From Pelatocladus maniniholoensis HA4357-MV3 (GTDB taxonomy: Bacteria; Cyanobacteriota; Cyanobacteriia; Cyanobacteriales; Nostocaceae), in NCBI GenBank assembly GCA_019359115.1, contig JAHHHW010000133.1:1-36698 (forward strand): a stretch of 36,698 bases of DNA, in the 5' to 3' direction. This document shows, piece by piece, positions 1 to 36,698 of the stretch; the stretch's first letter is position 1, and every line of letters starts with the position of its first letter. A program made the position numbers and the translations under genes. Below the pieces are notes generated by a model. It saw only the letters and a list, made by a program, of their open reading frames with translations. It was not told the DNA's origin and made no database searches.

Positions 1-170
1 CCCTATTAACGACGTTCAAAAACTGATACTTTCATTGATGAAAATGCCTGAATCTCTTTATTTGCCAAAACCTAAGCTATGTAAGACATAATTACCTATC
101 GCAATGGCAAAATAAGCGAACGGACAGCCAATACGTTTGATGTGAAGAATTTTTGGTACAAAAATTGATC

Positions 171-199
171 TGTAGAGACTGTAAATTTACGTCTCTACA
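171..199. repeat. GTAGAGAC palindromic repeat, copy 1
   Basis: TGTAGAGAC at 171-179 is the exact inverted repeat of GTCTCTACA at 191-199. Related palindromes with the GAGACG core occur at about 6822-6848 and 25286-25311, so this is a dispersed intergenic repeat family. Confidence 0.6.
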
Positions 200-243
200 A
201 AGGATTGTGGGCTTAACACCAACCGTATTGAACTAAAACCCAT

Positions 244-312
244 AAAAAAAGAGTGGGAGTCAGCATACCAGTCGCTTTCGACTCCCACCCAGACATTTAC
301 CACTGAAGAGAA
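244..312 (-). ncRNA. Candidate minus-strand small RNA ending in a strong terminator
   Basis: Read on the minus strand, an 11-bp stem (280-290 with 251-261, one wobble) is followed directly by seven T residues (250-244), a textbook intrinsic terminator. Inside the loop a second hairpin, AGTCG-AAAG-CGACT, competes for the same left arm, so two folds are possible. A TATATT -10-like box lies at 322-317, placing a start near 311 and giving an RNA of about 68 nt. No -35 box is convincing and no gene lies just upstream on that strand. The terminator itself is well supported; an independent sRNA is inference. Confidence 0.4.
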
Positions 313-1160
313 CAGGAATATATACAAGCGTTGTTATTTGTTTAGGGGGCTAAGTATGGAACAACAACGCCAATACATATTTAATTTCCTGGTGCAGTAA
401 ATGCCAAATCTGATGAATATTTTTAGTTGTTGGTTATTGAACAAGTTATTTGTAACCAACTAAATGAATCCTGAAAATCAACTCTATCATCACATTTGTA
501 CATAACTAAACAAGTTTAATTTTATTAGGCAATAATTTTATATATCATATGTAGATATATTGTATTTTTGCCTATAAAATATTCGGTAGAGGTATACCAC
601 ATAAAAAATATTTTATTGTGGTACACCCTGATAACAACACCCTTGAAGTCGTTTATCTTGAATCCAATTTAACTGAATAAATCAGAGCTTGGTTGCCAGA
701 TTGGCAAGTTTTTCTACTTATAAAAAAACTATTGAAACGCTTTAAGGTAACAGAGAATTGCCGATTTTACCAGAAATGTGTAGCCTCTTGAACATTATTT
801 ATGGTTATATATATAAACATTCAAACAGATATTTATTAATTTTATATTTTTTAGATAATTCTCTGATTTTTTAAATATTTAGCTAATATTAGGATGAGTG
901 GTATGACCCTTCATGACTTATAGCCCTCATCTATTTTTTAGTATTTCAACTATGTAATTACAAATATATTTGACTCAAAGATTTGTTTTGGCAGAATGGC
1001 AATTATTTAATTAAATTCGATAGTATCTTATCTAAAAGACATATAAATCACAAGAGAAATTATGATTTATTTTTATAGTTTAAATCATAATTTCTCTTTT
1101 TTATATAACTAAGAATAATTAGTGTAGGAGTTGTGAAATCGCCTTGATTTTGAGAGTGAA

Positions 1161-1209
1161 GTAGTAAGCAATGGCGTGCTTAAAAAATAAGGACTTAAGT
1201 CCTTACTAC
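1161..1209. repeat. GGACTTAAGTCC-type palindromic repeat, copy 1
   Basis: GTAGTAAG (1161-1168) and CTTACTAC (1202-1209) are inverted repeats, and the interior holds a perfect 16-bp palindrome, AAGGACTTAAGTCCTT (1189-1204). A related element lies at 25156-25202. It is a dispersed intergenic repeat, with no sign of a coding role. Confidence 0.55.
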
Positions 1210-1346
1210 GAACTTTCTTATCCATCAATTTAAACTTGACACAGTACTAGTCTTCGTCTTGAAAAGCTGCCAGCAGAGATATCCCTTGGTGAAACGCAAT
1301 ACCCAAAATGGTATTATTTATGCGTAGAGGCTAAAGCGGTTGAAAA

Positions 1347-2696
1347 ATGAATGTAACAGAACGTCGCATTGGTCTTGAGCAAGAGTTTTTCTTAGTAGAC
1401 GAAGAGGGCGTGATCAGCGATCGCGCAGATGAATTTTTGCAAGGTTGTCATTTGATGGCAGAAGCTCAAGATTGCAATCCTGGGTATTTTGTGCCAGAAT
1501 TCGTCAAATGCATGGTGGAAATCAACACGCCTCCAGCTTACACTGGCACAGAACTAGCAAAAGAATATCTCAACAATTTAAAATTGGCGATCGCAGTAGG
1601 GCGACAGATGGGTTTGCGGCTTTATCCTCTGTCTAGCTATCCTTTACACATTATGCCAGTGATGCGAGACAAGCCCAACTACCACATCCAAGCCCGGACT
1701 GTTGGTTACGAAAGATTCTTACACGCTGGCAAATGTACAGGGACACATCTGCATTTAGAAGTACCACCTGGTGTGATTGATCCTCGTGTTGCCGTATCTT
1801 ACAACTCCACAGCCACAGCGCGAGAAGAACTATTAAATATCTACAACCTCGCTACAGCTTTGGACTCGGCGTTGATATCTTTGGTACGCGCCTGTCCTTT
1901 TTATGAAGGAATGGCGATTGGACTAGCTTCCCATACAATCCGTTACCGAGGAAGTGAAACCTTTGGCTGGGAAGGAGTTTACACCCATTTACAGGCAGTG
2001 GGGGGATTAATGCCCTATGCTGATTGTGTTGAGAGCTTAGTAGAACAGCAATTTTCTCGCTATTATGCTTGGCTAGAAGTGATGGACAAAGCAGGAGTTG
2101 AGCGTCACAAGTTTTTGGAAGCAGGAGGAAGCTTACTTCGATCAGCCTGGAACCCAGTGCGGCTGAACAGATTAGGAACAGTAGAAATAAGATGTATAGA
2201 TAGTAACTATCCATCGGTAATTTTAGCCGTAATTTCATTATTAGAAAAAGCTGCTCACAGAGTCAGACATGAGCAATTGACAGTCAGACCAGCAAAAGGA
2301 TTACATACTTTTGAATTGAGTCGCGATCGCCTTGTGGTTCCAGATTTTGAATATCTTAACGGCGACCTACTTTATGCGGCTGCTACTGAGGGAGTCAAGC
2401 ATCCTCAAGTTAAAGCTTACGTCGATTCAGTATTGCAGTTTGCGATCGCAGATGGTGGAGAAGGCGCTAAATATCTGACAAAGCTGAGAAACGAGTTAGA
2501 TAATTATCAAACTATAGAAGCGGAGATATTGCAAGAATTTAGCCCTGCAACTGCTCAACTTTCCGTAGAAGAAGGTTTGCGAATTGTGCGTGAGTGCTGT
2601 GACAAGTTGGAAGCACAAGTTGCATGGCTAGATAGTGAACATCCCCTCGCAACCCTGGATACAGAGGTGACGCTTTCTGATTTTACTTGCAGTTAA
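1347..2696 (+). CDS. GCS2-family glutamate-cysteine ligase-like carboxylate-amine ligase
   Basis: A 449-residue protein of the glutamate-cysteine ligase type 2 (GCS2/YbdK-like) superfamily, whose members make ATP-dependent amide bonds between a carboxylate and an amine. Visible family features are the N-terminal RRIGLEQEFFLVD strand with acidic metal and ATP ligands (residues 6-18), a FVPEFVKCMVEINTPP segment near residue 50, GKCTGTHLHLEV near residue 130 and GTVEIRCIDSNYP in the third quarter, all typical of the glutamine-synthetase-like fold. It does not begin like the shorter cyanobacterial GshA I know, so it may be a paralogue with another substrate. It stands alone; the next coding gene is minus-strand. 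The soluble cytoplasmic location and family are fairly sure; the substrate is not known. Confidence 0.75.
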   Translation: MNVTERRIGLEQEFFLVDEEGVISDRADEFLQGCHLMAEAQDCNPGYFVPEFVKCMVEINTPPAYTGTELAKEYLNNLKLAIAVGRQMGLRLYPLSSYPLHIMPVMRDKPNYHIQARTVGYERFLHAGKCTGTHLHLEVPPGVIDPRVAVSYNSTATAREELLNIYNLATALDSALISLVRACPFYEGMAIGLASHTIRYRGSETFGWEGVYTHLQAVGGLMPYADCVESLVEQQFSRYYAWLEVMDKAGVERHKFLEAGGSLLRSAWNPVRLNRLGTVEIRCIDSNYPSVILAVISLLEKAAHRVRHEQLTVRPAKGLHTFELSRDRLVVPDFEYLNGDLLYAAATEGVKHPQVKAYVDSVLQFAIADGGEGAKYLTKLRNELDNYQTIEAEILQEFSPATAQLSVEEGLRIVRECCDKLEAQVAWLDSEHPLATLDTEVTLSDFTCS

Positions 2697-3204
2697 TTAG
2701 CAAGGATTCTTCATCATCTTGAAGTAAATCAAGTTTTTGAATTAGAAATTATAGCAGTTCTCGGTTGTGTCCAGTACGCAGTGGCAGGAAGCTAAGACTA
2801 ATTTCACAAATAAAACCACACCGTGGTAACAGTGTGGTGAGATTGGGAGCATCCCAATTTTTTCAAAATACCATAAAGCAAAGGGTTTAAACCCTTTGCT
2901 AATAGCGCAAGTCGTCTGAAGACGACTTCATAAAATCAAACAGTCTGCTTCAGCAGAGTTTCACTATGAGACTGCGATTTCAATCGCAGGCGTTTTTTGA
3001 ACATTTGGGATGCTCCCGTGAGATTGAGTATAGAGTTTTGGAATTAGGAGATTTACACTAAATAACAGCGAGCGTGTCGTGTTATTAAAAGCTATTACAA
3101 GGTAAATATCCTGGATTTCGGAATGTAGAGGATTTTATTTTAACGGCAGCGCAGATACCACTATGCTGCTTCCGATTAATAATGCGTTCCATTCAAATTT
3201 TGTT
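2697..3204. other. Intergenic region holding a miniature element
   Basis: The 508 bases between the ligase gene and the small minus-strand gene contain no coding region. A dyad (ACCACACCGTGGT-like, about 2815-2839) precedes the 173-bp miniature element at 2845-3017. The remainder, 3026-3204, shows nothing recognisable. Confidence 0.6.
2845..3017. mobile_element. 173-bp MITE-like element with 13-bp terminal inverted repeats and 8-bp target duplication
   Basis: The element starts GGGAGCATCCCAA (2845-2857) and ends with its exact complement TTGGGATGCTCCC (3005-3017); similarity continues inward for about ten more bases. It is flanked by direct repeats GTGAGATT at 2837-2844 and 3018-3025, the signature of transposition with an 8-bp duplication. 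It encodes nothing. The interior is a row of hairpins: a 22-bp palindrome at 2879-2900 (GCAAAGGG arms), AAGTCGTCTGAAGACGACTT (2910-2929), an AGTCTGC/GCAGAGT dyad near 2941-2960 and CTGCGATT/AATCGCAG near 2972-2989. The terminal repeats are themselves small hairpins (GGGA-GCA-TCCC). A transposase mobilising it would be elsewhere in the genome. Confidence 0.75.
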
Positions 3205-3405
3205 TTATCTGAGTAACCTGGTTACTCTAACATCATATTCAGTACCTTTTGGATGGTCAGTCTTAGCCTGCTTAAATGCCATACCATCCGCTTTTTCTCT
3301 TGACTCTGCATCAATTTCGTAACGTTCTGTTCCGTGTTGAAAGCTAGTACTTATCTGGTCGCTATATTCCTTAATATCAACTAAGACCTCGTATGTGTGA
3401 ACCAT
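3205..3405 (-). CDS. Small conserved-looking hypothetical protein, 66 aa
   Basis: I do not recognise a named family. The reading frame is open further upstream, but the start at 3405 is preferred because an AGGAGG Shine-Dalgarno lies six bases before this ATG and the upstream extension is Cys/aromatic-rich and unlike a protein N-terminus. The product starts MVHTYEVLVDIKEYSD and is hydrophilic, acidic and basic in balance, with an alternating beta pattern (YEVLVDI, RYEIDA, YDVRVTRLL) flanking a helix (ESREKADGMAFKQAKTDHP). This suggests a compact alpha/beta fold. There is no signal peptide or membrane segment. It stands alone between two plus-strand genes. Confidence 0.65.
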   Translation of the reverse strand: MVHTYEVLVDIKEYSDQISTSFQHGTERYEIDAESREKADGMAFKQAKTDHPKGTEYDVRVTRLLR

Positions 3406-3974
3406 TGTGGGCCTCCTAGTGCAATATGCACAACATACAAACGATGGTGAATAAAACCAGTATATAAACTGAACAGAGGTAGTAGTCTGGAAGAAATACA
3501 AATCTTATGAAAATTAAATTTTAATACCTAATTCATTTTAAATTTTGTTTAGCTAATAGTTTATATTTCAGTTTATGAAAGTAATTCATAGTGTACTTAT
3601 AAAATACGAATACAAATCTTTTCTCTTTTTAATACTTACTAAAGTAAATACTACAAAATATTTGTAGTTTTAGTTGCTCGAAAATCCAGATCCCCTACTT
3701 CGCAAGAGTTGTCGGGGATTTTGTCTAATAAGTACCTAAACAAAATTAATTACACATTCTTCAACTTCCCGTTCCCTGTTAAGAGTTCCCTGACCTCCAC
3801 GAATAAATTTAATTTTGTGCGACTACTTACTATTCTCTTCAGAAGTCGCAAAACCGCACCAACAAGGACGGACACCACTACAATCAACAAGATTAAAATT
3901 ACTTCATATTTCGTTACGATAGAACCATAAAGAGGGATAAAAACCTCTGGTGGCTGAAATCAAAGGTAAAGCGC
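3406..3974. other. Gene-free region before the protease gene
   Basis: A 569-base AT-rich gap. It contains one copy of the CCCCGACTT-type hairpin repeat (3689-3720). Short open frames here have no ribosome binding site or family resemblance. The promoter of the site-2 protease gene is presumably within the last 100 bases but is not evident. Confidence 0.5.
3689..3720. repeat. CCCCGAC-type hairpin repeat, copy 1 (degenerate)
   Basis: GATCCCC at 3689-3695 pairs with GGGGAT at 3714-3719 around a short loop, followed by a T-rich stretch. Better-preserved copies lie at 19254-19282 and 31321-31349. It is a dispersed hairpin that can act as a terminator where a T-tract follows. Confidence 0.5.
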
Positions 3975-5099
3975 ATGAATAACACAATTCGCGTTGGCAA
4001 CCTCTTTGGGATTCCCTTTTACATCCATCCATCCTGGTTTTTAGTGTTGGGTTTAGTAACTTGGAGCTATAGCGGTGGACTAGCAGCACAATTTCCCCAG
4101 TTAGGCGGGGGGTTAGCTTTGCTACTAGGATTAATGACAGCGCTACTATTATTTAGCTCTGTGGTTGCTCATGAACTGGGACATAGCTTTGTTGCCATTC
4201 GTCAAGGAATTGATGTCAAATCAATCACATTATTTATATTTGGTGGGTTAGCAAGCTTAGAAAAAGAATCGAAAACTCCGGCTGAAGCTTTTTGGGTAGC
4301 GATCGCTGGTCCTTTAGTTAGCTTAGTTCTATTCGGTATCTTTACAGCTATTGGTTTTGGGACTGCGGTATCTGGACCACTAGCAGCGATTCTTGCTGTA
4401 GTTGCTACTGTAAATTTGGCATTAGCGCTATTTAACCTCATTCCTGGCTTGCCTTTGGATGGTGGTAATATACTGAAAGCTATTGTATGGAAAATTACGG
4501 GTAATCCTTACAAAGGTATGGTTTTTGCCAGCCGAGTTGGACAAATCTTTGGTTGGATAGCGATCGCCTCTGGTTTACTACCGCTAATATTATTTGGTAG
4601 TTTTGCTAACTTCTGGAACTTGTTAATCGGTTTCTTCTTACTGCAAAATGCTGGTAATGCTGCTCAATTTGCTAGAGTGCAAGAACAACTAACAGGATTA
4701 ACAGCCGCAGATGCAGTCACTTTCGATAGTCCAATTGTATCTGCTCATCTTACCCTCAGAGAATTTGTCGATGAACGGTTCTTCAAAGGACAAAACTGGC
4801 GTCGCTTCTTAGTTACAGATGACGACGGACAATTACTAGGAACAATCAATGTTGATAATCTGCGATCTGTTCCTGTGGGATTGTGGTCAGTAACTCAAGT
4901 CAGAGAAATCATACAACCAATCGAGGCGTCTAGCACCGTCCAATCCGACCAACCTCTACTAGAAGTAATACAGCGACTCGAACAACAAAGATTATCTACA
5001 CTAGCTGTGATTCGTGAAAATGGAGTACTAGTCGGAATCTTAGAGAAAGCTGCAATCATCAACTTGCTACAAAACAGAATGCAAACAAACCCTGCATAA
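3975..5099 (+). CDS. Site-2-protease-like M50 zinc metalloprotease with CBS domains
   Basis: A 374-residue integral membrane protease of the S2P/Rip1-like M50 group that cleaves substrates within the membrane. The zinc motif HELGH is at residues 66-70 in a hydrophobic segment. The second motif, NLIPGLPLDGG (residues 154-164), supplies the third metal ligand Asp162. Four to six hydrophobic segments fill residues 15-225. The C-terminal 130 residues form two CBS-like repeats (LRRFLVTDDDGQLLG-type and LSTLAVIRENGVLVGIL-type segments), usually adenine-nucleotide sensors. Length and order match the CBS-bearing subgroup common in cyanobacteria. There is no partner gene nearby, so the substrate (often an anti-sigma factor in this family) cannot be told. 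A terminator hairpin follows at 5130-5152. Confidence 0.9.
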   Translation: MNNTIRVGNLFGIPFYIHPSWFLVLGLVTWSYSGGLAAQFPQLGGGLALLLGLMTALLLFSSVVAHELGHSFVAIRQGIDVKSITLFIFGGLASLEKESKTPAEAFWVAIAGPLVSLVLFGIFTAIGFGTAVSGPLAAILAVVATVNLALALFNLIPGLPLDGGNILKAIVWKITGNPYKGMVFASRVGQIFGWIAIASGLLPLILFGSFANFWNLLIGFFLLQNAGNAAQFARVQEQLTGLTAADAVTFDSPIVSAHLTLREFVDERFFKGQNWRRFLVTDDDGQLLGTINVDNLRSVPVGLWSVTQVREIIQPIEASSTVQSDQPLLEVIQRLEQQRLSTLAVIRENGVLVGILEKAAIINLLQNRMQTNPA

Positions 5100-5129
5100 T
5101 TTTCTCTTTGTCCTTTAACATTAGCAAAA

Positions 5130-5152
5130 AACCCAGTCATCGTGACTGGGTT
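5130..5152 (+). terminator. Intrinsic terminator after the M50 protease gene
   Basis: AACCCAGTCA (5130-5139), loop TCG, TGACTGGGTT (5143-5152): a perfect 10-bp stem extended by an imperfect AGCAA/TTGCT outer stem. T residues follow on the plus strand and A residues precede it, so it could stop transcription from both sides. Confidence 0.75.
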
Positions 5153-5330
5153 TCTTGCTGATAAAGAGTCGGGCTATATTGCCCATAGGTTAGTTATAAG
5201 GAGTTAGTTATAGATCGTTAAGCGCTGTATATAACTACCAAACCTGTTTTGTGAATTTCGGAAAATTCAAAACTGATATTTTTACTCTAAGTGAGACTGA
5301 GTGTTTGGCGATCGCATACTCATAAAACTT

Positions 5331-5385
5331 CGCGGGATGTGGGAAACTCAGTCCCTTTAGGGCTGGGTTACTGACCTTTATAATT
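5331..5385 (+). repeat. Possible insertion-element end (relic)
   Basis: The segment contains ATGTGGGAAACTCAG followed by the hairpin CCCTTTAGGG and GGGTTACTGAC. The first 15 bases recur exactly at about 10674-10688 in the cpcG3-cpcG4 gap. The style (short subterminal hairpins, no inverted terminal repeat) recalls IS200/IS605 element ends, but no transposase is present. It is uncertain. Confidence 0.3.
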
Positions 5386-5599
5386 AATTCATAGCCCTGA
5401 AAATATTTTAATAAAGATTAAGAATATATTGCAAAATATTTCAAGCTTAAAAATATCCTTGCTGTATCAACTAGCGCCCTTCCACAATTTATAAAAATCT
5501 TATAACTTTCTTATTTTGATCCACTACCTTAATGAAGGATAATCAAATCATGTTATTGACTTGACATCCTCACTTGTTGCTTGAATCACATCTTACTTA

Positions 5600-5677
5600 T
5601 TCCTTGACCTAGTTTTGCTTGTTACAAGCAAGACTGGACAATATCCCTTCCAAATCGATAGAAGGGATATTTTTTAT
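5600..5677 (+). ncRNA. Candidate small RNA A (two hairpins and T-tract)
   Basis: TTGCTTG-TTA-CAAGCAA (5615-5631) is a perfect 7-bp hairpin. Nine bases later ATATCCCTTC (5641-5650) pairs perfectly with GAAGGGATAT (5661-5670), followed by TTTTTATTT. The nearest upstream plus-strand gene ends at 5099 and already has its own terminator, so this second strong terminator needs another transcript. A TTGACA box (5561-5566) and AT-rich TACTTAT (5594-5600) lie upstream, but their spacing is not canonical, so the 5' end is a guess. Confidence 0.45.
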
Positions 5678-5771
5678 TTAGAGAAAATACTTATAGTTTC
5701 CTTACTTGCATCCGCTATGTTTTATCAAGGTATCTAATACCTATTCTGATATTCTTAGCGTAAGATTGCTC

Positions 5772-5799
5772 CCTCCTGTTAATGCAGGAGGATTTTTTT
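5772..5799 (+). terminator. Intrinsic terminator, possible end of a second small RNA
   Basis: CCTCCTG (5772-5778), loop TTAATG, CAGGAGG (5785-5791), then seven Ts within ATTTTTTTA. It lies 95 bases after the previous terminator, with a small dyad (GGTATCTAATACC, about 5729-5741) between them. This layout would suit a second short RNA in tandem. It may instead insulate the convergent caspase gene. Confidence 0.6.
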
Positions 5800-5825
5800 A
5801 TGGTGATCACCTTGTCTGCAATCAG

Positions 5826-6674
5826 TTACCTACGATCTAGAATTCTACGTCCCACTGCCGAGAAACTACCATCTTTCCTGACACATTTCTCAACTTCCTT
5901 ACGGTATTCTAATCTCGGATCACCGACTGGCGCGTTAGCTAAACGAATTGTATATCCTTCGCGAACTGCATAAATTTCTGGTTTCATCGCAGGTTTGGCT
6001 TCCTGCACTTTGCGTTTAGCATACTCATGCAGTTCTGCAACTGTAATCACACCATCGTTATCAGTGTCAGCTGCTCCCTTTTCCATCCCTTCGATTAAAT
6101 ATTGAGTATAAACCCCACCTCCTTGATCTTCAAAAGAAACCTGTGTAGCTGTCGAAGAGGTTAACACTGCTCTACCTTCACCACCCAATTGAGCAGCAAT
6201 ATCAATATTAATGATTCGCACCACATTTTTTGCACTCATCCCTTCAGCAAATGCACCACTAAAGCAACAGTCGAGAATGACTACTTGGCGCTGAGATTGA
6301 CTGCGATTCATACACTGTTCTTGAATAAACCGAGCAGCTACCGCAGTGCCAGTAAACACATGCTTGTGTTCATTGATTTTGGTGTTACAGCTCACATAGT
6401 GTAAATATCCGTTTTCATCTCTAAATCCATGCCCAGATAAATACAGTAACACCAAGTCATCTTTGTAACGGTTTTCTGTAAATAGCCGTTCAATTTCATA
6501 ATGTATCGTAGAGGCATCTTTGTTAATGAGTTGTGTGACTTGATCAAACTTGCCTATTTCTGGATGTTCCAAAACACGCTGCATTGCTTCGATGTCTTTC
6601 ACAACACCAGGTAATGGAGGTAATACATTTGATTCGTATTCGCTAACTCCTATTAGCAATGCCAGTTTCGCCAT
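5826..6674 (-). CDS. Caspase-like (peptidase C14, orthocaspase) protein with EF-hand, C-terminally short
   Basis: A 282-residue caspase-fold cysteine protease. The dyad histidine is His82 in LLYLSGHGF and the nucleophile is Cys137 in VVILDCCFSGAF, matching the metacaspase/orthocaspase consensus. Residues 203-214 (DTDNDGVITVAE) form a canonical EF-hand calcium loop with Asp203, Asp205, Asp207 and Glu214, inserted before the last strand. Such proteins hydrolyse after basic residues in a calcium-dependent way and are linked to stress responses or cell death. From memory of Nostoc relatives, the final motif DGSFSAVGRRILDRR usually continues into a longer C-terminal region; here a TAA ends it at once, followed by the 5772-5799 hairpin. 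This could be a truncation or a natural single-domain form. No toxin or partner gene adjoins. Confidence 0.85.
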   Translation of the reverse strand: MAKLALLIGVSEYESNVLPPLPGVVKDIEAMQRVLEHPEIGKFDQVTQLINKDASTIHYEIERLFTENRYKDDLVLLYLSGHGFRDENGYLHYVSCNTKINEHKHVFTGTAVAARFIQEQCMNRSQSQRQVVILDCCFSGAFAEGMSAKNVVRIINIDIAAQLGGEGRAVLTSSTATQVSFEDQGGGVYTQYLIEGMEKGAADTDNDGVITVAELHEYAKRKVQEAKPAMKPEIYAVREGYTIRLANAPVGDPRLEYRKEVEKCVRKDGSFSAVGRRILDRR

Positions 6675-6821
6675 TTTGCTATCCTATTTCTTATGCTTCC
6701 TGTGTGATGAAGTCAAACTATTATTTATACTTAACTTATACGTTAATTTCCGAGTGTATGTAGTCACGACTTTAGTCAATACGTTTCGGTTAAGGATTTT
6801 TCAGCATAATTTTGTCATGTA

Positions 6822-6848
6822 GAAACGTTGCAGTACAACGTCTCTATA
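6822..6848. repeat. GAGACG palindromic repeat, copy 2
   Basis: GTAGAAACGTTG and CAACGTCTCTAT form an inverted repeat with one mismatch, related to the element at 171-199. It is a dispersed intergenic palindrome. Confidence 0.5.
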
Positions 6849-7248
6849 GGTTTTAATGGTACGCATCGGTTACGTCCTACGGTAAAAAGAAGCCACACAG
6901 AGGTATACGAGAAAGTAATAAAACTGCCTGCGGGAGGCGGGCGGCTGCGCGGGTTCTCTCCATGAAGAGATAAAGGTAGCAATACCAGAGACGCTGTGTA
7001 AGACCAATCTGTACTTGTACAAGGAGGCGACGGCGAATGAGACGCGAAACGATGATGGTTGTTTTATTGAAGCTCCGGCTTCAGCAAAGCAAGCCGGAGT
7101 ACTTCACATGTCAATATATTCATCTTCTCGAATCAGTATTGGAAGGTATTTTAGTGAAATTTGATGAAAATAAGAGATTTGCAAACTTTAAAGTGGATTT
7201 TTGAATTAAAAATCTGTTTTATCACTTGTGAAGCTAATTTAAAACTCA

Positions 7249-7393
7249 AAAACTTGATTTACGAATCCAAAACTTGATTTACGAGTCGCAAAACTTGATT
7301 TACGAGTCGCAAAACTTGATTTACGAGTCGCAAAACTTGATTTACGAGTCGCAAAACTTGATTTACGAGTCGCAAAACTTGATTTACGAATCC
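7249..7393. repeat. Tandem array of seven ~21-bp units next to dacB
   Basis: Five identical internal 21-bp units (AAAACTTGATTTACGAGTCGC) at 7269-7373 are bordered by one 20-bp variant at each end (7249-7268 and 7374-7393), both ending GAATCC instead of GAGTCGC. The array stops seven bases before the dacB stop codon, so it forms the 3' trailer of that minus-strand transcript. The 21-bp period is two DNA helical turns. No open frame uses it. Confidence 0.9.
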
Positions 7394-7399
7394 AAAATC

Positions 7400-8863
7400 T
7401 CATTGACAGCGTTGCAATTGTGCTAACGACACGACTATTTCATCCATTGCTTTGCGTACAATGCTGGCAGGTTGTTCAGTTTGATTGACGATAATACTAA
7501 AAACTAAAGGGCCGTATTTTGGTAAATTCATATAGCCAGAAAGAGAAATCGCGCCAGTAAGAGTTCCTGTTTTCGCTTGAACAATTTCTGCTGCTGGTGT
7601 ATTCTGAAAACGATTTTTTAAAGTTCCACTGACACCTGCTACAGATAGGGAAGCACGAAAGACAGATGCTTGTGGTGATTTTTCTATTGCTTGCAAAGTT
7701 TGTACCAATGCTTCTGGACTAATTAAGTTTTTACGAGATAAACCGGAACCATCTACTAAAGCATAACCAGTAGAATTGACTCCCATTTGAGTTAAAGTTG
7801 TTTTCAAAACTTCTAATGCTGCATCTGCTGTGGTTTGATTGGGAAGCACAGGTTTTTTGATTGCTAATGCTCTCAATAATGCTTCAGCATAAAGATTATT
7901 ACTATTTTGATTCGTCTCTATTAACAATTGTGATAAAGGCGGGGATTGTACGGCTGCTACTTCCTGTTGATTATTGGTATTAATTCCTACAGATGTTTTC
8001 CCCAAGGTGATTTTCTCTGCTGCTAATGCACTGCGAAAGCGCCGTAAAAAGTAATAATTGGGGTCAACTACTGGTAAGGTTACTAAATAAGGTTGAGAAT
8101 TGGCTGCGAGTTGTCCTTGAATTCGCAATACATTTCCAGATAATTCACGGGTAACGTTTATGGAGGTTGGTTGATTTTGTGCAGTTGTCACAGATTGATT
8201 AATTACCCGCCACTGTCTGGCTTCGTTTGCATCTGTCCATGAGATGAGTGCAGTTTTACCTAATGTTTGTGGTAATAGCTTGAAGTTAAAAGTGTTTTGA
8301 TTAAGAATAAAACTGCCGACTGGTGCGCCGTAATCTGAGTATATATCTTCCCATTGCCAGCTCGAAGGAACAAGATCACCACGAATATAGCGATCGTCTA
8401 CAACTAAATGTTGAATTTGGTTAATACCTTTTTGTTTTAATTGCTTTGCCAGTATTGTTAATTGGGTGTCAGTGAGACTCGGATCTCCTCTACCCACAAC
8501 ATACAAAAAATTATTGCTACCTCTATATATTGATGTGCGAAAGCGATAATTTTCACCTAGTTGTTGCAATGCGGCGGCGGTAGTTAGGATCTTGGTGTTA
8601 GAAGCAGGGGTAAAATATTTCTCGGCATCTTGACTGTAGAGTGTTTGGTTTGAGCCAAGATTTTGAACTAAAATTCCCCAGCGTACTCGACTAAAGAGGG
8701 GACGATTGGTGACAGCATCGATAGTGGTTTTCAGCTGGGCTGGACAAATTGTTTGAGGAGGATTTGTTGGTGTAAGTATTTGTGCTTTTGCGAGTTGCTG
8801 GTTGATACTGATGTGGATACCAAAAAACAACAGTAGAAAAACACAAGAGGATTTTTTAGACAT
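7400..8863 (-). CDS. dacB: D-alanyl-D-alanine carboxypeptidase/endopeptidase (PBP4, peptidase S13)
   Basis: A 487-residue low-molecular-mass penicillin-binding protein that trims peptidoglycan stem peptides and cleaves cross-links in the periplasm. A signal peptide occupies the first 27 residues (basic start, hydrophobic core, cut near AKA). The three active-site motifs are present: SNTK at 88-91 (serine nucleophile and lysine), SNN at 321-323 and KTG at 431-433. The long insert between motifs 1 and 2 is typical of S13 enzymes, and the length matches the family. It diverges from rsmE across 64 bases that must hold both promoters. The 21-bp tandem array lies directly downstream. Confidence 0.93.
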   Translation of the reverse strand: MSKKSSCVFLLLFFGIHISINQQLAKAQILTPTNPPQTICPAQLKTTIDAVTNRPLFSRVRWGILVQNLGSNQTLYSQDAEKYFTPASNTKILTTAAALQQLGENYRFRTSIYRGSNNFLYVVGRGDPSLTDTQLTILAKQLKQKGINQIQHLVVDDRYIRGDLVPSSWQWEDIYSDYGAPVGSFILNQNTFNFKLLPQTLGKTALISWTDANEARQWRVINQSVTTAQNQPTSINVTRELSGNVLRIQGQLAANSQPYLVTLPVVDPNYYFLRRFRSALAAEKITLGKTSVGINTNNQQEVAAVQSPPLSQLLIETNQNSNNLYAEALLRALAIKKPVLPNQTTADAALEVLKTTLTQMGVNSTGYALVDGSGLSRKNLISPEALVQTLQAIEKSPQASVFRASLSVAGVSGTLKNRFQNTPAAEIVQAKTGTLTGAISLSGYMNLPKYGPLVFSIIVNQTEQPASIVRKAMDEIVVSLAQLQRCQ

Positions 8864-8927
8864 ATTTTGAATTTGAGCAATTTTGATTTATTAAAAAACT
8901 ATACTTGATGCAAAAGTCTGTTTCGCA

Positions 8928-9659
8928 ATGGCACAATTACAACGAGTCACGATCGCCTCTTTTCAATTCCATGATCAACACATCACTCTAACTACTGAAC
9001 AACAACATTATCTTTGTCGTGTATTGCGTCTTCAGTCGGGCGATCGCTTTATTGCTATGGATGGGATGGGTAAATGGTGGTTGGCACAACTAGCAGATAC
9101 GGAAGCCAAAATTCTACAATCACTCACCGTACAAACCGAGCTACCTGTAGCTGTAACCCTGATCATTGCTTTGCCGAAAGGAAATGGATTTGATGAAGTT
9201 GTCCGGTGTTGTACTGAGTTGGGTGTAACTTGTTTTGCCCCAGTGGTGAGCGATCGCACTTTGCTAAATCCCAGTCCCCAAAAATTAGAACGCTGGCGAC
9301 GGATAGCGAAAGAAGCTGCTGAACAATCAGAGCGTACCACAGTACCTACAATTCTAGAGCCAGTATCTTTTACTAGTAGTTTGTCTTTTGTCAGTAACCA
9401 GAAATATATCTGCGAAGCGCGTGGCGATTATCCGCATTTACTCAGTTGCTTGCAAAACCAAAAAGATGGCACAAGTGATTTGAGTTCCCAAAAGACAATT
9501 GTAATTGCCACTGGTCCTGAAGGAGGATGGACGGACACAGAAGTTGAGAGTGCTATTCGGGCTGGATTCCAAGCTGTTTGTTTAGGAAGGCGTATTTTGA
9601 GATGTGTGACTGCGCCAATTGTAGCTTTATCTTTGATTGCGGCTGCTCATGAATTTTGA
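8928..9659 (+). CDS. rsmE: 16S rRNA (uracil-1498-N3)-methyltransferase RsmE
   Basis: A 243-residue SPOUT-class methyltransferase that methylates U1498 of 16S rRNA using S-adenosylmethionine. The N-terminal PUA-like part (MAQLQRVTI...HYLCRVLRLQSGD) is followed by the trefoil-knot domain with LIIALPKGNGFDEVVRCCTELG, IATGPEGGWTDTE and LGRRILRCVTAPI, the last being the cofactor-binding knot loop (usually LRxETA; here CVTA). Length is normal. It diverges from dacB and converges on the phycobilisome operon, separated by a long hairpin. Confidence 0.93.
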   Translation: MAQLQRVTIASFQFHDQHITLTTEQQHYLCRVLRLQSGDRFIAMDGMGKWWLAQLADTEAKILQSLTVQTELPVAVTLIIALPKGNGFDEVVRCCTELGVTCFAPVVSDRTLLNPSPQKLERWRRIAKEAAEQSERTTVPTILEPVSFTSSLSFVSNQKYICEARGDYPHLLSCLQNQKDGTSDLSSQKTIVIATGPEGGWTDTEVESAIRAGFQAVCLGRRILRCVTAPIVALSLIAAAHEF

Positions 9660-9680
9660 CTAGTGCTAGCAAAATATCAA

Positions 9681-9764
9681 TGGGTCTTATTTCCGTCTTA
9701 AGTAATGCTTAACTAACAAAAAAGCTGTAAGTTTGGCACTACATTAACAGGGAAATAAGACCCA
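9681..9764. terminator. Inverted repeat between convergent rsmE and cpcG4
   Basis: TGGGTCTTATTTCC (9681-9694) is perfectly complementary to GGAAATAAGACCCA (9751-9764) around a 56-base loop. It sits between the converging ends of rsmE and the cpc operon, so it could end both transcripts. No T-tract adjoins either side, so it may instead be an old miniature element or an RNA-stabilising 3' end. Confidence 0.5.
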
Positions 9765-9808
9765 GTATCAAATTGATGTATTTACTTTAAGCGATCGCAG
9801 TAGGGATT

Positions 9809-10570
9809 TTAGCGTCTACTACGATTTGGCACTAAGTTCATGTAATCAAGGTCAGACGCACGAATGCTTTGAGCGTAGTTACCCTTAGCATTGATTGAAG
9901 TTGCAATGTCAGTGAACTTACGTGGATCACCTTCTGCCAGTCGCCGTTCTTGGAATTTGCGGCTGTAGAATTTATCCAAGGTAAAGCGCCAGTCAGTAGC
10001 AACAGTACCAGCACTTTCTTGGAAGTCTTCGCCGTAGCGAGGAGTTACCAAGTTGTGAGGACGATCTACTAAACGCTTGCGTTGGTAGGGTATGGTGTTA
10101 TCGCCAAAAGCCTCGGTGTACTCATCGCTGTCAACAATAGCATCAACGAAGCCACTAAAACCTTTGGTACCAATAACAATTGACCAAGCAATTTCTTCTT
10201 CTTTGTTATAAGCACAACGACCCAACAAACGCTTGAGGGTGATGTCCACCAGACGGTAGTTGTTGTTAACCGAGACAACTAAGCGGTAAAATGCCTCAGA
10301 TTTTGCCAAACCACGAATGAAATCGCGTACCGTCAGTGAGCCATTTTTCAGCTGAGATTCGATGTGCTTTTGGCGATTGAACTTGAGAATCTCATGTTCA
10401 CTAAATACTTGACGATAAGCAGCCCAAATTATGTTTTCCATGTCAGTGAAAGAACTAACATCTTCTAGGCGATATACATATGGAGTATCTTCATTTTGGT
10501 CAGCAGATCCAAAGCTTTTAACCCGATGATTTTGACTGCTGGGTTTGTATTCAAGTAATGGCAGTGCCAT
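9809..10570 (-). CDS. cpcG4: Phycobilisome rod-core linker CpcG4
   Basis: A 253-residue rod-core linker, last gene of the operon. The N-terminal pfam00427 linker domain (about residues 15-180) shares long identical stretches with the three other CpcG copies here ([55 protein letters not shown]). It attaches phycocyanin rods to the allophycocyanin core. The C-terminal tail ([27 protein letters not shown]) lacks a membrane helix, so it is a true core-binding type. The ATG at 10570 is chosen over an in-frame TTG six bases upstream because [13 protein letters not shown] matches the paralogues. It is separated from cpcG3 by 553 bases of possible IS remnant and may have its own promoter. Confidence 0.93.
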
Positions 10571-11123
10571 TTGCAATTTTCCCCTTTATTATCAACAAAT
10601 TAAACAGAGTTAGCTCTTGAAAATTGAAGGAGGTTTGTTTAGCACAATCCTCTTTCATTAAACCTTTCGGTATGTGGGAAACTCAGAGACTTGAGCCGCT
10701 CACAGGAAAACGACTCGTGCGGTTTTAACCGCATTGAATATTTGCACCATTACACGGGAGTTGCTTAAGTTGGTGTACTAATGCAATTGCACTTTCGTGC
10801 TTGACAGTTACCATCTCAAATCTCGCAAAGAGCGTACGCATAACGGTTTTGCTTCTAAGAGCCTCCCTTACGGGGTAATGTTAGCTTTGACAATGTTATT
10901 GGTCGGTACTATCTGAAAGACACTGACTTAACCCAATAAATCTGTTTAATCCTTCAGTTCTAGAGCAAGGAACTAGCTACGCATCCCTTGGTAGGTCTTT
11001 AACTCTTGCCAATAACGTAGTACTTCTTCGTACTTAGTCTGGTCAACTGTTGTCTTAAGTCTTAGGCGCTTTAGCCCGGTGTCTTTAGACGTGGGTCGTT
11101 GACTTAATTTTCCCGCATTTGGT
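10571..11123. other. Possible degenerate insertion element in the cpcG3-cpcG4 gap
   Basis: The only long gap inside the cpcG block. One end carries ATGTGGGAAACTCAG (10674-10688), also found at 5336, followed by short dyads (CTCA-GAGACT-TGAG; GTGCGGTT/AACCGCAT). The other end carries hairpins (CTTTAGCCCGG, GTCTTTAGAC at about 11060-11092). In between, the minus strand has short coding-like stretches broken by stops, e.g. LKTTVDQTKYEEVLRYWQEL (within about 10978-11078). Base composition is higher in GC than neighbouring gaps. This suits a decayed IS200/IS605-type element, but I cannot prove the family. Confidence 0.35.
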
Positions 11124-11858
11124 TTATAAGGCAGAACTATTTACAAACCAATTTAGTACAACCAACAAAGCGATCGCTCCGGATAATCCAACTATTACAG
11201 CTGATATTACTCTCCAGTCCACTTTTTGAGGATAGGGCGATGGATTTAAAAATCCGTACCATTCGCTATGATGTACCCAACCGTTCTGAATCATGCTCGT
11301 CTTGTCGCGATAATCTGCACCATAACGCGGGGTGAAACTGAATGGTCTATCTGTAGACATGCGTTTACGTTGATAGGGTACAGTATTCTCACCAAAGGCT
11401 TGTTCATACTCTTGACTATCAATCAACGCGTCTACAAATCCTCCCCAACCGCGAGTAGCGATTTGAATAGACCAAGCAATTTCTTCGTCTCGATTGTAGG
11501 GATTACGACCCAACAAACGTTTGAAGCACATTCCAACCAGCCGATAGTTGTTGTTAGCTGCAACTATTAGCTGATAAAATCGCTCTGATTTTGCCAAACC
11601 ACGAATAAAATCGCGCACCGTAATTGAACGGTTTTTTAGTTGCGTTTCCAGAGCAATCTGACGGTTAAAGTGAAGAATTTCCTGTTCGTTAAAAACTTGG
11701 CGGTATGCTGCCCAAATTAGTGCTTCAATCTCACTACTAGAGTTCGCATTTTCAAGACGATAGAGATAAGGAGTATCGTCATTTAAATCTGCCGTTCCAA
11801 AACTACGAACCCTTTGATTTTGAGTAGTAGGTTTGTATTCATGTAGAGGTAGTGCCAT
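11124..11858 (-). CDS. cpcL: Membrane-anchored linker CpcL (annotated CpcG3 in Nostoc-type operons)
   Basis: A 244-residue CpcG homologue with the usual pfam00427 linker domain (residues 15-182; [34 protein letters not shown]), but a different C-terminus. After a Pro-rich hinge ([11 protein letters not shown]) it ends in one hydrophobic helix (about residues 217-239, [20 protein letters not shown]). This is the diagnostic feature of CpcL linkers, which build rod-only phycobilisomes on the thylakoid and feed photosystem I, rather than binding the allophycocyanin core. Its order (third CpcG copy) matches Anabaena cpcG3. A 12-bp stem-loop lies just upstream of the start region. Confidence 0.94.
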
Positions 11859-11888
11859 ACTTTATCCACCTTTTACATAATTTGGCAT

Positions 11889-11953
11889 TTTAGAAGGTTT
11901 TTAAATTTACTTCTGAACAACTTTCAACTAAGTAAACTTTGAAACCTTCTAAA
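11889..11953. repeat. Long stem-loop between cpcG2 and cpcL
   Basis: TTTAGAAGGTTT (11889-11900) pairs perfectly with AAACCTTCTAAA (11942-11953). An inner imperfect stem (AAATTTACTT with AAGTAAACTTT) extends it. It lies 31 bases before the cpcL start on the transcribed strand, in a position to process, stabilise or attenuate the mRNA. Confidence 0.65.
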
Positions 11954-11993
11954 CTGTGTGAACTAATTTTGGATTTAGCAGACCCACTCTTGT

Positions 11994-12062
11994 ATTGTTA
12001 GTTGTTAGTTGTTTATTATTTGTTGTTGGTTGTTAACCAATATCTATTAACCACTAACTACT
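11994..12062. repeat. TTGTTAG/TTGTTGG heptamer (STRR-type) array
   Basis: Repeated heptamers of the TTGTTAG/TTGTTGG kind are followed by inverted TAACCACTAACTA-type sequence just after the cpcG2 stop codon. It is a short tandem repeat array with partial dyad symmetry, like others in this operon. Confidence 0.6.
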
Positions 12063-12073
12063 TTAACTTTAGC

Positions 12074-12817
12074 TTAACGCACAGGAAAACTTGCACTAGG
12101 ATTGATAGAAACAGGAATACCTTGCGGTTTTTCGTTCCGTGTGGTATCTGGAATTGTAATGTTGGCAGTGCTAACTGGTGTGTAAGAAACTGTTTTGATA
12201 TCAATAGACTTCGCCATATCCAAGAAGTTATTAATATCACCCCATTTATAGCGTTCAGTTTCTTGTTTATCACGCCAGTAATCGCCGTAACGAGGTGTTA
12301 CTAAGTTAAATGGTCTGTCTTTATAACGACGGCGTTGGTAGGGAATAGTATTATCACCAAAGTTGGTTTGATACTCTTCAGAGTCTACCAAATCATCAAC
12401 AAAGCCACTGAAACCTTTTGTCGCAATTACAATTGACCAAGCAATTTCTTCGTTTTTATTGTAAGACGCACGACCTAAAATTCGTTTGAGGCTAATTTCT
12501 ACGATTCGGTAGTTAGAATTTGTCTCTACAACTAAGCGACGAAATGCCTCTGATTTTGCTAAACCACGGATGAAGTCGCGCACATTAATTGTGCGGTTTT
12601 TCAACTGTGATTCTAAATGTTTTTGGCGATGAAATTTGAGGTTTTCGTGTTCGCTGAATATTTGTCTGTAACCAGCCCAAATTAATTCTTTGATTTCGCT
12701 TTCAGTGGGAGAATCTTCTAAGCGATAAATTCTTGGAGTATCTTCGTTTGGTACTTCGTAACCAGGAACACGCTGGTTTTGAGAACTAGGTTTGTATTCG
12801 AGTAGAGGTATTGACAT
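12074..12817 (-). CDS. cpcG2: Phycobilisome rod-core linker CpcG2
   Basis: A 247-residue rod-core linker starting [17 protein letters not shown]. The pfam00427 domain fills about residues 15-180 ([41 protein letters not shown]). The C-terminal core-binding tail is polar ([19 protein letters not shown]) and shares the IPDTTR signature with CpcG1, so these two are the closest pair. An AAGGACAG sequence precedes the start by about ten bases. Cytoplasmic side of the thylakoid, within the phycobilisome. Confidence 0.94.
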
Positions 12818-12821
12818 TGTT

Positions 12822-12893
12822 AATATCTGTCCTTTGTTATTTGTCTTTTGTCATTTGTTATTTGTTTATAACTAATGACCAATGACCAATGAC
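12822..12893. repeat. STRR array with dyad symmetry between cpcG1 and cpcG2
   Basis: TTTGTCATTTGTTATTTG-type repeats face AATGACCAATGACCAATGAC-type repeats across TTATAACTAA, so the transcript can fold into one long imperfect hairpin. The array fills the whole gap from the cpcG1 stop to the cpcG2 ribosome binding site. Confidence 0.65.
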
Positions 12894-12895
12894 TA

Positions 12896-13735
12896 TTAAG
12901 TTGTTTTGTTACCGGGAATATAACGATAAGGTAAAGCAACTTGTGTGGGTTTTACAGTTGGAGGCGGAGTGTTAGATTCACGAGTTGTGTCAGGAATTTG
13001 TACACTAGAGGCAATATTTCTCGCGCGATCGCTCGAACGTTGATATTCTGATCCACCTGGTGTAACACTGGCAGCCATAGCTAGGAAGTTGGCTGGAATT
13101 GCTTGACGAATTCCTCGTTGTGCTGATTCTCCTGTACGCACAACTTGATAAAAAGAACGACCTCCAAGATATTGCTCAATCAAACGACCGCGCCAGTAAT
13201 CGTTGTAGCGGGGATTGACCAAGTTAAAGGGTCGGTCTTTGAAGCGGCGACGCTGGAAGGGTACAATGTCATCGCCAAAGTTCTCACGGTATTCATCAGA
13301 ATCTACAAGAGCATCGATAAAACCATGTAGTCCTTTGGTCGCAATCACAATTGACCAAGAAATTTGCTCATCTTTACCGTAGGTAGCACGTCCCAAAAAT
13401 CGCTTGAAGCTAATATCTACTAAACGGTAGTTAGAGTTAGTTTCTGCGACTTCATCACGATAAACACTGGATTTACCCAATCCCCGGATGAAATCTCGGA
13501 CGTTGATTGTCCGATTGCGTAACTGTGATTCTAGGAAGGGTTGGCGATAGTTCTCTAAAATAAGGTGTTCGCTGAAAATTTGCCGATAAGCTGCCCAAAT
13601 AATCGCATCAACGTCTGTATCGGAAATGGCGTCTGCCAAACGGTAAATTGTTGGTGTGTCTTCGTTAGGTACTTCGTAGCCTTCGACACGTTGATTTTGC
13701 GTAGTAGGAGTAACTTCAAGTAATGGTATCGCCAT
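12896..13735 (-). CDS. cpcG1: Phycobilisome rod-core linker CpcG1
   Basis: A 279-residue rod-core linker. The start at 13735 ([17 protein letters not shown]) is chosen because it aligns with the other CpcG starts and has an AAGGT-type site upstream; the frame is open 24 codons further but overlaps cpcF. The pfam00427 linker domain is in the N-terminal 185 residues ([43 protein letters not shown]). The extended C-terminal tail (SSVQIPDTTRESNTPPP) binds the core. It begins 55 bases after cpcF and is the longest CpcG here. Confidence 0.94.
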   Translation of the reverse strand: MAIPLLEVTPTTQNQRVEGYEVPNEDTPTIYRLADAISDTDVDAIIWAAYRQIFSEHLILENYRQPFLESQLRNRTINVRDFIRGLGKSSVYRDEVAETNSNYRLVDISFKRFLGRATYGKDEQISWSIVIATKGLHGFIDALVDSDEYRENFGDDIVPFQRRRFKDRPFNLVNPRYNDYWRGRLIEQYLGGRSFYQVVRTGESAQRGIRQAIPANFLAMAASVTPGGSEYQRSSDRARNIASSVQIPDTTRESNTPPPTVKPTQVALPYRYIPGNKTT

Positions 13736-13790
13736 CTTTACTTTTACCTTTTTTAGGTTGAAAACTGTAATACCAATTTTCTGTGTATAT

Positions 13791-14435
13791 TTATGCAGGA
13801 CTACCAACTACTAAACCAATCCCCAACATTTGCTTCTGAGCTAACTGTACCCTGGCGCGGATAGCGTTTTCGGCGTCGGTAGCTAATATTTCGGCAAATG
13901 TTTCTCGGATTGGCTGTTGCAGTTCAGGTATTTTCGCCAAGGCTTGTAAACCGACGATCGCGGCGTAACGAATTGACCAATCTGCATCTCGACAAATGAA
14001 CAATAGAGTTTCCAATGCTTTAGCCTGTGCTGCTTGACGTTCTGGGATATCCAGTTTCTGAAAGCGCAAGCTTCCCAATCCTTTGGCTGCGGCGCGACGA
14101 ACGCTAGGAGCAAAGTCAGTAGCAGCAGATGTCAGCAATATATCTAGGGCGCGAGGATCGGCGATCGCAGCTAAGGTACGAATTGAGTAGGCTCTAGCAC
14201 CATAGTTATAGTCATCAATTTGTGCTAATAACTGTGGAACCGCTACATCTCCCAATTGTGTTAACCCAGCGACTGCGGCGACTGCTGCGGTTGGATTGTT
14301 ATAACCAAATACAGCAATTAATGTCTCAATTGCTGCTTCATCTTTGGCTGCTGCTAGTTCTTGTACTGCTGCTACTATTCGCGCTGGCGAGTCTGCTTCT
14401 GTAAGAGCGCGAATTAATTTTTGGGTGTTAGTCAT
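13791..14435 (-). CDS. cpcF: Phycocyanin alpha-subunit phycocyanobilin lyase, CpcF subunit
   Basis: A 214-residue all-helical HEAT/Armadillo-like repeat protein, the smaller partner of the CpcE/CpcF lyase that attaches phycocyanobilin to Cys84 of CpcA. Repeats such as NNPTAAVAAVAGLTQLGDVAVPQLL, RAYSIRTLAAIADPRALDILL and PSVRRAAAKGLGSL are clear. It lacks the NHCQGN isomerase motif of PecF, as expected for the non-isomerising lyase. The start codon lies in the last unit of an ATGACCA/ATGACTA heptamer array, without a Shine-Dalgarno, which may set low translation of this catalytic protein. Confidence 0.93.
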   Translation of the reverse strand: MTNTQKLIRALTEADSPARIVAAVQELAAAKDEAAIETLIAVFGYNNPTAAVAAVAGLTQLGDVAVPQLLAQIDDYNYGARAYSIRTLAAIADPRALDILLTSAATDFAPSVRRAAAKGLGSLRFQKLDIPERQAAQAKALETLLFICRDADWSIRYAAIVGLQALAKIPELQQPIRETFAEILATDAENAIRARVQLAQKQMLGIGLVVGSPA

Positions 14436-14518
14436 TGGTCATTTTAGTCATTGGTCATTAGTTATTGGTCATTAGTTATTAGTCATAAAACAAACAACAA
14501 ATGACAATTGACAATTGA
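14436..14518. repeat. AATGACC/AATGACT heptamer array in the cpcE-cpcF gap, running into the cpcF start
   Basis: Read on the minus strand, the gap has two ATTGTCA-type words (TCAATTGTCAATTGTCATTTG), then several AATGACCA/TAATAACTA/AATGACTA heptamers, ending in ATGACTAACACC, the first codons of cpcF. The two halves are partly complementary (TTGTCATT against AATGACCA). Short out-of-frame ATG mini-frames precede the true start. Confidence 0.7.
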
Positions 14519-15355
14519 CTATAAAAGTGAATCCATTAAGTTCATTAGCCGGATTGCATCCTTAGAAATAGAGGAAACATCTAACTCCTGTTGAAGTTGA
14601 TGTTCTAGCAGACCTTTAAGAGCAATCAATTTAAAACTATTTTCTACCTTGGCGTTGGCGATCGCATCTGCTGCGGGCAAATATCCGATAGCACCTAAAT
14701 CTCCCAAGACGACGCGGCGCATTTGGAGATTGTTAGTGTCCAACTCTTTAATCAGACGCTCTCCATAGGAAGTGTCTTGTGTAAGTTGATACATTCCTCT
14801 GGCTGCCGCACACTGCACTCGCGCTACTGGATGTTCCAGAAATGGTTCAATTAAGGAAATAGCCTCAGTTGCACCAATAGCTCCCAAGGCTTCCAAAACC
14901 GCTTCATATGGTTGGGTGAGATGAGGACGTTCCGGTTCTTGAACAGCAGCTGCAATACCACCGCTTAACAATTGCATTAGTGCTGGAGCTGCTGCTATAT
15001 CTCCTAGCATTGCCAAGGATTGGGCTGCGGCTTCACGCACATAGAAATCAGAGCATTCTAAGCACCGAATTAAGTGTGGTACGGCTCGAATATCGCCCAA
15101 TTTTCCCAATGCTCTTGCAGCATTACGGCGCAGAGGATAGCCTCCCATTTCTGTTTTGTCAGCCTCATCCTCTAATGCCACAATTAGAGCATCTACAACT
15201 TCAAGATCACGAACACGGAATTTACCTAGCCACCAAGCGGCGTAATAGCGGAGACTTAAATCTGGAGATTTTAGGTTAGCGATCGCTTGCTCTTTTGTTA
15301 AAGGCGAAGCGTTTTCGGCAGAATATGCTTCTGCACTTGGTTCCATCATTGCCAA
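14519..15355 (-). CDS. cpcE: Phycocyanin alpha-subunit phycocyanobilin lyase, CpcE subunit
   Basis: A 278-residue HEAT-repeat protein that works as a heterodimer with CpcF to attach phycocyanobilin to CpcA Cys84. The characteristic LRYYAAWWLGKFRV (about residues 36-49) and MGGYPLRRNAARALGKLGD are both present, followed by further HEAT units (SDFYVREAAAQSLAMLGD, ARVQCAAARGMYQLT). It starts only four bases after the cpcD stop, so translation is likely coupled. PecE in this window shares the same motifs and is the isomerising counterpart. Confidence 0.94.
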   Translation of the reverse strand: MAMMEPSAEAYSAENASPLTKEQAIANLKSPDLSLRYYAAWWLGKFRVRDLEVVDALIVALEDEADKTEMGGYPLRRNAARALGKLGDIRAVPHLIRCLECSDFYVREAAAQSLAMLGDIAAAPALMQLLSGGIAAAVQEPERPHLTQPYEAVLEALGAIGATEAISLIEPFLEHPVARVQCAAARGMYQLTQDTSYGERLIKELDTNNLQMRRVVLGDLGAIGYLPAADAIANAKVENSFKLIALKGLLEHQLQQELDVSSISKDAIRLMNLMDSLL

Positions 15356-15359
15356 AGCG

Positions 15360-15605
15360 TTAGTTTGCTTCTGCTGTGCCTAAAGGCTCGATTTTGATGA
15401 TTCTGCCGCCCATACGAGTAATTCGCTGCATTTCTTCATTCATGCGGTTGTATGGCACAGTCATGAATACGCTACCGCTATTGCGGATGTCGTAGTTATT
15501 TCTGTCGTTTTCTTCGTTTTGCCGTAAGCCTACGACTTCATAACGAAACATCCGGCTGTTTGCACTAGAAATGCCATTAGCACCAACTGTGGTTTGACCG
15601 AACAT
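15360..15605 (-). CDS. cpcD: Phycobilisome small rod-capping linker CpcD
   Basis: An 81-residue CpcD-family linker that caps the core-distal end of phycocyanin rods and limits their length. It consists of one CpcD domain: SRMFRYEVVGLRQN at the start, SGSVFMTVPYNRMNEEMQRITRMGGRIIKIEPL at the end. The same fold recurs as the C-terminal domain of CpcC and PecC in this operon. An AGGAGAG site sits nine bases before the start. It follows a repeat-filled gap after cpcC. Confidence 0.95.
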   Translation of the reverse strand: MFGQTTVGANGISSANSRMFRYEVVGLRQNEENDRNNYDIRNSGSVFMTVPYNRMNEEMQRITRMGGRIIKIEPLGTAEAN

Positions 15606-15639
15606 TCTTGTGACTCTCCTATAAAACTAGCTTTTGGGC

Positions 15640-15772
15640 AATTGTTAGGAGTTAGAAAGTCGGAACTAGAAGTTAAGAATTAGGAGTTAAGAATTAGGAG
15701 TTTGAAATTTTATATTTTCTTCAACTCATAACTCATAACTCATGACTCATAATTCTTAACTCATAGCCCCTT
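15640..15772. repeat. STRR arrays with dyad symmetry between cpcC and cpcD
   Basis: GTTAAGAATTAGGAGTT-type repeats (about 15671-15701) face AACTCATAACTCAT-type repeats ending ATTCTTAACTCAT (about 15723-15763). The two arms can pair into a long imperfect hairpin in the cpcC-cpcD mRNA. Confidence 0.65.
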
Positions 15773-15795
15773 ATTATCTAACTCATCACGATTAA

Positions 15796-16662
15796 TTACG
15801 CTGGGGTGATACTGACAATTTTGCCACCTTGGCGTTTTATTTGCTCCATTTTGTCCAAAAGGCGTTCGTAGGGTACAACGACAGCGTAGCTGCTACGACG
15901 CACACTGGGGAAGCCAGGGTTACGAAGTCCAGTTACTTCAATGCGATAAGAGCGATCGCCTTCTCCGACTGCATTACCCATGTTCTTTCTGGGAGTCACA
16001 TCCGCAGTTGCACGGAATCCCCAGCTAGAATTGGTGCCAGATGGCCCAATGATTGAGGAAGCGCTATTGGTTGCTAGTTCACGAGCTAGGCGAGTTTTTG
16101 TACCTTCTACCTGAGCGCGATCGCTATTAGCGTAACCCCGATACAAGCGAAACATTCGGGTAAAGCCGACTGTTTTCTGTCCGGTTTGGATCTCAAAACC
16201 ACGATAAAAGGGGACAATATTGTCACCAAAGTTGTTGAGGTATTCAACCGAATCAATGTACGAGTCAATTTCAGTATCGTACCCTTGGTTTTGGTACAAG
16301 TCTAAGTGGTAAATCACTTCAGACTCATCGTACGGAGCACGACCCAATAAATGCTTGTAGTTGAGTTCGATAAACCGAGTTTGGAAGCTGTTGTAGAAAA
16401 ATTTCTTTTTGTAGAGTTCTGACTTAGCAACGCTACGCACAAACTCTCGTACTGTCAAGTTGCCATCTCGCAGAAGTGATTCTGCGCTTACAAGCCGTTC
16501 CGACGCCATGATGTAGTCATTACCCAAAAGCTGTCGGTATACGGCGCGAATTACCGCTTCTATATCATCTTTGCTTGCATAAGGACGTAACTCAACTTTA
16601 GCTGCGTTGGTGCTGCTAAAAGCCTCTGTTCCTAGCCTGGATGCTGCTGCTGTAATCGGCAT
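15796..16662 (-). CDS. cpcC: Phycocyanin-associated rod linker CpcC
   Basis: A 288-residue rod linker joining phycocyanin hexamers. The N-terminal pfam00427 domain (about residues 20-165) includes [42 protein letters not shown] and [20 protein letters not shown]. The C-terminal CpcD domain (about residues 232-287) is seen in [13 protein letters not shown] and [24 protein letters not shown] precedes the ATG. It follows cpcA across a GC-rich stem-loop, which probably keeps linker mRNA far below subunit mRNA. Confidence 0.95.
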
Positions 16663-16737
16663 TTTTTTCCCCTATTTATGTACACGCGGACTTTTGCGTG
16701 TCTGATAAATATTTTTTATCAATCCCCAGATAAAACT

Positions 16738-16798
16738 ATGCCCGGAGCGAGATTCAACTGCTTGGTGATTCCACACAGCTGCATCCCTCTCCGGGCAT
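16738..16798 (-). promoter_or_regulatory. Stem-loop between cpcA and cpcC
   Basis: ATGCCCGGAG (16738-16747) and CTCCGGGCAT (16789-16798) form a perfect 10-bp GC-rich stem, extended by GAGA/TCTC-like pairing, in the cpcA-cpcC gap. No T-tract follows on the transcribed strand, so partial termination or 3'-end protection of the cpcBA message is more likely than full termination. Abundant short cpcBA transcripts are known from other cyanobacteria. Confidence 0.65.
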
Positions 16799-16806
16799 TA
16801 CGCTAT

Positions 16807-17295
16807 CTAGCTCAGAGCGTTGATTGCGTAATCAATGTAGGTGTTGGCTTCGTTAGCAGCTTGACCGGACAAACCATGGTTAGATTTGATGTGCTTGAGA
16901 GCTTCTACGTACCAGCTGGGGGACAATTCAAAAGCGCTGTTGATTTCACTCAAACCAGCAATCAAAAATTCATCCATTGGACCAGTACCACCAGCAACCA
17001 AAGAGTAAGTTACCATCCGCAGGTAGTGACCGACGTCACGAGCGCACTTGGACTTACCACGACTATCAGCTGCGTACTGAGGACCGCTCATTTGAGTGGT
17101 GTAGGGGAACTTTTGATATACAGCTTGAGTAGCACCATCAATCAAGCGTTGAGCATTGCTGGTCAATGCACGAGCAGCTTCCATGCTAGCAGTAGCACGT
17201 TGGAAACGACCGTTAACAGCTTGGAGTTCGGTGTTGCTCAAAAAGCGACCTTGGGTATCAGCAGCTGCAATTGCTTCGGTAATGGGTGTCTTCAT
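16807..17295 (-). CDS. cpcA: C-phycocyanin alpha subunit
   Basis: A 162-residue biliprotein of the globin-like phycobiliprotein family. Cys84 in [14 protein letters not shown] carries phycocyanobilin, attached by CpcE/CpcF. The usual features are present: [48 protein letters not shown], and the C-terminal [13 protein letters not shown]. It pairs with CpcB to make trimers and hexamers in the rod. AAGGAG lies about ten bases upstream of the ATG. It lies 81 bases after cpcB. Confidence 0.98.
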
Positions 17296-17376
17296 GATGT
17301 TAAATCTCCTTAACGTTTCGTAATTTTTTGCCGGGATACCTAGATTTTTGGTTCTGGGCTTTTTTGTTATGTTTTA

Positions 17377-17895
17377 TTACGCAACAGCAGCAGCAGCGCG
17401 ATCAAAGTAGCCAGCTACTTCAGATACCAAAGCACTGCAATCACCTTTGGTGATTCCATTGGGGTCGTTAGCGATGTTAACAGCAGCTTCTTTCATTTTT
17501 TGAACGCCAACTCCTACGGAAGAACCGGGAGTACCCAGAGCTTGGTAGGTTTCGCGCAAGCCATTCAAGCAACGGTCGTCAAGAACGCTAGCATCACCTG
17601 CGAGGATAGCGTAGGTAACATAGCGCAAGATGATTTCCATATCGCGCAGGCAAGCAGACATGCGACGGTTGGTGTAAGCATTACCACCAGGAGAAATCAA
17701 TTGGGGTTGCTCTTCAAACAAAGCACGAGCAGCGTTGGTAACAATGGTGGAGGCATTGCTGGTGATGCGGTTTACTACATCCAGGCGCTTGTTGCCGTCT
17801 TTGACCATATTGGTTAGAGCATCGAGTTGTTCGTTGCTCAAGAATTCGCCTCTGGAGTCAGCCTGAGAAACCACCTTGGCAAATGCGTCTAACAT
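17377..17895 (-). CDS. cpcB: C-phycocyanin beta subunit
   Basis: A 172-residue phycobiliprotein beta chain. Cys82 ([12 protein letters not shown]) and Cys153 (GDCSALV) are the two phycocyanobilin sites. Asn72 in GGNAYTNRR is the residue that becomes N-methylasparagine in most beta subunits. AGGAGA lies upstream of the ATG. It is the first gene of the cpc half; the 657-base gap before it makes an independent strong promoter very likely, with some read-through from pec. Confidence 0.98.
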
Positions 17896-18552
17896 GGAAG
17901 ATTCTCCTAATTCCTTAATTGAGTGCTGTCTTGATTAAAACTGTAATTGTTTTATCAATTTGGATTGGACTATAACAGACATTAAACAAAAGTGTCTCTC
18001 TTTTGCTCTTCATTTTCCCTGTTCTGAAAACAGAACCAGAAAAATGAGAAACTGGGGTGATTTTATGAGAAACTAGCAAACTTTACGAATTGAGTGCCAT
18101 CTTTCAGTTTTGCCTGTCGTTTAACCCCTCCAGCTTATGTTTATACAACGCTACAGGGGCATTATTTGTTACAAATTGTGAATAAATGAGATAGAGCAAT
18201 AAGAAAAGCCTCAAAACCTTTACATACAAGGGCTTTAACTGAGAATAAGTTGATTTTTTCGTAATTTTACTTTACAAAATAGCAAGATCAGACGCAACTT
18301 TTCTTTGCTTATATTTTCTTAAGCATCTCTAAATCCTAGATATCACAATCTATTCAGGCTCTAGATGAATTTGATAGACATGGCTATATGTTAAGAATTT
18401 TTAACAAAAAAATTATTAAAATTGCCGCTAGTTGCAGAAATTTGTCACAAAGATTGGCAGGAAGCCCCCAAGCATAGCTATCGGGGACTGGGGATTAGGT
18501 ATGGGAAAATCGTCAGTATCTTAAATTACCCATTACCAAAAACCGTTTGTAG
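17896..18552. other. Region between pecF and cpcB, expected to hold the cpc promoter
   Basis: No gene is visible in these 657 bases. Near the pecF end is an imperfect hairpin (CCCCCAAGCATAGCTATCGGGG, about 18467-18487) that could end or slow pec transcripts. Closer to cpcB the minus strand contains TTGTATAAAC (about 18149-18140), a possible -10 region, but no well-spaced -35 box, so I do not place the start. The long AT-rich leader fits the untranslated leaders known for cpc operons. Confidence 0.5.
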
Positions 18553-19185
18553 TTAATCTGGCAGATTTTTTGCTGTGGCTGTTGTAACACGCGATCGCAC
18601 TACTTTGTCTGTTTCTTGATTTAACGCCGCCTGTAAGGCTGCATAAGCTGCTGGTGTGGCAATTTCTTGGAGAGAAACCGCAGCAGCGTAACGTAGCCCC
18701 CAATCTTCTGGAGAGAGTAAAGCCCAAGTTAGTTTTTCAATAGCACGGTGAATAATTTCTGGTTCATCAGTACTACTCCCAATTTTTCCGAGTCCCCGTG
18801 CAGCAATCCGACGGACATTTCCTTGACAGTGGTTAGCTACTTCTGTACCAACAACTTCGGCTAACAAATCAAATGCTCTTGAATCGCCAATTAATGCTAA
18901 AGCTTGAATAATATATGCCTGCACGCCCTGATCAGCAGAACTACGGAAAGCAATAATCAGTGGGTCTACGCTTGCAGGTGCTAGCTTTACTAAAGCTTCA
19001 ACTGCTGCTTTACCTACAGAAGGGTGATGATGGCCAAAAGCTTGAATTAAAGCAGAAATCGCCCTGACTTCCGTAGTTTCACTAGCAGAAATTGCAGCAA
19101 TTGCAGATACCGCATCATTTGGCACGAGAGCATGGTTTAATTGGGAAATCAGTTCCTCAGTATTCACAAACTTCTGTGTATTCAT
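18553..19185 (-). CDS. pecF: Phycoerythrocyanin alpha phycoviolobilin lyase/isomerase, PecF subunit
   Basis: A 210-residue HEAT-repeat protein acting with PecE to attach phycocyanobilin to PecA Cys84 while isomerising it to phycoviolobilin. Residues 118-123 are NHCQGN, the motif known to be needed for the isomerase step and absent from CpcF. The start at 19185 (MNTQKFVNTEEL) is chosen over the longer open frame because the extension would translate a dispersed hairpin repeat (19254-19282). There is no good Shine-Dalgarno. Last gene of the pec half. Confidence 0.94.
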   Translation of the reverse strand: MNTQKFVNTEELISQLNHALVPNDAVSAIAAISASETTEVRAISALIQAFGHHHPSVGKAAVEALVKLAPASVDPLIIAFRSSADQGVQAYIIQALALIGDSRAFDLLAEVVGTEVANHCQGNVRRIAARGLGKIGSSTDEPEIIHRAIEKLTWALLSPEDWGLRYAAAVSLQEIATPAAYAALQAALNQETDKVVRSRVTTATAKNLPD

Positions 19186-19253
19186 AATTGTTAAAGATTG
19201 CAGATATGAAAGAAATTGTTGATTACGAAGATTGTAAAATTGAACAGAGTTAT

Positions 19254-19282
19254 ATCCCCGACTTCTCGAAGAAGCCGGGGAT
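19254..19282. repeat. CCCCGACTT-type hairpin repeat, copy 2, between pecE and pecF
   Basis: ATCCCCGACTTCT (19254-19266), loop CGA, AGAAGCCGGGGAT (19270-19282): a 13-bp stem with one mismatch. It is the best-preserved copy of a family also at 3689 and 31321. No T-tract follows on the minus strand, so it is more likely an RNA-processing or stabilising structure than a terminator. Confidence 0.75.
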
Positions 19283-19305
19283 CTTATTATCAAAAAACCT
19301 CTAAC

Positions 19306-20076
19306 TTAAAGTTGAATCAATAAATCATCAATTGCCTGAAAAATTAACTCAGTTATTTCCTTATCTATTTGTTCTTGATCTAACAAAGCTTCTAAAATAC
19401 GTTTTAAATTTAACAGTTTCAAACTGTTAGGAACCCCAGCAGCAAGAATTGCATCTATTGCTTGACGATGACCAACAGCCCCCAAATCAAATATGGCCGC
19501 CCAGCGCAAATACATATTATCATGATGCAAATTATTAATAATACGTTCAATGTACTGGGGTTTTTGGGTTAAAAGAAACAAATATCGTGCCGCAGCACAT
19601 TGTACTCGCTCAGATGCATGATTGAGAAAGGGTTCTATTTGGGAACGAGCAGACCATACTTGTAAAGTTGCTAGGGCTTCTATTAAGGCTTCTAATGGTT
19701 GCTCTTGAGAGGATTGCAGCAGTTTCAGCAAAGGCTCAACAGCCTGCTGATCACCAATAGCTGCTAGAGCCTGAATTACGGCTTCCCGCAGGTGCAGATC
19801 ATCACATGTCAATGCAGCAATCAACGCTGGTACAGCTTGCGGGTTCTTTAATTGTCCTAAAGCACGTGCAGCTTGACGGCGTAGAGGATACCCTCCAGAT
19901 GGAATACGATAGCGTTCATCAAATAGGGCTTCACACAACGCTGTACAACCTGCTTGTACCTGATGCTTTCCCAACCACCAAGCAGCGTAATAACGAATTT
20001 GGTTATCTTCGCCCTTTAGTGCTGCGATCGCTGCTTCTTGGGAAAGAATTGGTTCAACAGAATATGCAGCAGTCAT
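19306..20076 (-). CDS. pecE: Phycoerythrocyanin alpha phycoviolobilin lyase/isomerase, PecE subunit
   Basis: A 256-residue HEAT-repeat protein, homologous to CpcE, forming the phycoviolobilin lyase-isomerase with PecF. It shows IRYYAAWWLGKHQV (about residues 27-40) and PSGGYPLRRQAARALGQLK, the CpcE-family motifs, then repeats such as CDDLHLREAVIQALAAIGD and ASERVQCAAARYLFLLT. There is no Shine-Dalgarno near the ATG. It is separated from pecC by a 200-base GGGGATC repeat structure, which may limit its expression relative to the linker. Confidence 0.94.
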   Translation of the reverse strand: MTAAYSVEPILSQEAAIAALKGEDNQIRYYAAWWLGKHQVQAGCTALCEALFDERYRIPSGGYPLRRQAARALGQLKNPQAVPALIAALTCDDLHLREAVIQALAAIGDQQAVEPLLKLLQSSQEQPLEALIEALATLQVWSARSQIEPFLNHASERVQCAAARYLFLLTQKPQYIERIINNLHHDNMYLRWAAIFDLGAVGHRQAIDAILAAGVPNSLKLLNLKRILEALLDQEQIDKEITELIFQAIDDLLIQL

Positions 20077-20089
20077 TTGATTTTGAATT

Positions 20090-20274
20090 GGGGATAGGGG
20101 ATAGGGGATCGGGGAATGGGGATCGGGGATCGGGGAATGGGGATCGGGGATCGGGAATCGGGGATTGAGGAATAGGGATTGGGAAAATTCATAAGAAAAG
20201 ATTCTTCCTTGTCTTCCTTGTCCCCTTTCCCCGATCTCTGATCCCCGATCCCCATTCCCTATTCCCTATTCCCT
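20090..20274. repeat. GGGGATC/GGGGAAT heptamer arrays forming a giant dyad between pecC and pecE
   Basis: On the plus strand about 11 units of GGGGATA/GGGGATC/GGGGAAT (20091-20168) are followed, after a 45-base spacer, by the inverted series CCCCGATC, CCCCATTC, CCCTATTC (about 20222-20274). The pec mRNA can fold the two arrays into a very long GC-rich hairpin. The word resembles the STRR1 class known from heterocystous cyanobacteria. The array fills the gap almost exactly. Confidence 0.85.
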
Positions 20275-20279
20275 TTGTT

Positions 20280-21119
20280 CTAAGAGGCTGGTGAAATCTT
20301 AACTATCTTACCGCCACGCTTATGAATTTCTTGGTAGGTAGCTGAGAGCCTTTCATAAGGTACGGTGTAAACTTGTCGGCTACGACGCACTGCAACTTTT
20401 GTGTTTAATCCACCAGCGATCGCTTCGATGATGAACATGCGACTATCTCCCAATGCAGGAGAAGTGATTAAAGTTGGTGCAATTGATGCGAAGCCAAGAC
20501 CTACGGATGATGGTGGCACAATTGAATTTGACATATTCATGGCAATTTTTGAGCGCAGGCGCGAATTTTTGCCACCAAATTGAGCGTTGTCGCTGTTACC
20601 TTTACCACGATAAAGCTCAAAAATACGGTTATATCCTACCGTCTTCATACCAGGAATTGACTGAAATCCTCGGTAATAAGGAACAACATAATTACCAAAG
20701 GCATTGTCATATTCTGAACTGTAAATGTACGATTCTATTTCAGCATCGTAACCATTAGAAGCATACATATCCGTGTGATATGCAATTTCTGATTGATCGT
20801 AGGGTGCGCGTCCCAGCAAATGCTTATAGTTCAATTCAATGAACCGTACTTGGGAATTTTTATAAAAGAAACATTCCCTGTAAAATTCAGATTTTGCAAG
20901 AATTTCTACAAATTGTTTAACGCTGATTTTACCGTTACGTAACATTGCTTCAGCGCTGATAAATTTTTCGCTAGCGTACACTCCTTGACGACCAAAAATT
21001 TGCTCGTAAGCAGCCCGAAATACTAGCTGCAATTCATCTTCACTCCAATTTTGACGCAGCTCGGTTTTTTTGCCTATGTCATCTCTAATTGCTAGGCGTT
21101 CTGCGACTGAAGTAGTCAT
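20280..21119 (-). CDS. pecC: Phycoerythrocyanin-associated rod linker PecC
   Basis: A 279-residue rod linker that joins phycoerythrocyanin hexamers at the core-distal end of rods. The N-terminal pfam00427 domain (about residues 22-165) has [41 protein letters not shown] and [20 protein letters not shown]. The C-terminal CpcD domain is seen in [14 protein letters not shown] and [23 protein letters not shown]. It is a clear paralogue of CpcC with the same two-domain layout. GGAG lies upstream of the start. Confidence 0.95.
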
Positions 21120-21176
21120 CTTGACAATCGCTCCATGTTTACGAATGTTTTATTGTTTTTGTTCTCAAATACAACG

Positions 21177-21298
21177 AATGGCTAATTGCTAATTGCACTC
21201 TTGCTAGTTGTTAGTTGTTGGTTGTTAGTTGTTCCAGACAACAAACAACTATTAACGCTCAACAATTACTAACTACTAACCAGTTTCAATTAGCCATT
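21177..21298. repeat. Dyad with TTGTTAG repeats between pecA and pecC
   Basis: AATGGCTAATTG (21177-21188) is the exact inverted repeat of CAATTAGCCATT (21287-21298). Inside, TAGTTGTTAGTTGTTGG-type heptamers (21204-21233) face ACAACAAACAACTATTAAC and ACTAACTACTAAC. The pecA-pecC mRNA can therefore fold into a long nested hairpin. Confidence 0.75.
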
Positions 21299-21336
21299 AG
21301 CCATTAAAAAAGGACAAAGGACCTTGCTGTATAGAT

Positions 21337-21825
21337 TTAGCTCAATGCGTTAATTGCATAGTTGATATAGGTGTTGGCTTCACCACCAACATCACCTGTC
21401 AAACCATGATTGTCACGCACAAATTCTAGAGCCGCTACATACCAACTAGGAGACAAGCCAAGAGCGCCGTTGAGTTCTTTTAAGCCTGCAACTACGTATT
21501 CATCCAAGGGACCAGTGCCACCAACTACACAGCAGTAGCTGATAGTACGCAAGTAGTGATCAATATCACGTACGCACTTAGATTTACCTTCTGGAGTAGA
21601 AGCGTACTGAGGCCCTTGCATTTGGGTAGTGTAAGGGAATTTTTGATAAACGTGATTAGCTGCTGCTTCTGCCCATTTTTGACCGTTTTGAGTAAATGCT
21701 TGGGCTGCTTGTAAACCAGCACGAGCACGATTAAAACGACCAAATACTGCTTGCAGTTCAGTGTTGCTTAGGTAAGAGCCGCGCACATCAGCAGCAGAAA
21801 TTGCTTCAGTTAATGGGGTTTTCAT
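21337..21825 (-). CDS. pecA: Phycoerythrocyanin alpha subunit
   Basis: A 162-residue biliprotein. Cys84 in [14 protein letters not shown] carries phycoviolobilin, installed by PecE/PecF. The vicinal pair Cys98-Cys99 (ISYCCVVGG) is diagnostic for PecA and distinguishes it from CpcA; these thiols are known to tune its photoreversible chemistry. The rest follows the phycocyanin alpha pattern ([29 protein letters not shown]). TTGGAG lies upstream of the ATG. Partner of PecB, 175 bases upstream. Confidence 0.97.
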
Positions 21826-22000
21826 GATTTAATTCTCCAAAAATTGCTAACTAAAAAGAACTCAAAAATTTATTGCTCAAAATTTACACAAAGAGCCGTA
21901 TATGCAACTTATTTTTATATGCCTTATGTAATTACAAATGACCCAGGTATAATGACAAAAGACACTTTTAAATTATTGCAATCTCCGACCAGTAAAATTT

Positions 22001-22519
22001 TTAAGCAACGGCTGAAGCAGCGCGGTCAAAATAGCTAGCAACTTCAGACATTAACTGACTGCAATCACCTCTGGTAATGCCATTAGAATCGTTAGCAATG
22101 CTGATGGCAGCTTCTTTCATTTTTTGAATTCCAGAAGCTACAGCATCACCAGGAGTACCAAGAGCTTGATAAGTTTCACGTAAACCGTTCAAGCAGCGAT
22201 CATCCATAGCGCTGGAATCACCTGCTAGTACAGAGTAGGTAACATAACGCAGAATAAATCCCATATCGCGGATACAAGCAGCTTGATTGCGGTGATGGAA
22301 GCAAGCACCACCAGGATTGAACACTTGTGGACGTTCTGCTACTAAACCACGATAAGCATTAGCAACAATAGAGGAAGCATTGCTGGTGAGTCTGTTAACA
22401 ATATCTAAGCGCTTGTTGCTATCAGCAACTACTGCTTGCAGAGCGTTGATTTCGTCACCGCTTAAGTAAGCGCCTTTTCTATCAGCCTGTTCAACTACTC
22501 TGGAAAAAGCATCAAGCAT
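22001..22519 (-). CDS. pecB: Phycoerythrocyanin beta subunit
   Basis: A 172-residue phycobiliprotein beta chain with phycocyanobilin sites Cys82 ([13 protein letters not shown]) and Cys153 (GDCSQLM). The loop reads [11 protein letters not shown], so position 72 is Ala and 73 is Cys, where CpcB has the methylatable Asn72. GAGGAG precedes the ATG. First gene of the pec-cpc cluster. PEC forms the outermost rod discs, absorbing green-yellow light, and is usually induced in low or green light. Confidence 0.97.
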
Positions 22520-23194
22520 TTTTTTCTCCTCGTATTCACAGCAGCAAATTCAAATCATTAAATCAGTTTTTTTCTGTTAGAAGCAATGATAGGAATCATG
22601 ACAAATAGACAGCACGAATCTCGGTAAACATTGCACATACAAACTGAATTCTCATGATTGCTATGTGCAAATATTTAGCCAAAAAAACCTTTATTGTCTT
22701 GAATGTTTAAATTGCTTTCTAACCTAGTTCGTATTTTATATGTGGCTTGCGGTCTTTTTTTATAAACTTTATTTAACAAGTGTAAAACTCTAGAGAATTC
22801 CGTGAAACCTTTGATATAGCAGGCTTATATACTGATCAACGAATAATAATTTTACATTCAGATACTTTTGTTTATTTAACTTAATATTGTGATTATGTAA
22901 AATAAAGAGTAGCAAAAAATACAGAAAATCTAACTTTGCTTTCATAAAAAAGCTTACTTTCTGTTTCTTTTTGATAGACGATCCAATTAAAAATCTGTAT
23001 TGTACGTAACGATTTGATGGATTTTAGATTTGAGTCAAAATACTTAAAATCTAAATCTGCACTTTTCTCGAAAAATTGTAGCTCAAAGTAGATATTTCTC
23101 AAGCTTACGGAAGCTTAGTGAATGAAAAATATGTAAATTTATGTAACAATGAGTAAAGAAGATTCGTAAAGATTTCTCATTTATATTTTTATGG
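22520..23194. other. Region upstream of pecB, expected to hold the pec promoter
   Basis: A 675-base AT-rich gap between rluD and pecB with no gene. Given the separation from rluD, the pec promoter should be here. I see no strict -35/-10 pair or clear NtcA-type site, and no repeats. Confidence 0.5.
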
Positions 23195-24127
23195 TCAAAA
23201 TATGACAACTCGTCGTTTTAAAACTTCAAGGAGAGTAGTTAATGTTTGAGGAATAGGTGCAGTGGCTTCAATCCATTCTTCAGAGATTGGATGCTGTAAT
23301 CTGAGTCGCCAAGCGTGGAGAGCTTGACCTGGTAAATTTACACCCACCGAACGGCCAGAACTATAAACAGGGTCGCCGACAATGGGATGTCCTACATGGG
23401 CGCTGTGGACACGAATTTGATGGGTACGTCCGGTTTCTAATTGGAAGTGCATTAATGTATAGTTGCCCAGACGTTCAAGTATTCGCCAATGAGTAACCGC
23501 AGGTCTTCCACCTTTTTCTGTTGAGACAACAGCCATTTTTTTTCGGTCTACTGGATGGCGACCGATGGGTAAATCTACTGTACCGCTTTCTGTTTTTGGG
23601 ACACCGTAGATCACACCTAGATATTCTCGTTGGGCGGTTTTAGCTTTAAGTTGTGCTTGGAGATGTTGATGAGCTAATTCAGTTTTAGCAATAGCGATCG
23701 CCCCTGTTGTATTTTTATCTAGTCGATGCACAATTCCGGGACGTTGCACACCACCAATTCCCGGTAGGTTAGGACAATGGGCTAAGATGGCGTTTACTAA
23801 AGTCCCATCTGGATGACCAGGTGCAGGATGAACAACTAATCCTGCTGTTTTGTTGAGAATTAATATGTGGTCATCTTCATAAAGGATATCTAAGGGGATA
23901 TCTTCTGCGGTCAGTTCGAGGGGTTCGACTGGGGGAATGGTAACAGTGATGCGATCGCCCAGTCTCACAATCATCTTTTTGGATATACAGACTTTGCTAT
24001 TAAGTTGAACCTGACCCTGTTCAATTAACTGTTGGATGCGGGAACGAGATAGGTCTGTTAATTGTTCAGTAAGGTAACGGTCTAAGCGTTCTCCCGGTTC
24101 TTCTACTTGTAAACTAATTTCGGTCAC
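23195..24127 (-). CDS. rluD: 23S rRNA pseudouridine synthase, RluA/RluD family
   Basis: A 310-residue pseudouridine synthase. An S4 RNA-binding domain lies at residues 12-65 ([23 protein letters not shown]). The catalytic domain has the invariant Asp137 in [14 protein letters not shown], plus [25 protein letters not shown]-like sequence and [26 protein letters not shown]. The S4 domain and length suggest the RluD branch, which modifies 23S rRNA helix 69; the exact target is inferred. It lies upstream of pecB on the same strand, but 675 bases away, so it is a separate unit. Confidence 0.88.
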   Translation of the reverse strand: [310 protein letters not shown]

Positions 24128-25155
24128 AGTTGTATTGATCTCATCTCCAGTTTTTGTAGTTTAGCTTTTCTGGAGAATAGTAGAAAATTTTGTATGTTGG
24201 TTGACGTTATTATTTTAACCAATTCTTATCAGATATAGAACAGCAACTTTATCATGCTTCTTTTCTCCCTGACACTTTACGCTTTGCTCTATTTTCATAG
24301 TGAGGGGTGACAGCAATGCTGGTATTGCACCCATTGCCAGACTTTACTTTTCAAGTTTATTGTTGTTGGACAAAAGAAAATGTATGTAGTTGTTTTTTAG
24401 AGGGGGAAAATACCTTTCCCACTTACCTTTTAATCTTTACACAGCTAAGAGAACTTGGCTGATTTTTGTATCAGAAGCTGCTAATAAAAACGCAGAATAA
24501 TTTCATGTCAATTTTGGAGCTTTTAAAGTTCCTTCTTTGCTGCGTAGTCATTTTGGCTGCGCTGCACTATTAATATTGAGCATTCAAAAATACTTACTGT
24601 TATAAATACATTATTTTTATGATATATCCGGATAAACCTTAATTTAAAAAAATCGAACTATGTTTTGGGATTTTGTATGTTTTGATTCAGAATAAAGTTT
24701 TTTGTATAAAACATATATGCATATTATCAAGCATAGAGTTTTTCTCGGTTAAATAGATGCTTTGATAGCTAGTTTGACTTCGTTACTACTTATGCTGATG
24801 AAACACTAATTTTCACAGTTCATTTTTCTGAATTGCTCAATTTTGTATCCGGAATAAATTTTAGATTGTGAGAATATGTATATCAACAGTCAAGATAATG
24901 CCATTTTGGCTAAAAAAAATCATATCAATAAGCTTATAATGCATTCATGATGACAATTAGTCTACTCTTTATTCATTTAGTAATGTGAACTATCAAGAGT
25001 ATTTAGTTGTAATTCTTGAAAAGAACAACACTCTCAAATATATAAATGTATCAACACAAACAAAATGGTAGATACTTAGTTGGTAAAAAGTTACTTAAAC
25101 GATTAATGAAATAAATAAGACAGGACTTAAGCAACTAGCAGATTATTTTAAGTTC

Positions 25156-25202
25156 GTAGTCAGGCTTAAAGTCCTGATTTTGAGGATGAAAATCCTCACT
25201 AC
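25156..25202. repeat. GGACTTAAGTCC-type repeat, copy 2
   Basis: GTAGT (25156-25160) and ACTAC (25198-25202) enclose two small hairpins (AGGCTTAAAGTCCT and GAGGATGAAAATCCTC). It is related to the palindrome at 1161-1209. Confidence 0.5.
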
Positions 25203-25285
25203 AAACAAAAAATGAGATTTAACACCTTGTGTAAGTCCCAATACTGCTCGGATAAGACAAATCGATTAACATTTAAACCCACCAG

Positions 25286-25311
25286 AGACGTGATATATCG
25301 CGTCTGGTACA
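25286..25311. repeat. GAGACG palindromic repeat, copy 3
   Basis: A 26-bp near-perfect palindrome, CCAGAGACGTGA/TATATCGCGTCTGG, with one mismatch. It belongs to the family at 171 and 6822. Confidence 0.55.
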
Positions 25312-26295
25312 ACTCCAAAATTATGACGAAAATCCTATTCCTTGTAGTATTCGTGTAAGTCCTTTCAGATATACATTCAATCTTAATATGTGCATTTTTG
25401 TACACTTAGGTATTGATACTAAAAACCTAGCTCTGAATATAAATAAATTTTTGCTTATGCAAATATTTTCTATTTCACATTCTCTTTATTTCTCAATCGA
25501 AAATTTCATGCTGGATTTATCTTTTTTATTCAAATTAGAGTAATCTAAAAGTAAGGAAGATAAATTTTTAGGCATGGAGTAAATTAGTTGAATTACAGCA
25601 AAATCATGGAAGCTTAGAGTTGTAATTCTTCACTGTAACTATTCATCGAGATCATCAGTACAATGTTTTAGAGGGTGTTTTCCGAACATATGAAGAAACT
25701 GCCTTTTTGAAAGCCAATCACAGCTGCATCTTCTACTCCACTATTAAAATTCGTGCAAAAATCAACCAAAAAGTGAGCAAGTGTAGTCTTCGAGCTTTCC
25801 TCTTTGAGTGTAACTGGGTCAAAAGGATAATATTGTTACCTTTGTTCTTGTATCCTTGGCTTTTCCCAGCTTCTTGCCAATGCGATCGCATAAGTTAGGG
25901 ACGATAAAATCAAATTATTGACAAAATACCCAATATTCACTCTCAAATGAGGGATTTTGAGCTAGTCAATAACTAACTAAGATTACTCGTCAAATCCAAT
26001 GGATTATATTTTTACCAGTCTGCTTGTATGCTATTTGCTATTCCATCTCGCTACAAGAGCCAACAGCAGAGTCTGTATCAAGTACTAAATATCCTAATAT
26101 GGCGCTGTTGATGAGGTTTGCTACTGATTTTTGAAACTAATTATCTACTTTATGGATTTTTTATCCTTTTATATGGGTATATGAACCCGCACCATAAGCT
26201 AATGTTAAATAGGTGCAATAGCAGGCGCTGTTTCATGGCAACAAGTGGAGCCATTTTGCATTTGTCAATTTTGATTTTATTTGAGAGCAGTAGCC

Positions 26296-27492
26296 ATGAA
26301 GATACTTCCTATTAATCGATACAGGTTTTATCAGTCATTACAGCCGTTATTTTTGTTGAAGAAAATAACTAGTAAGTCTACTACCGGTTGTTTGCAAGTT
26401 TTTACAGCTTCGGGTTCTTGGTCAATATATGTGGAGGAGGGTAAATTAATTTATGCGTGCTGTACAGAAAAAATGTTTGAGCTGCTTTACAAACACTTGC
26501 AGCGTTTAAGTCAAAAAATACCTACTCTCCACAATGGCATCAAAGAGCAATTGCGGGCAATTTTTGAAACTGGGATTGAGAATCAAGCAATACCAAATCC
26601 AGATTATCTAGGTATTTGCTGGTTAGTTAATCAGAAATATCTTACTCCATCTCAAGCTGGGATATTGGTGGAACAATTGGCTTTAGAAGTTTTAGAGTCG
26701 TTTTTGCTGCTCAAAGAGGGGAGTTATGAATTTACTCCAGAAAGCTTTTTGGATGAAATGCCAAAGTTTTGTCGTTTGGATATGCGCTTGTTAGTCGAAC
26801 GTTGTCAAAAGCGATCGCATCATGCATCTATTCCTAATGGAAAAACAGAATCTAGCGTTGACACAACAGCATCACAGCCAGACGCTTTTGGACGACGCCA
26901 TCTAAATCATCAATCAGCTTCAGAATTTGCTCTTACTCCCCGACAACAAACTTCCCAGAGGATATCTAAGGGCGAAGGTAAATCAAATCCTGGACAACAG
27001 CATCTCCATGTTGTCCCCCCAACTCAGCAACCATTGCCTAAACCAAGGCAGAATAACGTATTACCTCATCCTGTCAGTCAGAACAACAGTAGCCGTCCTT
27101 TAATTTCTCAACCAAATGCTGAGAAAAAAGTTTACACTGTCTTCTGTATTGATGACAGTCCTACTGTGATCAATGCTATTAGGAAATTCTTAGATGATCA
27201 AATGTTTTCTGTTATGGGCATTAACGATCCACTCAAGGCTCTAATGCAAATTATTCGCCTCAAACCAGATTTGATTTTACTAGATATTGAAATGCCTAAC
27301 TTGGATGGTTATGAATTGTGTTCATTAGTACGGAAACATTCTCACTTTAAAGATACACCTATAATTATGATTACAGGTAGAACAGGTTTTATTGATAAAG
27401 CTAGAGCAAAACTTGTGAGGGCATCAGGCTATTTAAGTAAACCTTTTACACAGGCAGATTTACTCAAAGAACTATTTCAACACATTAAGTAG
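26296..27492 (+). CDS. patA: PatA-like response regulator (heterocyst pattern control)
   Basis: A 398-residue protein with the PatA layout: an N-terminal PATAN/DUF4388 domain (about residues 1-190; KKITSKSTTGCLQVF, GSWSIYVEEGKLIYACC, FETGIENQAIPNPDYLGICW), a Gln/Pro-rich linker (about 190-280) and a C-terminal receiver domain. The receiver has the Asp pair in VFCIDDSPTV, the phospho-acceptor Asp in LILLDIEMPNLDGYEL (about residue 329), Thr in IIMITGRTG and Lys in GYLSKPF, so it looks phosphorylatable. In Anabaena PatA promotes heterocysts at internal filament positions, and patA also lies beside the pec operon, which supports orthology. The ATG at 26296 is chosen over an in-frame TTG at 26281 because MKILPINRYRF matches PatA. 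Confidence 0.88.
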   Translation: MKILPINRYRFYQSLQPLFLLKKITSKSTTGCLQVFTASGSWSIYVEEGKLIYACCTEKMFELLYKHLQRLSQKIPTLHNGIKEQLRAIFETGIENQAIPNPDYLGICWLVNQKYLTPSQAGILVEQLALEVLESFLLLKEGSYEFTPESFLDEMPKFCRLDMRLLVERCQKRSHHASIPNGKTESSVDTTASQPDAFGRRHLNHQSASEFALTPRQQTSQRISKGEGKSNPGQQHLHVVPPTQQPLPKPRQNNVLPHPVSQNNSSRPLISQPNAEKKVYTVFCIDDSPTVINAIRKFLDDQMFSVMGINDPLKALMQIIRLKPDLILLDIEMPNLDGYELCSLVRKHSHFKDTPIIMITGRTGFIDKARAKLVRASGYLSKPFTQADLLKELFQHIK

Positions 27493-28038
27493 CTGTACAA
27501 AAATTCAGGATGAATTGTAGATGCACAAACTATCGTGTCATCTTCTCTTTTCTGCAACATATAATTAGTTATACCATTTGAAATTTTGGATTGAGAATGC
27601 TTTGTGCTTCTGGCTTAATTTCAATCCATGCGTCGCGATGATTTTTTAAATTGGTATTACTACAAAAATATAGGAAGCAAAACCAAACCAATTATCTCTA
27701 TGCAATCATTTTTTGCTTCCTCAAACTAGATTGATTTTTACTAGCTTTTATTAAGATAAAAAAGCAAAAATCAGATATTAATAAGGTTTGTTAAACAAGC
27801 ATTTTGTCATTTTTATTTGTAGTTATATTTCCGCCGTTATATGCTAATAAATCTCAACATTGATATACGTATGAGCTAATAACAGGCAGAGATTTTTCAA
27901 AGTTTAATGCTTCATTTCAGAATCTCAAAATTGCCCGATAATTCCGAGCAGGGTACAGAAAGCGGATTTATTCCACGAATAAATCCAAAATCCAAAATTG
28001 TCTGACTTACTTAACCTTCTGAGCATAGAGATAACTTA
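27493..28038. other. Gap between patA and the MCP-like gene
   Basis: A 546-base AT-rich region. No gene is seen, and no cheY- or cheW-like remnant could be recognised in any frame. It ends with AATCCAAAATCCAAAATT-type low-complexity sequence at about 27982-28000, also seen near 36350. The sensor gene presumably has its own promoter here. Confidence 0.5.
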
Positions 28039-31000
28039 ATGGTTAACAGAATTAATTCCGAACCGAAAAACAGTGGTTATCATCGGCGCACATTTAGAAC
28101 TTCGTCCGAAACAGAAACTGTACTTCAGCGCCGAAATTATTCTCTCTATTCTCCTATCAATAGTGTTATAGCATGGGCAAAACAAGTTAGTTTCCGCACC
28201 AAAGCCATCGCCTTTGCTGTTGCGATTTCCACACTACCAACCTTGGGAGTGGGAGCTATGACATATTACTTAGTCAATCAATCTCTCATCAAAGAAATTA
28301 GTAATATCAAACAAACTAGCGCCCGCAATTTGGCAGATAATATTGAGCGATTTATGCTGAAACGATATCAAGAAATTCAGCTATTCGCTAACCAAAAATT
28401 TCTGACTGACTCCAAACTCAAAGATAGTTTAGATGCCGAAAATAAAGTAGCACGGCTCAATAACTTGCAAGATATCTATCAAATCTATGAAAGCATTGCT
28501 GTTGTAGATCTCAATGGTAATGTGTTTTTACAAACCCAAGGTGAATCACTTCCTAATCAAAAAAATCAGGAATATTTTCAAGCGGTTCTGAAAACCAATA
28601 AGCCATATATTAGCCAGCCATTGATCACTACAAATATAGAAAAATCAAAAATTTATTTGGCTGCACCAGTTAAAGATAGTATCACGAATAAAACTGTTTA
28701 TATTGTCCAAGCAGTTGTATCGATACAATCTTTAGGGCAAACACTCAATAAGCTTTCCAGAATTAACGATGAGTACCAATTAATAGATCCTGCGGGTAAG
28801 ATTTTTTTGGCAACTGATCCCAATCACTTGGGTAGAGATGCTCAAAAAGTTATTCCCAAATGGGATAAATTACAAACATCGCAGCAAGTAGTAACACGTA
28901 TATTACGAGATCGCAAAGGTAAAGCCGAAGATTTAACAACCTTTGTTCCTTGGCAAAAAACAGCAGGTTTACCAGACTTAAATTGGCAATTAGTCTTGAG
29001 TACAGACAAAGCGATCGCTTTGGGAACACAAAGACAATTATTATTGGCATTAGTTGTGGGAACGGTTGTGACGGCCTTATTAGTGGGTGCGATCGCTGCT
29101 ATTTTAGCCAACCGTCTGACTCTACCAATCCAAAATGCCACAATGGTGGTGAAAAAACTAGCTAGAGGTAATTTTGACAGCCGTATTCATGTCCAAGGAG
29201 AAGATGAATTTGCTACCTTGGGAGCCAGTATTAACCGCATGGCTGATCAACTACAAGACTTGCTCAACAAACAAAAAATCGAAGCCGAACGCCTGAAGAT
29301 GTTTACAAATATTCTCACAGTACTTCGGCAATCACTTAATTGCGAGGATTTATTTAATACCACAGTTGTAGAAGCCAGACAAGCACTAGGAGCGCATCGA
29401 GTTGTTGTCTATCACTTTAATCCCCACGGTAGGGGACAAGTGATCGCTGAGTCTGTGGCGCCTGGATTACCAGTAACTTTGGGTGACACCATTGAAGACA
29501 CCTCGATTGCTAGGCAATTGGTGGAAACCTACACAACCAACGGTATTCTGATCGCCAACAACATCTTTGAGACAGACTTGGTTTCCGAACATCTGAGATT
29601 AATGGAAAGACTACAAGTCAAGGCGATATTAGCGATACCGATTCTCAAAGACAATCAAATCTTTGGCTTTTTGATTGCTCATTACTGCTGGGCGCCCCAT
29701 GTTTGGCAACCTTTTGAAATTAATTTCTTGCGACAGTTAGCAGTTCAAGTGGGGCTGGCTTTAGAACGAGTACATTTACTCGAAGTTAGCCAAGTACTCA
29801 AAGATTTTGCCATCCATTTATCTGGAACTTTCAATTCTCAGGAAATCTACAACTTAGCAGTTCAAGATATCCGTAAAGCCTTAAAAGTAGATCGTGTCGT
29901 CATCTGTAAATTTGATGAAAATTGGCAAGGTAGTATTTTAGCCGAGTCTGTAGTTGAAGGTTTGCCTGGCGTAGAACAAAGATGGAATGAAGCTGCTGTG
30001 CAAGATTACAGAGAAAAGCATCGCCAAGGTGGTGTACTGGCTGCTAACAATATTTATCAAGCAGGTTTTTCGGAAGTTTACGTCAAACAGTTAGAATCTT
30101 TTGCAGTCAAAGCGCATCTAGAAGCACCGATTTTGTTGGGTGGTAATTTACTGGGCTTGTTAATTGCCCACCAATGTACCAGAACTCGCGTTTGGCAACA
30201 AGCAGAAATTGAGTTATTCGAGCAATTCGCCAGATTAATCGGACTGGCTTTAGAAAGAGCTAATCTTTTAGAACAAAGTGAAAAAGCTTCCGAACAGCAA
30301 CGTCAGCAAGCAGAACAACTGCAAGAACAACTCAACAGACTTTTAGATGATGTTGTGGGAGCCAAAAGAGGCGATTTAACGGTACATGTAGAAGTTAGCA
30401 AAGGCGAAATCGGTGCGATCGCAGACTTTTGTAACTTCATTGTCGAGAGCTTGCGCGAAATTGTCATCCAAGTTAAAGCAGCTGCTACGCAATTAAATAG
30501 TGCGATCGCAGAAAATTCAGGAGTAATCAGCCAACTCGCCATTGACACATTCAAACAAACCCAGGAAATAGATCGTTCTCTTGATGTTGTTGATCAAATC
30601 CGGCTTTCCATCAAAGGGGTAGCCAAAAATGCTAGATTAGCTACAGCAGTTGCTCGTACAGCCTCTCCTACCGCCGAAATTGGCGACGCTGCGATGGATC
30701 TCACCGTCGAAAATATCTTTAGCCTGCGGGATTCAATGGGAGAAACAGCTATAAAAATCAAGCGTTTAGGAGACTACTCGCAACATATTACTCGCTTGGC
30801 TTCTTTAATTAAACAAATCTCCTTACAAACTAACTTGTTAGCAATCAATGCTGGAATTGAAACAAGTCGCGTGGGTAGAGATAGTGATGCTTTGATTTCT
30901 TTTTCTGAAGAAGTAGCTGCGCTGGCAACTGAAAGTGCTACAGTCACAGGTGAAATTGAAGGAATCGCCGCTAATATTAACCTAGAAGTTAGGGAAGTTG

Positions 31001-31302
31001 TCAAGACAATAGAATTAGGAAGTGATCAGGTAATAGAAGTAACTCATTTGGTTGAAGATAGCAAATACAGCTTAAATCAAATGCTCAATGTTTGTTACCA
31101 AGTTGACGAATTAGTACAGTCAATCTCTCTAGCCACAGTCTCTCAAGTGCAAACTTCTAAAGAAGTCATTCATTTAATGAAAGAAATTGCGAAAGTATCT
31201 GAAATGACTGGTGGTTCCTATCGCAAAGTATCCGCTTCTCTGCAAAAAACCTTAGAAATTTACCAACAGTTACAAGCAAGTGTTCGTAGTTTCAAAGTTT
31301 AA
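28039..31302 (+). CDS. Large MCP-like sensor: Cache-type input, HAMP, two GAF domains, degenerate signalling domain
   Basis: A 1087-residue membrane receptor. One membrane helix (about 55-78), an extracytoplasmic Cache-like domain (about 80-330), a second helix (about 333-355) and HAMP (356-410) are followed by GAF1 (about 430-575), GAF2 (588-743), a Gln-rich coiled coil and a C-terminal methyl-accepting-type helical region (755-1087). The GAF domains lack the Cys-His bilin site of cyanobacteriochromes. At the signalling tip the sequence is QTNLLAINAGIETSRVG (from about 930), where receptors normally have [22 protein letters not shown]. The GExGRGF part is lost, so coupling to CheW/CheA may be altered. 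It is flanked by patA and a CheA-type HPt fragment, recalling the pix/hmp-type chemosensory operons. Confidence 0.85.
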   Translation: MVNRINSEPKNSGYHRRTFRTSSETETVLQRRNYSLYSPINSVIAWAKQVSFRTKAIAFAVAISTLPTLGVGAMTYYLVNQSLIKEISNIKQTSARNLADNIERFMLKRYQEIQLFANQKFLTDSKLKDSLDAENKVARLNNLQDIYQIYESIAVVDLNGNVFLQTQGESLPNQKNQEYFQAVLKTNKPYISQPLITTNIEKSKIYLAAPVKDSITNKTVYIVQAVVSIQSLGQTLNKLSRINDEYQLIDPAGKIFLATDPNHLGRDAQKVIPKWDKLQTSQQVVTRILRDRKGKAEDLTTFVPWQKTAGLPDLNWQLVLSTDKAIALGTQRQLLLALVVGTVVTALLVGAIAAILANRLTLPIQNATMVVKKLARGNFDSRIHVQGEDEFATLGASINRMADQLQDLLNKQKIEAERLKMFTNILTVLRQSLNCEDLFNTTVVEARQALGAHRVVVYHFNPHGRGQVIAESVAPGLPVTLGDTIEDTSIARQLVETYTTNGILIANNIFETDLVSEHLRLMERLQVKAILAIPILKDNQIFGFLIAHYCWAPHVWQPFEINFLRQLAVQVGLALERVHLLEVSQVLKDFAIHLSGTFNSQEIYNLAVQDIRKALKVDRVVICKFDENWQGSILAESVVEGLPGVEQRWNEAAVQDYREKHRQGGVLAANNIYQAGFSEVYVKQLESFAVKAHLEAPILLGGNLLGLLIAHQCTRTRVWQQAEIELFEQFARLIGLALERANLLEQSEKASEQQRQQAEQLQEQLNRLLDDVVGAKRGDLTVHVEVSKGEIGAIADFCNFIVESLREIVIQVKAAATQLNSAIAENSGVISQLAIDTFKQTQEIDRSLDVVDQIRLSIKGVAKNARLATAVARTASPTAEIGDAAMDLTVENIFSLRDSMGETAIKIKRLGDYSQHITRLASLIKQISLQTNLLAINAGIETSRVGRDSDALISFSEEVAALATESATVTGEIEGIAANINLEVREVVKTIELGSDQVIEVTHLVEDSKYSLNQMLNVCYQVDELVQSISLATVSQVQTSKEVIHLMKEIAKVSEMTGGSYRKVSASLQKTLEIYQQLQASVRSFKV

Positions 31303-31320
31303 GTAAACAAGACCGATCCA

Positions 31321-31349
31321 GATCCCCGACTTCACAAAAGTTGTCGGGG
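31321..31349 (+). terminator. CCCCGAC-type hairpin, copy 3, after the MCP-like gene
   Basis: CCCCGAC (31324-31330) and GTCGGGG (31343-31349) are followed by TTCTTGTTGTT, 19 bases after the sensor stop codon. It is a plausible but weak intrinsic terminator, and a member of the dispersed family at 3689 and 19254. Confidence 0.5.
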
Positions 31350-31541
31350 TTCTTGTTGTTCAAATAAGTTAAACATTTAATTAAGAAAAATTAAAAAGAT
31401 AAATAATGAAAATTGAACAATATTTGACAGTTTTATTTTAATTACTAATTTATAGTTGAGTAACTCCTGAGTAAACATTATTTGCCAATTAATTCGGAAT
31501 TAATAATATCTACGATAGCTGTTGTTTGTCTACATAGCTTA

Positions 31542-31714
31542 GAGGTTGTTTGAAAAGTGATTGGCTGTAATTTTAATTACATTATTACCCCCCTTAATCC
31601 CCCCTTATAAAGGGGAGAAACAAGAGAAATCCGGTTCCCTCCCCTTTACAAGGGGAGGGTTAGGGTGGGGTAAAAAATATTTGATACATCAATCATGACT
31701 TTTCAAATATCCTC
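31542..31714. mobile_element. 173-bp MITE-like palindromic element
   Basis: The left end GAGGTTGTTTGAAAAGT (31542-31558) and right end ACTTTTCAAATATCCTC (31698-31714) are inverted repeats with two mismatches over 17 bases. Both are flanked by TTA (31539-31541 and 31715-31717), a likely 3-bp target duplication. The interior is a second dyad: CCCCCCTTAATCCCCCCTTA and TAAAGGGGAG-type blocks against CCCTCCCCTTTACAAGGGGAGGG and TTAGGGTGGGGTAA. No coding capacity. The termini resemble ends seen with IS5-type transposons in cyanobacteria, from memory only. Confidence 0.65.
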
Positions 31715-31798
31715 TTAGACATATAGTCTTGTTTTTAATTCTGGATTCCGCATTCACCATGTATTCCCTTGTATTTGGTATCAAAAATAATTCCAGCT

Positions 31799-32665
31799 AT
31801 GTTAAAAAATAGGGAACTAGAAAACCAGACAAAGTTTCTGGAAGAAGCCAACGGTAATTTGAATACCCTAGAATCTATATTTTTGCAATTAAACTCTCAG
31901 TGTCAAAGCTATTCGCCAACGATTGATTTAGCCCTCCAAAAAATCCATTTTATCAAAGCTGGTGCAGAGCTTCTAGGCTTTCCTTTGCTTAGTAATTTTG
32001 CTCATCGTTTAGAAGATGCGCTACAAATTTTAAAAAAGCAGACTAACTTTTTAGAAATTGACAGCGAGTTACATAGTTTACTATTATCCGGTGTTGAATG
32101 GTTACGTCAGATAGTGGAATTACTTTCTGTTGGCTATGTTATGGATGAACAATGGTTAGTAAGTTTTTGTTTTCCAGTCTTTGAGGAATTAAAAAAGCAT
32201 GTGAGTGAGCAAAATTTGGCAAATAACAAGACACAACATCCACCATATAACGAACTGGAAGACATCATAGTATTAATTTTTCAAACTGAGGTTGAAGAAT
32301 ACTTACAACACCTCAAATCTTTATTAGCTAAGATAGACAAGTCTAATTTAAAATCAGAAGTCATCATCATAGCTACTCAGTTGGATGATTTGGGAGAACT
32401 ACTGAATTTAAAAGCATTTACTCAGCTTTGTCGGTCAGTAATACAACACTTGAAAGAAAGTGCATCCTATGCAGATGTAACAGAAATTGCTCAATTAGCC
32501 TTATTGACATGGCAGCGATCGCAAACATTGATACTGACAAGACAATTTGAGCAATTACCCACTGAAATTGTGACTAACTCAGATAAAAAAGTTAATATTT
32601 TTGAGGAATTTACAGTATCAGAATCGTTGTTCCAAAACGACAATGTCAAAACAAGTAAAAAGTAA
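31799..32665 (+). CDS. Orphan HPt-domain protein, like the N-terminus of a CheA hybrid kinase
   Basis: A 288-residue protein matching only the N-terminal part of a cyanobacterial chemotaxis-type histidine kinase. The HPt domain covers about residues 1-110, with the phosphorylatable His in KIHFIKAGAELLGFPLLSNF (normally HSIKGGAAML) and AHRLEDALQILKK. A second helical region around LEDIIVLIFQTEVEEYLQHL resembles the segment following HPt in such kinases. Dimerisation, ATPase, CheW-like and receiver domains are absent. It ends in low-complexity AAAAAGT heptamers (NVKTSKK), suggesting the gene was cut by a repeat. ATG 31799 is chosen because MLKNRELENQTKFLEEA aligns with CheA starts; an upstream TTG frame is possible. 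Truncated gene or a free phosphotransfer protein. Confidence 0.65.
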   Translation: MLKNRELENQTKFLEEANGNLNTLESIFLQLNSQCQSYSPTIDLALQKIHFIKAGAELLGFPLLSNFAHRLEDALQILKKQTNFLEIDSELHSLLLSGVEWLRQIVELLSVGYVMDEQWLVSFCFPVFEELKKHVSEQNLANNKTQHPPYNELEDIIVLIFQTEVEEYLQHLKSLLAKIDKSNLKSEVIIIATQLDDLGELLNLKAFTQLCRSVIQHLKESASYADVTEIAQLALLTWQRSQTLILTRQFEQLPTEIVTNSDKKVNIFEEFTVSESLFQNDNVKTSKK

Positions 32666-32849
32666 AAAGTAAAAAGTAAAAAGTAAAAAGAAAGATTCCC
32701 ACTGATAAATCTGTGGGCTTGAAAAAAGGACACCTTTTACCTTGCACTACGTGTCTCGGTAAAATTATGAGTGTTTAAGTGGGCTTGATACCCACAACTG
32801 AAGTTTTTTATGAGTGCCTTTTAACTTTTTACTTTTTACTTTTAACTTG
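32653..32849. repeat. Inverted pair of AAAAAGT heptamer arrays after the HPt gene
   Basis: About five units of AAAAAGT (32653-32690) begin inside the last codons of the HPt gene. A matching inverted series (TTTTTACTTTTTACTTTTAAC, about 32820-32848) lies 130 bases on, before cobA. The pair brackets a segment with a GTGGG..CCCAC-like dyad. It could serve as a convergent terminator, or mark the point where the kinase gene was lost. Confidence 0.7.
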
Positions 32850-32876
32850 GAGCGAAGCGACTGTAAATAAGATTGA

Positions 32877-33671
32877 TCATAACGGACGATAACCAGATAA
32901 AATCTTGTGCATGTTCACCACCGATCCAATCACCATGATCGCAGGTGCTTCAAATCCAGATTGCTCAACTTGCTCTACAATTGTTCCCAATTCACCGATT
33001 AATTCTTCCTGATCTGGACGCGTACCCCAACGTACCAAAGCAATGGGAGTTTCCAGACTCAACCCCGCCTTTATTAACTCTTCGGTAATATAAGCCAGAT
33101 TGTGAATTCCCATGTATATTACTATCGTTTCCGAACCGTGAGCGATCGCACTCCAATTCACAGTTGGTCGATACTTCCCTGCTGTCTCATGACCAGTAAC
33201 AAATGTCACCGAAGAACTATACAATCGATGAGTCAAAGGAATACCTGTGTAGGCTGGAGCAGCAATTCCCGATGTAATACCTGGCACAACCTCCACACTT
33301 ACTCCTGCTAGCAACAATTCTTCCATCTCTTCGCCACCGCGACCAAAAACAAAAGGGTCGCCCCCCTTCAACCGCACAATGATCGCATGTTCTTGGGCTT
33401 TCTCAATCATTAACTGCGTCGTTTCTTCCTGCATCAAAGAATGACGTCCTCGGCGCTTACCAGCATTAATTCTTTCAGCTTGGGGATTAATCATTTCTAG
33501 AATTGCGGGACTAACCAAAGCATCATAAATAACAACATCTGCACACTCCAACAATCCCTTACCCTTGAGTGTCATCAACCCCGGATCTCCCGGTCCCGCA
33601 CCAACTAAATAAACTTTTCCCAAACAATTTTTCCCCTCTTTCTTGGCGTCCTTGGCGTTTTGGCGGTTCAT
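32877..33671 (-). CDS. cobA: Uroporphyrinogen-III C-methyltransferase (SUMT)
   Basis: A 264-residue SAM-dependent methyltransferase converting uroporphyrinogen III to precorrin-2, the branch point to sirohaem and cobalamin. Motifs: KVYLVGAGPGDPGLMTLKG near the N-terminus, YDALVSPAIL, RLKGGDPFVFGRGGEE, VEVVPGITSGIAAPAYTGIPLTHR and IVIYMGIHNL. ATG 33671 overlaps the upstream stop as ATGA, so translation is probably coupled. The first 12 residues (MNRQNAKDAKKE) are encoded by a CGCCAAGGACGCCAAG-type dispersed repeat and are not part of the enzyme fold; the domain starts at about residue 18. Confidence 0.94.
   Translation of the reverse strand: MNRQNAKDAKKEGKNCLGKVYLVGAGPGDPGLMTLKGKGLLECADVVIYDALVSPAILEMINPQAERINAGKRRGRHSLMQEETTQLMIEKAQEHAIIVRLKGGDPFVFGRGGEEMEELLLAGVSVEVVPGITSGIAAPAYTGIPLTHRLYSSSVTFVTGHETAGKYRPTVNWSAIAHGSETIVIYMGIHNLAYITEELIKAGLSLETPIALVRWGTRPDQEELIGELGTIVEQVEQSGFEAPAIMVIGSVVNMHKILSGYRPL
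33640..33668. repeat. GGCGTCCTTGGCG repeat forming the cobA N-terminus
   Basis: The plus strand reads TTGGCGTCCTTGGCGTTTTGGCGG, i.e. CGCCAA repeated on the coding strand. Similar sequences encoding NAKDAKKE-like peptides are common between genes in cyanobacteria. Here it has been taken into the start of cobA. Confidence 0.5.
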
Positions 33672-34393
33672 TCTTGGATCAAATCCCAAACTAAATCAGC
33701 TAATTCTGCACTTGCTCCTAGAGGTTCTGCTAATTGCAAATCCACATCAGGAAACTGTAATTGTAACTTTTCTGTTACTTGAGCGATCGCATCAGTTATT
33801 CCACCCGCGAATAAAAAGTATGGCAAAATTGCAATTTGCTTGTTTCCAAGATTGATCAACTCTTTGACTTTGACTTCTAAACTGGGAGGTACAGACCAAT
33901 AAGCATTGACTGCACCTAAATTTTTTCCTATTGTTTCCACTGGCGTTTGCGAACCCGGACGGCGACTACCGTGGGCGATCAGAATTCTCGCCGTCGCTGT
34001 TGTAGTGGCGAATTGCTTTGCCAACAACAACTCTAAACCAGAGTGACTACCTAAATATGGTTGTAATTCTATCAAAATCTCTTGACTAAGAGCCTGTCTA
34101 GCCAACGCTACCTCAGTGGGAATATCATCCATCACATGTACCCCTGGGAGCAAAAATAATGGCACAACTTTCAGGCGAATCTTATCACAAGCAGCTGAAT
34201 TTCTTACAAACTTGATGATCTGCTGATGCAAAGGTTCTGGGTTGAGTTCTAAACACGCTGTATCAACTACAATTTCAGATCCAACACTTTGGACTTGCTC
34301 AATTACCAGCCTTGCTAACTGCTGCATCGCAACTCCTGGGCGCGGATCTCGGCTACCGTGGGATACTAGTAAACATGCAGGCATCATTAGCAA
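33668..34393 (-). CDS. Sirohydrochlorin cobaltochelatase/ferrochelatase, CbiX/SirB type
   Basis: A 241-residue class II chelatase inserting Co2+ or Fe2+ into sirohydrochlorin, the step after precorrin-2 oxidation. Two tandem CbiX repeats are visible: CLLVSHGSRDPRPGVAMQQL (His12) and ARILIAHGSRRPGSQTPVE (His about 142), each with HGSR and each followed later by VPLFLLPGVHVMDDIP or ILPYFLFAGGITDAI segments carrying the second half of the site. Directly upstream of, and overlapping, cobA by 4 bases, so the pair makes consecutive enzymes of the sirohaem/cobalamin route. Metal choice cannot be told. MetMet near the start leaves the exact ATG open (34393, 34387 or 34384). Confidence 0.9.
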   Translation of the reverse strand: MLMMPACLLVSHGSRDPRPGVAMQQLARLVIEQVQSVGSEIVVDTACLELNPEPLHQQIIKFVRNSAACDKIRLKVVPLFLLPGVHVMDDIPTEVALARQALSQEILIELQPYLGSHSGLELLLAKQFATTTATARILIAHGSRRPGSQTPVETIGKNLGAVNAYWSVPPSLEVKVKELINLGNKQIAILPYFLFAGGITDAIAQVTEKLQLQFPDVDLQLAEPLGASAELADLVWDLIQE

Positions 34394-34460
34394 AGGTACA
34401 ATTTAATACATCTAGTTAATTTATTTTAGCAAATTCTAAATATTACTTTTATTATTTTTT

Positions 34461-34500
34461 GTTGGTTGTTGGTAGAAAAATAATTTTTCCAACAACCAAC
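34461..34500. repeat. Stem-loop GTTGGTTGTTGG between katB and the chelatase gene
   Basis: GTTGGTTGTTGG (34461-34472) pairs perfectly with CCAACAACCAAC (34489-34500) over a 16-base AT loop. It lies 28 bases after the catalase stop codon and probably forms its mRNA 3' end, though no T-tract follows on the minus strand. Confidence 0.6.
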
Positions 34501-34527
34501 ACACAACTAACACCAAATACTAATTAA

Positions 34528-35217
34528 CTACGACTGCTTTTCGGCGACAGGATCAGCAATGTAACGGAAAGTTGGTTCAGAATTCCAAGGGCCACGCTCA
34601 TCTTTGCCATTTGTGGACAAGTTGTAGTAAATATCAACCGTGCTATCAGGTTGGATATTCCCAAAGAATGGATCTGTTAATTTACCCAAAGAATCTAGTG
34701 CTTTCATAAACATTTGGGTGTGAGAGATTTCTCTAGTCAAAAGATGAACTAAAGTATTTTTACTACCTTCATCTGGTGCTAGTTTAATCAATGCTTCGTA
34801 AGTCTGACGCGCACCAGCTTCAGCAGCAATATCAGCTCTTAAATCGCGGACAACATCACCACCTTCATTGACGTAATTAGCATTCCAAGCAACACCTTGG
34901 CTATCTAGTAAATGTGGCCCCATACCCCGTACAGAAAACAAAGTACTTTTATAAGCTTCAGTTTGGTCAACATTTTTGGTATGAGCTTCGATGAGTTTAC
35001 CCACCATTTCTAAATGACCAAACTCTTCTATTGCAATATCTTGCAGCATATCCCGAATTCCAGGGTTTTCACAGTGAAAAGACTGAGTCCAATATTGCAA
35101 AGCCGCCGTTAATTCACCTGTTGCACCACCAAACTGCTCTAAAAGTAATTGGGCAAAACGTGGATTAGCTTCTTTGACATTAACGGCATGAATTGTCTCT
35201 TTTTTATGAAAAAACAT
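34528..35217 (-). CDS. katB: Manganese catalase (non-haem)
   Basis: A 229-residue dimanganese catalase that splits hydrogen peroxide to water and oxygen in the cytoplasm. The four-helix bundle ligands can be placed: Glu35 (GATGELTAALQYW), Glu65 and His68 (IAIEEFGHLEM), Glu133 (IAAEAGARQTYE), and His166 (REISHTQMFMKAL) next to Glu163. Length matches short Mn-catalases; Anabaena has two such enzymes with roles in peroxide and desiccation/salt tolerance. The paralogue (KatA or KatB) is a guess, so the symbol is tentative. It has its own 352-base upstream gap. Confidence 0.9.
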   Translation of the reverse strand: MFFHKKETIHAVNVKEANPRFAQLLLEQFGGATGELTAALQYWTQSFHCENPGIRDMLQDIAIEEFGHLEMVGKLIEAHTKNVDQTEAYKSTLFSVRGMGPHLLDSQGVAWNANYVNEGGDVVRDLRADIAAEAGARQTYEALIKLAPDEGSKNTLVHLLTREISHTQMFMKALDSLGKLTDPFFGNIQPDSTVDIYYNLSTNGKDERGPWNSEPTFRYIADPVAEKQS

Positions 35218-35569
35218 CGATTAGTTTCCTCTCTTGAAATTTTTGATTTGACATCAAAATAATGTGGATAAAGTGTTGATCAAAAATTTAACTGCTTCAT
35301 CCACACACTAGATAATTACCAGTTGCAATATCTCACAACTAACTACTAGTATTTGCAAAAAATATGTTTGTGACGCTGCTCTATTTAATAATGTTAAACA
35401 TTGCAGCAAGTCTTCACCTTCTCCTAAAGAATGACTTGCTGTTCAATTATTTCTAACTAAAGCTTTATTTCTTTCTGACAAAAACTTCATTAAAATCTAA
35501 AATCGTTATCTCAATCTCATAAGTAGGTTGGCACAAAAAAGCTAACTAGTGAGGATGCTCCTCAATACC
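35218..35569. other. Gap upstream of the Mn-catalase gene
   Basis: A 352-base AT-rich region. A small hairpin GAGGA-TGC-TCCTC (35551-35563) follows the DUF4359 stop on the minus strand, with six Ts about ten bases further on, a weak terminator. The catalase promoter must be to its left. Nothing else is seen. Confidence 0.5.
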
Positions 35570-35986
35570 TCATTGCTGTTCAGCCTTATAAGTGTAAAAC
35601 TGGTCAAAAGCTCCCAGTGTCTCAAATTTATAACCAGGTGTAGAGGGTAAAACAGAGTCAACCCTCAATGCAGGTATTAAAGAATTCACATTTAAATCTG
35701 TACGATAAATACTAAAAACAATAAAATCTTGACGTTCGGTACTCTCAGCGATGATTTCTCGGATTTGCGGTTGGGCAGAATTTACTACCTGCCTGCAATT
35801 AAACTTTATGACATTTTCTAAAAATTTTGGAGTTTTTTTACAGACATTTGTGTTGAGATATTCTGTCAATCTTTGTGCTGCGTAATCTTCATATTCAACT
35901 TGATTGGGATTAGTCTGAGTCATTACTACTCCCAAGGCAGCTAGACCAAAGACTCCCACATATGTCATAATGTTCAGAAATCTCAT
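35570..35986 (-). CDS. DUF4359-type secreted or membrane-anchored protein
   Basis: A 138-residue protein with one N-terminal hydrophobic helix (residues 5-23, NIMTYVGVFGLAALGVVMT) acting as signal or anchor, without an obvious cleavage site. The rest is predicted to face the periplasm or lumen: NPNQVEYEDYAAQRLTEYL, two cysteines (in NVCKKTP and KFNCRQV) that could form a disulphide, and a C-terminal beta-rich part (VFSIYRTDLN, YKFETLGAFDQFYTYKAEQ). The pattern matches the DUF4359 family of cyanobacteria. Function is unknown. It diverges from the tRNA-His gene. Confidence 0.75.
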   Translation of the reverse strand: MRFLNIMTYVGVFGLAALGVVMTQTNPNQVEYEDYAAQRLTEYLNTNVCKKTPKFLENVIKFNCRQVVNSAQPQIREIIAESTERQDFIVFSIYRTDLNVNSLIPALRVDSVLPSTPGYKFETLGAFDQFYTYKAEQQ

Positions 35987-36096
35987 TTTTTAAAGGGTAA
36001 TTTGCTGTTGTCTTTAGACTCAAGATTACCTGAGTCCGTTCCTTGAAAAATTTTTGGATAAATTTCTCAAGGAAGTGCTATAATCAGAAACGCAAT

Positions 36097-36170
36097 GGCG
36101 AGCGTAGCCAAGTGGTTAAGGCAGAGGATTGTGGTTCCTCCACTCGTGGGTTCGAGTCCCATCGTTCGCC
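36097..36170 (+). tRNA. tRNA-His (anticodon GTG)
   Basis: A 74-base cloverleaf. An encoded extra G at position -1 (36097) faces discriminator C73 (36170), the hallmark of tRNA-His. The acceptor stem 36098-36104 pairs with 36163-36169 (one G-U). T8-A9 follow; the D-arm GCC/GGC, the anticodon stem GAGGA/TCCTC with loop TTGTGGT, and the T-loop TTCGAGT are all present. CCA is not encoded. Confidence 0.95.
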
Positions 36171-36698
36171 CTCAGTAGTCAGCTACAGTATATGCTTAGT
36201 CGTACTAAGGTTGGCAAGATTTATAAGGGAAGATTAACTCAAATATCAGGTTTCTCTGATTGATATGTGGGTTTGTGTATTTATCTGTCCCCAAATAAAA
36301 CTTTGATGACCTATATTTATTTGATAGTACAGGCTTCCAGATTACTCCAAAATCCAAAATCGTTCGACTGAGCGATCACGACGAAGTCTAAAATCCAAAA
36401 TCGAATGACGGTGCGCTAGTAGTAGCATAGGAATTAAATTCAAGCGGTAATAAAAGCTTGAATTATTGGATTTGCTAATTCTAGTAGGATTAATTCTACC
36501 CGATCCACGTTCTAGCATTGGCGATCGCTAACCTAATAAATAAAGATAATTGTTGAATCTGCACACTGAAATAGGGGTACAGCCGGGATACGTGCAAAAT
36601 GGGACACGTTGTAAAGTTTTGTAAAAATTGACTCTACAACCCTTACCAGACCTACCTTCGCAATTTTTTAAACCAACACTAAAAGCCCATCATCATCC
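36171..36698. other. Gene-free right end
   Basis: No gene recognised. It includes AATCCAAAATC low-complexity repeats (36350-36405), a dyad CAAGC/GCTTG near 36442-36462 that might end the tRNA transcript, and one HIP1 octamer near 36521. Confidence 0.5.

Follow-up and report, generated by a model that had tools for sequence, protein, structure and literature searches.

The window, a 36,698-nucleotide stretch of Pelatocladus maniniholoensis HA4357-MV3 (contig JAHHHW010000133.1), carries three genes in a row on the + strand, namely patA, a gene for an MCP-like sensor and a gene for a stand-alone HPt protein. The patA gene (26299..27492; the ORF is open from the TTG at 26281) encodes a response regulator of 397 aa in which Pfam finds a DUF4388/PATAN domain at residues 17-151 and a receiver at residues 281-392 (E 1.8e-24). 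The receiver has all five residues of its phosphorylation site (D285, D286, D329, T359 and K381), and alignment placed the codon of the phosphoacceptor Asp329 at 27283..27285. PatA of Anabaena sp. PCC 7120, which has the same PATAN plus receiver make-up, is described in passages of PMC7380572 and PMC9410556 as required for intercalary heterocysts. The MCP-like sensor (28039..31302, 1087 aa) has the Pfam architecture dCache-HAMP-GAF-GAF-MCPsignal, with an E of 2.2e-22 for the MCPsignal domain. The HPt gene (31799..32665; the ORF is open from the TTG at 31769) encodes 288 aa with a Pfam Hpt domain at residues 12-90 (E 4.4e-8). The intergenic gaps are 546 and 496 bp, and thus patA, the MCP gene and the HPt gene do not form a tight operon. 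A MITE-like repeat (31575..31690, unstranded) with 49 matches in the genome lies between the MCP and HPt genes, and this separation was counted against the functional reading given below. The idea that the repeat is private to the window was rejected, as a diverged copy is present in the same gap of G109 (73% over 97 bp); it was not found in the stretches from the other five of six relatives. A search for NtcA boxes in front of the MCP and HPt genes gave no site common to seven relatives.

As in Hmp/Pix-type operons, a PATAN-receiver regulator heads the gene line in the window. Absent are the cheY and cheW genes and the CheA dimerisation, ATPase and CheW-like domains, and the MCP lacks the kinase-binding tip motif of these operons despite its MCPsignal domain. 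A tblastn search of positions 25200-36000 (queries CheY, CheW and CheA; E up to 0.01) detected no remnant of cheY, cheW, P3, P4, P5 or REC, and its only matches were the HPt and the receiver of PatA. Two points of the original prediction, that cheY, cheW and the kinase core are missing and that the HPt piece keeps its His, were thereby and by the alignment below borne out.

The HPt protein corresponds to residues 1 to about 256 of a CheA, comprising P1 and the second helical bundle. Its nearest relative in the window genome is the start (48%) of a 1023-aa CheA, HmpE, where the name hmp is given to this genome's copy by resemblance. His50 (codon 31946..31948, + strand) and the Lys three residues on are identical in 30/30 aligned P1 domains, and the protein has both the HPt fold and the HxxK motif; in the P1 of G007, which is outside those 30, Asn replaces the Lys. 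The surrounding phospho-His motif HSIKGGAG has turned into HFIKAGAE in the window. A structure model from a 15-row alignment was a chain of helices (pLDDT 79, pTM 0.47). Its closest PDB structure was the CheA3 P1 domain of R. sphaeroides in complex with CheY6 (TM 0.84 on the target, E 0.0039), and none of the matches reached an E of 0.001 or better. A profile search of the PDB sequences gave seven matches, with BRIC1 on top followed by six CheA entries. The helices suggested that the second bundle (residues about 150-256) might be a degenerate HPt, and this was dismissed when hhalign against the first domain gave a probability of 0.03%.

The neighbourhood of patA was surveyed over 8.5 kb on either side (shorter at contig or fetched-stretch ends) in 85 genomes from 51 genera of the same family. 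Partners were counted if they lay on the strand of patA and followed the order cheY, cheW, MCP, CheA, with the hmp-type loci L062, L063, L065 and L072 left out. The shares are not unbiased, because the 85 genomes were picked from about 140 partly for MCP or HPt matches. patA was accompanied by cheY in 23 of the 85 genomes, by cheW in 11 (two being broken pieces), by an MCP in 30 (one a fragment, and in L083 on the opposite side of patA) and by a CheA or CheA piece in 35. None of the four was present within 8.5 kb in 27 genomes, which shows that PatA can manage without local partners. A complete patA-cheY-cheW-mcp-cheA operon was found in 4/85 genomes and 2/51 genera, two of the four being Calothrix parasitica NIES-267 and Rivularia MS3; the prediction that gene types and order mirror an hmp-type operon was thus confirmed. 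The patA-MCP-HPt trio recurs in the same order in nine further genomes (G109, G057, G004, G060, G008, G048, G065, G093 and G017), in G048 with cheW inside, and is therefore not a chance arrangement. An MCP adjoins patA in 15/51 genera, including loci without CheA, and a CheA or CheA piece in 16/51, so that a position unrelated to patA, which had been named as a refutation, was not what we observed. The window genome, G022 and G051 each have separate pat and hmp loci. No description of a patA operon or of its reduction was found in titles and abstract openings of the literature on patA, PATAN, HetF, CheA and chemotaxis, a search that lay mostly outside subscription journals.

The CheAs around patA are reduced to different extents. 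In the Chlorogloeopsis-type (g17) and PCC 7414-type (g8) relatives, CheA is 598-607 aa long and consists of P1, the second bundle, P3 (recognised by alignment, not Pfam) and P5, so that HPt and a CheW-like P5 share one kinase-less protein in these relatives and not in the window. The P4 ATPase domain has been excised at the same junction in four CheAs from two genera (G060, G091, G065 and G093), and the terminal receiver is also gone; one event in a common ancestor would account for the common junction. Such kinase-excised forms, like the intact operons around patA elsewhere, were unforeseen in the original prediction. G008 (F. thermalis PCC 7521) has lost P3 in addition to P4. The HPt-only end state is found in the window clade (g1), in PCC 7702 (G017) and in G048, where a P5 remnant lies behind the HPt, and it is found on a separate branch in the Scytonema/Brasilonema-type g5, g50 and g11. 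The HPt truncation ends near residue 256 in several lineages. The g5 and g50 loci still contain pieces of cheW, CheW is present as broken pieces in the Scytonema-type loci L044-L047, and the CheA of G076 is broken. In g7, g37 and g44, which represent three genera, P1 and the ATPase domain are retained without P5 and receiver; a reading of these pieces as kinase-only, based on best local matches, was rejected because both domains are present. A P1 tree, which left out L003, L004, L057 and L078, joined the HPts of the window clade and of g5/g50/g11 in one clade (98/98) together with L048, a P1-P4 protein that does not adjoin patA. The pat-locus HPt clade stands apart from the hmp CheAs (89/79), and a union of all pat CheAs was unsupported (57/59).

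The hairpin tip of the window MCP (residues 946-952; 30874..30894, + strand) reads GRDSDAL, compared to GEEGQGF in HmpD of the same genome. The tip has thus changed as predicted, although the motif of this family is GEEGQGF-like and not the GExGRGF that had been named. On a presumed mapping to Tsr, the trimer contacts E385 and R388 are retained and the residues differ from E391 on. A tree, made by a quick method from the last 520 residues with three further MCPs of the window genome as the root, placed the 24 pat-type MCPs, full operons included, in one clade (SH-aLRT 97) that adjoins six HmpDs (99); L080 and L082, two of the 24 rows, are not near patA. Among the aligned MCPs linked to patA, the closing GF of the tip motif is kept in 7/9 where the locus has a CheA that extends to P4 and in 4/18 where it has none. 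There are exceptions both ways, with GEAGQGF in L084 without CheA and GENNPANF in L066/L078 with CheA. In raw counts that do not consider kinship, there is a trend for the tip to be changed where the kinase is lost.

Both the MCP and the HPt may occur apart from patA. G018, G050 and other genomes have MCPs of the pat clade that are not near patA, and some of these have a conserved-looking tip (GEDAQGF in L080 and L085, GEEAQGF in L082), though L081 has DKEAQGF. In G091, patA and the MCP are together on contig C76 and the HPt is on contig C8, both well inside their contigs, and the HPt has therefore been kept without linkage to patA. CheW domains are encoded on five contigs of the window genome, of which four have a CheA with a detected HPt, HmpE included. 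These observations would fit a present role of MCP and HPt in another system, such as the Hmp motility array or hybrid kinases, with the proximity to patA being history only. We regard this as improbable, since the MCP lies beside patA in 15/51 genera, also in loci without CheA, and since the five receiver residues of PatA are intact in all examined loci with an HPt-only or kinase-excised CheA.

PatA itself is well conserved among six Fischerella-type relatives (88-95% identity), with 92-95% to Fischerella sp. PCC 9431, Fischerella muscicola SAG 1427-1 and Westiellopsis prolifica and 88% to Fischerella muscicola PCC 7414 and F. thermalis PCC 7521. Given these nearest loci, the host is very likely a heterocyst former with true branching. 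Matches with an E of 1e-40 or better were found in 32 of 120 genomes of the order, six of which are family members, and the highest score in the 26 genomes outside the family was 197 bits. In quick trees, the window PatA was on the PatA side, inside a 63-row clade of PatA loci (SH-aLRT 94; L071 left out), and the HmpA rows formed one side of a branch with a support of 100. L072 and a long outgroup were left out of the clade test, and no row in the PatA trees was identified as the PatA of PCC 7120. A tree in which six full-operon PatAs were constrained with HmpA was not rejected (p-AU 0.73), and the PatA tree alone thus does not settle the full-operon PatAs as true PatA orthologues. The claim on origin is for this reason carried by the MCP and the gene order and not by PatA, and it is strengthened by the MCP tree, which places the full-operon loci with the pat type. 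By gene order and the MCP, it is well supported that the trio is a remnant of a duplicated Hmp-type operon.

Asp329 is replaced in 17 of 169 PatA rows, which include some genomes twice and five hmp-type or partial rows; the PatA of several species can therefore not be phosphorylated at the usual Asp. All but one of the 17 (G037) lack a CheA piece beside patA. Once 32 identical rows had been removed, along with L071, the rows of G091 and four of hmp type, Asp329 was retained in 34/35 rows with a CheA piece compared to 83/96 without (Fisher p 0.11, not significant). The loss of Asp329 required a minimum of six changes on the tree, and among four independent pairs an average of 3.8 showed no difference and 0.2 went in the opposite direction. 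A tie between the presence of a CheA or HPt piece and the retention of Asp329 is thus not supported; the raw counts point in the right direction, but they are non-significant and the independent pairs are unsupportive. PatA is not known to sense a particular signal or to be phosphorylated at all.

Selection was measured as pairwise dN/dS (NG86) in seven Fischerella-type genomes, with ranges given as group means and the HmpA of G109 dropped due to its short frame. The MCP is under strong purifying selection, with a dN/dS of 0.11-0.12 (HmpD, 0.10-0.18) that falls to 0.04-0.08 in the tip region, residues 910-975. In the signalling part, constraint on the MCP is about half as tight as on HmpD (0.06-0.11 versus 0.03-0.05). 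PatA gave 0.13-0.17 compared to 0.03-0.09 for HmpA, and by region it gave 0.04-0.05 for PATAN, 0.04-0.08 for the receiver and 0.29-0.51 for the linker. The HPt is relaxed yet constrained. Its dN/dS of 0.22-0.30 is about fivefold above that of the same residues of HmpE (0.055-0.062), and the bootstrap interval for the window versus G060 (0.19-0.45) excludes 1. In neutral simulations on a simple tree, 0/1000 left all 7 HPt frames open. The faster rate, together with the altered phospho-His motif, indicates that the HPt may be fading. The P5 domain gave 0.10 in g17 and 0.67 in g8, where the interval (0.31-1.76) extends past 1 and loss is therefore still going on.

These rates also bear on the alternative of a slow decay, in which one operon gene after another disappears from around patA and the HPt, perhaps with the MCP, is a relic that is not yet broken. 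The relaxed HPt and g8 P5 fit such a process, as do the broken CheW pieces of L044-L047, the P5 remnant in G048, the broken CheA in G076 and the 27 genomes in which patA stands alone. Yet the window MCP evolves as slowly as the whole HmpD, even if its signalling part does not, the HPt rates and simulations are not those of a neutral sequence, and truncation halts near residue 256 in several lineages. Moreover, in the separate clade of g5/g50/g11 the HPt-only genes are as slow as the whole PatA (0.18-0.22 versus 0.20-0.28). We consider slow decay somewhat unlikely and favour a system that is reduced but still maintained. The original prediction had posed a choice between a decaying operon and a reduced relay, with pseudogene-like rates in the MCP and HPt as a refutation. 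Such rates did not appear, and a dismantling is evident from the full, intermediate and broken forms, but simple decay does not describe leftovers that are under purifying selection.

The reading that we prefer is that a second Hmp-like operon was reduced and that its leftovers are functional, with the HPt being charged in trans, HmpE being the best candidate, and exchanging phosphate with PatA. We give this reading a probability of about 0.55. The ancestral second operon was patA-cheY-cheW-mcp-cheA with PatA as the output regulator. The CheA ATPase domain was excised in the common ancestor with Chlorogloeopsis, and cheY and cheW were lost. The window clade lost P3 and P5 as well, leaving an HPt module, and there the tip with which the MCP would grip CheA and CheW has also changed. 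The phosphate for the HPt would come from an intact CheA encoded elsewhere, and HmpE, which has all CheA domains and lies on another contig than the trio, is the best candidate, as the HPt resembles its P1. The HPt may exchange phosphate with the PatA receiver, by analogy with the P1 of CheA3, charged by CheA4, and its regulator in R. sphaeroides. The MCP would have no private kinase array and may work via mixed receptor assemblies or another contact. The comparisons show the origin, the order of loss and the selection, whereas the partner kinase, the phosphotransfer, the role of the MCP and the effect on heterocyst pattern are what we infer. HPt domains transfer phosphate both ways, and the local kinase is gone while the HPt His and the PatA Asp stay, which would also suit a phosphate sink that drains PatA-P instead of feeding PatA; we hold this to be very improbable.

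Within the preferred reading of a maintained, reduced operon, we tentatively put forward as a possible, though doubtful, extension that heterocyst patterning co-opted the output side of a whole chemosensory operon. A motility CheA would charge a private HPt that sets PatA, and the sensor with its new tip would add an outside signal. If true, this would tie motility sensing to the siting of heterocysts in true-branching cyanobacteria, and PatA would originally have been the target of its own receptor-kinase array. If HmpE donates the phosphate, this would link patterning to a system which, according to PMC6495340, serves hormogonia in N. punctiforme. The series from a complete patA operon to patA alone offers an origin for PatA as well as candidate kinases and sensors. 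Natural experiments are offered by species that have a full patA array, by those left with only the HPt or without any partner, and by those whose PatA lacks the phospho-Asp, and the CheA found in two genera with the ATPase domain cut out and P1, P3 and P5 retained is a further outcome of this series.

The full patA operons have the same order, PATAN-receiver, CheY, CheW, MCP and CheA, as the Hmp system (hmpA-F) of Nostoc punctiforme, whose gene order is presumed here. The window genome has its own complete hmp-type locus, and the parts of the trio are paralogues of hmp-type parts. Compared to the Hmp system, the trio keeps only PatA, MCP and HPt, its output is PatA, and its MCP tip is changed. 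The PatA loci of Nostoc-named genomes have cheY or none of the set near patA, and no pat-type MCP or CheA. Synechocystis has three tax operons with one PATAN-receiver regulator in each, according to sections of PMC5812497, and these Pix/Tax phototaxis operons, unlike the window trio, are complete and linked to type IV pili. In R. sphaeroides, as described in PMC10782961, CheA3 does not autophosphorylate, and together with CheA4 it does the work of a single CheA; CheA4 phosphorylates CheA3, as stated in PMC6829392. This system likewise has an HPt on a protein without a working kinase domain, and PMC10782961 explains the state of the CheA3 middle domains by probable degeneration following a duplication. 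However, the CheA4 partner is encoded in the operon of CheA3, whereas the kinases of the window genome are located elsewhere and none is at the trio. In contrast to CheA3, P4 was cleanly excised in the relatives of the window, and P3 and P5 were lost in the window itself.

Two shortened forms of CheA were noted. At four loci (L037, L038, L041 and L042), the protein keeps its HPt (P1), dimerisation (P3) and CheW-like (P5) domains, the ATPase domain has been excised, and the excision junction is identical across two genera. In genus groups g7, g37 and g44 (L185, L198 and L202), as at L169 of Iningainema tapete (matched by contig to the G044 locus), the CheA next to patA retains just P1 and the ATPase domain; P5 and the receiver are missing. 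In G007 and G037, two genomes with this form of CheA, PatA has a damaged receiver site as well.

In the receiver alignment, Asn, Ser or Gly stood in place of the PatA phosphoacceptor Asp in 17 of the 169 rows, among which some genomes appear twice and five rows are hmp-type or partial. The replaced rows include L088, L190, L192, L196, L209, L210, L217, L145 and L157; many belong to genomes named Nostoc or Anabaena, and a minimum of six changes on the tree was required. A PatA with the Asp replaced may act without phosphorylation.

In the window, a 116-bp MITE-like repeat lies between the MCP and HPt genes (31575-31690), and a search of the window genome returned 49 matches, including five full-length copies at 98-100% identity when the window copy is counted. 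When six relatives were searched, the Fischerella-type G109 showed a diverged copy in the same MCP-HPt gap, and the repeat was not found in the searched stretches of the other five. An array of AAGTAAA heptamers directly follows the HPt stop codon (32653-32690), and an inverted counterpart (CTTTTTA) lies about 130 bp further on (32818-32848). In the Fischerella genome G091 (L038 and L073), the HPt gene is located apart from the patA-MCP pair.

Contig C68 is the fifth contig of the window genome with CheW-domain matches (about 45524-49522), two within a single 369-aa frame and one within a 932-aa frame; another CheA may be encoded there.

A second receiver gene is located upstream of patA in two full operons of the Calothrix/Rivularia type, at 2191-3006 of L059 and 13061-13819 of L061. 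The encoded proteins are 252-271 aa long, and their likeness to PatA is confined to its receiver half.
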